NCBI GenBank assembly: GCA_951812925.1
Contig: OX638372.1
Location: forward strand, 52,574,028-52,638,027
DNA from: Calliopum simillimum
Taxonomy: Eukaryota > Arthropoda > Insecta > Diptera > Lauxaniidae
Length of the DNA: 64,000 nucleotides
Reading direction: 5' to 3'
Both the position numbers and the translations under genes were made by a program. Below, piece by piece: positions 1 through 64,000 of the stretch (positions within the stretch are counted from its first letter, which is position 1; the number at the start of each line of letters is the position of its first letter). The notes beneath the pieces were generated by a model. The model made no database searches, was not told the DNA's origin, and saw only the letters and a list, made by a program, of their open reading frames with translations.

Positions 1-11
1 AGCCAAATGTT

Positions 12-2609
12 GTGCCATATGGATTAAGGGCAAAAGTGGAAAGTGAGATTAAACGATTATGCGAAGAAGGCGTTTTAATTCCTGTTACGCGAAGCAAGTG
101 GGCGAGTCCCCTTGTAATAGTTAACAAAGGGGATGGTTCAGTGAGACTATGTGTCAATTGTAAGAACACTGTAAATAAGTTTGTAGAAAGTGAGCATATA
201 CCTATCCCCAGGATAGATGATATATTTGCTAACATGGCAGGATGGAAAAAGTTTTGTAAAATTGATCTATTGGGTGCGTATCTTCAAGTACAAGTAAGTG
301 AAAGATCTAGAGAATTGTTGACAATCAATACGCACGTAGGCTTGTTTCAATACACGCGATTAATTTTCGGATTGAAAACCGCACCTCAAATATTTAATGG
401 TATAATTTGCGAAATACTGAAAGGTTTAGAGAAAGTTCAAGTGTATTTTGATGATATTGTAATAGGTGGATCAGATTTAAAGGAGTGTGAGAAAAATTTA
501 GTTAGTGTTTTAGACCGCTTGAAACAGTTCAATGTACGGGTGAATAAAGAAAAGTGTATTTTCTTTGTAGATGAGCTCGAGTATTTAGGATATCATGTTA
601 GTGGTGCAGGTATTAAACCAAGTGAAAATAAAATAGAAGCAGTGTTAAAAGCTCCAGAACCAAAGAATAAAATGCAGCTAGCATCATATTTGGGGATGAT
701 AAATTATTATCATAAATGTGTACCGAATTTTTCGGGAGAATTTTCAAGTTTATACAAACTGAATAGCAAGAATGCAAAATGGGAATGGACTGCAGAGCAT
801 AGTGATAGTTTCAGAAAAAGTAAGAAGCTATTAACAAATATAGTAACCTTAGTCCACTATGATCCGTCCAAACCGATTGTTGTTTCTTGTGACGCAAGTC
901 CGTATGGTGTCGGAGGCGTATTATCGCATGTAATTAATGATGAGTTGAAGCCGGTTATGTATGTTTCCAGCACCTTGTCTGATGCGGAGAAGAATTATTC
1001 GCAGCTTCACAGGGAAGCACTTGCGATAGTATTTTCGGTGAAAAAATTTCACAAATATATTTACGGACTTCCATTTATAATTGAATCCGATCATCAACCG
1101 CTTCGAGCAATTTTTGATACGAAGAAAGATTTGTCGTCCGTAGCAGCGAATAGGCTGCAACGATGGTCTATTTTCTTATCAATGTACAATTATTCAATAA
1201 GGTATAAAAAAGGGTCTCAAATGGGGCACGCGGATGGGTTGTCACGACTTCCAATGGGAAATTGCACAGACGTGGAAGTAGACAGTATTAATAATGTTAA
1301 AATGGGTGAGTTTCCACTAAAGTTACAGGATATTCAAAGAGAATTGCAAAATGATGACATTCTTTTGAAAGTGTTGGATATAATTTCTACAAAAAGTTGG
1401 CCAGAAAAGATAACGAATGATTTGAAGCCTTATTTTTTGAAAAGACATTCACTTGGTAGTGAAGATAAGTGTTTATTTTATGGTGACAGAGTTGTCATAC
1501 CTTTGCGTTTGATAGATAATGTTTTAGAACTTTTACATGATGGTCACGTAGGCGTGGTGCGTATGAAAGCTATAGCCCGCTCTTATGTGTGGTGGCTAGG
1601 AATTGATAAGGATATAGAGCTTTATGCGAGAGGTTGTGAAGCTTGCCAAAGTTGCCAAAATATGCCAAAAACAATTTTGACTTCTTGGGAGCAGACTAAA
1701 TTTCCTTTTGAAAGGATTCACATAGATTTTTGTAAAGTCGTGGACAAAAATATTTTGATAATATTCGACGTGCATTCAAAATGGATAGACGCAATAACTT
1801 TGAAAAAAACTGATAGTAAGACAGTATGTGAGGAGCTTAGGAAAGTTTTTACGATTTTCGGATTGCCTAAGTCCTTAGTAAGTGACAATGGGCCGCCATT
1901 TGGTTCAGAGGAATTTTCTTTATTTTGCTCGCGTAATGGTATTCAAATGCTTAAGTCACCGTCGTATCACCCTGAATCCAATGGTAGCGCTGAAAGAGCA
2001 GTACAGACGATAAAGCAGGCTATAAAGAAAAGTCTTGTTGATATAAAAACCAGAAATTTACCCTTCGATTTAATATTGAGTAATATTTTATTAAAGTATC
2101 GAAATACACCATCAACAATCACTAACGAAACACCGGCAAAAATGTTATTTAATTTTAAGCCAAGAACTCTTTTAGATGTACTTGTTAGCAAAAAGGGGGA
2201 GGAAGGAAGTAAAATAATTAAAAAACAAAATAATATATTCAGTCAAGACTATACCAAAAGTATAAATTCGAAAAGATTTGATAAGAAAAGAAATTTTGAA
2301 GTTAATGAAATTGTATTATATCGCAATGTATTTTCAAATTACTTGAAATGGATTCCTGGAAAAATTATAAAAAAAATTAATAATTTGAGATTCATTGTAG
2401 ATGTAAATGGGTATCAGAAGCATGCTCATATTAATCAATTAAGAAAAAGAAACGAAAAGTATGTTAAGTTTAAATGTGCTACTATAGTGCATAGGGAAGT
2501 AATAGATAACAATCAAGAAACTTCTATAGATCGGGCACGAAGTCGTAGTCCAATAATCACTAGAAGCAAAGGGAAATTGTTAGAGAAGAAAAGATCTGAA
2601 TCTTGTTAA
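12..2609 (+). CDS. Ty3/gypsy pol polyprotein (RT-RNase H-integrase), 5' incomplete
   Basis: An 865-codon open frame with no stops or frameshifts. Reverse transcriptase comes first: LGAYLQV near residue 88 and a YFDD catalytic box near residue 145. RNase H follows, with Asp in SCDASPYGVGG near 294, Glu in LHREALAIV near 337 and Asp in ESDHQPL near 360. The integrase has an HHCC zinc finger (HDGHVG followed by CEACQSC, about 505-550) and a DDE core (HIDFC, SDNGPPFG, then the Glu in HPESNGSAERAV). A C-terminal domain with the WIPGKI motif follows. The protein copies element RNA and inserts the cDNA. The true start lies upstream of the window, so the first Met is only the first one visible. It resembles K02A2.6-like gypsy pols common in insects; the clade is not resolved. 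Confidence 0.93.
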   Translation: MPYGLRAKVESEIKRLCEEGVLIPVTRSKWASPLVIVNKGDGSVRLCVNCKNTVNKFVESEHIPIPRIDDIFANMAGWKKFCKIDLLGAYLQVQVSERSRELLTINTHVGLFQYTRLIFGLKTAPQIFNGIICEILKGLEKVQVYFDDIVIGGSDLKECEKNLVSVLDRLKQFNVRVNKEKCIFFVDELEYLGYHVSGAGIKPSENKIEAVLKAPEPKNKMQLASYLGMINYYHKCVPNFSGEFSSLYKLNSKNAKWEWTAEHSDSFRKSKKLLTNIVTLVHYDPSKPIVVSCDASPYGVGGVLSHVINDELKPVMYVSSTLSDAEKNYSQLHREALAIVFSVKKFHKYIYGLPFIIESDHQPLRAIFDTKKDLSSVAANRLQRWSIFLSMYNYSIRYKKGSQMGHADGLSRLPMGNCTDVEVDSINNVKMGEFPLKLQDIQRELQNDDILLKVLDIISTKSWPEKITNDLKPYFLKRHSLGSEDKCLFYGDRVVIPLRLIDNVLELLHDGHVGVVRMKAIARSYVWWLGIDKDIELYARGCEACQSCQNMPKTILTSWEQTKFPFERIHIDFCKVVDKNILIIFDVHSKWIDAITLKKTDSKTVCEELRKVFTIFGLPKSLVSDNGPPFGSEEFSLFCSRNGIQMLKSPSYHPESNGSAERAVQTIKQAIKKSLVDIKTRNLPFDLILSNILLKYRNTPSTITNETPAKMLFNFKPRTLLDVLVSKKGEEGSKIIKKQNNIFSQDYTKSINSKRFDKKRNFEVNEIVLYRNVFSNYLKWIPGKIIKKINNLRFIVDVNGYQKHAHINQLRKRNEKYVKFKCATIVHREVIDNNQETSIDRARSRSPIITRSKGKLLEKKRSESC

Positions 2610-2843
2610 TGCTAAAAATTTGTAAGGTATTTAATAATACTTTTATAATATTTTCAATAAATATAAATAAGAGTTAATAGTATAATTAAGTATATTGAAG
2701 TAAATATTATGAATTGGAATTATGCTATTAAGCTGACAATATGAATTAAACAAATAATTTAAAAATAATATGAACAATAACGTATCGCATTAATTTTAGG
2801 ATTAAGTTGTTTTTTAAATAAGGACATACGTTTAAAATAAAAC

Positions 2844-2995
2844 ATGGAGGAATTGTAGTGTATTAAACTATATTAATAATATGGCAACGCTAAGGTCATC
2901 TATGTAAACAGTAGTAATAAGAATTGAGTAATTTAATAAAGTTAGTCTGACTCTAACTACCTAAGCGCACACGTCTTTTACTTTTATACATAACA
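2844..2995 (+). repeat. Polypurine tract and putative 3' LTR
   Basis: A purine-rich run (ATGGAGGAA) sits directly before TGTAGTG at 2854. The following 142 bp end in CATAACA at 2995, giving the TG...CA termini expected of an LTR. Distance and order after pol fit a 3' LTR. The 5' LTR is outside the window, so identity between the two LTRs and the target duplication cannot be tested here. The right edge could be off by a few bases. Confidence 0.6.
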
Positions 2996-3044
2996 AACGT
3001 ATTATATAATATATTCTCCAAGTAATAAATTCAATACTTGGCTG

Positions 3045-3672
3045 CTGGGTAGCTACCAACAATGAAAATACATTGATGGTCGGAGCTTACTGTTCAGTGT
3101 TTTTGAGTAAAACAACAATAAAAACACAAAAAACAAGGCAAAAATACATATAAATAAAAAAAGCAAAAAAATGTATCGGAAGGCTGGTTTGCGTTACTAG
3201 TTTCGGGTCAAAATTGACTATAATAAGTCAATTCCTCATCAGACGTTTTGCCGACATCTTATAGAATTCTGCAAGCATACTTTATTTAACTTTTAGCATA
3301 GATTAGACGAGAATCACAGCTACAAGAAAAACAAGGCACATGCAAAAATTCCAATTTCTTTGTTTTTTCCCTTTATATGCATTGCCCTGCCGTTGTGAGT
3401 CATCGATATTATACTATTTTTGCATAGCGCTTCGTTTGCAAGGTTTTTTGCCGAGACAAAACGAAGTAGCAAGCGCATTCGTATGTTTATCAGTTGGCTC
3501 TCTGAGATTTTCTAGTTTTTTAGTTTTTGGAACAGATAATGATTTACATTATTAGCTACCAACAATGAAAATACATTGATGGTCGGAGCTTACTGTTCAG
3601 TGTTTGTGAACAACAATAAAAACACAAAAAACAAGGCAAAAATACATATAAATAAAAAAAGCAAAAAAATCG
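3045..3672. repeat. Non-autonomous element, family A (AGCTACCAA ends), duplicated
   Basis: A block of about 120 bp beginning AGCTACCAACAATG occurs twice in the same orientation, at 3051-3170 and 3554-3672. Between them lies DNA also found in the copy at 56516-56940, including a GAGAATCACAGC stretch and a TTATGCAT..GCCC stretch. A third relative is at 38881-39155. No coding frame is recognisable. The sequence AACAGATAATGA just outside the ends recurs beside all three copies, so the true boundary may be wider. Confidence 0.6.
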
Positions 3673-4290
3673 TATGGTTTGTGCACTGGCATTTACTTTA
3701 AGTTTATCCTTTATCTTGGAAGAGCTCGCACAAGGATTTATTCTTGAGTATCTCACCACACGATTTTCTTCTTTCTTGGAGATTATACGAGGTCGGCCGC
3801 GTTTTTCAAGGCGTGGGGTGAACGTGATAGCATTTCGAACCATCATCGGTAAACAACCTACTAAATTTTCCACTTCCTTGTAAGTTTTACCCTTCGAAAT
3901 CAATTTTTTTATAAGTGCACGCCGCTCAGAACTGCAATGCTTGCCTTGCCCCATTTTTGGAAAAGTTTTTGTTGAACGCCGATGAGAAACTGATAAATGA
4001 TTATAATAATACCCTTTTTGTTAGGAATATCAGGTTAATTCTAATTTTTTGACAAAATTTTTACATACAATACTATTATTTTGATCATACAAAAACCAGC
4101 TCAACTGCGAATTTTTCAAATAAAAATTAGAACAAGTACGTAAAAATTGAAAGTAGTCGGTCTTCTTATTATGCTTTCGTAGCGTTACAAATTAGTAAAA
4201 AAAAAATATCGAAAATTCAAATAATCAGTAAGATATGACAAAAACAAGTTAACCGGTAGTATCACTACTATTTTTTTGAGCACAACTGTA
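3673..4290 (-). pseudogene. Tc1-like transposase, N-terminal fragment with 5' TIR
   Basis: On the minus strand a frame starts at 3954 (MGQGKHCSSERRAL) and runs about 94 residues through a paired-type helix-turn-helix domain and a basic RGRPR motif typical of Tc1 transposases. It then runs into a family A repeat at 3672. The catalytic domain is absent. Downstream on + (the element's 5' side) the DNA ends at 4288 with an inverted end reading CAGTTGTGCTCAAAAAAATA, followed by TA, the target duplicated by Tc1 elements. This is half of a dead Tc1 copy. Confidence 0.8.
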
Positions 4291-4801
4291 TATGTATTTC
4301 GAAACAATTTTCTGGCGTTATTTCAGTTTTTTAAACTACATTACTTATAGAAATAAAGCCATACTTTTTGAAAAAACGCCAGAAAAGTTTTCGGTTTTAT
4401 TTCCAAAACAAAATGAAAAAAATAACTCCAGAATTTTGTGTGGAGATTTTCCTGGCTTTATTTCCAAAAAATTTTCTAGTGTTACTTCCTATGGCATTGT
4501 TTTCGGGAGCCATTATTTTCATTTAAGTGTGGGCGATAATCGATTAGGAAATAACGCCTACAACTGATTTATATAAAAATAATGTGGGCGCCATTTAATT
4601 TTTTTTGTGGCCCACAATAAAAACGAAATAGTTCAAATAATGTGGGCGTTATTTCGTTTTTTTGTGGGTTTCCTTTCGTTTCTCTGGTAGTCTTATTTTA
4701 TATTGTACGGGCATATTTCGTTGTTTTTATTTTTGTAGACGTTATTTCCGTACGCTGGAAGCGTAGTTTTTTCGAGTTGCAAAGGGAATTTTAAAGTTTG
4801 A
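4291..4801. repeat. AT-rich stretch with recurrent ATAACGCC/GGCGTTATT motifs
   Basis: No gene is visible. GGCGTTATTTC or its complement recurs several times, as it also does at 34440-34640 and in the terminal inverted repeats of the element at 47710-49136. It is probably a decayed member of that element family. Short inverted segments (GTGGGCGTTATTTCG and related) are present. Confidence 0.4.
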
Positions 4802-5405
4802 GTTGTTATATTATTATCACACCTATCCTCAATCAAAAAGAAGTTTCATGAAAATGAAACAGTTCACGGCATCTTCCTCAAGCTTTTTCATAGTTTCGAA
4901 ATCAGTTCCAAATTAAATCCTTGCTGATCGTTTTTTAAAACGAGGTTGAAAAACGGTACATTTGAAAAACAAAAAAAAAAAAAAACCAAAATAGTAATTT
5001 TCGATGTACTTGCCGGTGCTGAATCCGAATCCAGTCTTGGAATTGCTCTATCATGCATGGTTTTTGAGATATTCTAACCTAAAAGTTTAAAAACACGATT
5101 TTTAGGTTATATAGAGGACGCACCAAATGCTTCAATTTTCAAATAGTCAAAAAACATACGTGATAGAGCAATTCCGAGACTGGATCCCGATTAAGCATCG
5201 ACAAGTTACTATTTTGGTTTAGGTTTGTTGTTTTTTTTTTTTTTTTCAAATGTACCTTTTTCCGACCTCATTTTTACAAATAATCAGCTAGGATTTTATT
5301 CGGAACAGATTTCGAAACTATGAAATAGTTGGAAGATGTCGTGAAAAGTTTCATTAGGCATTTTCATAAAACTTCTTTTTGATTGAGGAAAGGTGTGTTA
5401 TAAGA
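4802..5405. repeat. Large inverted repeat (foldback element)
   Basis: The left arm (about 4802-5040) and right arm (about 5155-5405) are inverted copies. TCAATCAAAAAGAAGTTT at the left outer end pairs with AACTTCTTTTTGATTGA at the right. Inner blocks around GATAGAGCAATTC and the poly-A/poly-T runs also match. The inner part resembles a segment of the foldback at 44.5-45.9 kb (GATAAAGCAGTTCCGGGAC). There is no coding capacity. Confidence 0.7.
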
Positions 5406-5936
5406 AATATCAAACTAACATGTAGTTAGAAGGCCCTCTTTTCTTAAAAAAAAAAAAAAAAAAAATCAGCATTAATATATTCAAATCGAATGTGGTCTCC
5501 ATTTGCCTTTGTTATATTTAGTTTTTGGTGTATAAATAAACTACAAATTAATAGTAAATTCGAAAAATATAAAAATGCATACAGGGTGTATTGCATAAGG
5601 TTACGAAGCTTCTGGAATTATGATACAGGAGGACTTCGCAAAGTTCTGGACCTTTTTTTCCTTAATTTTTGACTTTGGTGGCCATTTGAGTATGAAAAAG
5701 GTCCTATTGACGTGCCCTTTTATAATTTTTTTTGTAATTTGAGGTCGAAAAAAAATACTTTTCTATGTAACACACTGGTTACCCTTTAACTACTGGTGCC
5801 TTCAAACGGATTGTACTTGAAAAGTATTTTTTTCTGACCTCAATTAAAAAAATTGGTATGACAAATGTACTTGTATAACTCCTCAGAGGTACCTCCCCCA
5901 GGTGCAATTTTTTTTTTAGTCTAGGCCTACTCTTTC

Positions 5937-6816
5937 TGGCTGTGTGGAAGGCATGGCAAATTATTAAATCCAAAATTAATGAATGTAGTGACACATTTCT
6001 TATTTACGTTGATAGTCAGGCAGCCATTAGGGCCCTTGGGTCCAATATTACTAAGTCTCGTTTAGTCCTTAGCTGCAGAAAATCCCTATGTGAAGTAGGG
6101 CAGCTATGTAATCTTACAATATGTTGGGTTCCTGGACACAGTAATTTCGTTGGTAATGAAAATGCTGATGAACTTGCTAGGAAAGGGTCTTTAACTGACA
6201 TAATTTTTGAAACCTATATTATGAAACCACTTGCATTGATAAGAGCCAACATTGACTCTAAATGTATTTTGTGGGCTAATTTTAGATGGTCAAACTTAAC
6301 TACATGTGTTACGTCGAGGGCGATATGGCCACTGTATGACGCTAACAGAACACGTAGAATTATTTCATTAGACAAAGTCTCAGAACTTTAATTGGTGTCA
6401 TTGTATGTATGTATGTATTCTCCTTTAACTCCTAGGAGGAGCATAGGGCCAATAAAATTGGTGTCATTACAGGGCACTATTTTATAGGCAGACACGCTTC
6501 TAGACTGGGCCTTACTGACGTAGGAGATCTTTGTAGAAGTTGTAAAGATTCTGACGTCGAAGAGTCCATTTTTCATTTCCTTTGTGAATGCCCAGCGTTG
6601 GCTAACCGACGTTACAAGGTGTTCGAAAGTCACTTCTTCGATTCTCTTGAAGATATAGCTCAAAAGAGTCCCAAATCCATTTTGGAGTTTATAAAAATTT
6701 CTAAATGGTTCACATAGGTTAACAACGAAGCTATATATCGGGTATACAATGGGCCTAATTGCGGCCTAAGTTATGATGGCAACTGCCATCTCCCGCGCTA
6801 GCCTAACCTAACCTAA
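5937..6816 (+). pseudogene. I/jockey-like non-LTR retrotransposon, 3' end with RNase H domain
   Basis: A 5'-truncated LINE. The frame from 5942 contains an RNase H domain: IYVDSQAAIRAL (catalytic Asp), then CWVPGHSNFVGNENADELAR (His and Asp). After a small insertion the frame resumes at about 6461 with a C-terminal zinc-knuckle-like module (CRSCKDSDVEES, FHFLCECPAL) and ends near 6716. The 3' tail is repeated CCTAA units. An 11-bp target duplication, CCTACTCTTTC, lies at 5926-5936 and 6817-6827. A second copy of the same family is on the minus strand at 26060-26450. The frame is broken by the insertion at 6403-6455, so it is a pseudogene. Confidence 0.85.
6403..6455 (-). mobile_element. 53-bp RTE 3'-tail insertion with 13-bp target duplication
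   Basis: The 53 bp between two exact copies of AATTGGTGTCATT (6390-6402 and 6456-6468) match the extreme 3' end and (ATAC)n tail of the RTE element at 13259-14058, in reverse orientation. This is a very short 5'-truncated LINE insertion that breaks the RNase H LINE described here. Confidence 0.85.
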
Positions 6817-7002
6817 CCTACTCTTTCACCTCCCAGAAGCTTCGCAACCTTATGCGATACACCCTATATATTCATACATGCATACGTATTTGCCCAAAAT
6901 TATCTTTCCGATGCCATCCAGTCAAATTTTTATATAATGAAACATTTTCAACACAGCTCTCTGCGTAGTAAGCGTAACTGGCCTTATTCACTATGGATAC
7001 AG

Positions 7003-10000
7003 AAAATGAAATTACTGGCTGGCTATTTTGAGAATGATGCAGTAGATTTTGATGACGCCGCAACGTTACAAGAAGAGCTAGATGTTATCACACAAGGACA
7101 ATACAATTCATCAGAAGTAATTCGTAAAGTAATGAAAAATTCAATAAAAATCTATTTGATAGCCTGAACACAATGCGGGCGGAACGTTTTTTTCGGTTGC
7201 AGAAATTTTGTTGATTGTTTGTATTTCATTCTCCTTCTGCTTTCGGCTAGCAGAATAGTTTTTGTTTCTTAGCAACTATTTTTTTATTTATTTTTTCTAG
7301 GTCAGCTTTTTTTTATTATTTACAACTTAAAAATCAAATACAAAACGAGTACTCACAGCTTTTTTATTTGATTTTTCAAATATTTTGATTTATTTCAATT
7401 TAGGAAAATTTTAAAAACAAAATTTATAAATATTAAAACTTAGTTGTTTTTATTCCTTAACATTTAGAGCTATAAACGATTAATTTTTGAAAACGTAACC
7501 GTTTTAATCAAAAACTTTTAGTAACCGATTGCCACAAAATACAAAACTACCAACACTACTTAGTTTTTCGTCAGCCGAATTTTGTGAAATATCGTTTGGC
7601 TATTGACAAACTGAATTTGAGCAGCGTTTTTTTTACTCTCTCAAAATTTTTTTTTTCAAAAATCTCAACGGAAATAGAAAAAACGCTGCCGAAATAACAA
7701 AATTTTTTGTACTGCTTTCACAAGGCAATTTTTTATTGTTTCTCGCTCTGTCGGCAACCGAAAAAAACGTTCCGCTCGCATTGTGTTCAGGCCATGAATC
7801 GTAAAATTTTTTTAAAAATGAAAGTCTACATTTTAAAGTTTTATGGAATGTTCCGGTACGGCCAAATGTCCAATAATTTTAAGAAAGGAATTCAAGATTG
7901 AACCACTCAATTTTAAATGGGAACCCTCAACTTTTATTGCGACGTCGAGTTCAAAAATTCGATAACATTTTTACTTATCGGCATGGCGCTGTAATTGACA
8001 AAAACACACTTAACATTTGTACATAAAACAAACAAATCTTAAAAATATTTGAAAATATCCGGAACTGCCCATATAGCCTGTTTGTATATACGTACTTTAG
8101 AGTTATGCTTGTTAGCTTTGAAAGCTTTTTAGCAACACTATAAGCTTGTATTAAATTTTGATCCGCATTTAAAAACAAGAAAGAAAATTTTTAACACTCG
8201 CCCGATTGATTTTCATTCGTATTATTTATAAGAATGGATACGAATAAAAATTCGACAGTCGTTTTTAGTCAACGATAAGGGCGAATTATAATTATTTTTA
8301 CCTTTAATTAAAGCTCTCACCGACATGCAAAGATTTAATACTCATATGTAACTGGGCTGGTAGTTTCAAAATATGCAATGAACTTTTTGAACTGCATGCC
8401 ACGCCAATAGGAAATTGTTGCATCTTCAATTATCAACGTGATTTAACTGAAGAAGAGTAAGATTAACATTGACTTTTGTGCTCACCATTTGATGTATGTA
8501 ATTAAAGTTATCTATTGCTTTTCAGCAAGTTGGCACTGCATTATCCGAAAGGCATCGGTGTTGAAATGGGTCTTACGCTGGTACTCAATGCAACCAAAGC
8601 TGATTACTTCTTTACTAAACGCAGCATCAGTGGCTTTACTATACAAATATTTCCACCTGGTAATTTTCCAGATGCAAGCAATGGTCAAGTACAAGAATTC
8701 TTTGTCTTACCGGGATATGATATAGAAGTGCAACTACGTATTACATCACAGGTGACTACACCAGAAGTACATGGATATTCAGCTGAAAAACGTCACTGCT
8801 ATTTTGCTGAAGATCATCAACTCACATATGGCTTGGCCTACAGCAAAGCTGAGTGCTTAACACGTTGCAAATTGAATAGTATCTTAGATGTGTGTGGCTG
8901 TATCCCATATTATACACCTATCGATTATATCAATTGGAATATGAGAGTTTCTTATTGTACATTGGAGCATATAGAGTGTTTGGAATTTAACAGGGGTAAA
9001 TAAAAAAAATTAAATGCATAGAAATGTAAAACTTTTCTTTAATATTTTAAAGTGACATGGAATACATATCACCCAATGAAAGAAAGTCTAACTGAAGAAT
9101 TGCACAACGAATTACAAAACTCCATAGATTGTTCCGAATGTTTGCCATTGTGCACTTACAATCATTATCGCTACAATAAATTGAGCTCTAAACTCAGCAA
9201 AACAAAACATTTAAATTGGAAAAACTTTATACTGTAAGTCACCTGACAATTCTATGGCAATAAGGAAAAACTGCTTAAGTCGATCTTCGATCACAGCACA
9301 AGTTTTATACACACAACAAAACCAATTTATACTGCTTTGCTTGCTTTTCATTATTGCCACAGAGTTTAACAATGAAAACAATAAAACAATTGACTTTTGC
9401 AATTTTTAATTTTACAGGCAAAATGTGACCAATATCGAAAATATAAGCTTAGTTCAGTTGTACTATTCAACGTCACATGCTATTCAATTTCGCAAAAGTG
9501 TAATATACAACTGGTACCAAATTTTATGTAAGTCAAATATATCATTTTAGGAGAAATATATGTTCGTAAAATTCTTCAGATTTTCCTTGTACAAAATATT
9601 GGTGCAATAGAAACGAAGAGGATTAAATATTAAATAACTTTAGTAACTTTGAATTAACCTACATAATTCTCTATTGATGCAAAGTAATTATATCCTTTGT
9701 AAGGATTTGAGATCTGTATTTCAGTGGATGATTACTCGAAAAAGAAATGATTTTATTGGAAAAGTTTAAATGTAGGGTTTAATAAGGAAGATAAGGCTAT
9801 GGCTATGGCCCCTGCATCGATTTTTATGGAATTTGATATGGAGATAAGGAACGATATGAGATCCACTAAAGAAATTCAAATACTTTTCATCGTTCGACGC
9901 ACCGTTTTAATCAAACAGCGTCCTAAATGTAATGTAATCGAAATCACACGGATTTCAGAACATGCCTGATAACCTTAATATTTTTAAGTGGGCGGTGCCA

Positions 10001-11713
10001 CGCCCCTCAAGAGTAAATTGACAGACGTGATTAGTAATGAGAATTTGTTTGAGCTGGGTGGTCTTTTTAAAGTCAAATCAAAATGGTCGCATTTCAGCCA
10101 CAAGGGAAAACTCTAGTAACTTTAAATAAGCTTCGAGACACCGATTTTTGCACTTTGAATCAAGAATATCTTTGAATTCGTGATAGAAAAAAAAAAAACC
10201 AAAACAGCCATACCTAAATAGGAGCGTTAGACGATTGTCAGCGTAATTTAACCGTCTCTGTTTCGGTATGCTCCATATGAATTGTATGGGCATGAAACAG
10301 AGATGGTAAAATACGCCTGGCCGAGAAAACCATGGGAAACCATTGTATGACGGTGATATTAAAGCAAATCAGTTATAAACTATTTTAAACTTCTTAGTTT
10401 ATTTTGTATGATGCAGAAAAATTAAAGTTTTCGATAATTTTTTTTTTTTTTTTGGATTTTCATCTATTGACGCATTTAAAATTAATACATAAGGCAACAT
10501 ACAATAATCAAAAACATAATTATATAATTTAAAAACATTAACTTAACAGTACTAGGTGTACAAATATGAAACCGGTAATGACATCTAGCGGTCGATAGCC
10601 GTTTATGTATGAGCTTCCGAACCGTACCAAATGTCTTAATTGTTCATTCTGTCATCTGTCAACAATATTCAGTTCACAATTTGTCAAGTTTCATACAACA
10701 ACGCATTTTTTCCGCTCGTAAAGATGTCGAATTTTGTGCCTGAAAAATCTCATTTGCGGGAAGCATTGGCGTTGATTTGGGTCGTTGGCCGGGGCTCAAA
10801 TATGATTTTTTTCGTTTGGGATTGTTGAAATAAATCCACTTTTCATCGCCAGTGATGATTCGATGGAGAAAACCTTTTCTGTTTTGCCTGGCGAGCAGCA
10901 ATTCACAAGTGGTTTTCCGGTTTTCTTGCTGCCTGTCGGTCAGTTCATGTGGCACCCATCTAACGACCTTTAAAATCTTTCCCATGGCCTTCAAACGCAA
11001 GGAAACGGTTTGTTGTGTCACATTAAGTTGTTCAGCAAGCTGTTGTTGCGTTTGACCATCATCATCGTCCAATAATGTTTGCAATTCGGTGTCTTCGAAC
11101 TTTTTCGGTGGTCGGCCGCGCTCATTTATCACATCAAAATCACCACTTTTAAATTTATTGAACCACTCATTGCACTGTGTACGACCAAGAGCATGCTCGC
11201 CGTAAGCTTCGACAAGCATTCGATGCGATTCAAAAGCGTTTTTCTTTAAATGGAAACAGAAAATCAATGCTTCCCGCAAATGAGAGTTTTCAGGCACAAA
11301 ATTCGACATCTTTTCGAGCGGAAAAAATGCGTTGTTGTATGAAACTTGACAAATTGTGAACTGAATATTGTTGACAGATGACAGAATGAACAATTAAGAC
11401 ATTTGGTACGGTTCGGAAGCTCATACATATACGGCTATCGACCGCTAGATGTCATTACCGGTTTCATATTTGTACACCTAGTAATATAATTCCAAAACTT
11501 GAAGCATAGATTTTGAGACAAATGTAAAATATTTAAAGTGAAATTAATTTTTAAAATTGTTCTTTTCTTTTTATATCTTTAGCAAACATTGGTGGAGTTG
11601 TTGGAATTTGCATGGGATGCTCTTTAATCAGTGGTTTTGAAATAGTCTACTTTTTAGGATATCGTTTCTTTGTGAAGCTATTAAAACTAAGCAAAGTTGG
11701 TGAAAAACTATAA
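7003..11713 (+). CDS. ppk: Pickpocket-family DEG/ENaC sodium channel (N-terminus not found)
   Basis: Six exons join in frame: about 7003-7128, 8314-8456, 8526-8995, 9053-9233, 9418-9527 and 11583-11713, all with GT donors and AG acceptors, giving about 386 residues. The product belongs to the amiloride-sensitive/DEG-ENaC cation channels of the plasma membrane, which in flies serve mechanical, chemical and nociceptive sensing. Seen in order: an extracellular start (EVIRK then LSPTCKDLILICNWAGS), TPIGNCCIFNY, the long ectodomain, a cysteine-rich stretch (HCYF, ECLTRC, CGCIPYY, CSECLPLC), and a final exon with GGVVGICMGCSLISGFEIVYF, which holds the selectivity-filter GxS and TM2. Stop at 11711. 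TM1 and the N-terminal tail were not recognised, and TE insertions lie upstream. The first exon's 5' edge is uncertain. Which ppk paralogue this is cannot be told by eye. Confidence 0.87.
7162..7792. mobile_element. MITE with 38-bp TIRs in a ppk intron
   Basis: GCCTGAACACAATGCG at 7162 begins a 38-bp inverted repeat that recurs inverted to 7792 (GCATTGTGTTCAGGC). The interior is AT-rich with no transposase. It sits in the ppk intron between the exons ending 7128 and starting 8314. Confidence 0.8.
9528..10551. other. ppk last intron, left part, with a family C repeat fragment
   Basis: This is intronic DNA with no coding exon seen. At 10198-10320 a segment with CCATACCTAAA, GGAGCGTTAG and GTCTCTGTTTCGGTATGCTC matches the repeats at 42.68, 45.52 and 50.23 kb (family C, ends ACTGCCATACCTAAATTGGA). 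The right end of this copy is missing or decayed. Confidence 0.45.
10552..11481 (-). mobile_element. Mos1-like mariner with two inverted 5' ends
   Basis: The element is flanked by TA (10550-10551 and 11482-11483) and ends CTAGGTGTACAAATATG / CATATTTGTACACCTAG. It is 930 bp, against about 1.3 kb for mariner elements. The left 217 bp are an inverted copy of the right-hand 5' end, reaching to the codons for SHLREAL of the transposase. The 3' half of the element, including the 3' inverted repeat, is missing. It lies in the last ppk intron. Confidence 0.9.
10769..11309 (-). pseudogene. mariner (mauritiana/Mos1-like) transposase, C-terminally deleted
   Basis: From Met at 11309 (MSNFVPE) an open frame of about 180 residues covers the bipartite helix-turn-helix region, the WVPHEL linker motif and the first catalytic Asp in TGDEKW. 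At about 10768 it breaks into the inverted 5' end, so the second and third catalytic Asp residues of the DD34D triad are absent. Mariner transposases are near 345 residues, so about half is lost. The remaining N-terminus is uninterrupted, so a DNA-binding-only fragment could in principle be made. Confidence 0.9.
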
Positions 11714-11821
11714 AAAACCGGAGTTGCAAAAAATTTTATGACTAAAACAGTTGTCAAATAAAATCTACTTTATTGTATAAAAAAAAAAAAACCAAATAAA
11801 GGTATTTTATATTAAAACCTT

Positions 11822-14800
11822 TTACTGCTGTTTGCATACAATTGTCTTTACTGAATCCCATATAATTTTAGCGGTAGGTCTATCTTCAGGTAGCTCATTT
11901 GTGCAGCAGTAGAAAAGTTCCACAATATGATTATATTCGTCGCTTAATTCAAAAGCTTGCGGAAGTGGTGGGCGTGTACCAAATGCTTGTTCTATAAGTG
12001 CTAATTCCGAATTTTCTTTGCTTGCATCTGCATTTGTTGCAGAGTTCTCTGATTCGTTATCTAATATCTCAGAAATATCATTTGTATCGTTGTCATTTAA
12101 GTTTAAAGTATGTGGTGGTATAAGTGCAATTGTTTCATAAATAATCAAGCCAAAACTAAATATATCAGCTTTGCAATCAATTATATCAATTCCGTCCATA
12201 ATTTCTGGAGCAGTCCATAGATCGGTACCTGGAAAAAGTAATACAAAAAAGTGCATCAAATAATATTTATGTATTTATAAACGATAGTTTTTATTTTATT
12301 AATAATAATATTATTTTTATGACTGGAAAACAAAAATAAGATCAGCAGAAGCGCCAAAAATTTGCTATCAATTGCAAGTTTTATATCTGTGGCGAAGAGG
12401 AAAAACAACTTAAGTAGACTTAAGGAAAGCAACATCAAAGTTGGAGCTGCTCTTGAGGACTTCCTCGTTCTGCCGGTTTTTTGGCTTTATTGACTCCACA
12501 ACTGTGTCATAACATTGATATTAGAAACAGTGACCACCTGTTTAAAATTCGGCCTGAAAATATGCTACGTTTTTTTATTATTTTAAATATGCTGCATTTT
12601 GAAATACTAGCATTAAACAAACAATTAAATATAGTTAATAGATATTAAACTATATCTTATTCGACTTCGATTGGAATTCAATCGAATGAAAACTTTTGTT
12701 ATCATCTATTTCGAATCAAATTAAATAAAAAGGGTTTATTGTTGTAAGGATTTTAATTAATGCAAAATGTAGTTGAGAGTAGCCGAAAATCAATTAAGGA
12801 ACGCCATTCTAATTAAAAGACCAGTTTCGAAAAAGTCACATCTCCGAATTTCAAAAATTTTTAGGAAACGAAATAAACTGATTATTTTCTAAAGTAAAAA
12901 TATGTAATATAAAAATTTCTTTTTGAGTTACATTCTTGGGCCAATTATCAATCGAAAACTACAGAAATATTTTGATGGTAACGTTATTATATATGTAAAT
13001 TTTGATATATTAAGTTCAGGAGATGTGACCTCTTCGAAATTGATAGTGTTGATTACACAAAATTTAAAGGAAAAAAACCATATAAATTCGGCAAAACTTC
13101 TATTTAAGGTATCTAAAATTAAAATTATAACTTTAATTAAAGATAACCAATAGAAATTCCTTAAATAGCGTGGTGCAAAAGCGTCCACCCCATCTAAGAA
13201 AAATTCATATCGTGAACAGAAAAAAATAAAAAAAAATTACTTGTGAGCACATACTGACCCCCTGCGGGTAAGGGGTCAGAATATGCCCGAGGTAAGCATG
13301 CCTGTCGTAAAAGGCGACTAAAAGCGGGTGACCAGCCAGGGTGTGGAAGGGTGTAGCGTTGGACAGCGTTGCGCCTCGAAAGAAAAACCCACAATGCCCG
13401 TAACTGGCACTGACAAGGCGAGTCGATGCCGCCTTAAAATAAGCATCTTGTCGAAATCCTGAAGCGTCTGATCCAGAGTGGGCGGCTCCCAGGTCAGCGT
13501 CTGTTCCAGATTGGGCGGCTGAAATTAAAAGTGAATTTGGCCACTATATTTGCAGCGCTTGCCGGATCCAGCTTTAAGCTTATAACTTACTGCGTGGGGC
13601 GTTGCCGAGAAGATTATACTAATGAAGCATGGATCGAAAAACGATGGGAAATAACTCTCCAAGTGGTACCCACCAGAGTGTGGTTAATCCACCTGCCTCG
13701 GCAGCATGCACATCGGATTTGGAGGTGCAAGAAACATGCATAGTTAGGAATGATTCTCCTATAACTGGAACCAATATGGTTTCTCAAAATTTTAAAATCC
13801 TTTCGATGAAAACTCGAACACGCATCGGCTCTTGGAATGTCCGAACTCTAAATGAACCAGGCAAAATACACCAAGCCGTTAGAGAACTCCACAAATTGGT
13901 AGACCCAAAACCAACTGGAAAAGGTCGTTGGAAAAGGAAATCCAAGAATCGGGAAAATCGTGGCAAGAGATCAAAGTCATCGCAAGGGATCGTGACAAAT
14001 GGAGAGATTTCATATTGGCCCTATGCTCCTCCTAGGAGTTAAAGGAGAATACATACATACATACTGACTAAGAAAAACATGTTTTTAAAATAGTTTCATT
14101 GACTTTTTTGAAAAGAGGTCAACAAACTGTTTTTCTCCAACTTAGAGACCCGATATAAGTACGATTCACATGTGTCCATATGCGTAGATGGAAAAAACGT
14201 GAAAAAGGCAATATCGAAAAAATTCGGAGGTGTGACCTTTTCTAAATTGGTCATTCAATTGTTTTCAACATACCAATTTGTTTTCAACATACCAATTTGT
14301 TTTCAACATACCAATTTGTTTTCAACATACCAATATAATGCACTCCAGGTTGCTTAGTAAAATCGATGACACCTTGTTCGTTTAATTCCAGACTGACACC
14401 AAAGTCGCACAATTTGCAAATCTCAAATTCACCTTTAACCAAAATATTAAAGGACTTTAGATCACCATGCAGTATTTTTGCTTCGGTGTGTAGATAATTT
14501 AAAGCATTCGAAATATCAGCAATCATCTTTAACGTATCTTTAGCTGGCAACGGACCTAAATCTTCTTCATTACGCTCTTCTAGTATTGAACCCAATGAGG
14601 TTGTACAGCATTCTAGAGCTAATGAATCTACGCCGTCCATTGCTCTTGCAACACCTCGAAAACCCACAACATTGGGATGTGAAAGTTTTCTATAAAAATT
14701 ATATATGTACAACTTTATAGTTAATTGTAATAATTTAAACAACACACCTGAGTAATTTTGCTTCTTCCTGTATTCTCACGTTTAGCTCTTCCTGCCCATT

Positions 14801-15007
14801 AGTTCGCGCACGTTGCGAGATTCGCTTCACCGCCCAGGGCGATCGTAATTGCCCAAATTTGGGTGACCTTTCTAAACGATAAACATTAACGCCAGTCCCA
14901 TATCCAAGATTTTTCATGAATGGTGAAGCAGGAATTTTTAATGGACTACTCATTTGGGAAACATTTTCCATGTGAAGGTTACGAAGTGCGCGTTGAGGCG
15001 TCTGCAT
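11822..15007 (-). CDS. Pbk: PBK/TOPK-like serine/threonine protein kinase
   Basis: Three exons on the minus strand, 15007-14748, 14689-14331 and 12228-11822, join in frame to 341 residues (human PBK/TOPK is of similar size). Seen: a glycine-rich loop (LGYGTGVNVYRLE, about 34-46), the ATP lysine in WAVKR (about 63), HPNVVGFRG, the catalytic loop HGDLKSFN (Asp near 163), CDFGVSL (near 182), WTAPEIMDG, and ADIFSFGL. The acidic DNDTNDISE linker, AFGTRPPLP and CTNELPEDRP are characteristic of PBK. The family are MAPKK-like mitotic kinases. The start at 15007 is the first Met before a good kinase N-lobe. Intron 2 (14330-12229) carries an RTE derivative and begins with a tandemly duplicated donor site. 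Paralogues within the family cannot be excluded. Confidence 0.9.
12229..13258. other. PBK intron 2, right-hand part without recognisable features
   Basis: AT-rich intronic DNA. Short open frames on both strands at 12.92-13.19 kb overlap each other and have no recognisable domain. No exon or repeat family was identified. Confidence 0.5.
13259..14058 (+). mobile_element. RTE-clade LINE, internally deleted 800-bp derivative
   Basis: A 10-bp target duplication ACATACTGAC lies at 13249-13258 and 14059-14068. The left part is the element's 5' end (CCCCTGCGGGTAAGGGGTC onward), reaching the start of an AP-endonuclease domain (RIGSWNVRTL near 13825). The frame then jumps to the extreme 3' end of the ORF (EIKVIARDRDKWRDFILALC, stop near 14041), followed by a short 3' UTR and an (ATAC)n tail. 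Almost all of the endonuclease and the whole reverse transcriptase are missing, yet both ends and the target duplication are intact, so the shortened form itself was probably mobilised. Confidence 0.85.
14266..14345 (-). repeat. Four 19-bp tandem copies of the PBK intron 2 donor site
   Basis: The minus-strand unit GGTATGTTGAAAACAAATT is repeated four times with exact 19-bp spacing (GT dinucleotides at 14330, 14311, 14292 and 14273). The first copy is the donor used to join exon 2 to exon 3 in frame. All copies keep the ATTG/GTATGTTG context. A 19-nt shift is not a multiple of three. Confidence 0.9.
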
Positions 15008-15311
15008 TATTCACTCAAAAATTATACTTTGTTGAAATCTACTCTCCGAAATCCAAATGTTGAAATTTTAAGTGTTGTTAAAGTAAAATTGGTTCGAAAT
15101 TTTTACTTCACTTTATAGTGGAGTTTATTTTTTGTTAATTTTACAATCAATTTGAGTTTGTTTTTCTAATTAATAACACTTTCGAGGATTAATTACCTTA
15201 CAAACAATAAAGTATGAAGTGTTTCTTTATTCGTATTGAATTTCGAATGGCGCCAAGCTGAATTCGGAATTGTTTGGCATCACTAATTTGCACAGATTTG
15301 ACGCAAGATAT
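15008..15311 (-). promoter_or_regulatory. Upstream region of PBK, probable promoter
   Basis: These 300 bp lie directly 5' of the PBK start. They are AT-rich and have no repeat or open frame. No TATA box or initiator can be assigned with confidence. The call rests on position only. Confidence 0.3.
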
Positions 15312-16300
15312 AATTATTAAGGTAACGTCAGCTTAGATGGTATTTCTTGCTCTTCTTTTTTTCAATTAGGCCTTTTACACGATAAGTCTATCTATTTTAT
15401 GAAAATGGTTATCAATATATCACTGGTTTACATGTTCAATAAACTCTCAATATTTAGGCCCAATATCACAATGTGACCTCAAGCGTGGTTTATCTGTTGA
15501 GTGTAGTTTAACTAAAAACTTAATTTTCAAAGTCATTTGAATTTGAGGGTCGCTTAAGCTCCTGTCATTTGACGCTTACAATAGTAAGAGCGGCTTAAGT
15601 GGCGTTTATGTCACAATAGACGTAAAAAAAAAAAAAAATTTAAAATAAACAAACCAAAAATTTATTTTAAAAAAATAAACAAATTTACAGAATTCAAGTA
15701 AGCAATTGTATTGTGATGTAAAGAGGCAGCAACAATCAAAGGAAGAGCATGGACGTATATCAATATATAAATCATATGCGCCTTTGGAAAGAAAGAACTC
15801 GAGATGACGAAAAACGGCAGCATATTGACAACATCGGCAATTTGAACGCGCTGCTTTCAATAATGCACAGTTCTTCCGAATTTCAAATAATCTGGAGTTC
15901 ACCTTAAATTTACAACCAGACGTACTAAATGCATTCAGAATATGCAGCACAATTGAATGGCAGGATACTTTGATGCAAGGAAATAATTTATGTGACAAAA
16001 AATATGGTACAAATGAAAGATAATAAGATTTTAATCGGCTTTTGACTTATAATTCAGATAAGGATATTTTACGTCAAAGTCGTTTACTGACAAATTTGCT
16101 TACCTTTATTTTCGGCTTGTATCTATGCTAATAAAAAAAGTGAGCTAGTAGTGTAAAAAATAGTGGGAATATCAAAATATACACTATACTAATTTTATGA
16201 ACTTTAGTCAATGTTTTGCAAGAATCGAAAATTCCATGCATTTTCCAACCTAGAATATTATGACAATTAGGAGAAGAGAAAAAACTACTGAACATGGCTA

Positions 16301-16346
16301 TGGTGACATATGTTTCGGTTACCGCCACGTAACCATCATCAGACCA
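16301..16346 (-). ncRNA. Hammerhead ribozyme motif (minus-strand copy)
   Basis: Read on the minus strand: UGGU, CUGAUGA, stem II GGUUAC/GUAACC with loop GUGGCG, GAAA, ACAUAUGU, C, ACCA. UGGU pairs with ACCA as stem I. It is identical to the plus copy at 16998-17043. One extra U separates the CUGAUGA core from stem II, which may lower activity. Confidence 0.8.
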
Positions 16347-16417
16347 ATTTATGTTTTTATTTAATTTATTTTAAATTAAATGAAATAACAATTGAAAAAT
16401 TTTTTGAACTTTTTGTC

Positions 16418-16505
16418 TGAGGCCGGGATCGATCTATGAACCTTTCGAAATCAATCTCTCTACATAGCGCATTTATCAACGGACTGCGCTGTGTGCCCTC
16501 GGAAT
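16418..16505 (-). other. tRNA-like head of left ribozyme unit
   Basis: This is the inverted copy of 16843-16926. The minus strand has an AGCGC/GCGCT arm and a TCGATCC segment resembling a B box. It is not a functional tRNA gene, since the acceptor pairing is incomplete. Confidence 0.45.
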
Positions 16506-16842
16506 AATTGGTAGCTTAAGTGCCTATATGCATGTAGCGTGGTTTCATTCTCTATACTCCTTTGTCATCATTCATGTTGTGTTTGTTTGGTAAGGCTCAG
16601 CCATTGGCTGAGAATCAATACCGTTATATTATATGACTGACAAGTGTTGCCAGTTGCACATATTTGGCGTGTTCTCCATGATTACTTAAAATGGTTTATG
16701 TTGACTATATGAAAATTATACTAATTTTATGAACTTTAGTCAATGTTTTGCAAGAATCGAAAATTCCATGCATTTTCCAACCTAGAATATTATGACAATT
16801 AGGAGAAGAGAAAAAAATAGGCACTTAAGCTACCAATTATTC

Positions 16843-16926
16843 CGAGGGCACACAGCGCAGTCCGTTGATAAATGCGCTATGTAGAGAGATTGATTTCGAA
16901 AGGTTCATAGATCGATCCCGGCCTCA
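16843..16926 (+). other. tRNA-like head of right ribozyme unit
   Basis: An AGCGC/GCGCT stem encloses a 15-nt D-loop-like sequence. GAGG and CCTC at the two ends can pair as part of an acceptor stem, and GATCGATCC resembles a pol III B box. It is taken as a tRNA-derived SINE head because two other members of the family have clearer tRNA-like heads at the same place. Confidence 0.45.
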
Positions 16927-16997
16927 GACAAAAAGTTCAAAAAATTTTTCAATTGTTATTTCATTTAATTTAAAATAAATTAAATAAAAACATAAAT

Positions 16998-17043
16998 TGG
17001 TCTGATGATGGTTACGTGGCGGTAACCGAAACATATGTCACCA
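16998..17043 (+). ncRNA. Hammerhead ribozyme motif (plus-strand copy)
   Basis: Stem I is UGGU (16998-17001) with ACCA (17040-17043). The core is CUGAUGA (17002-17008). Stem II is GGUUAC (17010-17015) with GUAACC (17022-17027), loop GUGGCG. GAA (17028-17030) is followed by short stem III in ACAUAUGU and cleavage-site C17 at 17039. Ends open through stem I, so type I. U17009 is one extra base between the core and stem II. Confidence 0.82.
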
Positions 17044-17419
17044 TAGCCATGTTCAGTAGTTTTTTCTCTTCTCCTAATTGTCATAATATTCTAGGTTGGA
17101 AAATGCATGGAATTTTCGATTCTTGCAAAACATTGACTAAAGTTCATAAAATTAGTATAATTTTCATATAGTCAACATAAACCATTTTAATATACACTAT
17201 ATATATTTATTTAAATGGGCCCACAGCAACAATTAGTCATTTTCAAAGCCACTTTATCACCAAGGGAAAGGGTTTTGATCTTTTTTAATTTGTTTTTTAT
17301 AGCCACTTTTAGTTTTAAACTAAAGAATCTTTGATTGTAATAATAACAATTAGATTTAAATAAATTGGTTTTGTCCTAGGTGCAAAATTAAAACCTACTC
17401 TTTAAGCTCTCATTAAGCC

Positions 17420-17957
17420 TTAAGGGCCTTCCACACGTAAAGTCTTACCTGCGCAAACCTAGTTGGTGCAAACTAAAGAGTTTGCGCATACTTTTTTATC
17501 GCGTCCACACGACACAGGCAAGTCTGTGCAGTTTTCAGTATACATACTTAATATTCATAGCAACATGACGTCTAGCAAAAATTTTATTTTCATTTGAATT
17601 GTTTTTCTTTTGTATGTTTTCCAAAATAGATCAATGAAAAAATTCACAATTTTCATGACAGAACCATCACATGCAATATAAATGCATTTGAAGAGTGAAA
17701 TTTAAACGACAGATTGAAGGCACGGCCTGTACGCCGTTCACATGTTACAACTTGCCTGCGCAAGTTTAGTTTGCACAAAAAATCTTTGGAAATTCAAAGA
17801 AAGCACAGGCCGCACATTTGAACTGTGCAAACTTGACTTTTGCCGTCCACACATACAGACTTACCTGCGCAAACTGGTTTACCTCAAGACTTACCTGCAC
17901 AAACCAGTTTGCGCAGGTAAGTCTTGAGGTAAAACTGTGCGTGTAGACGGTCCTTTA
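17420..17957. repeat. Foldback element with ACTTACCTGCGCAAAC repeats
   Basis: Ends are AAGGGCCTTCCACACG (left) and CGTGTAGACGGTCCTTT (right). The motif CTTACCTGCGCAAAC occurs near both ends. At 17888-17932 a stem of about 20 bp forms (TTACCTCAAGACTTACCTGC against its complement) around a 12-nt loop. No coding frame. Confidence 0.6.
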
Positions 17958-18614
17958 AAAGCAAAATCACTTAATCATCCGTTTTTGTGTAAAAATAAAT
18001 CATATTTGCAAGCCATTTTCATTTCCACACGATGTGCACTCGTTGACATTTTTTCTAAACTGACGAAAAGTGTACCAAGAAATTGTTCATTGTATTTACA
18101 AACTGGTTTTCAATACAGATTGATGAGTGTTTATATGATCAACTGCTCATCAATCTCCATACATTCTCATATCGATGACAAATTGAGTGAAGCTGGCATC
18201 GCTGAATATTGATGGGTAGTTTGCTCGTGAAAAGGGCCCTAATTAATAAGGTAACGTCAGTTAAGATGGCATTTCTTGCTCTGTTGGGTACTGTCAAAGT
18301 TAACTAGTAAAACAACAGCTGTGTCGTAGACAGCAGCGTGTTAACACGGAGTTATCGCTGTTCCTCTAAACAAGTTTGTGTGCTATCTCCTTCTTCTTAT
18401 TTTGTTTAACTTTATTCTGCTTTTCGTTTCCGCACCACTTAAGTACTTTAGTTGTTGCTTTCCCATACGTTTCTCAGAAAGTGCTTAGTTAAACACTGAA
18501 AACAGTCGTCTAAAACACAGCTAACAATTTTACTGTTCCTGATTTTGATATTTGTCGATAGACGATTGGAATGGTTAATTTCGTTCTCCTGTCACTCTGA
18601 CAATTTGGCGCTGC

Positions 18615-19170
18615 CTCTTAAAGTTGGTTCTTTGAGAAAAAGTTGGTTCCTTGAGATTTGGTGTGTTTATTAAAATTGGTTCTTTGAGATTTGTATTAAA
18701 CTTGTTCTTTGAGATTTGTATAAAATTGGTTCTTTCAGATTTGTATTAAATTGGTTCAATTGGTTCTTTGAGGTTTGTATCAAATTATTTTTTTGAGATT
18801 TTATTAAATTGGTTCCTTGAGATTTGTATAAAATTAGTTCTTTGAGGCTTGTATAAAATTAGAGATTTGTATTTAATTTATTCTTTGAGGTTTGTACAAA
18901 ATTATTGTTTTGAGATTTGAAATTTGTATTAAATTGGTCCTTTAAGATTTGTATTAAATTGGTTCGTTGAGATTTGTATAAAATTGGTTCCTTGAGATTT
19001 GCATTAAATTGGTTCTTTGACATTTGTATAAAATTGGCTCTTTGAGATTTGTATTAAATTCAATTGATTCGCTGAGATTCGTATAAAATTGGTTATTTGA
19101 GATTAGGTGTGTTTATTGCATATTTAAAGTTGGTTCTTTGAGAAAAAGTTGGTTCCTTGAGGCGAGGTTT
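18615..19170. repeat. Minisatellite of about 27-bp TTGGTTCTTTGAGATTTG units
   Basis: About twenty diverged tandem units of the form TTGGTTCTTTGAGATTTGTA plus TAAAA fill the interval. The first and last units carry GAGAAAAAGTTGGTTCCTTG, so the array has similar ends. It shows no coding pattern. Confidence 0.85.
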
Positions 19171-19179
19171 GTTTGTTTT

Positions 19180-20153
19180 AAACGTGATTCAATATAGTTT
19201 GAACACTTCCCAACAATTGCGAATTCACAATTGGCAATATAATTGCATGTTTTCTAGTAAACAAAGAGAAATGTCAAAAATATTCCCAGTAAAATAAAAG
19301 AAAAAAACAGAGGGTTTTTTTTTCACCTATAATTCAATATTTAAATTGCAGAATTATAGGCTTAATTTTTAGTGTAATGCTTAATAAATATATATTCACA
19401 TATGATTCATTAAAAATATATATTTCGAGAGAGTTAGGGGTTTTTCAGAGTCCCTATAAAAATAAATTATTCATTTGCTAAAAAAATTCCTTCGGTGTTC
19501 CCAGCTGTTTTCCGCGTATTTCTATGTGAGACAATTAAGAATCAGTGGCTGTTGATTTTGCAGTGAATAATAAGTTTAATTAACATAAAAGCATTTTAAA
19601 TAAATTCAAAAGGTCTATTTATATTTGAATAAAAAATAAGAAATAAAGAAATATGTGTAAGTGAGAAGGCAAAAAATGTTGTAAAAGTTGTAAGTGACAG
19701 TGACAGAAAAAGTAAAAAAAAAAAGTTCTGCATATAAGGAAAATCAAGAGCGAGACCAAATAGAAAAAAAAAGAAATTAAATATTAATAAATACACAGCT
19801 TAGAAATAAATAAAAATTTTGTGAAAAATAAATATAAAAGTGCGTAAGTTGCTTTACGCGAAATAAACAAATAACGCACGAAATTTATTTATTTTTCATT
19901 TTTCCATAGATTTGGGGTGAAACGTGTTGAGATTAAAAAAAAAAGAATTGGCCCTAAAAGACTGTTTCAGTTACTCATTAGTAGAAAGAAAAAAATTATA
20001 CATACAATAAATCAAGTTCTTGAAGAAATTATAAAAAAAAATCAAATTTAATTTAATAACTAACCCGAGAAAAACATTTGGCCGTACAATTTTACAAGAG
20101 ACATTTTCAACGTTCAAGAAAATCACTCTTCCCTTTCACCAGCAGACAGTATG
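19180..20153 (+). other. HDAC6: Candidate HDAC6 5' UTR and first exon ending in a lone ATG
   Basis: A-rich, repeat-poor DNA, different from its TE-filled flanks, ends with CAGACAGT ATG GTAAGT: a start codon immediately followed by a consensus donor at 20154. Joined to an acceptor at 30117, the ATG continues in frame with KAKIQTRA and then [10 protein letters not shown] of the HDAC6 N-terminus. The transcription start is not known. If this splice is not used, translation can begin at the ATG at 30142 instead. Confidence 0.4.
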
Positions 20154-20902
20154 GTAAGTTGAGAACTTTTTAGGTACCTACATATTCATATATTCTATGC
20201 GAATAGTGATACGCACTTTGATGCGTTTAGAGCTAAAATATAAATTCTTACATGACGAAATTGAAATCAAACAAATAAAAGTGGGTTGGGGCTGTCTCGA
20301 GATTTTTTTAATTTAATTTCAGAAGTTTTCATTTATATTTGAGAAATTTTCATTCATATTTCTGAAAAATTCATTCATATTTGTGAAATTTTCATTTATA
20401 TTTCTGAAACATTCATTCATATTTGAGAAATTTTCATTTTATTTTCAGAAATTTTCATTTACATATGGTTATTTCAGAACTTTGCATTTATACCTCAGAA
20501 TATTTCAATTGCATTTCAGAAATTTTCATTTTAATTTCAGAAAAAAATTTAATTTTAGTTTGTATGATAAAAACACTTTGCTTTTTTGAATTTTTTAAAA
20601 AAGATGGTACGAGTAGGGTCCTAACCTTCTATGCTGTTAATGGGCAATATCGATTCATGCTCTTTTAATAACTCTACATATACTATCATCTTTCTTAAAA
20701 AATTAAAAAAAGCAAAGTGTTTCTGAAATTAAAATGAAAATTTCTGAAATACAGTTGAAATATTCTGAGATATAAATTAAAAGTTTTGAAATATAAATGA
20801 AAATTTCTTAAATTAAAATGAAAATTTCTCAAATATAAATGAATGTTTCTGAAGTATAAATGAAAATTTCTCAAGTATAAATGAATTTTTCTGAAATACG
20901 TG

Positions 20903-21637
20903 GGCTGCTCGATATATTTCTGGCCTAGGCAACACTAATGTCAATAGCTAAAATCTGGCAACGCCATAATAAAGTTTGACATTTTTTAGCATAAACGTAC
21001 TCACAACGTTTTGATGTACAAGTGCTATTTGTTTTGTTTACAGTGAGTTAAGAAAATCAATTTTTCAATTGAAAATTTAAGCAATTGATAAATTATGGGG
21101 TTTCCAACGAGAACAAACGTTTTTTACAACTAAGTGTTCATGCAAAATCGAATGTATGGGAATGGAACTAATGCCCAAGGATGCCTCTATCTCACGGTAT
21201 GTCACATGACGATCTTGCATTATTAGTTCACGCACGGCATCAATGTTCTCTGGCACAACGGCCGTTTTTGGACGACCTTCAAGGAATTCTTCTTTGAGCG
21301 AGCGTCGGCCACGATTGAATTCATTAAACCAGTTTTTCACAGTGCTATAGGATGGTGCTTCATCGCCATACAAAAATTTAAGTACATCCATGCACTCTTG
21401 TCGTGATAATCCACGTCAAAAGTTGTGAAAAATGATCGCACGAAAATGTTCACGAGTTAGTTCCATTTTTTTGCCAAATTGATTTTTTCAAGTCACTGTA
21501 AACAACACAAATGATGGTCGTACGTCAAAACGTTCTGAGTACGTTTATGCTAAAAAATATCAAACTTTCCAATAAAAATGTCAGATTGCACCTGGCAACA
21601 CTTAGTGTTGCCTAGGCCAGAAATATATCGAGCAGCC
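20903..21637. mobile_element. Deleted mariner element with GGCTGCTCGATATATTTC ends
   Basis: Inverted ends GGCTGCTCGATATATTTCTG are present at both sides and continue through CCTAGGCAACACTAA. The right flank is TA; the left flank reads TG, a probable mutation of TA. The 735-bp element holds the transposase fragment at 21077-21464 and is inserted in the right arm of the foldback. Confidence 0.82.
21077..21464 (-). pseudogene. mariner transposase N-terminal fragment
   Basis: Starting at 21464 (MELTREHFRA) the frame hits one in-frame stop before the residues RGLSRQECMDV, then runs through a helix-turn-helix region (VKNWFNEFNRGRRSL, EGRPKT, HVTYREIEASLGIS) to HNLS. The catalytic domain is missing. 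A second, distinct mariner lineage from the Mos1-like copy at 10.5 kb. Confidence 0.85.
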
Positions 21638-22009
21638 TACGTATAAATAAAAATTTCTCAAATATAAAGCAAAACTTCTGAAATTAAATTAAAAAATGTG
21701 TATAGCTAGTACAGATTAGAGCCAAAAAAGTAATATTTATTAACGAAGTTGTGTACCTTCTTATTTTTTTCCCTATAATTCCATAGTCCTGAAATCATAT
21801 GTTTTAAATTTGATTTTGACAAATATTTATCTTTTCAAATTGTTCATCAAAACAAACTATCGAAAGTTATCTATTTTGCAAGCAGAGGCTGACAAGTTAC
21901 GAAAAAATTGTATATCTCAAAAAACGCAAAATGAAATTGATTAATTCTGAAGTTAGTTTATTGACTGTTTTTTTGCTAGTATAATAATGAAAGTACCAAC
22001 GCGCTTTTT

Positions 22010-22060
22010 CTAAATTGATGACTACATATGTTTCGGCTACTTCCACATACATATTTTTAT
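22010..22060 (-). ncRNA. Hammerhead ribozyme remnant, 5' half lost
   Basis: The minus strand reads GUGGAAGUAGCCGAAACAUAUGU, which is the loop and 3' strand of stem II, GAAA, and the palindromic stem III of the family. The CUGAUGA core and 5' strand of stem II are missing, and the base after ACAUAUGU is A instead of C. It should be inactive. Confidence 0.6.
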
Positions 22061-22589
22061 ATATTTTCATATATAAACATGTACAGTGGCTCACAGCTTA
22101 TTTCGTGCAGTAATATTTTTTTACTTTAAAACACTGTATCTACAAAACTAATACAAATATAATCAAATTTTGAATGCAGGCTTAAACGGGCATGTCTATT
22201 GTTCATAAAAAGTAAAATAAAATCCACAAAATTTTATTCCGAGACGCTCAAGGCGGAAAAAACCGATTGAGCAGGAGAAATTGAAGTCACAGCTTATTTC
22301 GTGCAGATGCTTATTTTCCCTTCGGAGCCAGCGTTTCGCGATATTTAACGGGAATTTCTTTTTCTATGTTCTCTGTGTGGTATTCACAACCAGATGCTGC
22401 CAATTTTTATTTTGATTTTTAAGTAGCCCTTTATAAGCCAAAAAAGCCAGTATAGCCAGCATTCTTTTTGATATCGAGCTCAGTATTAGCACACCCTCAA
22501 AGGTTAGGACTTTTAAAGCAGCGTCATAATCATGGACGACTCTAAATTTAACATATATGAACCTAATGACATGGCATACCCAAGTAAAA

Positions 22590-23085
22590 ATGATAAAGGG
22601 CTGGACATGGGCTGAACGTGGGCTTTTTTGCTTTTTTAAGGCCGTACTTGGTCTGTACAAAACTAAGAAAGCACAAAAGGCTGTACACACGGCTGAACAA
22701 GGGCTGTACAAAACTAAAAAAGCCCAAAAGGCTGTACACACGGCTGAACAAAGGCTGTAAAAAACTAAAAAAGCCCAAAAGGCTGTACATGCGGCAGTAC
22801 AAGGGCTGTACAAATGCACAAAAAAAAATTTGTGTAGAAAACAAATGGGCTGAACATGGGCTGTACATGGGCTGTACATGGGCTGTACAATTGAATTTTA
22901 CTATTGAAGTAGGCTGAACATGGGCTGTACATCGGCCGTACAATATATTTTGTATTTTTGAAATGGGCTGTACGTGGGCTGTACGTGGGCTGTGCGTGGG
23001 CTGTACATGGGCTGTACATGGGCTGTACAATTGAATTTTACTATTGAATTGGGCTGAACATGGGCCGTACAATTTATTTTTTCTA
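22590..23085. repeat. Tandem GGGCTGTACATGGGCTG array
   Basis: The left section has about four units of roughly 55 bp (GGGCTGTACAAAACTAAAAA type). The right section has short 10-12 bp units, GGGCTGTACAT, in runs. An inverted shorter array is at 23505-23650. All reading frames through it give repetitive peptides with no recognisable domain. Confidence 0.85.
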
Positions 23086-23164
23086 TTGACGTCAAAATAC
23101 AATTTTTTTTAAAATTTTTTTTATCATATAAAATTGAATGACAGAATAAATTTTCAACCAGCTA

Positions 23165-23240
23165 CTCAATAATGATGGCTTTGGCTGAATTCGTTAACGT
23201 GCGTATCGTAGAACACTTGGGATTCCCAGGTTCAAATCCT
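23165..23240 (+). other. tRNA-like sequence inside the 2.6 kb element
   Basis: GGCTTTGGCTGAATTCGTTA resembles a pol III A box and CAGGTTCAAATCC is a good B box about 50 bp downstream. The following AT-rich DNA (AAATTTGTTATTTCATTT) resembles the body of the ribozyme SINEs. No ribozyme follows. Confidence 0.5.
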
Positions 23241-23384
23241 AAAAGGTAAAAAGCCGAAAAAGAAAATTCTTTGAATTGCAAAGTTAAAATTCAAAAAAAA
23301 TTTGTTATTTCATTTTAAAAAAGAACAACAAACAGGCCAATTTTGTATGGCAGAAAAAAGAAAAAATTATCTTCCGTCATCCTT

Positions 23385-23450
23385 GGGTTTCGAACCCAGG
23401 CTATCAATGTTCTGAGTCGCACAGCTTAACGATGTCAGCCACACTTGAAT
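23385..23450 (-). other. Inverted tRNA-like sequence inside the 2.6 kb element
   Basis: Minus strand: TGGCTGACATCGTTAAG (A-box-like), then CTGGGTTCGAAACCCA (B box in a T arm). Together with 23165-23240 and the flanking GGCCGTACAAT segments it forms an inverted pair. Confidence 0.5.
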
Positions 23451-23504
23451 TTTTTCTCTTCGCTCAAAATCATATAAAATAAATTTCAATAGAACAATAA
23501 ATTG

Positions 23505-23650
23505 TACGGCCGATGTACAGCCCATGTTCAGCCCATATGAAGCATCGTGTACGGCCCAAATGTCCTGCAAAAACACCATTTTTGGCACTTGCACAGCCCA
23601 AAAAAAGTAATAAAATTTGGCCCTTGTACAGCCTTTGTACAGCCGTAATT
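23505..23650. repeat. Inverted counterpart of the GGGCTGTACA array
   Basis: TACAGCCCATGTTCAGCCCA and further TACAGCC units are the reverse complement of the array at 22590-23085, giving the element interior a foldback structure. Confidence 0.8.
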
Positions 23651-24387
23651 TAAAAATTGTTTTTTTTTACTCAGGTATTTGTGTCGTAATAATGAGCCGA
23701 ATCGCAAAAGCAAGTAGACTTTTTTGGATTTTTTTTTGCTTATGAAAGACTACTTGGGTTTTGAAGCTGTGGTATCGGGACACGCAGCCGCCAGTTTTTG
23801 CACTGTACGAGTCACTTAGTTTTAGATGTATTTTTCTGACGGTTTTTGGAGCCAATAATGTGGGTTAGTATTGATTTTGTGGACAATAAAGGAATCGTCA
23901 GCGGGATTGAAATTGTTGTTTGACGCACTTTTACCCTTATTTTGGACCCGATTTGCATGAACGAAGCTTTCAATTGTGCTTTGCATTATAGGCGAGACTC
24001 AAACAAACATATCGAGCCTTAACCGCCAAAAAGACTCAAATGACAAAAACAAATTTTACAGTAGAAGCTTTTTTAGAATTTTCTTTGCATACATTGTAGT
24101 ACAAAAGTCAAAATTGCTTTCCCTATAGCTTCGTAATGGTACTTTTTACAATTATGAAATTTGGAGGGAAGACGCATATGGACGCGAATTATTGATTTCT
24201 ATCAAAAAACGAAAATCTGAAATTATGTCACTTACGTCTTTTTGGCGGTTAGGGCTTGATATTAAACAACTAAGCGCATAGATTGGCCGTTCTTAAAATG
24301 AGTTATCACTGATTTTCGCTGCTGGATGACCCATTTCTGCAAAATGCAATTTTTTACCCTGACATGTACAAAATCAAACTAAAAATT
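23651..24387. other. Unassigned interior of the 2.6 kb element
   Basis: No transposase motif, tandem repeat or RNA gene was recognised. Short open frames only. Confidence 0.4.
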
Positions 24388-24716
24388 GGATGCATCTGGT
24401 TGCGAATACCACACAGAGAACATAGAAAAGGAAATTCCCGTTAAATAACGCGAAACGCTGGCTCCGAAGGGAAAATAAGCATCTGCACGAAATAAGCTGT
24501 GACTTGAATTTCTCCTGCTCAGTCGGTTTTACCTTGAGCGTCTCGGAATCAAATTTTGTGAATTTTCTTTTACTTATTATGAACAATAGGTATGCCCGTC
24601 TAAGCCTGCAAAATTTGATGATATTTGTATTAGTTTTGAAGATACATACAGTATTTTATAGTTAAAAAATATTACTGCACGAAATAAGCTGTGAGCCAGT
24701 TTTAGTTAAATCTTGT

Positions 24717-24800
24717 CAGAAACCGTACTCGAACCCGTGACTCCGGTTTTCTAATGAAAGAAAACGCGGTGCTTAAGCGATTGTGCTATCGGTCACGGAT
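24717..24800 (-). other. tRNA-like head of the split ribozyme SINE
   Basis: Minus strand: GATAGCACAATCGCTTAAGC is A-box-like, GTTTTCT/AGAAAAC forms an anticodon-arm-like hairpin, and CACGGGTTCGAGTAC contains a B box. It lacks a closed acceptor stem, so it is a SINE head and not a tRNA gene. Confidence 0.55.
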
Positions 24801-25147
24801 AAACTCTCTGAACAGGATCGCCATTATGAATAATTAAATTATGATATTAATTAAATAAACTCAAAATTCATCTCTTTATGATAGTTAAACCACGACATAG
24901 CCCGGCATGCATTTTGTACGTTCTAGCGAAGTTCATTTTTAAGAAAAAAAAAAAAAATTAATTAAAAGTTAGGTCAGAAATATGAGTTTTTTCACCAAAA
25001 AAAAAAAAAAAGTTCTGCCTACATACAATCTTTTTATCCAACTATTAAGCACTTATCATCACTTGTTTTTCCATGTTTTATTAATATTGTTTCTTGTTCT
25101 TGGATTACATTAAAATTATTTTAAACTCTGACAAAATTCACTGCGTA

Positions 25148-25374
25148 TACTGCCGTCCTAAGCAAGAATGAGTTTACGGCGTTTTTTGGGTCATCTCGGT
25201 TCTGTCCGTCAACCCACAAGAACAGGTTGCATTATACCTTTATTTTCCCTATAAAAACAACTACGACTTTTGTCGTTTCTCCCAGCCGTACACATAAACA
25301 TAAACACAAAAACTCATTTTACAAAAATAAAAATTTATTGGAGTTACGGCATTCTTTCTTAGGACGGCAGTATA
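25148..25374. mobile_element. Short MITE with TACTGCCGTCCTAAG ends
   Basis: TATACTGCCGTCCTAAG near 25148 recurs inverted as CTTAGGACGGCAGTATA near 25374, and AAGAATGAGTTTACGGC pairs with AGTTACGGCATTCTTT just inside. TA at each side fits a Tc1/mariner-type MITE. Length about 225 bp. Confidence 0.75.
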
Positions 25375-25468
25375 TTACATTCAAAATGTTTCTCGCAAAC
25401 TTTATTAAAACAAAACATACCGCTATTTGCTCTGACGTTTTCTTTATCAAATAATAATAATAACTACC

Positions 25469-25850
25469 CTGCGGGTAAGGGGTCAGAATATGCCCGAGGT
25501 AATCATGCCTATCGTAAGAGGCGACTAAAAGCGGGTGACTAGCCAGGGTGTGGAAGGGCGTATCGTTGGACAGCGTTGCGCCTTGAAAGAAAACCCACAA
25601 TGCCCGTAACTGGCACTGACAAGGCAAGTCGATACCGCCTTAAAATAAGCATCTTGTCGAAATCTTGAAGCGTCTGACCCAGAGTGGGCGGCTGTAATTG
25701 AAAGTGCATTTTTCCACTATATTTGCAGCGCTTGCCGGATACAGCCTTAAGCTTATAACTTACTGCGTGGGGCGTTGCCGAGAAGATTACACTAATTAAG
25801 CATGGATCGAAAAACGATGGTACCCACCAGAATGTGGTTAATCTCTTCTT
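25469..25850 (+). mobile_element. RTE LINE, 5' end fragment
   Basis: It matches the first part of the RTE derivative at 13259 (CCTGCGGGTAAGGGGTC, GCGACTAAAAGCGGGTGAC, AACTTACTGCGTGGGGCG) and stops near CCAGAATGTGGTTAATC, before the endonuclease region. LINE copies usually lose the 5' end, so a copy keeping only the 5' end is unusual. Confidence 0.8.
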
Positions 25851-26059
25851 CGCTACAACAATTTTAAGCACACTTACTTTTTAGCTTCAGTGTATTCCTT
25901 GTTTTATCATAACGTTTTTGTTTTTCATAATGTCATATTATTGATAGCTCATTTTGAAGACAATAGATGATTATAAGTGATGCAGTTTGTATAAAAGAGC
26001 GTGCGTTCTCTATGTAGCCTCCAACTTAGTCAAAAATCTTGTTTTTGTTCCTTTTTAAA

Positions 26060-26450
26060 TTTTTAGGTAAGGATAGGTTAGGTTAGATCCCGGAGATGAA
26101 CATGTTGTCATCATTAAATTAGGCCTAGAGAAGGGGCCCATTCTATACCCGATACTAAGAGCTTTAGCAAAGGAAGGGTAAGAGAACCACTTGGATGTAC
26201 ATATATACTTTCATATTGATTTAAGACACACTTCAGATAGTGAGTCATGCGATTCCAAATTGAAATGACCAAAATTCCTTCTACGTCTAAGTGCAAGCGC
26301 TGGACATTCACAAAAGAAAGACTGTTTCTTCCATATCAGGGTCTTTACAACTTCTACAAAGGTCACCAATGTTTGAGAAACCTAAACGAGATGCATGGAT
26401 TCCCATGGCACAAGATGCAGACAAACATATGTACTTCTTACTAATATAAC
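26060..26450 (-). pseudogene. I/jockey-like LINE, 3' end (second copy)
   Basis: Minus strand: the residues HASRLGFSNIGDLCRSCK align with the zinc-knuckle-like end of the LINE at 5937-6816. A frameshift or stop follows after EETVF, then CECPAL-like sequence. The 3' tail is AACCTAACCTATCC next to 26075. Only the last few hundred bases of the element remain. Confidence 0.75.
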
Positions 26451-26814
26451 AGGTTTTAATGCAAAGTGTTATACGATCTTGTTACATAACCTCAAAAGTA
26501 GGAAAAAATCACGAAAAATCTTATATTTTGGTAATTTTTAGGTTAGGATATCTCAAAATTCTGTAGCGATACAGCGATTTCGTTGACAGATTTGAATTCG
26601 GCATCCAAAAAGTAGTTAAAAATTACTATTCGTATTCCTTTTTATTGATTTAAGTTTTCGCATGTTATATTAGGATTTTCTTAAATTTTTTTTTAATGTG
26701 ATTAGTTAGAATAGTACCCCGAACAAGAAAAAATACAAATTTCTGAGTGATGCAACTTGAGGGTTAAAAAATGTTTTGACCACCCGTGTATTCGTTGCCA
26801 CGCTCCAGAGCGTT

Positions 26815-28140
26815 TAGCCTCTTTTGAGTGCTTAGCATGAAGATATGGTAGATTTTAGTTGGAAAAAATGATGCAGTTAATTTTATTTATTTTTCTAGTT
26901 TTGGTTGGGGCGGTTTTGAAGTATTTTAGGGATATAAGCCCATTGGAGGTGTCGCGATTTTAGTGTTTATCGATGGAAAAATGGATGAGTTTGGTTACCT
27001 TAACATTTCAAAAGATAATGTTAAGCAAAACGCTAAAAACATGGTATTGAAGAGTATTTTGCATTTTACCATTATCAAGACCCGTAGCATTCTTTCCATG
27101 TAGCGCAATTATGGCTGATACAAAACTGTCCCAGGCTATTGTAAATGCCTCTTCAATCACCTGGCATCAACGTGATAGAAAATTTATGGAACGAACAGAG
27201 CAAGAGGCTCAATAGCCAGACTATCCGTAACATCACTCAGATTAAGGAAGAATTGGTCAAAGAATGGCATGACATTCAACCGGATGTATGCTCAAACTTA
27301 ATAAAATCCATGAAAAATCGTTCACAAGCTGTTATAAATGCTAGTGGACTATCAACAAATTATGGAAGTGCAACATTTTATATTATTTCTTTAGTGTCCG
27401 GTTAGACGTTTGAGCTCTAAAAAGTGAGTTTTTTTTAAATTATCGTGAATTACACAGTGCAACACATTAAAACATAACCAATGTCCACTATCTTCCCGTG
27501 ATAGTACACCTAAAAATATGAGATACGTGTTCTCCCGTTTTGCACCTACGCGTGCAATTTTTTTTTAGGTTTCGACACATTTTTTGCCAAAACGTGATTT
27601 TTTCTGAAAAATAATCATTTTCTCAGGCTCATATTTTGCAAACCGTTCGGAATTTTGTTTTTCTCTCTGAAACAAAGTTGTAGCTCAATAAACCATATAC
27701 ATTATTTGAAAGCTCTTACAATTAGTTAAAACTTTGGCATGAAAATGTTTTCTTTAAATCGTTAGGGTATCCAAGAATTTTTTTATTCTGAAACAAGTCA
27801 GAAAATCAGTTAAACAGGGGAAAACGATAAAAAAAGAGTCGACTTTTTTCAGCATTTTTGTGATTTTGACCTTGAAGATGAAATTTTTTCGATTTCATGT
27901 GTACACAATTTTTGTTGGCCATGACAAGAGCTACATTGGTTATATTTCCATTACTTCATAAATTACACATAGTGTTATATGCCTTTAGAACATTTTTTTT
28001 TGTTTTGTTGGTACCAACCAAAACTAGAAAAATAAATAAAAATAACTGCATAATTTTTTTCCAACTAAAATCTCCTATTTCTTTACACTAAGCATTCAAA
28101 AGAAGCTAAATGCTCTGTCCGGTTAGTCGTTTGAACCGCT
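26815..28140 (+). mobile_element. Tc1-like element with long inverted repeats
   Basis: Inverted arms at about 26820-26920 and 28010-28115 match (GATTTTAGTTGGAAAAAA, TTATTTTTCTAGTTTTGGTTGG). The transposase remnant lies inside at 26930-27405. The right end reads CGGTTAGTCGTTTGAACCGC and TCCGGTTAGACGTTTGAGC also occurs at 27397. The left outermost end has diverged. Confidence 0.65.
26930..27405 (+). pseudogene. Tc1 transposase, C-terminal half, degenerate
   Basis: Readable pieces in shifting frames: GGVAILVFIDGKMDEFGYL, then YHYQDP followed by a stop where the second catalytic Asp motif (QQDNDPKH-like) is expected, then an open frame from 27145 with SPGINVIENLWNEQSKRL, which contains the last Glu of the DD34E triad, and a normal C-terminus (RSQAVINASG). 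Several stops and frame changes make it inactive. Confidence 0.85.
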
Positions 28141-28156
28141 GTGTGTACATATATTA

Positions 28157-29398
28157 AAGGGTGTTTTTTTTAGAGGTTTGTTTTTCGAATAGAGATAAAA
28201 CTGGCATTTTGTGGTCAAATCTGGCAACTCTAATGTCATTTATGTTCAGTTTGGTTTGCCATTTCATCATGAACAGGTTGACAAAAGAACAACGCTTGCA
28301 AATCGTGCAAATTTATTTCGAAAATAATGGTTCAGTTCGCGAAGTTTACCGCAAGCTCGTTTTCGCACTACGTTTACTCTATGTGATAATACGCATCCGC
28401 AGAGACGTCGAACAGTGCGCACCGAAGAAACAATTGCCGCTGTAGAGCAAAATGTTGAAGAGGACCCGAATGAATCGATTCGCCACCGTGCACAGCAATT
28501 GGAGCTTTGTCCATCAACTTTATGGAAGATTTTGCGCAAAGATCTTGGCTTGCGACCTTACAAGATCCAGCTTGTGCAAGAATTAAAGCCGCGAGACCAT
28601 GCAATGCGTCGTGATTTTGGTGTATGGACCGAAAATGAGATTGATCTCGATGCTGATTTTCATCGCAAAATTTTGTTCAGTGATGAGGCTCATTTTTGGT
28701 TGAATGGCTACGTCAACAAGCAAAATTGCCGCATTTGGAGTGAAGAGAATCCACATGAGACCCTTGAGACGCCATTACATCCACAAAAACTGACTGTTTG
28801 GTGTGCTCTATGGGCTGGTGGAGTCATTGGGCCATACTTCTTCCGAAATAATGCTGGAGAGTCAGTTACCGTTAATGGAGACCGGTATAGAGCCATGATA
28901 ACCGACTATTTTGTTCCCGAATTGGATGGCATGAATGTGGATGAGTTGTGGTTCCAACAAGACGGCGCTACATGCCACACAGCGCACGTCACAATCGATT
29001 TATTGAAGGAAACATTCGATGAGCGCATAATTTCGCGGAATGGACCTGTCAATTGGCCACCAAGATCGTGTGGTTTGACACCATTGGATTATTTTCTTTG
29101 GGGATATGTTAAGTCGCTCGTCTACGCCAACAAACCAGAAACGTTAGGGGACTTGGAAGCCAACATTCGTACCGTTATTGCCGACATACGGCCCGATATG
29201 CTCGAAAAAGTGGTTGAAAGTTGGACCTGCAAAATTGGCTTTATTCGAGCCAGCCGCGGCGGCCACATGCCCGAAATCATATTTAAACATTAATGGCATA
29301 AAATTATCCTTCCAATAAAGCCAAATTGATGGACATTAAAACGATTTTCTTGTGTTTTATTTCAATTCGAAAATCTATACCTCTAAAAAAACACCCTT
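28157..29398 (+). mobile_element. DD41D mariner-like element with AAGGGTGTTTTTTTAGAGG ends
   Basis: Perfect-looking inverted ends AAGGGTGTTTTTTTTAGAGG and CCTCTAAAAAAACACCCTT flank a 1242-bp element with TA at 28155-28156 and 29399-29400. It lies in the proposed first intron of HDAC6 and is the best preserved DNA transposon in the window. Confidence 0.9.
28270..29293 (+). pseudogene. DD41D (rosa-like) mariner transposase, internal deletion
   Basis: The N-terminus starts at 28270 (MNRLTKEQRLQIVQ). At about 28352 a small deletion shifts the frame; the rest reads on from about 28415 without stops to 29293. Catalytic residues are present: FSDEAHF, then WFQQDGATCH, then LTPLDYFLWGY. There are 41 residues between the last two Asp, which places it in the DD41D group. 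Only the helix-turn-helix region is damaged, so the C-terminal 292-codon frame (28415-29293) remains open. Confidence 0.88.
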
Positions 29399-30117
29399 TA
29401 TTTTATTTGGCAAAACTTTGTCATTTGAAATAAGAGCCAAAAAAGGCTGAGTAAAAGCTCTTTTTGAAGATAAGAAAAAGCATGTCTCTTTGCCAGATGT
29501 TGCGTGTCCCATTTTGTTACCATATCAATAACAGTTTATAGTTAAATTTTGATAACTACAAAATCTCTATCTTGGTTTTTTAATATTTTTCATGAAGATC
29601 GAGAAGTGGTTTGAAAATATTAAAAAAGTTTAACTGGGCATTGTGAAAAAAACCCATTGCAATGGCTACTAATAATACTGTTTTGTTATGACATAATTTA
29701 AATGATTCAATGCGGTCTTTCAAAGCGTATAAGGTTAGAACAAGTTGTTTGCTAACAAATGTGCGTTTTGGTTTCCTTCTTAAACAAGTTTTCAACACCC
29801 ACTGTCACTGAACTTGAAATAAAGTCTACTGGACATGAAATTATTACATTTTGAATTTTAATATTCAATTCAGTTTGTCATTGTCTTGCTTCGGAGTATT
29901 TGTCTTTGAAATCATTAGTTGAATTAAATAAATCTGTTTTCATTTTTCATACTGGCATTTTTCATCTTATCAATTTACTTAGGTGTGTTTTCTTTTCTCT
30001 ATAACGAGCATTTAATATATTGAAGTTTTCTCTTTCTACGTTATTTCTTGCTTATCATTATTCGCACACCTTGCATACTGACAGAGTTCACCGATTATCA
30101 CACGACGCGGTGCACAG
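29399..30117. other. Intronic DNA without recognised features
   Basis: Between the DD41D element and the HDAC6 coding exon. AT-rich, with no repeat family or exon identified. Confidence 0.4.
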
Positions 30118-33100
30118 AAAGCTAAAATTCAAACCAGAGCAATGGTCAAGTCATCAGTTGAAAATCGGAAGCCCAACGCAGCGTTACTGGAAGCTAAGCG
30201 CAAAGCAAAAGTACTAAAAATGCAAGAACAAAACCAACAGGAAGTTATAGTAAAAGATGTTTTCCAAAATGTATGTTGGTTGAGTTTGTCAATTTACGCA
30301 GTTTCATAAAATTTATTTATTTACAGGCTTTAAATGCCAAATTCATGCTTCAAGGACCAACTGGCATTATCTATGATGAATCAATGTCTAAGCACCGTTG
30401 TCTTTGGGATGACAAACATCCAGAGCGCCCAGAACGTTTTATTCGCGTACTTTCTAGGTAAGTTATAGTAAAGCATCTTATAAGCAGCAACAGTTCGCGA
30501 CTAATGACCTGAGTATATTTTCTTTTGTGCTATTACGCTTTGGTTGAGCAATCAAACGTATAAAAAGTATACCTACGTGTAATTATAAGTTTTTTTGTTT
30601 CTTTATCGCTATTTATTCATATTAAGTTACTTTATTCAGCTAATTTGCTATAAATTGGAAAAGAGCCCTTTGTTTATTCAAAGAAATCTCTAAAGGTTCT
30701 AAGTAGGGTCTGCACAAGACATCTTGTTGCAGTTTTGAAACATTTCGTTTCAAGATATGTTATGCCTTGTACCCACTTTTTATTTGTCAAATGCTTCAGT
30801 TCAGTGTCACGCCAAATGCATTGACAGTACTTGGATATTGTACAGATCGTCTTGTTTGATTTTCTTCATGCTGTGAATCTTCAATTAAAAGACCAAACTT
30901 TTGTAAAAAAAAGGTTTCTTTATAAGTTCAGAAATGTGAATGAAATTGAAAATTTTATAAATTTTGATAATATTAAAATCAGAGAAATCTAAGATAATTT
31001 TTATACAACTACTTTAATAATTTGTAAAGTAGTTTGAAAGTCCAGTATTGCTAACACTTCAGTTCCGTTCATTTCAGTGCTTATACTGTACTGTTGTAGT
31101 GTGCACTACACAATGCTTCTTTGGTGACAAACGTAGTTTTTCGCCTGTGCATCTATTTTGTTTACACTCTTCCTCTCTATCGCGAATATTTATAAAAACT
31201 ACTACAATTCTGGGTTGCCAATGCGTTACAACTTACAAGTGTTAAAATATCAAAAAAGATAATGTTGTTTTACGCTGACCTGAAGTATTTGTTTGTATAA
31301 ATTACAGCACACTAAAGTATTTGTTAGAATTAGGTTTTTTTTTGACTGTGATAAAACAAGACAGTGTACTTCAGTGTCTAAAGGAAATCAGTGTATAGTG
31401 AAGATTTGAGTTTTAAATTTTTATACCCTACACCCAGGGTATATTCACTTTGTCCTTCCGTTTGTAACGCAAAGAAGGAGGCGTGGCAGACATAGAAAAG
31501 TATATATCGATACCTTAGAGCGCTATAGTCCTATCTCCACTTTTTGCGTTTTTGAGATTTTTGCACTTATGGTATCATTGTGGGCTTCTTTACCGTGTGG
31601 AAAGCTGTGTGATGTCAAAATACTACTATGTAAAACCACAAAATATTTGAAAATTAAGAAAAATCCGATCTCCAAACTGTAATTTTTTTTAAAAGCGCTA
31701 CGCCCTATCTCCACTGAATATTCAAATAAGTCACATTTTTAAGAATTTTCTTAAATTTTTTCATGTTTTCTTCGCGTTTTATGACTTTTTACGACATATT
31801 AGTGAACAAATTTTGTTACACCCAAGGTGGGACCCTTGTATGTCGGAACCGAAAATTAAAAAAAAAAAAAAAAAAATTTCGTTTTTTTCGCGTTTTATAC
31901 GACTTTTGACGACATTTTAGTGGAAAAATTTCATAAAATTTACTAAATGTGTCGTTTATTTTAATAGTAGTACAATTCTATATAAGGGCAAAAGTAATGA
32001 CATACTATAAATTGGTTGGGATTTCGTTAGAAATTAATAAAATTGGTTAAAACCATTAAATTATGTTAAAATACATTATAGGTAAAATTATTGCATGTTT
32101 CGTTATATCAAAATGGCAGCCAATTCTTAAAAAACACTGTTTGAAATCTTCTTTTTGCATTTCCCAACAATTGAAAAATTGGAGATAGGACTATAGCGCT
32201 CTAAGGTATCGATATATTCTTGATCAGCGTCACCTTCTGAGTCGATATAGCCATGTTTGTCTGTCTGACTGGCTGTGTGTGAAAAAACATTTATTGTAAT
32301 GCAACCAAAATACACATAAATAATACGAATTGTAAGCGCAAGCTCTGAGCAAAAACTGGGCGAATTCGGACGAGAGGGCGTGGCAACTCCCATATAAGCA
32401 AAAGTTTCAAGACTCTATAGCGTTTTTTGAGTTAATAGAACCAAATTTTACTCAGACACTATGAACTATAAATGCAACCTCTGAGCAAAAACTGGGTGAA
32501 CTCGGACAAGAGGGCGTGGCACTTCCCATATTATCAACATTTTCGAAATACTGCAGTGTAGGGTATTTAATGTTTGGCCAGGCCAAAGGTTACACCCTTA
32601 CTAGTTTGAATTATATACTTCAGTTCACTGTAAAATGTGAAAGTAAAAAAAAAACACTACTCGTATAATAGGTCTGTTGAAAAAAGGCCTATACTGCTTA
32701 ATTGCGTGGGCCCAGTTGGTTCCAGAGAAATCCGGATCATAAGAAAAGTGTATCAACTTTTTTTTTAAATTCCGTTTAAGCTTCTATAGCTTCTCCATAA
32801 ACCCAACTTTTAGGAAATTTTTCCCCCTTATTATTTTATCTTGCGTAATGTTTTATCTTGCGTAAAAACCATGTTAATAAAATAACTAACTAAAGTCATA
32901 AAAAAATTTTTCTTTTTCTTCCTTGTTTTTGTAATTTTGCTGGTGTTTACAAAAAACACTAAACAGTTCGCTTATCCCCATGCTTGTTGATAGTAAAATA
33001 AAAAAAATTATTAATTTTAATTTATTTGAACAATGTGCTCAAAAACCCCACTTGTTACAACAAATCTGTGCAAAGATGGCAAAAGCTGCTATCGAGCAGT

Positions 33101-36100
33101 TTTTGTGAAAATGAGTTGTTTAGTTCAGGGTATTGTTCTCGGTGAGATCTACAAGCTGGAAAAATCAGATTTGCTCTAGGACTTGTAGGTCCTTAGAAAA
33201 ACAACTTGAAAAACCGGATTTTGTGATTTTTTCATATGAATTAAAAATTTAAATTTGCTCTCCTGAAAAATTATGAAAACATGCGATTGCAACTTTTGCC
33301 ATCTTTGCACAGATTTGTTATGTGTGGCGTTTCTGCCCTCACTAAAATTTTTAGCTTTAAAAATTTACTTAGGCTCGGATTGAGCAACCAATTAGTTAAC
33401 TAAAATGGTGCTGTTATCTAAAATTTAATCTTGTTTTAGCCTTTTATAAAATAAAGAATATTAAATCAAAGCGATTTTAATCTCAAAAAAATGTGGATTA
33501 TATTTCTTCAGCATCAGCTTTCGGTTAACTAATAGTTAACCACATTTGGGTGTTTAACTAATAGTGAACTAATGACTAAAAGTAAAATGTTATTGATTAA
33601 ACCCTTGTCATAAGTTAACTAATGACTGTGGATCCGGGCCTCGGTGAATAAAGTTATGTGGGCATTTTAAGAACAAGAATTTACCAATAATTCGAAATCA
33701 AAAAAACTTTATGTCCGGTTTCAAATCATGAGATTTTTGAAATGATCGATACAGTTAATGCTAAACTGGTTGCTCGAAAGCAACTTCGTTCGCCTGTTCT
33801 CGATACCCTTTTAAAATGTATGTACCTAATTTCATCGCTATATTAGACATTTTCCACCGGCTGTTATTTGTCCCGGTGCCAGAATTTTTTAATACGGGCG
33901 ATGCCGAGGGAATTTCAAATAAGAGTTTGCCCTTGAAATCTCACCTGATAGCATGTTTTCGAAAGCAAAAAACCATTCAAATGTGACAACTGATTTTTGA
34001 ATTATGGGATTGTGCAAGAACCCAGACGAAGCCGAAAATATTTCGAAATACAATTTATCCTAAAATCTTGCACTGCAAAATATCTATAAAGGAAAGAAAA
34101 AATCATGCAAATCGGACGAATGGTTCTCGAGTTATGGAGACACAGACAGACAGAAAGACAGTCAGACAGACAGACAGACAGCCAGACGTAGTATTTTATA
34201 TAGTAGTATGATAACTTTAAAAATAAAACTTGTGTATAATCTTGAATGTTTGTTTAGTTAAATATGTTTTGAGTTGATAAGATATGCATCAATAAGAATG
34301 CTTATCACTTGAGAAGCACTCAAATCTTATTTTTGCTTGTTTGCTTTATAATTTTATTACATTAGCTTGGAAATTTATTAATTTAGGTATTTTAGTATTT
34401 CATTTTCATGTATAGGTTTGATAAGATTTTTCTATCTATAAGAAAATGTGGCAGTAGGAAATAACGCCCAAGATAAAAAACGAATTAACAACGCCCCAAT
34501 TATTATCATATAAATTTTGGCGATAATCATTTTGGAAATAACGCCCAAAATTTACTAACATGAAAATAATTTGGACTTTATTTGGTTGGTTTATTTTTTT
34601 TTTTTTGAAATATGAAATAACGCCCAAATTTTCAACGAAACAAAACCCAAATTAAATACTTATAGTGCTTTCCCTTGTATCATAACAATAATGCTACGAA
34701 ATACAATAACGATTCGACAGCTTTGTTCTCTCGTTTTATTGTAATATATTTCAAAAGTCCAAATTTAGAAACGAGACGAAGATAAAAATTAAATTGACTT
34801 AGAAACGACAGTTTAAACGAGAATGTGAGAATATATTGTATGAAATTTAAACATTTCCAAGCGTTAAGCCATTATTGTAAAATTCTTTAATCGGTATATA
34901 TTACGTATATTCGTTCATTAATTGTATTATTCTAGATGTAATGAATTGAAATTGGTTGAACGTTGCAAGCAAATACCATCCCGCAGTGCCACAAAAGATG
35001 AAATCATGCTGCTTCACACTGAAGATCACTACAACTTGTTGCAAAAAACCTCTGGTGTTGATGACGATGAGAAAATGGAAGACTTGAGCTCACAATATGA
35101 TTCTGTGTACATACATCCGGTAGGTAGTTGATTGGCTTAAGTAGAATCTTCTATTCAATATATAAAACTTGCAAATTGAAATTAGTCCACATTTGAGTTA
35201 TCACTGTTGGCTGCCGGCTCTACAATTGATTTAGTAGAGAATGTTGTCAATGGAAGTGTTCAAAACGGTATGGCAATTATACGTCCACCTGGACATCATG
35301 CAATGAAGGCTGAATTTAATGGGTATGTAAAATGAATGATAAAATGTGATTGCTTTCAATGAGTGAGAATAATATATAGTTTTTTCGTAGCTATTGTTTC
35401 TTTAATAACGTCGCAATTGCTGCCCAGTACGCATTGGATCTCTTAAAATTACAAAAAATTTTAATTATTGATTGGGATATTCATCATGGTCAGGGTATAC
35501 AGCGTTTCTTTTACAACGATCCGAGGTAATATATTAACTTCTGAGGAAATAAATGCATGTATACATAGTACATTTTATTTTTCGCACAGAGTGCTCTACT
35601 TCTCAATACATCGTTTTGAACATGGCAAGTTCTGGCCAAATTTAAAAGAATCAGATTATGATGCTATTGGTCATGCACAAGGTCTTGGTTATAACTTTAA
35701 TGTTCCATTAAACAAAACTGGCATGGGAAACGGTGATTACTTGGCAATTTTCCAACAATTGTTAATACCTGTTGCAATTGAATATCAGCCGGAATTAATA
35801 TTGATATCTGCTGGCTATGATGCAGCACTAGGCTGTCCCGAAGGCGAAATGGAAGTTACTCCTGCATTTTATCCACATCTGATTAATCCTCTATTAAAAT
35901 TGGCAAATGGTCGTGTCGCAGTTGTATTGGAAGGTGGCTACTGTGTTGAGTCTTTATCTGAGGGTGCTGCATTAACATTGCGCGCCCTTCTCGGTGATCC
36001 ATGTCCGATGTTGACGGAAAAGCTTGAACCACCATGCTCTGAAGTTCAGGAGGCTATCCTCAATTGCATTTATGCTCACCGTTCATATTGGAAGTGTTTG

Positions 36101-39100
36101 CAGGTGCAACCTACATATACAATGGAAGAGTTAAATAATGTTAATCCGCAACCCAATTTACATAAAGTAAGTCGAACTTTTATTGGAGGCCCACCAATAC
36201 CTGATCGTTTCCCCACACGTGGAACGGCACCCGTTCAGCAAGCAGATGTTATAGAACGCAATGATACTCGTTTACAGCTTCTCAAAAGCGGTAAGTTCTT
36301 AAAATGTTGTAAAACGTGTATGCCATAACCATTTCTCCTTTATGTATGTATTTTAGAAACAAAACTTTCTGTTCCTCAAATACGTGTTTGCTACGTTTAC
36401 GATGATCTTATGTTACAGCATATGAATAGTTTTGAAGATGGACACCCTGAGCAACCAGAACGCATTAAAAAAATTTATGAATTCCATCAGGAATATAATT
36501 TACTGACAAGAATGCAACACCTGCCCTCACGTATTGCGACAACTGATGAAATTTGCCTGGCTCATACTCGTGCCCATGTAAACTTTATACGGCGTATAGG
36601 TGAAAAAGATGAACTGCAAAGCATGGGTGCCAAATATAATTCCGTGTATTTCCATCCAAAAACATTCGAATGCGCTACTGTAGCAGCAGGTTCTGTGCTG
36701 CAAGTAGTTGATAAAGTGCTTAAGCGAGAAGCTCGTAGCGGTGTATGTATTGTGAGGCCTCCAGGCCATCATGCCGAGGCTGATGTGCCGCATGGATTTT
36801 GCATTTTCAATAATGTTGCTATTGCAGCGCAATATGCATTAAGAGATTATGGTTTAAAAAGGTACGAGTATTGTGCCAAAAAATCGTTAAAGTACACAAC
36901 AATAATGTCGATACTTTCCTTTAAATTTAGAGTTTTAATTGTAGACTGGGATGTACACCATGGCAATGGCACACAACATATTTTCGAAAATAATCCTAAT
37001 GTTTTGTATATCAGTGTACATCGCTATGATAATGCAACATTTTTCCCCAAAAGCAAAGATGGTGACTATGATGTTGTTGGTAAGAGTGCTGGCATCGGTT
37101 TTAATGTGAATATTCCATGGAATAAGGTAATTGTTGTAAACTATGCGAAATGATGTTGAATTATTGAATGAATGGGTTTATTTAATATATCTGTAGAAAG
37201 GAATGGGTGACATGGAGTATGCAATGGTTTTCCAACAATTGATAATGCCAATTGCTTATGAATTTGATCCAGAACTCGTATTGGTTTCTGCTGGTTTTGA
37301 TGCTGCAGTCGGCGATCCGCTGGGTGGCTGCAAAGTTACACCAGAAGCATATGGACTATTTACACACTGGCTGTCTGCGCTTGCAAATGGGAGCATTATT
37401 GTTTGCCTAGAGGGTGGCTACAATGTCAATTCAATATCATATGCAATGACCATGTGTACCAAGTCACTGTTAGGAGATCCTATTCCACCATTGCAACTGA
37501 ATGGCTCTGTAGCACGTACACCAAGTGCCGCATATTTAAGTTGTATTGAAACTTTGCAAAATTGCCTCAGTGTACAGCAACGTTATTGGAAAAGTTTAAC
37601 TTTCAACAAACGTTTACCACATTCTTGTACGGGCGAAAATAATAATGAGGATTTTCTTTCTGCTACTTTGAAAAATTTGGATATCACGAAGGATGATGTT
37701 CAGGGAGCTGCTGGTGGTTCAAATGCTGTTATGCTCGATGATTCCTTAGAGCCCAGCGGCAGTAAGCCAAAAGTTAAGGTAAAAACGTTGACAGAGTTTT
37801 TAACAGAAAATTTAGAGGTAAATTCACATTTGTAATTTGTCCAACATCATGTTTAATTAATTCAAAATTTCCATCTTTTTCCCCTTCACTTAACCAACAA
37901 TAAATATAAAACTACTACACATAAAACAAGGCTTTACAAAACAACGAAATGTTTGCCGTTTTTCCATTAAAAACATGTCCACATTTAAAACAACTGCGTC
38001 CAGAGGAGGCGCCGAAAAGTAAGCTGTCATGTATTTGTATGAAAATGTTACTGTGTTTTTTTTACTTTGTTCAAGTTGGTTTGCTGACATGTCAGTTTCT
38101 CTTCTCGCTTTGATTTCGTTTAGTGTAGAACATTTAGTTGCATTTTTCTTTTCTTTTTGTAATGATGTATGAAGTTTATATTTTCTACAACATTATGTTA
38201 TCCAAGGCTTAGTTTTTGTTATAATTGTGTTGTTGTCTTTATTCGATTGGATCAAAAACCTAAAACCGAATTTGAAAGCCTATTGTTGCTCATTGGCTTT
38301 TTTTCAAAATTCCCATAAAATGTGTTTGATAGCATACCCATGTTTTGATAAAAAAAATTTAGTAAGACCTTGTGTTGCAGTGGCACCTATATACTACGCT
38401 TACAAAATATAGTTCTTAGGTCTGATGCCTTTTTCAAAAGATGAGAATTCTCTTTTGATGTTTCTAAATGTTCGTGCTTTTCATAAGAAATATTATTGCG
38501 CAGAATTTCTTACATGTATTTATTGCGCGATTTGAAGCCTTTTTCTCTATTTAAGGCAAAACCTAAAAGGGTACATAAACCAAAGGAGATGTCGTAGGTC
38601 GGAACTAAATTAATTTACTCTATTTTGTAAATGTATTTTAAATTATGTTTTATGTTTCATGTCATATTTAAATCAAGAGTGTCAGCGTTTGGAAATCATT
38701 GAGCCAAAGGCAGTCAGCGTAGATTTTGGCTCGTCTACAACAAACACAATATATTAATATTTTCCAAATTTCCCGGAACAACAATACCCTTGAAAAATTG
38801 TTTTTGTTGTAGTTATTGGCTCGTCTACAAAAAACACAATATTTTAATAATATATTTTTGAACAGATAATGACTTACACTATTAGCTACCAAACAAGCAT
38901 GTGTCAAATGTCATTGTTGGCTTGAGCTAAATATATTTTGCTTGCAGAATTCTTTTAGAAATTTGTCAGACTATTTGATTGCGCTGATCAATGAGACTAG
39001 TAACGAAAACCAGCCTTCCCATAAATATTTTTTGGTTTTTCCTTTATGCATTTTGCTTTGTTTTTATAATTATGTTGATGTATTTTACTTAAAAACATGG

Positions 39101-40247
39101 AACAGTAGCTCAAACCAACAATGACATTTGACACATGCTTGTTTGGCAGCTAATAATTGTTTTTTTTTTTTTTCATGCACACAAGCATCGAACTCAAAGT
39201 TGATGCGAAGTAGTGGATCATCAGTCGTTGTTTTATGTTGGTTGTAAATAAAAAAACCATTTTGGCATAATTGTTGTAATTCCGAGAATTATTAAAGGAT
39301 TGCGTTTGTTGTAGACGAGCTAAAAAGAACAACAAAAACAATTTTTCATGGGTGTTGTAATTCCGAGAAATTTTGAAAATTATTGAAATATTTTGTTTGT
39401 TGTAGGTAAGCTAAAATTGGCTCACTTTTGTTCTACGCTTTTTGTTGTTGTCTTGCCTCGTCTAAGACCAACACAATATTTTAATAATTTTAAAAATTTC
39501 TCGGAATCACAACACCCATGAAATTTTTTCCATACAAAAATCTAACTAAAAAGTTGATGTGAAGATCATCCGTCGTTGTTTTGGTTTTATGTTGTTTGCG
39601 CGAAAAAAAAAAACAAATAACAATTTGTCATGGGTGTTGTAGTTTCGAGAAATTTAGAAAATATTGAAATATTGTGTTTGTTGTAGGTGCGCCAAAATTG
39701 GCTAACTTTTGTTCTATGCTGACACCCTTGATTTAGATCATATTTCTATTTTATTATTGATTACTTTTCTACTAAATTTTTCTTTTTTTTGGCTTTGTTC
39801 TTATGTATTGGCTTATATGTTGTATTTGTATTTCATATTTAATTTTCAATTTTGTATCTTTCTTTTTTAATAGCAATAAATACAGATCTACCCTGCAGCG
39901 AATGTTCATCAACGGTTGAAAATTGGATTTGCCTGTCATGCTACACAGTACTTTGTGGTCGTTATATAATGGAACACATGCAACATCATCATTTACAGAC
40001 AGCACATCCATTGGCATTAAGTTTCAGTGATCTATCCGTTTGGTGCTATCCCTGCGAATCATACATTGATAATAAAAATTTATATATGTATAAAAATTTA
40101 GCTCATCGGCATAAATTTGGAAACGATATGCCATGGTCTTATCACAACACTGACGAAAATTCACCTAAAGACGAAGATGGCGGCGACGATAATCAAAAAA
40201 CCGATGATGCTGATTTTTGTATAAATCTTGAAGAGCCGTCTAACTGA
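30118..40247 (+). CDS. HDAC6: Histone deacetylase 6 (tandem class IIb deacetylase with UBP zinc finger)
   Basis: Exons 30118-30270, 30327-30457, 34936-35119, 35186-35322, 35391-35525, 35590-36290, 36357-36861, 36931-37126, 37197-37817, 37931-38018 and 39874-40247 join in frame. From the Met at 30142 this gives 1066 residues. Domain 1 (about 50-395): [55 protein letters not shown]. Domain 2 (about 485-830): [46 protein letters not shown]. Both keep the paired His and the zinc ligands. The C-terminal UBP finger (about 920-1010) has [34 protein letters not shown] and WCYPC. HDAC6 deacetylates tubulin and other cytoplasmic proteins and binds ubiquitin. The 88-nt exon at 37931 is needed to keep frame. 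The very N-terminus is the least certain part. Confidence 0.95.
30458..31423. other. HDAC6 intron, part without recognised repeats
   Basis: AT-rich intron sequence after the exon ending at 30457. Small open frames only; nothing recognised. Confidence 0.4.
31424..32571. repeat. Repeat with TACCCTACAC ends and inner inverted repeat
   Basis: Left end ATACCCTACACCCAGGGTAT, right end GTGTAGGGTAT. Inside, GATACCTTAGAGCGCTATAG (31509) pairs with its complement at 32197-32216. The right part has two units of about 130 bp with GAGCAAAAACTGGG, GAGGGCGTGGCA and CCCATATAAGCAAAA, which also form tandem runs at 41.9-42.4 and 49.45-49.95 kb. Confidence 0.6.
33041..33330. repeat. Small inverted-repeat element (MITE-like)
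   Basis: ACAAATCTGTGCAAAGATGG at 33060 recurs inverted at 33296-33318, flanked by CCCCACTTGTTA and TATGTGTGG segments. About 290 bp, no coding. Confidence 0.65.
33365..33645. repeat. Probable MITE with GTTAACTAAT motifs
   Basis: GGCTCGGATTGAGC near the left end and GGATCCGGGCCTCGG near the right, with several copies of TTAGTTAACTA/AGTTAACTAAT between them, suggest an inverted-repeat element. The ends are diverged. Confidence 0.4.
34138..34190. repeat. CAGA microsatellite
   Basis: A run of about twelve CAGA/CAGT-type tetranucleotides, slightly interrupted, in an HDAC6 intron. Confidence 0.85.
34440..34640. repeat. ATAACGCCC-containing repeat in an HDAC6 intron
   Basis: GGAAATAACGCCCAA or a close variant occurs at least three times within 200 bp, once as AACAACGCCCC. 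This links it to 4.3-4.76 kb and to the element at 47710-49136. Confidence 0.5.
38681..39735. mobile_element. Foldback element in the last HDAC6 intron
   Basis: Ends: AATCAAGAGTGTCAGCG at the left, GCTGACACCCTTGATTTA at the right. Both arms repeat CTACAACAAACACAATAT and TTTCTCGGAATCACAACACC-type blocks in opposite orientation, several times each. A family A MITE is inserted in the middle. Confidence 0.75.
38881..39155. mobile_element. Family A MITE nested in the foldback
   Basis: TAGCTACCAAACAAGCATGT at 38882 and ACATGCTTGTTTGGCAGCTA at 39134 form long inverted ends, extending through CAAATGTCATTGTTGG. The interior shares ACCAGCCTTCCC with the copy at 3.0-3.7 kb. Confidence 0.8.
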
Positions 40248-40589
40248 CATTATCTTATTGTGCTTCTACAGTATATAGAGCATATTTGTTGTAGACTTGC
40301 GCCGCCTTTGAAATATGTTTTTCAATTTATTACACAGTATCTTTGGCCCATGTTAAGACGCTTTTATACAAAATTATTACAATACTTAATGTCAAATTAA
40401 TTTTTTTTTTCCAAAATCTTAGATCAAAAATATTTTAAAATTAAACATTTCCAATTGAGAATTAAATTTCACCAAAGATATGAATGAAAACTATTGTTAT
40501 GAAAAAGCATTTAAAGTTAAATTTTGATTTTTTCGGCTCTTAAAAAACAAGAAAATTATTCATTTATCTGTTACTGATATATATATATA
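40248..40589 (+). other. HDAC6 3' UTR, proximal part
   Basis: Follows the HDAC6 stop. The first clear AATAAA signals are further on (near 40807 and 40937), inside the duplicated segment, so the real 3' UTR probably extends into it. Confidence 0.45.
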
Positions 40590-43314
40590 TGTATGTATAT
40601 GAAACAATATGTTGATTATATACATTTAATGTAGTTGTTATTTCATTCTTTAGTGCTTTTTGAAATTCCACACTCTGTATATTTAAGGCCATGTTCTTTA
40701 ATCAAATAATGCATGAGTAAGTACTCTTTAGTAAAAATATACCCTTTAATCTAAATATCAAATAGAATGTTAAAAAGACGCAAATATTGTTATTTTATCG
40801 TGAAACAATAAATGCAAAAACAATAAGAATATCTACATGTAGTTATAAGTAATTAATTATTAACCTAGTAAATATGGGAATATTAAAAAACTAAATATAT
40901 ATTGCATCCTAAATTTTGTTTATCATAAGAAAAATAAATAAACACACATATATATTTATTTTTTATGAAATGCTGTTAACTATTTAAAGTATAAAATTTT
41001 ATTAATAAATCAAAAAGAAGAAAATAAAGTCCTTTTCAACAGATAACAAAATTTGAAAGCTAGAATGTTCAGTAAATGTTAATATTTAAGTGCTATCTCT
41101 AAGTGGTCGACATGCTTTTTCTTTCGTTGGTTTTTTTAGACTTGTTGAATCATATATTTTTTAATTGCAGAAGATATAGATTTCATTGGTGTTAAAAATA
41201 GCCAACACAGAATGGTCAAAAAGATGTTCTAATCGAATTTTTCCTCTTGAGTAATTGTTTCCAACAAGTTTTATATTTTGCTTTTGTTCCTTTCTCATTT
41301 ATTTTCTATCTAATGCTGTAAAATTTCTATAATTTCCTTAAAAAAATTTCGGGACCGCTTGAAACCAGTATCCCTAATTATAATCAATTGGTCAATGTGG
41401 GATTTTACCAAATCGTGGTTTATGGTTTATTTTCAATGTCTACTTTAATATTATTATAAATATTATTATTTATTAATGGGCCTTATCGTAAATATGCCTG
41501 GAAATTCCCTTCTCGAGAATATACTCCCTCTCGAGAATGATCTCGAGAATAATCTCGAGAATACACTCCTTTTCGAGAGATTGCAATTGCAATCGTGAAT
41601 ATTTATGAATGGAAATTCTTCCATCAAGGATACTTTTTTTCGAAGGGTATTTTTTACAGATAAACTAAACTAAAGTAGATATTTACCAAACTATGGACTA
41701 TTTGTTTAAAGACAGTTCAAAATTAAGCGGTAAGAAAGAACGCCTTAATTATTTTCATATAAATTTGGGGGTTGGGATTGAAAATGAGTGAAATCGGTCA
41801 ACGAATACACCTACCGCCCATACAAAAAATATATCCAAAACGTAATATTAAGAGCATTATTTGCGACATGGCAAGCAAAATACACATAATTACTAGACAT
41901 AGTAAGCACAAGCTCTGAGCGAAAACTTAGCGAATTCGGACAAGAGGGCGTGGTACCTCCCATATAAGTAAGAGTTTCAAAATGCTATACTTAAAGCGTT
42001 TTTTAAGATAATCTAACCAAATTTCACTCAGACCCCAAGGACAGTATATAAAAACTTGAGCAAAAAAAAAGGCGAACTCGGACAAGAGGGCGTGGTCCCT
42101 CCCATATAAGCAAAAATTTCAAAATGCTATACTGAAAGCGTTATCTGAGATAATCCAACCAAATTTCACAATAAATTCAAGCTCTGAGAAAAAGGAGTTG
42201 AATTCGGACACGAGGGCGTGGCATATCCCATTCAAGCAAAATTTTTGTACTTTTGTAGTGCAAGCGTTATTTGAGGAAACTTAGATAATTAGTGCAATAT
42301 CTGAGCAAAAACTAAGTGAACTCGGACAAAAGGGCGTGGTACCTCCAATATAAGGAAAAGTTTAAAAATTTTATACAAAATCCTACAGAGTATGGTATTT
42401 AATTTTTGGCCAGGACAAAGGTTACACCCTTGATAGCTTTTTTTTGGCATTATTTCCTATCGCCTCAAAATTTAATCAAAATCGAATCAGCCTTATCATT
42501 TAATTCGATTTTGATTTGAAAAATGTTTGATTCCGATTCTGCATATCGATATATAGGTACATATGATAGCAAAATCTCGATTCGATTTAGTTCTAATTGA
42601 AATTGAATTAGATATAAGGGTGATTATTCTTGAAATTGGGACAATATAAGTATATGCTTTTCCTTGTAATAGCTGAACTTAAATTGGAGCGATATTCGAT
42701 CTTCAATGTTATTTAACCGTCTCCGTTTCAGTATGCTCGATATAAATTGTATGGACATGAAAAAGACAGAACAACGCTCCAATTTATGTATGGCAGTAAG
42801 AACAATTTCTAAATTTTTAACGGGTGAGAATTGCGCAATGGGTCCTAATTTTTAACGTTAAATAAATACATATGCATGTACAATTATGCCATACAATTCT
42901 CATTGACCCTCTGAACAACAATTATAAGAATTTAAGGCGTTTTAAGTTTTTTGTAATATTTCTTTTTTTAAAAGAAAGTTTTTTAGTAAAAATTTAACAA
43001 TATAAGTTCAACACAACTTTTTAATTACTTTTTTGCCTTGATTTTTTTTTTCTTCAACTTTGCTTGATTTTGGTTGCAATTTATTTTGAGTTACTACCAA
43101 CTTCTTTTCTTGCTGCTTTCTTTTAAGTGTTTTTGGCAAAGGAATTTGTGGCTCATCATTTTCATCACATGTATCGGAGTCACCGCTATCGCTAACTTCA
43201 ACATCGTCGTCATTTTCGTCTGATTGCGAACTGGCATCGCTTTCCTCTTCCGCAATACTATCAGCTTCATTTTCCTCATCGCTTTCATTGTTATCATCTT
43301 CAATTTCATCCTCA
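40590..43314. repeat. Tandem duplication, copy D1 (HDAC6 3' side to PAK1IP1 tail)
   Basis: Colinear and nearly identical to 46728-50914 (D2). It includes the AATAAA-rich presumed distal HDAC6 3' UTR, a TCTCGAGAAT cluster near 41510-41580, a tandem GAGGGCGTGG repeat block (41890-42440), a family C repeat (42680-42810) and the last coding part of PAK1IP1 up to the codons for DEIEDD. D2 differs by a 1.43 kb insertion and small indels. D2 is contiguous with the intact PAK1IP1 gene. Confidence 0.9.
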
Positions 43315-43667
43315 GGAGTGAGATCATGCGCCTTTTGGAACTTGAGGGCCTTTAGTCCGAGCTTGTTTGACAATATGTGTTGCATTCGTTCACGCGATAT
43401 TTTCAGCTCGGCAGCCATTTGTCTGGCACTGCGTCTCGGATTTCGCTCAATTCTGGCCTTCACCTTTCGAACCATTTCTTTTGATGTTGCACTTATTTTC
43501 CGACCACCACCATGTCGTTTGGCAACGCTGCCGGTACTATTGTAACGTGTTATGGTCCGATAAACAAACATTTTATTCACTTTTAAATGGTTCAGCTCAC
43601 GAACAATTGCTGGTTGCGATTTTCCAGCCAAATAAAGACCAATCACACTATTACGTTTGAATTCCAT
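43008..43667 (-). CDS. Chimeric ORF: Tc1/mariner transposase DNA-binding domain fused to PAK1IP1 acidic tail
   Basis: A 219-codon open frame. Residues 1 to about 118 (MEFKRNSVIGLYLAGKS onward) are a transposase N-terminus: a first helix-turn-helix, a GGGRKI basic motif, then a second helix-turn-helix with RNPRRSARQMAAELKIS and LKALKFQKAHDLTPE. From residue 119 the sequence is the acidic region of PAK1IP1 (DEIEDDNNESDEEN onward, then PLPKTLKRKQQEKK). A homopolymer indel changes the last residues to end KKLC. It lacks any catalytic domain. The start Met fits transposase N-termini. Two hAT-type elements are inserted upstream, so a native transposon promoter is disrupted. Whether it is expressed is unknown. 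Confidence 0.75.
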   Translation of the reverse strand: MEFKRNSVIGLYLAGKSQPAIVRELNHLKVNKMFVYRTITRYNSTGSVAKRHGGGRKISATSKEMVRKVKARIERNPRRSARQMAAELKISRERMQHILSNKLGLKALKFQKAHDLTPEDEIEDDNNESDEENEADSIAEEESDASSQSDENDDDVEVSDSGDSDTCDENDEPQIPLPKTLKRKQQEKKLVVTQNKLQPKSSKVEEKKNQGKKVIKKLC

Positions 43668-43770
43668 TTCGAAAATTTGTTATTTTCAATAAATTGACGC
43701 GCAAATCCTTTTGTTTACTTGTTGACAATAGAATGAACTAAATCATGCCAATTTTTAGACAGCTGTCATC

Positions 43771-44294
43771 AGTGTTGCCAGCTTAGGGGATTTTCCCCTA
43801 GATTTAGGGAATTTTAAAACGTCTAGGGGGCAATCTAGGGGATACATTATTTAGGGGACTTGTTCAGGGGATTTTAAAAAGGTCTAGGGGAACTCTAGGG
43901 GATACTTTTATGTAAATGTTGAGAAAACTTTATTTTAAAATATATAAAATTACATTATGGTACATGTTAACAAAAATATCTATATTTATAAATTATAAAA
44001 TATATTGAAAGAACATTCACTTCATTTTGAAATTTGTAAATTTTTTTTTTTTTCTGTTGCCAAAATATAAATCTTCCATTTTTAGGGGAAATTTTGTCAA
44101 AAGTCCAGAATTTGGGGGAAATTTCGCTGTGAAATATATTAATTTCGTTATGAAATTGGAACTGCTTTTTTGTTTTTTTTTTGGTCGCCAAAATATAACA
44201 TTTTCCATTTAGGGGAAATTTCGTCAGAAAACCAAAATTTAGGGGAAATCTCGTGCAATCTGGGGGAAAATAGGAGAACCTCCTGGCAACACTG
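43771..44294. mobile_element. hAT-type MITE with 8-bp target duplication and AGGGGA repeats
   Basis: Ends CAGTGTTGCCAG and CTGGCAACACTG. The 8 bp on each side are GCTGTCAT (43763-43770) and GCTGTGAT (44295-44302), one mismatch. The 524-bp interior is full of CTAGGGGATTTT-like units and G-runs in otherwise AT-rich DNA. No transposase. Confidence 0.88.
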
Positions 44295-44494
44295 GCTGTG
44301 ATGTTCCATCTGTCAGATAAGTCTATCTGAAGCAGCGTTGCCAGTTGGTTACATTTTATACATTTTGCGTAACTTTTTGGCCTCTCACGTAACTTGTAAG
44401 TAAAATTTGTATTTTGGCCATTTTTCGTAACTTTTTAGGTTTTTCACATTACTCAATTTATATTAACGTTTTTTTCTTAAAATTTCGTTGCACT

Positions 44495-45945
44495 GAAAAA
44501 ACGAAATTTCGATATGGCACTGCACATCCGCGCGATTTAAGGCAAAAAACTTTTTTCTATAGGATTTTGATGGGAGGTATCTCATTTTCTTCAGAAACTT
44601 ACGCTGATGTCAAATTTGAAAGAATTTTTGAAATCTCAACGATAGTTTTTTTTTTTTAAGCCGGGTAAAGTGATTTTTCAGTACAATATTTTTGACCATA
44701 TTTTTTTAAAGACCAAAATTTTAAAAACAGAAGCCTAAGAAAAAAATGTAAACCGCAAACTTTATTCTACAGATTTTTCCCTATCATTTGATATTAAGAA
44801 CATAAAAATGTAACTGCCGTAGAAAAAGTTATAACCTTTTGAAAATGAGAGTGTCTTTTTGGTAGTTTGCACACTAAAATCTATATATGCCAGGTAGGAA
44901 AAAAATTAAATAGAACTGTTGTGAACTAAAAAAAAGGTGTCAAATTACTCCTGAGCACTTACTAAATAAGACAAAAAAGTTTTGAAAAAAAATTTATCGA
45001 CTGTTTGAAAAAGGTCGAAAAACGGTACGGTAACTATACGTGATAAAGCAGTTCCGGGACCAGATTCAAATTCACCACTAATAAAAACATCGAAAATGAC
45101 TATTTTTGTTTTGTTTTGTTGTGCTTTTTGACAAATTTACCGTTTTTCGACCTTTTTCAAACAGTAGTCGATGAACTTTTTTTCAAAACTCTTTTGTCTT
45201 ATTTAGTAAGTGCTCAGGAGTAATTTGACACCTTTTTTTTAGTTCACAACAGTTCGATTTAAATTTTTTCCTACCTGGCATATATAGATTTTAGTGTGCA
45301 AACTACCAAAAAAACACTCTCATTTTCAAAAGGTTATAACTTTTTCTACGGCAGTTACATTTTAATGTTTTTAATATCAAATGATAGGGAAAAATCTGTA
45401 GAATAAAGTCTGCGATTTACATTTTTTTCTTAGGCTTCTGTTTTCAAAATTTTGGTCTTTAAAAAAATATGGTCAAAAATTTTGTACTGAAAAATCACTT
45501 TACCCGACTTACTGCCATACCTAAATTGGAGAGTCAGGCGTTGCGTTATTTAACGTTACACAAAAGCGCCAAGCGCCATACCGAAATAAAAAGCATTGCG
45601 TTGAAGTCATTTGTTTGTCAAAATCATATTGTTGTTCCTTTTTTTACTTTTCTGCAGCTAACTTCACCTCATAACGCTTTGTCAAAATTGGAAATTCGAA
45701 TAGCTGAGCGTTCAGCGTTGGTAATTTCGGTTTGCGCCATACAAATTGTATGTACATGAGAAATTTTTGACAGTAAAATAACGCTGACGCTCCAATTTAG
45801 GTATGGCAGTTAAAAAAAAACTGTCATTGGGATTTTAAAAATTCTTTCAAATTTGACATCAACGTAAGTTCCTGAAGAAAATGAGATACCTCTCATCAAA
45901 ATCCTATAGAAAACGCATTTCGCGCGGACGTGCACTGTCATAAAC
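44495..45945. repeat. Foldback nested in the hAT element
   Basis: TAGGATTTTGATGGGAGGTATCTCATTTTC (first 20 bases from 44560) recurs inverted near 45880. Inner arms around 44640-45000 and 45125-45500 also match, including GTGCTCAGGAGTAATTTGAC. The arms are over 500 bp each. Confidence 0.8.
45518..45812. mobile_element. Family C MITE (ACTGCCATACCTAAATTGGA ends)
   Basis: ACTGCCATACCTAAATTGGA at the left and the complement near 45789-45810 at the right bound about 295 bp, inserted in the right arm of the foldback. Related copies are at 10.2, 42.7 and 50.25 kb. Confidence 0.75.
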
Positions 45946-46704
45946 TATACAATAACATTAGTAAAACATAATGCATCAGTGATTACAATCACCCTTAACT
46001 TTTGGCCATTTAAACCTTGTACCAGGCACCGAATCGTGTGAGCTTTGTACTAAGTTTTTGCCGGAAATTTAGCTGTGACGTGACTTATAAATCTAGTCGT
46101 TAAATCCTATCCGTTTCCACTGACCGAAAAAGATTTTTTATTGTTCATATATTGATATGTATGAATGTTGGTTTTTCTTTTCTTCTTAATACTTATCTTC
46201 GATTTGCTTTGTTTTTAATTACATTTAATGCCAATTGTCCAAGTAAATGTTCGTCGAAAATAGCAAAAATTTGTAGCCTGGATGAGATTTATACGCAGAT
46301 TTAAAATAAATCACGACAAAAATAGATTTAATTTTTGCCGTAAATCACCTCTTAAAATTTGAGGTAGTATTATTTTGTTGATATTTCTCATGACCAATTA
46401 AATATATTTCAGTAGGCCAAGGTGATAAGCTCAAATGGAAGCTCAGCTATGCATTGAATTTTTTTGGAATTGTTATAGACTTTTTGAAAAGTCACTGCAT
46501 AATAAAATATATCCTGAACAAATTTCGGCGAAATTTTTTGTAATACAAAAGCTATGTATATGCAATTGAAAATCGTTCCATTTATTTAGAAAAAATTAAT
46601 CAAAATGTAACTTTTTATCAAAATATGTATCTTTTTATCAGCAAAAATGTAACTTTCTCAAAAAAGCCCTGGCAACGCTGATCTGAAGTTGGTAACAGTT
46701 CGAA

Positions 46705-46727
46705 TCAGCCACCCTGTGTATATATTT
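46705..46727. other. Probable terminal inverted repeat of the chimera's parent transposon
   Basis: GAATCAGCCACCCTGTG followed by TA is the kind of end seen in Tc1/mariner-group elements. It lies upstream of the chimeric ORF once the two hAT insertions are removed, and D2 begins immediately after it. The opposite end of the transposon is missing. Confidence 0.5.
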
Positions 46728-49700
46728 ATGTATATGAAACAATATGTTGATTATGTATATACATTTAATGTAATTGTTATTTCATTCTTTAGTGCTTTTT
46801 AAAATTCCATACTCTGTATATTTAAGGCCATGTTCTTTAATCAAATAATGGATGAGCAAGTACTCTTTAGTAAAAATATACCCTTTAATCTAAATAACAA
46901 ATAGAATGTTAAAAAGACGCAAATATTGTTATTTTATCGTGAAACAATAAATGCAAAAACAATAAGAATATCTACATGTAGTTATAAGTAATTAATTATT
47001 AACCTCGTAAATATGGGAATATTAAAAAACTAAATAAGTATATATTGCATCCTAAATTTTGTTTATCATAAGAAAAATAAATAAACACACATATATATTT
47101 ATTTTTTATGAAATGCTGTTAACTATTTAAAGTATAAAATTTTATTAATAAAACAAAAAGAAGAAAATAAAGTCCTTTTCAACAGATAACAAAATTTGAA
47201 AGCTGGAATGTTCAATAAATGTTATTATTTAAGTGCTATCACTAAGTGGTCGACATGCTTTTTCTTTCGATGGTTTTTTTAGACTTGTTGAATCATATAT
47301 TTTTTAATTGCAGAAGATATAGATTTCATTGGTGTTAAAAAAGATGTTCTAATCGAATTTTTCCTCTTGAGTAATTGTTTCCAACAAGTTTTATATTTTG
47401 CTTTTGTTCCTTTCTCATTTATTTTCTATCTAATGCTGTAAAATTCCTATAATTTCCTTAAAAAAATTTCGGGACCGCTTGAAACCAGTATCCCTAATTA
47501 TAATCAATTGGTCAATGTGGGATTTTACCAAATCGTGGTTTATGGTTTATTTTCAATGTCTACTTTAATATTATTATAAATATTATTATTTATTAATGGG
47601 CCTTATCGTAAATATGCCTGGAAATTCCCTTCTCGAGAATATACTCCCTCTCGAGAATGATCTCGAGAATAATCTCGAGAATACACTCCTTTTCGAGAGA
47701 TTGCAATTGAGGCGTTGCGTGCAATAACGCCCCAAGTCGAAAAATGGCATTTCGAGATAATTCAATTTAAAGTTTTTAAATGCTGATAAAAAGAACAAAC
47801 CACCATTTAAACCTTGAAAAACAAATTTATTCAATTAAACCTAATAAAATGAGTAAATAATTACCGCTAACACATAATACTAATGCATATTGACAGAATT
47901 ATCGAAGAAGGAAAATTTTAAATTGTAGGGCGTTTTTGCATAAATCCATTTGACTGTCACTGGAGTAACGTTAGCATTTTGCTTGGGAAACCGGCAAAAC
48001 TCTTCCGATTTTAATGATTTTTTTTTTAAAATGAGGGGAATGAAATATACTTTCACCCCAATTATTTATAAATGTGCGGTTTTGTTTATTTCTTTAAAAT
48101 TTTAATTTTATAAAATGCATGCATACATTTGCATCTAAGTTTTGCACTTGGTAAATATTTTTTTTGCAAACGGTTATAGAGATTTTAACGAAATTTGGTA
48201 CAATGTTCTATATTAGTATTGCATTAAGACTTGGATCAATTCTAACCCTGTAGATAATCATAGAAAGGCGTAGCAAATGCTTTAAAATTATAATTTATTT
48301 GGCAATATTTCGCAAACGGTGGTTAAGTTTGGTAAACAAATGCTGATTATAAATAGCGTAAATGGGATGGGATGGCAAGAGTGTCACACCTACTTTTAAA
48401 GAATTGAATATTTTGATTCAATATTACACAAAAGCGGCGCAATGAATTTTAATGAATATTGAAATCAAAAAAAAAATTTCGAATTCTTGTCTTTTTTTTA
48501 CTCTTTCGACGATAACTTTTTTTAGATCAAAGATAGGAAAAGACAACATTTGAAAAAAAATAAGGAGATAAAGTTTCCTTTAAAATGCTTTATTGAAAAT
48601 TTTCTTAAGCTAAAAATTTATCGAAATATGGCCACTCAAACATAGCAATTTTTTACCCGGCCGGAAAAATGGATTTAATTCAAAATCAAGGTGCCTTACG
48701 AAAAAAGTGTGCTAGGCAGAAAATGTTTAGAATCGTCCAAAAAATATGTGTGAATTTTTTCAGAATTTTTTCGAACACTTTATAATTTTTCAAAATTTGG
48801 CTAAAAAAAAAAAAAATCTAAAAAAAATCACACGTACTCTTTGGACAATTCTAAGCATTTTTGCCATATAAAATTTTTTCATTCAGCACCTTGGTTTTAT
48901 GTAAAAACCGTTTTTCCTACCGCGAATTGATTTATGCAAAAACGCCCCAAGTCGCACTACGCCCTTCTTGCACGCAACCCTTTAAACAGTATATATATAT
49001 TGCTCTACCATATTCTGTGATCGAAATTGGAAGTTGAAATTAAGTACACATATATTTGAGGACCCAAGCTTTTCAAAAAAGCGATGGGCGCAAAAACGCC
49101 CTAAGTCGACTTAGGGCGTTAATGCACGCAACGCCTCAATCGCAATCGTGAATATTTATGAATGGAAATTCTTCCATCAAGGATACTTTTTTTCGAAGGG
49201 TATTTTTTACAGATAAACTAAACTAAAGTAGATATTTACCAAACTATGGACTATTTGTTTAAAGACAGTTCAAAATTAAGCGGTAAGAAAGAACGCCTTA
49301 ATTATTTTCATATAAATTTAGGGGTTGGGATTGAAAATGAGTGAAATCGGTCAACGAATACACCTACCGCCCATACAAAAAATATATCCAAAACGTAATA
49401 TTAAGAGCATTATTTGCGACATGGCAAGCAAAATACACATAATTACTAGACATAGTAAGCACAAGCTCTGAGCGAAAACTTAGCGAATTCGGACAAGAGG
49501 GCGTGGTACCTCCCATATAAGTAAGAGTTTCAAAATGCTATACTTAAAGCGTTTTTTAAGATAATCTAACCAAATTTCACTCAGACACCAAGGACAGTAT
49601 ATAAAAAGTTGAGCAAAAAAAAAAAAAAAGACGAACTCGTGGTCCCTCCCATATAAGCAAAAAGTTGAAAATGCTATACTGAAAGCGTTATTTGAGATAA

Positions 49701-50914
49701 TCCAACCAAATTTCACAATAAATTCAAGCTCTGAGAAAAAGTAGTTGAATTCGGACACGAGGGCGTGGCATATCCCATTCAAGCAAAATTTTTGTACTTT
49801 TGTAGTGCAAGCGTTATTTGAGGAAACTTAGATAGTTAGTGCAATATCTGAGCAAAAACTAAGTGAACTCGGACAAAAGGGCGTGGTACCTCCAATATAA
49901 GGAAAAGTTTAAAAATGTTACACAAAATCCTACAGTGTATGGTATTTAATTTTTGGCCAGGACAAAGGTTACACCCTTGATAGCTTTTTTTTGACATTAT
50001 TTCCTATAGCCTCAAAATTTAATCAAAATCGAATCAGCCTTATCATTTAATTCGATTTTGATTTGAAAAATTTTTGATTCCGATTCTGGAAATCGATATA
50101 TAGGTACATATGATAGCAAAATCTCGATTCGATTTAGTTCTAATCGAAATTGAATTAGATATAAGGGTGATTATTCTTGATATTGGGACAATATAAGTAT
50201 ATGCTTTTCCTTGTAATAGCTGAACTTAAATTGGAGCGATATTCGACCTTCAATGTTATTTAACCGTCTCCGTTTCAGTATGCTCGATATAAATTGTATG
50301 GACATGAAAAAGACAGAGATGGTTTAATAACGCTGCCGACAGAACAACGCTCCAATTTATGTATGGCAGTAAGAACAATTTCTAAATTTTTAACGGGTGA
50401 GAATTGCGCAATGGGTCCTAATTTAGTTAACGTTAAATAAATACATATGCATGTACAATTATGCCATACCCTCTGAACAACAATTATAAGAATTTAAGGC
50501 GTTTTTAGTTTTTTGTAATATTTTTTTTTTTTAAAAGAAAGTTTTTTAGTTAAAATTTAACAATATAAGTTCAACACAACTTTTTAATTACTTTTTTGCC
50601 TTGATTTTTTTTTCTTCAACTTTGCTTGATTTTGGTTGCAATTTATTTTGCGATATTTTGCCTTTTGTTAATTTTAGCTGTTTGTGAGTTACTACCAACT
50701 TCTTTTCTTGCTGCTTTCTTTTAAGTGTTTTTGGCAAAGGAATTTGTGGCTCATCATTTTCATCACTTGTATCGGAGTCACCGCTATCGCTCACTTCAAC
50801 ATCGTCGTCATTTTCGGCTGATTGCGAGCTACTGGCATCGCTTTCCTCTTCCGCAATACTATCAGCTTCATTTTCCTCATCGCTTTCATTGTTATCATCT
50901 TCAATTTCATCCTC
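46728..50914. repeat. Tandem duplication, copy D2 (contiguous with PAK1IP1)
   Basis: Matches D1 at 40590-43314 from GTATATGAAACAATATG through the PAK1IP1 acidic-tail codons, with a 1.43 kb insertion (47710-49136) and a short family C segment that D1 lacks (GATGGTTTAATAACGCTGCC, near 50318). It contains the intact 3' end of PAK1IP1. Confidence 0.9.
47710..49136. mobile_element. 1.43 kb element with AGGCGTTGCGTGCA ends inserted in D2
   Basis: Because D1 preserves the empty site, the edges are exact: AGGCGTTGCGTGCAATAACG at the left and TTAATGCACGCAACGCCT at the right, flanked by CAATTG (47704-47709) and CAATCG (49137-49142), a likely 6-bp target duplication with one change. The right end contains a 26-bp perfect palindrome (49095-49120) around GTCGAC. 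An inverted internal stretch (about 48660-48930) resembles the foldback at 60.06-60.38 kb. No transposase is present. Confidence 0.85.
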
Positions 50915-52594
50915 ATCATCATTCTCGTGTTTGTCCTCATCGTTTTCATATTCAATAGTAACTACTCCCCTTTGTTGCGGTTGAACTTTTTGAGTTTCAA
51001 TCTTAAGTTTAGTTTCATTTGGTGATGGTATAATTGTGGCGCTAGCTACATAGTCGGGTCCAAATTGACCAATATCTAATATACCTATACATGTTGGTCG
51101 ACAACCGATATTTGTGGCAGCAATTTCTTTTAGGTTATTCTTATTTAAATTGACTTTCCACATTTTAATTTCGCCGGAGCTGAAATATGCCAGATATAAG
51201 CATAGAAAATTTGTAAAAAGAATAATAAAGGGCCTATTGCGGTTGGCAACTAAACTCTTGTCTGCCAAACTGTGAATTAAGTTGCCAACTGCAATAAGTA
51301 TCTAAGATTTTGGCATAAATACCTTGATGCAGTTACCAGAATATCATTGTGAATAGACATAGCTTTAACACGTGCGTTGTGAGCCTCAAATATAAACTCC
51401 TAAATATAAAAATGCACAAAATATATATAATTAGTATGTACTAATTCCGAAGTAGCGTTAAAGTTCTTCTTATATTACCTTAGTCTCATCATCTTTGATA
51501 GAAATCAATAAAATTTTACCATCTTCCAAGCCAACCAAGCATCTCTCATCAGAAGTCCAACAAACACAAATGGGCTTTGATGTGGTTTTGTGACTTTTTA
51601 CCACATCTGCAGTTTTAATTGACCAAACTTCGAGCACACGTTGCCCAGTTAATGTAAAGAAATCTCCGGAAGGCGACCATGCAAGGCAATCTGGCATCGG
51701 TCCTAAGGTTGAACTCTTGCTTTTAAGATTTGTTTTGTATGCCACACGTCCTTTTACCAAGTTCCATGTTCGCAGTACTAGGTCTGAGCCTAATGACAAC
51801 GCCAGCTTCCCACTTGGGTGACAGGAGATATGTGTTACGGGTGAACCACTGTGTGCTTTTTTCCAGTTTGCTTCAGTGAACCATGTATTTAAACGTACAG
51901 CTACCATCCGGCCATCATCTCCGACTGATAGTAAATGAGTCTCATCAGGCGTAAATGCGAGAGCATTAATGGTTCCATCATGGGATAAAAGAATCTGTAA
52001 GAAAATTTGTACGTTAAGTAAAAGAACCAATAGTAGTTACAGTTTCCAGAAAGCCAAGGTTTTGATATCGATTCTTGTAAAGACATCTTTTTGGTTTTTG
52101 TAAAACGTGTATGTATGTCATTCTGTGGGATCTAGAGCTACCACGTGTGCGCGCGTGGGCCACACTCGAACAACGACCATACTTTTCGAAAAGGTAGAAA
52201 TGGTTAATACAGAATCGGATTTTTTCGAGAAATGGTTAATAATTGTGTTTAGGGGTTCTACATGTGCATATCTGGGTTTCGGGAAACAAAACTTGCAAAT
52301 TTTGTACAAACCTGCGATTGCTTGCGGCTTTTCATGTCGTAAATAAAAATACGATCATCTGTTGCTCCTGTTGCAATCCAACGTCCTTGCACAGCCAGAC
52401 ATTTAAGTGAACCTGAATGCGATTTGTCAGCAAAGGATTGCGTGAGAACATCCTTGTCGTTCTAATTTCAAAAACAAAAATAAATATGAATTGCACGGCA
52501 AAAAACAGAGTAGATGTGAAACCTTTCTATCCAATTTGTACCCCAGCAAGAATTCCTCGTACGTCCCAATAATTATTTCAATATTTGATGACAT
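50588..52594 (-). CDS. PAK1IP1/MAK11-like WD40 repeat protein
   Basis: Five minus-strand exons, 52594-52523, 52461-52312, 51994-51479, 51399-51323 and 51179-50588, join in frame to 468 residues. The N-terminus IIIGTYEEFLLGYKL and the WD units (SHSGSLKCLAV..ATGATDDRIFIYD, LSHDGTINALAF..LLSVGDDGRMVAV, HSGSPVTHISCHPSGKLALS, CLAWSPSGDFFTLTG, VCWTSDERCLVGLEDG, HNARVKAMSI..TASSSGEIKMW) match the PAK1-interacting protein 1 family. Homologues act in pre-60S ribosome assembly in the nucleolus and restrain PAK kinase. The long acidic then lysine-rich tail (about residues 370-468) is the part duplicated at 43 kb. The gene converges on HDAC6. Confidence 0.92.
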
Positions 52595-53263
52595 TTTAAT
52601 AGCTGATAATTTGAATTTAAATTGAGGAACTACATAAAATTCACGAAAATGTTTAACTCGTGGTTGTTTATTATTTTTTATTTGACAGCTCACTTTGAAA
52701 GTGTTGCCAGCTTTTGTTTGTAGATGCAGGGCTGCTCGCTGCTCTTAAATAGTTTAAATAAACTTTAGTACGACTGGTGGTCATTTTTGTTTTTTCTTTA
52801 AGTTCCACTAGAGATTTATAAATATAGTTCTCGTACTAGACTTATAGACGATATTTATAAGTCCAGTTGTCATAAGCCTCTTAATATTTAGCTAATCAGA
52901 GTAAGTTGTTGTCTTTGTTCAATAATTCTAAAAACTTTGGAAAAAACTTCTTAGCAGGTATATATTTTTGTTTGCCAATAAAAAAAAGGATTTATGAAGG
53001 AAAATCAGCGGTGTTAGAAAACGGTTTAGAATAATCGCAATAAAAAAAAAAAAAAATGTCATTAAGTAACACACTTAAAAATTCTTAAAAAGTTATTTGG
53101 GAGAACACGCCCTGATAAGGTGGAAACACCTGCAATCGGTATTGAATTTGTTCCAAAGGAACAACTATACCAAATATCAATAAATAACACAAACAACAAT
53201 TATGATATATCAATACGTATTAACACACAAACAAAACTGGCAAAAGTCGGCTTCGCAGCAGGG
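52595..53263. other. Intergenic DNA upstream of PAK1IP1
   Basis: Must include the PAK1IP1 promoter. No TATA box or named element can be assigned. AT-rich, with no repeat recognised. Confidence 0.35.
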
Positions 53264-53333
53264 CAAGGCTGGTGTAGTGGTAACGACTGCTGCTACCAAC
53301 CTGGAGATCCTTGGTTCGACTCCCGCCCAGACC
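53264..53333 (+). other. tRNA-like head of the 53.3 kb ribozyme SINE
   Basis: GGTGTAGTGGTAACGAC resembles an A box and D arm, and CTTGGTTCGACTCCCGC contains a good B box and T loop. Spacing of about 35 bp between them is in the tRNA range. The acceptor ends GGCTGG / CCAGACC partly pair. It is the clearest head in the family, but no valid anticodon arm could be assigned. Confidence 0.6.
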
Positions 53334-53417
53334 AAAAACCACAAAAAGTTTTCAAACTTGCAATTTTTCAATTATAATTAATTTAGTAAAATAAATATAA
53401 TTATAATTACAACAAAA

Positions 53418-53464
53418 ATAGTCTGATGAGTCTTTGTGGCGAAAGACGAAACATATGTCACTAT
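53418..53464 (+). ncRNA. Hammerhead ribozyme, type I, canonical core
   Basis: Stem I: AUAGU (53418-53422) with ACUAU (53460-53464), 5 bp. Core CUGAUGA (53423-53429). Stem II: GUCUUU (53430-53435) with AAAGAC (53442-53447), 6 bp, loop GUGGCG. GAA (53448-53450), then A-C..G-U short stem III with loop AUAU, and cleavage-site C17 at 53459 (GUC). All invariant core bases are present. ACAUAUGU is self-complementary, so a dimer could make an 8-bp stem III, as is known for other minimal hammerheads. Confidence 0.93.
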
Positions 53465-53689
53465 AGCCGTGTTTTTAATCCGTTCCTTGATTTGTCATAA
53501 TTATGTGTTAGAAAAATGCATTGATAGATTTATATGTAAATCGATCTTTGCAAATATATGACTAAAAGTTCAATTAAAAAATCAATTTTCTATATAAAAA
53601 AAAAAAAACAAAAAATACGCGTGGAACTCAGAACACGGTAAGGAAGTAAAATTTTTGTTTAAAAAGTTGCTGTGGCATCAATTGAATAT

Positions 53690-54100
53690 CTAGATATTCT
53701 TCGTTTTGACTATAAAGCCTTGGGGAGACCTTCGAGCGCCCCAAGAAATGAATCACTTACAGCTTGTTGAAAGTGTTCGATAGATTTTTTCCCTCTATTA
53801 TACCTAGATATTTTTCGTTTTTAGTATGACGCCATTACCTTCGGGAACCATCGGATGTACCAGGAACTGAATCAATTAAAGCTTGTTGATAGTGGGAAAT
53901 ATACTTATTTGTTTTCTCTCTATCCTGATATTTTTCGTTTTGACTGTGAAGCCTTCGGCTGACCTTTGGAAACCTTCAATTGTCGCTGGAAATGAATCAA
54001 ATAAAGCTTGATGATACTTCGCCATAGATTTTTTTCCTCTTGTTTATCTAAATATTCTTCGGTTTGACTATGAAGCCTTCGGGTGAACTTCAGGTATTCC
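53690..54100. repeat. Tandem repeat of about 120-bp units
   Basis: Four diverged units each containing ATATTTTTCGTTTTGACT, GAAGCCTTCGG, GGAA.TGAATCAA.TAAAGCTTG(T/A)TGATA and TTTTTTCCTCT. Starts are near 53693, 53807, 53929 and 54050. Satellite-like, no coding. Confidence 0.85.
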
Positions 54101-54319
54101 AAAAATCTACCAATCTATGATATTCACGTTCTACACCTACCTACGGAATTTCGTCAAAATAGTTTGCGAGATGCAATGGGATGTAAAGGCCAAAGAAGTT
54201 CCAATTCAATTCTTCGATTTGAATTAGCGATTTTTAACGACAATTAAAAACATGTCCTATTGTAATAGATTGTGTTTTTATATTTGAACGAATATAGCAT
54301 TAAATCTACTTAATTAACC

Positions 54320-55690
54320 AATTTGGAAAAGTGCGCGTACGAACAATTTTATAAATTCGTGTGTGATAATAAAATTTTGATAGAAAATCAGTAAGGCTTT
54401 CGCCATGATCACTCATGTGAAACGTCTTTAAATTGGCTGACAACAACTCTTAAAGAAGAGAGACATGGTGGCAATAAAATAATAACACTATTTTTGGACT
54501 TTCAAAGAGCTTTTGAAACTATTGATCGAGATATACTTCTCAGTAATTTATCCAAATATGGTATTAAGGGCTCTGAGCTGGAATGGTTCAGATCGTACTT
54601 AACAGACAGAACACAAGTGACAAATATAAATAATGAAACGTCGAGTGCAATTAAAACATGTTTCGGTGTCCCACAAGGAACCATTCTAGGTCCCTTACTG
54701 TTCCTGTTATACATAAACGATATCTGTAAAGTATTAAAAAAGTGTAAAATATCATTGTTTGCAGATGATGCCCTATTGTTTATAAGTGGTAAAAACTTGA
54801 GTGAACTCATTGAAGGTATAACAGAAGATTCAAACAATCTTTGTGTATGGCTTCGAATAAACAAATTAAAAATAAATGTTAATAAGACTAAATGTATGGT
54901 GGTCAATAGTAATGAAACAGTAAATTTAATGATAGATGGAAAACCCATAGAACAAGTGAATGAAATTAAATATTTGGGTGTTATACTCGATTCTAAACTG
55001 AACTTTCATAGTCATATGACATACGTGGCGAAAAAAATCTCAAAGAAAATAGGGTTCCTCAAGAGAATAAGAAAAAATGTTACCATAATGTTTGCCATTA
55101 ATATATATAACACAATAATTAAACCTCATTTTGAGTTTTGTTCAACTATTTTGTTCATGGGCAATAATGAACAAATAAATAAATTTCAAATGCTACAAAA
55201 TAAAGCTATGAGAACTATTCTCAAATGTAGTTTTTATACACCAATTGTGTGGATGCTATCGTGTCTAAAATGGCTAAATATTAAACAACGAATCATCTTT
55301 AACGTCCTGCGGTTCGTGTTTAAAATGAAAAACAACATGGTACCTAAGTATCTAACGTCGAGCTTGATTTCCGTTGGTGACTCGCAGCCGTACACTTTGA
55401 GATCAAACTCTGATTTTCGACTTCAGCAGTATAGAGACTCCAGAACTCAAAATCAATTAAATTATCGTGGCCTCAAATTGTTTAATGAATTGCCATCAAC
55501 AATAAAAACAGAAAATAACTTAAGAAGATTTAAAAGACTGCTTATTATTCATCTCAAAGATAATGTTATATAATTATTTTATTTGTTTTCTAAATAGTCT
55601 TAATTAAATATTATGTAATTTATAAATTTATAGCAGAATTTAATAGTTATATTAACTAAATAAATAAATACGTACGTACATACATACTAC
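54320..55690 (+). mobile_element. CR1/L2-like non-LTR retrotransposon, 5'-truncated
   Basis: Starts within the reverse transcriptase region (KCAYEQFYKFVCDNKILIEN) and runs to a 3' end with AATAAATAAATACGTACGTA tail repeats. Clade assignment is by eye from the RT and C-terminal motifs. Confidence 0.8.
54374..55573 (+). pseudogene. Non-LTR reverse transcriptase, C-terminal portion
   Basis: One stop falls between IENQ and GFRHDHSCETSL near 54392. From there the frame is open to 55573: LDFQRAFETIDRDIL, GVPQGTILGPLLFLLYINDI, the catalytic FADD in LFADDALLF, KTKCMVV, IKYLGVILD, and a C-terminal region with RAMRTILK-like and LNYRGLKLFNELP motifs. The open part from Met 54494 is 359 codons. The missing 5' half and the stop make it inactive. 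Confidence 0.88.
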
Positions 55691-55729
55691 ATTTTTGTAG
55701 AAAATTAAATCACATCAAAATTAAAATTT

Positions 55730-55985
55730 TTTTCCAGACAAATTTTTTTACCTGGGGGTTTTTGAGGTCGCTGATTACGAATTTGATGTTAGATTTTTAA
55801 AAAAGAAAATGGCGGATTCAAAATGGCGGACGATTTGCATAAATATTCAAGCAAATCTAACAAAAAAATTTACTCGGGGGTTTTTGGGGTCACTAATTCC
55901 GAATCTGATATTAGATTTTAAAAAAACAAAATGGTGGATTCGAAATGGCAAAAAACAACACTTGCACAATTTTTATATCTAATTT
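55730..55985. repeat. Two-unit repeat with GGGGGTTTTTG and AAAATGGCGGATTC
   Basis: Units of about 125 bp, starting near 55735 and 55862, share TTTACCTGGGGGTTTTTGAGG-type starts (first: CCTGGGGGTTTTTGAGG; second: CTCGGGGGTTTTTGGGG) and ATGGCGGATTC/ATGGTGGATTC ends. No coding. Confidence 0.75.
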
Positions 55986-55999
55986 AAAAATTTATTGCA

Positions 56000-56515
56000 A
56001 AACTTTAACTTTGATAGAGTTGTGTGCAACGTTAAATTGATCTACATAAGAATGGGTTTTAGATTCCTTTATCATGGAGTATAAGCTGTATAATAACATA
56101 AAAATTTTATCATTTCGGACGAGCATCACATATTGACACTTGGCCAGCAATAAAATTTTCATCTGGTTGCTTCAGAAAAAACCACGTCAAACAAAAAGGG
56201 CAAAAAAAGGCACCTCAATTTGTTTATATGTGTTAGAAAAGGTTTCAATCTTCTTAAATCCGAAAAATCTTGGTGGCATGATGTGGTATAAATTAGTTCT
56301 GGGCTTTTTTCATAACCATTGCAAACTGATTTTGTGAAATAATTTGATTTTAAAGTAATCACAATTAACGCAAAAGTATAAATTATTGCAAGTTTTTAAT
56401 ATAAAGGTTCGATAGTATTTTCTTTTACAAAGAGATTCCACATTCCAACATTAAAGTCGGTTCAGTTTTACAGTAACGACACAATTTTTACAGTGAATAT
56501 TAAATTTTTACTTTA
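56000..56515. other. No recognised feature
   Basis: AT-rich DNA with short open frames only; no repeat family or exon identified. Confidence 0.35.
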
Positions 56516-56940
56516 ACTAGCTACCAACAAATCACATGTCAAGTGGTTTTGTGGTGTGAGCTTACTGTTCTGTGTTTTTGAGTAAAAACAACAACGTTAC
56601 AAAAACAAGTCCAAATGCATAGGTAAAAAAACCAAAAAATTGTTGGTAGATTGGTTTTCGATACGTTTCACCCATAACCATATGGGATCTTCAATCGAAT
56701 TCACCTACAAACCAAGAACTCGACCAAGCATTTATTCATTTTTTGCATATATTAGAGGAGAATCACAGCAAAAAATTCAATGCAGCATATGCAAAGTTCT
56801 AATTTTTTGTTTTTCCCCCTGTTATGCATCGCCCCGCTGTTTGTAAGTCGTTGACATTAAGATTTGCCTTGTTTTTGTAATGTTGTTGTTTTTACTCACA
56901 CCACAAAACCACATGACACGTGATTTGTTGGTAGCTATTT
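56516..56940. mobile_element. Family A MITE with long inverted ends
   Basis: TAGCTACCAACAAATCACAT at the left and its complement at the right (CACGTGATTTGTTGGTAGCTA, ending 56937). The inverted ends extend through GGTTTTGTGGTGTGAG, over 40 bp. The interior matches the copy at 3.0-3.6 kb. Confidence 0.82.
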
Positions 56941-57699
56941 AATGGAAATCATTATCTGTTCAAAACAACAAAAAAAATAAATTTTTACTTTTAACTCATA
57001 GAATTTTTCGTCAGAGAAGCGTACTTTTGGAGCATTTTAGGAATACCTGGATCTTTCTTATAAATTTTTTGAGGTCTATGAATATCTGTTAGACAATACG
57101 GTCCATAAAAAGATAGTTTAAAATAACTTTTTTTTTTCGACTTTTGGCCAGCTTTTTAGGATTTTGAACCAGTGTACGTCCATAGAATTGATCCTCGATG
57201 CTGAAATTTCAGAAGTATTCTGTGATACTTTACTGAAATAAAGGCTAATAGGACCGAAAAAATCCCTTTTTTCTTTAAATAAAAAACTAACCCCAATGTA
57301 CCTTTATCGATAAAATTGTACATATTTCAGTATGCAGCATTACTTTGAGCATTTTTGTAAGAAAATTCTCGACACTGAAGCCAAAACTTCGTATTAACTT
57401 AGCTTTAGAATCAGAAAACCTACTTTGTTTGTGATGTGCAAAAAAAAGGACAAATTATTCCTTCAGTTTTCTTATCACATCTACATACATAAGTCAAGGG
57501 CAAAAAGTTACTCGTACTCATTTGAAATCGTAATTTTCGCAAAGTTTTTAATTCAATCAAAGTTGATGTTGCAATTGTCTTATGATGATACATTAACATA
57601 CTATAATACATACATACGTACCATCCAAACATATATACGTTTAAATTTTGTATTCGAATTCGGCTTGGTTCAATTTTATTCCATCTGATACATTCATAT
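56941..57699. other. No recognised feature
   Basis: AT-rich intergenic DNA. Small overlapping frames near 57.42-57.69 kb on both strands are not supported by any motif. Confidence 0.35.
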
Positions 57700-57829
57700 A
57701 AGGGTGGACCAAAAACAATAAATATTCAAAATCAATAATGCCCGAATGCGGAAAAGTTGTCCTGCAAAAAAAAAAAAAAAAAGTGTATAAAATGTGTTAG
57801 TGCTAATAAGGGGAAGACCCTGAGATAAA

Positions 57830-58745
57830 AAAATTGGCGATGCCACGCCCCACAGTGTGAGATTTTGCCAATGTGGGACGTGAAAATTCAATTTTAGCCG
57901 TAGTTTCAAAGATATCGAGTTGAAATTTTGCACATGAACTTTAATGCATTATGCGGAGGTTTGGTTCAGAGATGAAAAAAATCGGACAAAATCTACTTGC
58001 ATCTCCCATACAAATGTGCCTTTTTTTTGTAAAAAAAATTTTTAGAAATTGGTTGTAATGAAGATATCAACTTGAAAATTTTTATTTACCATTTCAGTGG
58101 TAACTGAATACTACTGTCAAAAAATGGGAGTGATTAAAAGAGATAACTTAAATTTTTTTTTTCATGATTTCAGTGCAATTGTTCACTTAACACTCATTTT
58201 AAAAAAAGTAGCCTTTGAGCAAAAAATGGGAAAGATTTTATTTTTTAAGTCTATTCTATGAGTATGTATGCTTATCTTGTATGCTTTGTCATAGCCTAAC
58301 CACGCCCAACTCGTAAGTTATAGTCTATGAAAGATTCAAGATTTTTTAAATTTATCTTACCTTTTAGCTGATTATAAAATAATTTGATTAAAATACTTAA
58401 AAGCAAATGTAAGGGTTGTGTATAGCAAAAATTTTTAGTGAAAGTATTGACCTTTAATGTAAAAAACTTTTTGCCAAAAAACAAACGGGCACAACTTCAA
58501 TTTGATCGCTCAAAGTTTTGTTATCGATGCAAGCTTGAAAATTGGTTTTTGCATGCTGTTCAATAGTACGTATTTGATAGCTGATATCATGCCAATTACG
58601 TTTCTTTTATTCTCTTTTATGCTTATTTTCGCAACAATTGGGGTCTTTTCTAACAAATTACTAAACATGATCGATTTTCAAGCACATTTTTTTTTTCATT
58701 TTGACGTCCTAGATTGGCAAAATCTCACACTGTGCGCCCCAAAAA
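57830..58745. repeat. Inverted-repeat segment with CACAGTGTGAGATTTTGCC arms
   Basis: CACAGTGTGAGATTTTGCCA near 57850 recurs inverted near 58715-58735 (TTGGCAAAATCTCACACTGT), together with GGACG/GACGTCC flanks. The rest of the 0.9 kb is AT-rich and holds no gene. Confidence 0.6.
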
Positions 58746-58844
58746 AATTTTGTTCTTTGTCTGTTCACGTTTACGAAGTTTCTTGTTTTTTTTTAATGTT
58801 TTTTTTTTATTTAAAAAACACATGAATCTGATTTTGATCTCGAT

Positions 58845-59352
58845 TACTTTTTTTTACTAATTCAGAGTAGGTGATTCTGAATCTTGTTACTGTTTTTTCC
58901 TATAAGGTCTGAGGTCCAAGTTATTCTTGATTTAAAATGCGGAAAACGCTATTTTCAGACATATGGCGTACATTCAGGAAGTAGTGTAGTTCAACGACAT
59001 CGAATTTCCCTGAACTTCCTCTCCAAGCCATACCTTTAACTTTCATTGCAGAAAAGATATCTCAACTTCATACATATGTACATGTATAAGTAGTTCTTTA
59101 CGTGGATTTTCAATGCTTTTACTTACATGGTATCCCGAAAAGTAATGATCCAATTGAAATAGTTAAAATTAAATTTTTAAGAAGGAAGCTTAAAGCTATT
59201 CGATTCCGTTGGCAAAAGTGAACTATACTACTTCTTGGATGTACGCCACATATCCGAAAATAGCGTGTTCTGCACTTTTAATCAAGGATAACTGGGATCT
59301 GCTAGGTTGACACATTCGAAATCAGCTACTCTGAATTAGTAAAAAAAAGTTC
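58845..59352. repeat. Foldback with TTACTAATTCAGAGTAG arms
   Basis: TTTACTAATTCAGAGTAG near 58852 pairs with CTACTCTGAATTAGTAAA near 59328. Inner matches include GAAAACGCTATTTTC against GAAAATAGCGTGTTC, and ATATGGCGTACATTCAGGAAG against its complement. About 500 bp. Confidence 0.75.
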
Positions 59353-59582
59353 TCCAGATCAAATTCAAATTGGTATCACCTCAATTTCACTATGGACCCT
59401 TGAGGTTTATGTGTAGCAGTATTGCCGACACCCTAACCTAACCTAACATCCCCTCAATTTGTGGCACTGTGTTATCAGCATAAAATTATTTCATCTCAAA
59501 AATTGGATTGAAGCACTTAGGGTGTGTTAAGAAAATAATGATCCATATGCAAGGCAAATTGATAAAAATTGTTCATTGAAAG

Positions 59583-60597
59583 CTGTATATGAAGCACTCC
59601 ATGCCAAGTGTACCAGCTCAGAATTTTTTTTTCTCCTATTTCGCTCAAATTTGGCAATATGCTAGATCCGGTGTGCAAGAACAACAATCCGGGTGGATTT
59701 GGTCCTAGTACCATTTGTTGTTAAAATACAGGGTGTTGAAGTTGGCGTTCTTAGTCATTTTCATGAAAAGGGTGTTTTTTCAAAAATTTATAGCTTACAC
59801 TAAAGTTTTTAAATTGATAAATCTAAGTTACTAGTCCCATTTATTTTGAAGTGTTCTTTTTATAAAAAAATATTTCTTGGTGAAAAAATTTTATTTCATC
59901 AAAATTTTTTACACTTAAAAATACTTTTGAATTCTTTTTGAAAAAGCGCCCCTTCGATTTTTTGTAAAATTACTTTAAATTAAAGCATAATTTATAAGCT
60001 TTAAAATGATGTATGACTCAAGATGGGATTCGGACGCTAAATGGGAGTTTTTGGCTTTTGAACGCCCGCGGAAGGCAAAAATCTTTTCTTACGCAAGAGG
60101 GAAGCATCTTACGATAAAAGTGTACAAGGCAAAAAATGCTTAGAATCGTCCAAGCAATACGTGTGTTTTTTTTGGATTTTTTTTTTAAACTTTTTTTTTT
60201 GAATAATTCAAAAAAATTTTTTTTTTAAATTTTTTTTTCAAAAATTACTCAAAAAATTTTTTTTTTTAACTTTCCAAAAAATTCCCAAAAATTTCACAGT
60301 TATTTCCTTGATGATTCTTAGCATTTAATGCCTAGTACACTTTTTTCGTAAGATGCTTTCCTCTTGAGTAAAAAAAGATTTTTGCCTTCCGCGGGCGTTC
60401 AAAAGCCAAAAACTCCCATTTGGCGTCCGAATCCCATCTTGAGTCATACATCATTTTATATTGTAAATTAAGCTTTAATTTAAAGAACTATTAAAAAAAT
60501 CTAAGGGGGGTTTTTTAAAAAAATTCAAAAGTATTTTTAAGTGTAAAAAATTTTGAGCTGGTACACTTGGCATGGATTGCTTCATATATGGGTATTT
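59583..60597. repeat. Foldback with AAGTGTACCAGCTCAGAA arms
   Basis: Outer arms: TATATGAAGCACTCCATGCC at 59585 with the complement ending near 60592. Inner arms at about 59930-60110 and 60360-60540 pair over more than 150 bp (TTTTTGCCTTCCGCGGGCG). The loop is poly-A/T rich. Confidence 0.8.
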
Positions 60598-62157
60598 CCA
60601 CAAGACGCGACATTCGTACGCATATTTTTTAAAATTAATCAAGTCCAGAGGAAACTTTGACTTTTTATTTGGTGCATAATTTAGTACTAGGGGAGGACTA
60701 TTATTCGAAAAAAACACGAGGTCGGTCGGACATGCAGTACCAAAATACTAGCCAATAAAAGTCCATACGGACGCGACATAAAATGGAAGTACTTTTGAGG
60801 TGCATGTACGAAAATTAAAAATTCTGCGAAATATGTAAGCAAATTTTTCTTTCTAATAATGTCAAAACCATGCTGAAACATGCTTCTTCATAATGCACTT
60901 TTCCTTAATAAAATATCCTCTTTAGTTTCACTTACATAAGCTAAAATATAATAACGGACGTGACATTCCGGACGCGACAAATTTTTCATTAGCAATAATT
61001 CAAGTAGTAAAACACATAATTTTAGTTGTTTTAATGATATTAAGGTAGCTATTGATGAAAAGTTTCTAACCTCCTTTGCATGAATATAAAACCAATTAAC
61101 TTCATGAGTGTTATGATTACTTAGCGCATTCGAAAAACAAAAGCATTTTGTAAAATAAATTTTTGGCTTTTAAGTCGTTTCTGTCAAACTTTTCTTTTTT
61201 GTACGTGTCCAATTTTATCGTCTGTATCTAAGTACGTGTGCGAAATTACGAAACCTAAGTATTTATAGCCAAATTCAATTACAAAATTACCAAAATATTG
61301 AGGTGATGTAATGAATTTTATTTTGTGGGCGTGGACAGCCCAATTTTCCAGTGGATGTTATTTCTCTCAATACTCTTTACATATGTACCAAATGCCATCC
61401 ATCTGCGTTAAATAGTTTCAGTCTTATGACGAATTATGTTAGGAGGAGGTCGTGACAACGCCCATTTTTTCAACCTATGATCGAGTATTATCCAATACTA
61501 ACAAACGCACTGTAAACGTTTGATGAATTCAACCACACATTTTCTAAATCGTAAGGGATATCCAAAGATACATACAAAGTTTCAGTTTTATTTATATGGA
61601 TTTATTACATATAATTGCGGACGTGACACATTTCAAACACTTATAACTTTCTAGATATACTTTGTCGAGACTTACTAATTACATATTTTTTTAGCGGACT
61701 ATGATCTTACTGAAGATATAGAGTTTCGATCAGGTGTGACCGCTAATACATTAATGGTAATTAAAAATGATGTTTTTGGACTACGGACGCGACATTAGAA
61801 CTTTACTTAAGACAATTCGAAAAATTACCGTTATTTGGACTCCAGTTGCAATTTTAACATTTTATTTGTATAATTGCTATTGTTAGACAAATTTAAAGGC
61901 AAACTAATACAAAATTAAATTTTCTTAAGCTCCTCTATCGCATAAAGAAAAAAGACTAATAAATTTGTTAAAAATTAAATTGGAGAAATTTAATTTTTGC
62001 AGCCATTTTTTTTGGACTACAATTGAGAAAAGCTATTTGTATTATTTGCATATATAAATTTGAATATTTTTGCATAACTACCGGTGGTTAAATCAAACTT
62101 TATAACATATTTAATTTTTCACACTCGGTAGACTTTTTTTAAGAAATACCCATATAT
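60584..62157. repeat. 1.57 kb segment with dispersed CGGACGCGACAT motifs
   Basis: ATATATGGGTATTTCC at the left recurs inverted as GAAATACCCATATAT at 62143-62157. Inside, the 12-mer CGGACG(C/T)GACAT or a near match occurs six times (60602, 60768, 60955, 60969, 61618, 61784). No open frame of note. Unclassified; probably a non-autonomous element. Confidence 0.5.
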
Positions 62158-62528
62158 TTCACAATAAACGCGTTCAAGTTTTCCATGCTGTTCGCATTTG
62201 TAAATATGGCGAGTTTGCTGGTAAATAAATCAAGTTATTGCAAACATTGTGAGCATCGATTGAGGGATTACTTATGGCATTTCAGTATTTTAATAGACAA
62301 CAACCATTTTTTTCCTTGAGATGCTGAACATTTTTTCTCATTAGGCTTCAAATTACATATATTTATTTGGCAATTATTAGTTTTGTGTGTACGTGATGAT
62401 AATATCAATAATTTTGATAATTTGTTTCTTCACATTTCCTTTTTACAAGTTCTCCGTTTGTAATATAATCAAATTTATTGCCTAATATGCAATTATCATA
62501 TGTACATATTTAGTTTGTGTTATATGTA

Positions 62529-63421
62529 GGGTAAGGGAGGGAAATATGGACCACCAATCTTTCTTTTTAGCATAAAATTCAAAATATATTAAACAAAATA
62601 TTGAATTTTATTTCATTAATTAAAGAAGACAATCTTTATCTGATTCACTTTTAGATAAATATCTCATCAGAATAAAGAAAAAAATTAAAAAACTGAAAAT
62701 ATTCAAAATGAAGATAAAAAAAAGTGTAGTGTAATATGGACTATATAGTCCCATATATTTATTTGGTACAGAAGTTGCATATAAAAAAGTCACTTCCACA
62801 TCCGGCGCATTCTTTATGACTCTAAGAACGCCAGATTACACATTCAACCCAAACCACGCCAATGCGATCTTCTAAGTAAAGGGTATTACAGTATATGCAT
62901 TTTTCATATTCTTTTCCCTTTGTGGTTTACGAATTCCAAATCATCAGCATCAGACTCGTCATGAAAACAGTAACTAAACTCTCCATCTGAAGAAGATGAT
63001 AAATACATTTGTTTTCGAGGGTTTTTTCTTTGGTGGTCCATATTACCCACAGCACGTGATGGTGAAACAAATGGTTTTTTATCAAAAACTATTTTGGTTA
63101 ATGAACTAATTTCTGCTGTTAACTTATAAATGGTACTCACTGACTTTATATATTGTAATTAACCATTTATTTAAAAACGCGATTTTTTTAAAGTGAAATA
63201 ATGAAATTTACTCACTAGAAAAAAATAATCATCAAACTCTTTTTTAGAAAAAACAACTTTACAGAAATATGGGACTTCACCGAACGTTTAAATCACACTG
63301 ATATAACATCTAGATATTGGCGTAAAGGTTGAACATGAATTACAGTAAATCCTATGTATGCAATGGAAAATATCCGTGTGGTTCATATTATCCGCGTAGT
63401 CCATATTTCCCTCACTTACCC
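62529..63421 (-). mobile_element. pogo/Tigger-like deleted element with GGGTAAGGGAGGGAAATATG ends
   Basis: Inverted ends of about 26 bp (GGGTAAGGGAGGGAAATATG left, CATATTTCCCTCACTTACCC right) flanked by TA at 62527-62528 and 63422-63423. The motif TATGGAC recurs inside. It keeps only the 3' end of a transposase gene. Confidence 0.78.
62759..63140 (-). pseudogene. Transposase C-terminal remnant with zinc-finger-like end
   Basis: A frame from 63140 (MSTIYKLTAEISSL) contains an acidic serine-rich stretch (SSSSDGEFS). After one frame change near 62905 the sequence CIYCNTLYLEDR, GVVWVEC, a stop, then HKECAGCGSDFFICNFC is readable. This cysteine pattern resembles the PHD-like tail of many pogo-group transposases. 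The DDE domain is missing. Confidence 0.55.
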
Positions 63422-63464
63422 TATTTAATTCTGTGTAAATAAATGTAATTTATTTTCTTTGCAG

Positions 63465-63752
63465 AGACTCAATAGTCGAAAACAGTACAAGGTATTTTAT
63501 TTATTACTAGGTTACATTTTTAAATCCTTTCATTGAATAAATCAAACAAAAATGAAAGAATTAACTTTTACATTGCGATTGCAAAATTTAATTATTTGAA
63601 AACAAAATTAATTTCAAATTTGCAAAATGTTATGAATAATTCAAGGCTATTGCAACATTTCAGAGTCCATTGTCCAAAGTAAGAACTTTTTGTTTTATTG
63701 AATAATTGTAAGGAATTTTGTTACCTAATAGACTCGTGAAGATAAGACAATG
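63465..63752 (+). other. Three possible in-frame microexons
   Basis: 63465-63491 (27 nt, RLNSRKQYK), 63664-63678 (15 nt, SPLSK) and 63732-63752 (21 nt, TREDKTM) are each flanked by AG acceptors with pyrimidine tracts and GT donors (GTATTT, GTAAGA, GTATAT). All lengths are multiples of three. No protein family is recognised, and chance splice-like signals are common in AT-rich DNA. Confidence 0.2.
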
Positions 63753-64000
63753 GTATATTTCGAAAACTTTCGGCATTTTACAAAAACAATACCAACAAGG
63801 ACTATTCATTTAAATGCAACACGAAGACAACAGCATATCTAGTACACATTAAAATTTCAACTGTGAAATTATATGTATATTAAGGTGGGTTGATCACCAG
63901 ACAAAATTAAATTTGTTTTCTGGTACCGATTAAAATATGATCCTTGGGTTATTTTTAGACTTCGCACAAAATATTTTGACTCTGGTGAAAACTTCAATGG

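Follow-up and report, generated by a model that had tools for sequence, protein, structure and literature searches.

A hammerhead-bearing repeat of a fly genome is probably a non-autonomous retrozyme mobilised by Penelope-like elements

What is the short, repeated element with a hammerhead motif that occurs in the 64-kb stretch of fly DNA analysed here (hereafter the window), and by what means does it move? The earlier note on this DNA had described it, at 53264..53600, as a tRNA-headed, pol III-type retroposon carrying a complete type I hammerhead ribozyme, possibly belonging to an undescribed fly SINE family. The answer reached here is a different one, namely that the element is probably a non-autonomous retrozyme, mobilised in trans by a Penelope-like element (PLE). 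As the unit encodes no enzyme, the link to PLEs is made by signature only. Coordinates of the features within the window are collected in Table 1.

Table 1. Features of copy A and of the composite insertion B/C in the window
Feature	Position	Strand	Remarks
Left 13-nt target-site duplication AATATACACTATA	16176..16188		
Composite insertion B/C	16189..17188		two head-to-head arms; element 3' ends at both borders, lying 116 and 149 nt beyond the predicted cut
Minus arm, 631 nt	16189..16819	-	end of one unit (16686-16819), then the next unit, at a spacing of 532 nt
Hammerhead motif of arm B	16300..16348	-	extra U after CUGAUGA; stem II sequence unlike copy A
B-box-like AGATCGATCCC in head of unit B	16425..16435	-	a good A box was not seen
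Plus arm, unit truncated at its 5' side, with the long tail	16820..17188	+	about 370 nt; junction placed to within a few bases
Hammerhead motif of arm C	16996..17044	+	identical to arm B motif
Right 13-nt target-site duplication AATATACACTATA	17189..17201		
Left 15-nt direct repeat of copy A (ATA plus A-run)	53040..53054		low complexity; possible target-site duplication only
Copy A, one full unit (539 nt)	53057..53595	+	GC 0.32; full-score copies elsewhere in the genome
tRNA-like head	53261..53342	+	A box 53270-53280, B box 53313-53323
T5 run between B box and ribozyme	53364..53368	+	likely pol III stop
Type I hammerhead motif of copy A	53418-53464	+	stems of 5 bp (I) and 6 bp (II); palindrome ACATATGT as stem III
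Region past predicted cut to short 3' end, 136 nt	53460..53595	+	
Right 15-nt direct repeat of copy A	53594..53608		pair to 53040..53054

The first point to settle is whether the hammerhead is real. Its core bases and all three stems were found exactly where the earlier note had placed them, the motif reading ATAGT-CTGATGA-GTCTTT-GTGGCG-AAAGAC-GAA-ACATATGT-C-ACTAT, with the type I core (CUGANGA...GAAA...UH), stems I and II paired and cleavage predicted after C53459. A strict scan of both strands of the window (CTGATGA, stem II of at least 4, stem III of at least 3 and stem I of at least 4) returned this motif as its sole match, against none in 300 dinucleotide shuffles. With a looser pattern there were five matches where 1.02 were expected (five were reached by one of 100 shuffles), and two of these, at 16305-16342 on the minus strand and 17002-17039 on the plus strand, are related to copy A. 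They define a second family, seen in the two arms (B and C) of a single composite insertion, which the strict scan had missed because one extra U follows CUGAUGA. Aligned units A and B agree at 57% only. Between their hammerheads, 5 of 14 stem pairs are changed on both sides (slid controls gave 0-1) and one pair is lost in B, while core letters, loop II and the palindrome are identical; since B and C stem from one insertion and were counted once, this covariation compares two sequences only. The coexistence of two families with covarying hammerheads suggests that the ribozyme has been maintained while the remainder of the unit diverged.

Compensatory stem changes were among the things on which the earlier note had made its reading depend, together with genome-wide copies, which exist (see below), and a significant covariance score, which is lacking where Rfam is concerned. 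No Rfam match in the window attained a gathering score, the best weak match of copy A being to RF00008 (type III; 22.7 bits, E 0.03), and the B/C hammerheads had no hammerhead match at E ≤ 10. A ribozyme model built from copies A and B (R1) scores highly inside the window by construction. Five scattered matches from a pattern scan of prokaryote contigs scored at most 15.9 bits with R1 and were taken as unrelated, and viral contigs gave no match in two pattern scans. A weak match to R1 lies on a Psychromonas contig (L002:6385-6480; 15.9 bits, E 0.22). A chance motif is rejected by the strict scan against shuffles, the covariation and the genome-wide copy number, and by these measures, all of them taken on sequence, the hammerhead motif is genuine.

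How such a ribozyme might act is suggested by its predicted folds. Minimum free energies of the hammerheads are no better than those of shuffled sequence (z 0.02 and -0.98), and the canonical monomer fold is predicted at -4.0 kcal/mol with stem III and -4.9 without, so that stem III is of no help within a single strand (the best monomer fold comes to -6.7 kcal/mol). A dimeric hammerhead with an 8-bp palindromic stem III is predicted at -19.8 for A and -28.0 for B, while the best dimer folds irrespective of shape have -21.0 and -30.6, respectively. These computed energies fit, short of proof, a dimer mode of the kind described for amphibian and PLE hammerheads (PMC7229834, PMC7761336; excerpts of both), and they make the dimeric form that the earlier note had proposed for self-cleavage a plausible one.

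The element is abundant. In the 690-Mb genome, the motif CTGATGA-N8..30-CGAAACATATGTC has 2,973 exact matches (1,489 + 1,484), and its reversed control has none. Units of 531-545 nt are arranged in tandem or head-to-head. Among the first 100 of the 2,973 places, all on the first 33 Mb of contig C1, 51 of 71 clusters are single, the tandem spacings are 406, 531-545 and, once, 1,076, and neighbours are divergent in 14 cases and convergent in none. A DNA search with copy A, in which 40 of 1,635 candidates were scored, returned at least 148 pieces, including at least five rows with full score across 539 nt (that of the window among them) and a largest array of seven pieces; such full-score copies, along with the seven-piece array, make recent activity likely. 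Could it then be a hammerhead satellite, spreading chiefly by recombination and unequal exchange? Tandem arrays of up to seven pieces, one array standing at base 1 of contig C1, would agree with this, but the preponderance of single clusters among those first 100 places, and the target-site duplications and recurrent ends detailed below, speak against it and render it exceedingly improbable; in its pure form, it is rejected on account of the dispersed single insertions with duplications. The array at the start of C1 (L048:1-3500, C1 bases 1-3500) is built from a variant of the unit that measures 406 nt and whose loop II is larger (GTGGCGAACG), is interrupted by about 670 nt of other sequence and has hammerheads recurring at 1,482 nt, and the contig itself starts three bases before the predicted cut site, inside this array.

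Copy A begins near 53057, about 200 nt 5' of the tRNA-like head, so the element is longer than the earlier note had it. No stop-to-stop ORF of at least 130 aa overlaps copy A and, at the same threshold, no ORF with RT and GIY-YIG domains was found in the unit, which is thus not a PLE itself and is PLE-like in insertion only. Tandem units with a type I hammerhead, low GC (0.32 and 0.35) and no ORF of at least 130 aa are what characterises non-LTR retrozymes. As A-runs flank copy A, its direct repeat is weak evidence. A short way 3' of copy A, at 54395-55573, there is a 392-aa ORF that by eye resembles the end of a LINE reverse transcriptase, and degenerate direct repeats of about 120-125 nt occupy 53682-54091, between the two. 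The arms of the composite insertion B/C meet at their 5' sides. Its minus arm amounts to 1.19 units, and its 631 nt over a period of 532 nt show that the template exceeded one unit, either as a linear multimer or as a circle. Over the 337 bases compared, no difference separates the plus arm from the second minus-arm unit; the repeated tails differ by one base, which lies at the junction.

This head-to-head structure recurs elsewhere in the genome. In 40 insertion clusters assembled from the 148 pieces (their sites may overlap the first 100 motif places), orientation switches from minus to plus 27 times and from plus to minus twice, both of the latter within compound clusters, and the element 3' end is found at both outer ends in 25. 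Ends were called long when the piece continues for 32-43 nt into the following unit, as happens at 23 ends, and short otherwise. The short class is a loose one: its 42 ends cover unit positions 404-539, although 36 fall at 523-539. With these definitions, the 25 clusters have exactly one long end in 20 cases, two short ends in 5 and two long ends in none, and when 20 long ends are dealt randomly over 50 ends the absence of a double-long cluster occurs in about 0.1% of cases. The remaining 15 of the 40 clusters have a 5' end at one outer side, for which short inverted or tail pieces below the search threshold may be responsible.

Measured from the predicted cut, the 3' ends of 26 loci form two classes in each family, about 125-146 and 161-184 nt in family A and about 118-131 and 150-156 nt in family B, the exceptions, in family A, being L016 (3 nt) and L023 (96 nt); the ends of L050 and L054 are either cut by the reference or different. 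At C1:119806119-119806988, one plus arm stops at unit position 404, a single base beyond the predicted cut at 403, which could reflect a template ending at the cut, or chance. Direct repeats of at least 12 nt flank 15 of 25 loci (23 of the 26, plus the two window insertions), with a mode of 13 nt (9 loci), compared with 0.9% of 1000 control placements; they are absent from the other 10, and where present they often begin or stop several nt inside the BLAST ends, end positions being good to about 10 nt. Most copies, not all, show head-to-head inverted ends, a tail at one end and a target duplication. Paired 3' ends, a single tail and direct repeats together constitute a Penelope-like insertion signature. 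PLEs have inverted pseudo-LTRs (pLTRs) with an optional 31-bp tail on one of them and target-site duplications of 8-10 bp, and their copies are most often head-to-head (PMC3846280, excerpt). In vitro, both DNA strands are cut and extended in PLE insertion and reverse transcription starts internally, inside the ORF at 111-118 nt from its beginning; the hammerhead cut lies at +26. Speaking against the present reading, insertion of this one PLE in vitro did not require hammerhead cleavage, and its hammerhead stayed uncut without protein (PMC11167929).

Where does this leave the tRNA-headed SINE? Under strict criteria, the A/B-box pair of the head is matched nowhere else in the window, and none of 200 shuffles contains such a pair; it remains the sole match with a looser B box, 0.325 being expected. 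This unique, tRNA-like box spacing is in favour of a SINE, as is the paired tRNA-like D-arm seen by eye in the L048 variant; the fold of the head has a z of -2.12, with 7 of 200 shuffles equally good. Against it stand (i) the roughly 200 nt of unit that lie upstream of the head in both families, (ii) the lack of an Rfam tRNA match for the head, (iii) a run of T5 or longer in the 110 nt that precede the ribozyme, seen in each of the 11 A copies (of 26) whose head is covered, (iv) a B box that is missing in 6 of the 15 A-type copies whose head is recognisable (the L048 array supplies two of the 15), 11 having an A box, 9 a B box and 5 both, (v) the lack of a poly(A) end in composite copy B/C and (vi) the outward 3' ends on both sides of 25 of the 40 clusters, where a LINE-type insertion would have a single 3' junction. 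Within the 11 A copies, the B-box columns are more variable (0.099) than the whole stretch (0.045). This comparison concerns A copies, only 1 of 20 B copies having passed the head filter (the reference was probably the truncated plus arm), and the low variability of the hammerhead block in it was set aside as biased, the copies having been selected by exact motif. Between the two families the heads are poorly alike, with agreement at 10 of 34 aligned positions in one block of 40 columns. A plain SINE is rejected on account of the paired 3' ends, the T5 runs and the missing B boxes, and a LINE-moved pol III SINE with a hammerhead in its body is very unlikely. What survives of the earlier note's retroposon is a mobile element with a tRNA-like head; its pol III nature is not supported. 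We think it fairly likely that the head derives from a tRNA by origin and unlikely that it is a working pol III promoter.

If the retrozyme is mobilised by a PLE, candidate helpers are found in the same genome. Scoring 150 out of 209 candidates gave at least 51 GIY-YIG matches; among the matches listed, opposite-strand pairs closer than 5 kb number four, and by our reading all four are divergent. Domains of both kinds, RT and GIY-YIG, are encoded by ORFs at loci L058 (841 aa) and L060 (673 aa). At locus L059 a PLE is inserted head to head, with a 14-nt repeat and outward 3' ends. These ends correspond to L058 positions 3854 and 3878 and lie 112-113 and 136-138 nt beyond the predicted cut; with the repeat taken as marking the border, the distances become about 102 and 132 nt. 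The ends thus fall about 102-113 and 132-138 nt past the hammerhead-like motif of this PLE, as against 116 and 149 nt for B/C in the window. Long inverted repeats at 99% occur at L062 (964 nt) and L063 (1,057 nt), with a flanking repeat of 8 nt only at the former and none at the latter.

The presence of these PLEs brings in another alternative, according to which the copies would be solo or deleted pLTRs of one autonomous PLE family and not independent non-autonomous units. PLEs do have hammerheads in their pLTRs (PMC7761336, excerpt), and the PLE family of L058 and L061 has a hammerhead-like motif of its own (L058:3709, L059:3629 on the minus strand, L061:699 and 3224), which occurs twice in L061, 2,525 nt apart, and shares the extra U of family B after CUGAUGA; the relaxed scan behind these positions was run without shuffle control, and one match in L039 looks like chance. 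Decayed A-like pieces beside a PLE fragment in L046 point the same way. On the other hand, the units build ORF-less tandems, and none of 18 PLE loci (part of the at least 51 GIY-YIG places) contains an intact A or B hammerhead, so that this alternative appears quite unlikely. BLAST of units A and B against these 18 loci found nothing but the pieces in L046 and a 17-nt match in L060. The former, a pair at L046:200-870 with a spacing of 471 nt, have a ribozyme core that is mutated and lie beside an RT/GIY-YIG fragment of a PLE.

For a retrozyme mobilised in trans, which remains our preferred reading, we infer a cycle in which (i) tandem copies would be transcribed into multimers, (ii) pairs of hammerheads, joined via the 8-nt palindrome, would cut these into units, possibly circularised afterwards, (iii) the RT/GIY-YIG protein of a PLE would bind the region just 3' of the ribozyme and cut both strands of AT-rich DNA, (iv) reverse transcription would begin at either of two internal positions of the RNA, a few tens of nt from each other, and (v) the two cDNAs would join head to head, with a target-site duplication of about 13 bp as the result. 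The product would usually have one short and one long 3' end, and would sometimes contain more than one unit. It is in keeping with such a cycle that the pLTRs of PLEs suffice to move unrelated sequence in trans (PMC3846280, excerpt). A more ambitious version, tentative and on balance unlikely, makes the element a three-part parasite with a tRNA-derived internal promoter, a hammerhead that acts as a dimer to yield unit-length circles and a Penelope recognition region, the circular RNA bringing its own promoter along and the Penelope enzyme copying from two fixed internal sites, one per DNA strand. If true, it would reveal the mobiliser of animal retrozymes and a new role for a tRNA head.

Several known systems come close. 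Small hammerheads associated with PLEs and cutting as dimers were reportedly described by Lunse, Weinberg and Breaker in 2017, and the present ones share with them a very short stem III and an expected dimer action, here within ORF-less units. SMalpha of Schistosoma has pol III boxes. It has also been presented as a short SINE-like retroposon of 335 bp with a type I hammerhead (Ferbeyre 1998, via an excerpt of PMC8490949), a likeness to the fly element that is one of description only, across different lineages. Animal non-LTR retrozymes, as characterised in an excerpt of PMC7229834, which mentions insects in one sentence, resemble it in having a type I hammerhead, low GC, many copies, duplications of more than 4 bp and tandem arrangements that range from dimers to multimers; they measure about 170-400 nt, as against 531-545 nt here (406 nt in one variant), and the tRNA-like head and the short palindromic stem III set the present element apart from them, as does its clear PLE insertion signature, no such signature being described in the excerpt. 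With PLEs it has in common head-to-head insertion, a tail at one end, two reverse transcription start sites, target duplications, a hammerhead shortly before the 3' end and partial tandems (PMC11167929; PMC3846280, excerpt), while the RT/GIY-YIG ORF of PLEs is missing from the unit. Among insects, Aedes aegypti, likewise a dipteran, has hammerheads in interspersed repeats (PMC3088659, excerpt), the likeness here being one of hammerhead and repeat status alone, and pDo500 of Dolichopoda is a hammerhead-bearing repeat of about 500 bp whose multimers are cut to monomers but which is a satellite making up about 5% of the genome, with no retroposition signature described in the excerpt (PMC2837043).

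Among the entries listed in our literature searches there was no described fly family of this kind, a statement limited to those entries. Penelope-like elements and Terminons have been named in a review as no more than likely candidates for moving animal retrozymes (PMC7761336, excerpt), and a genome in which retrozyme-like copies with Penelope-type ends exist beside Penelope ORFs of similar end geometry makes the question of the mobiliser directly testable. Other features are found in the window as well: tandem arrays of GGCTGTACA-type units (11, 51, 53, 87 nt and others) at 22653-23089, and transposase-like ORFs, mariner/Tc1-like by eye, at 10674-11393 and 28328-29293.
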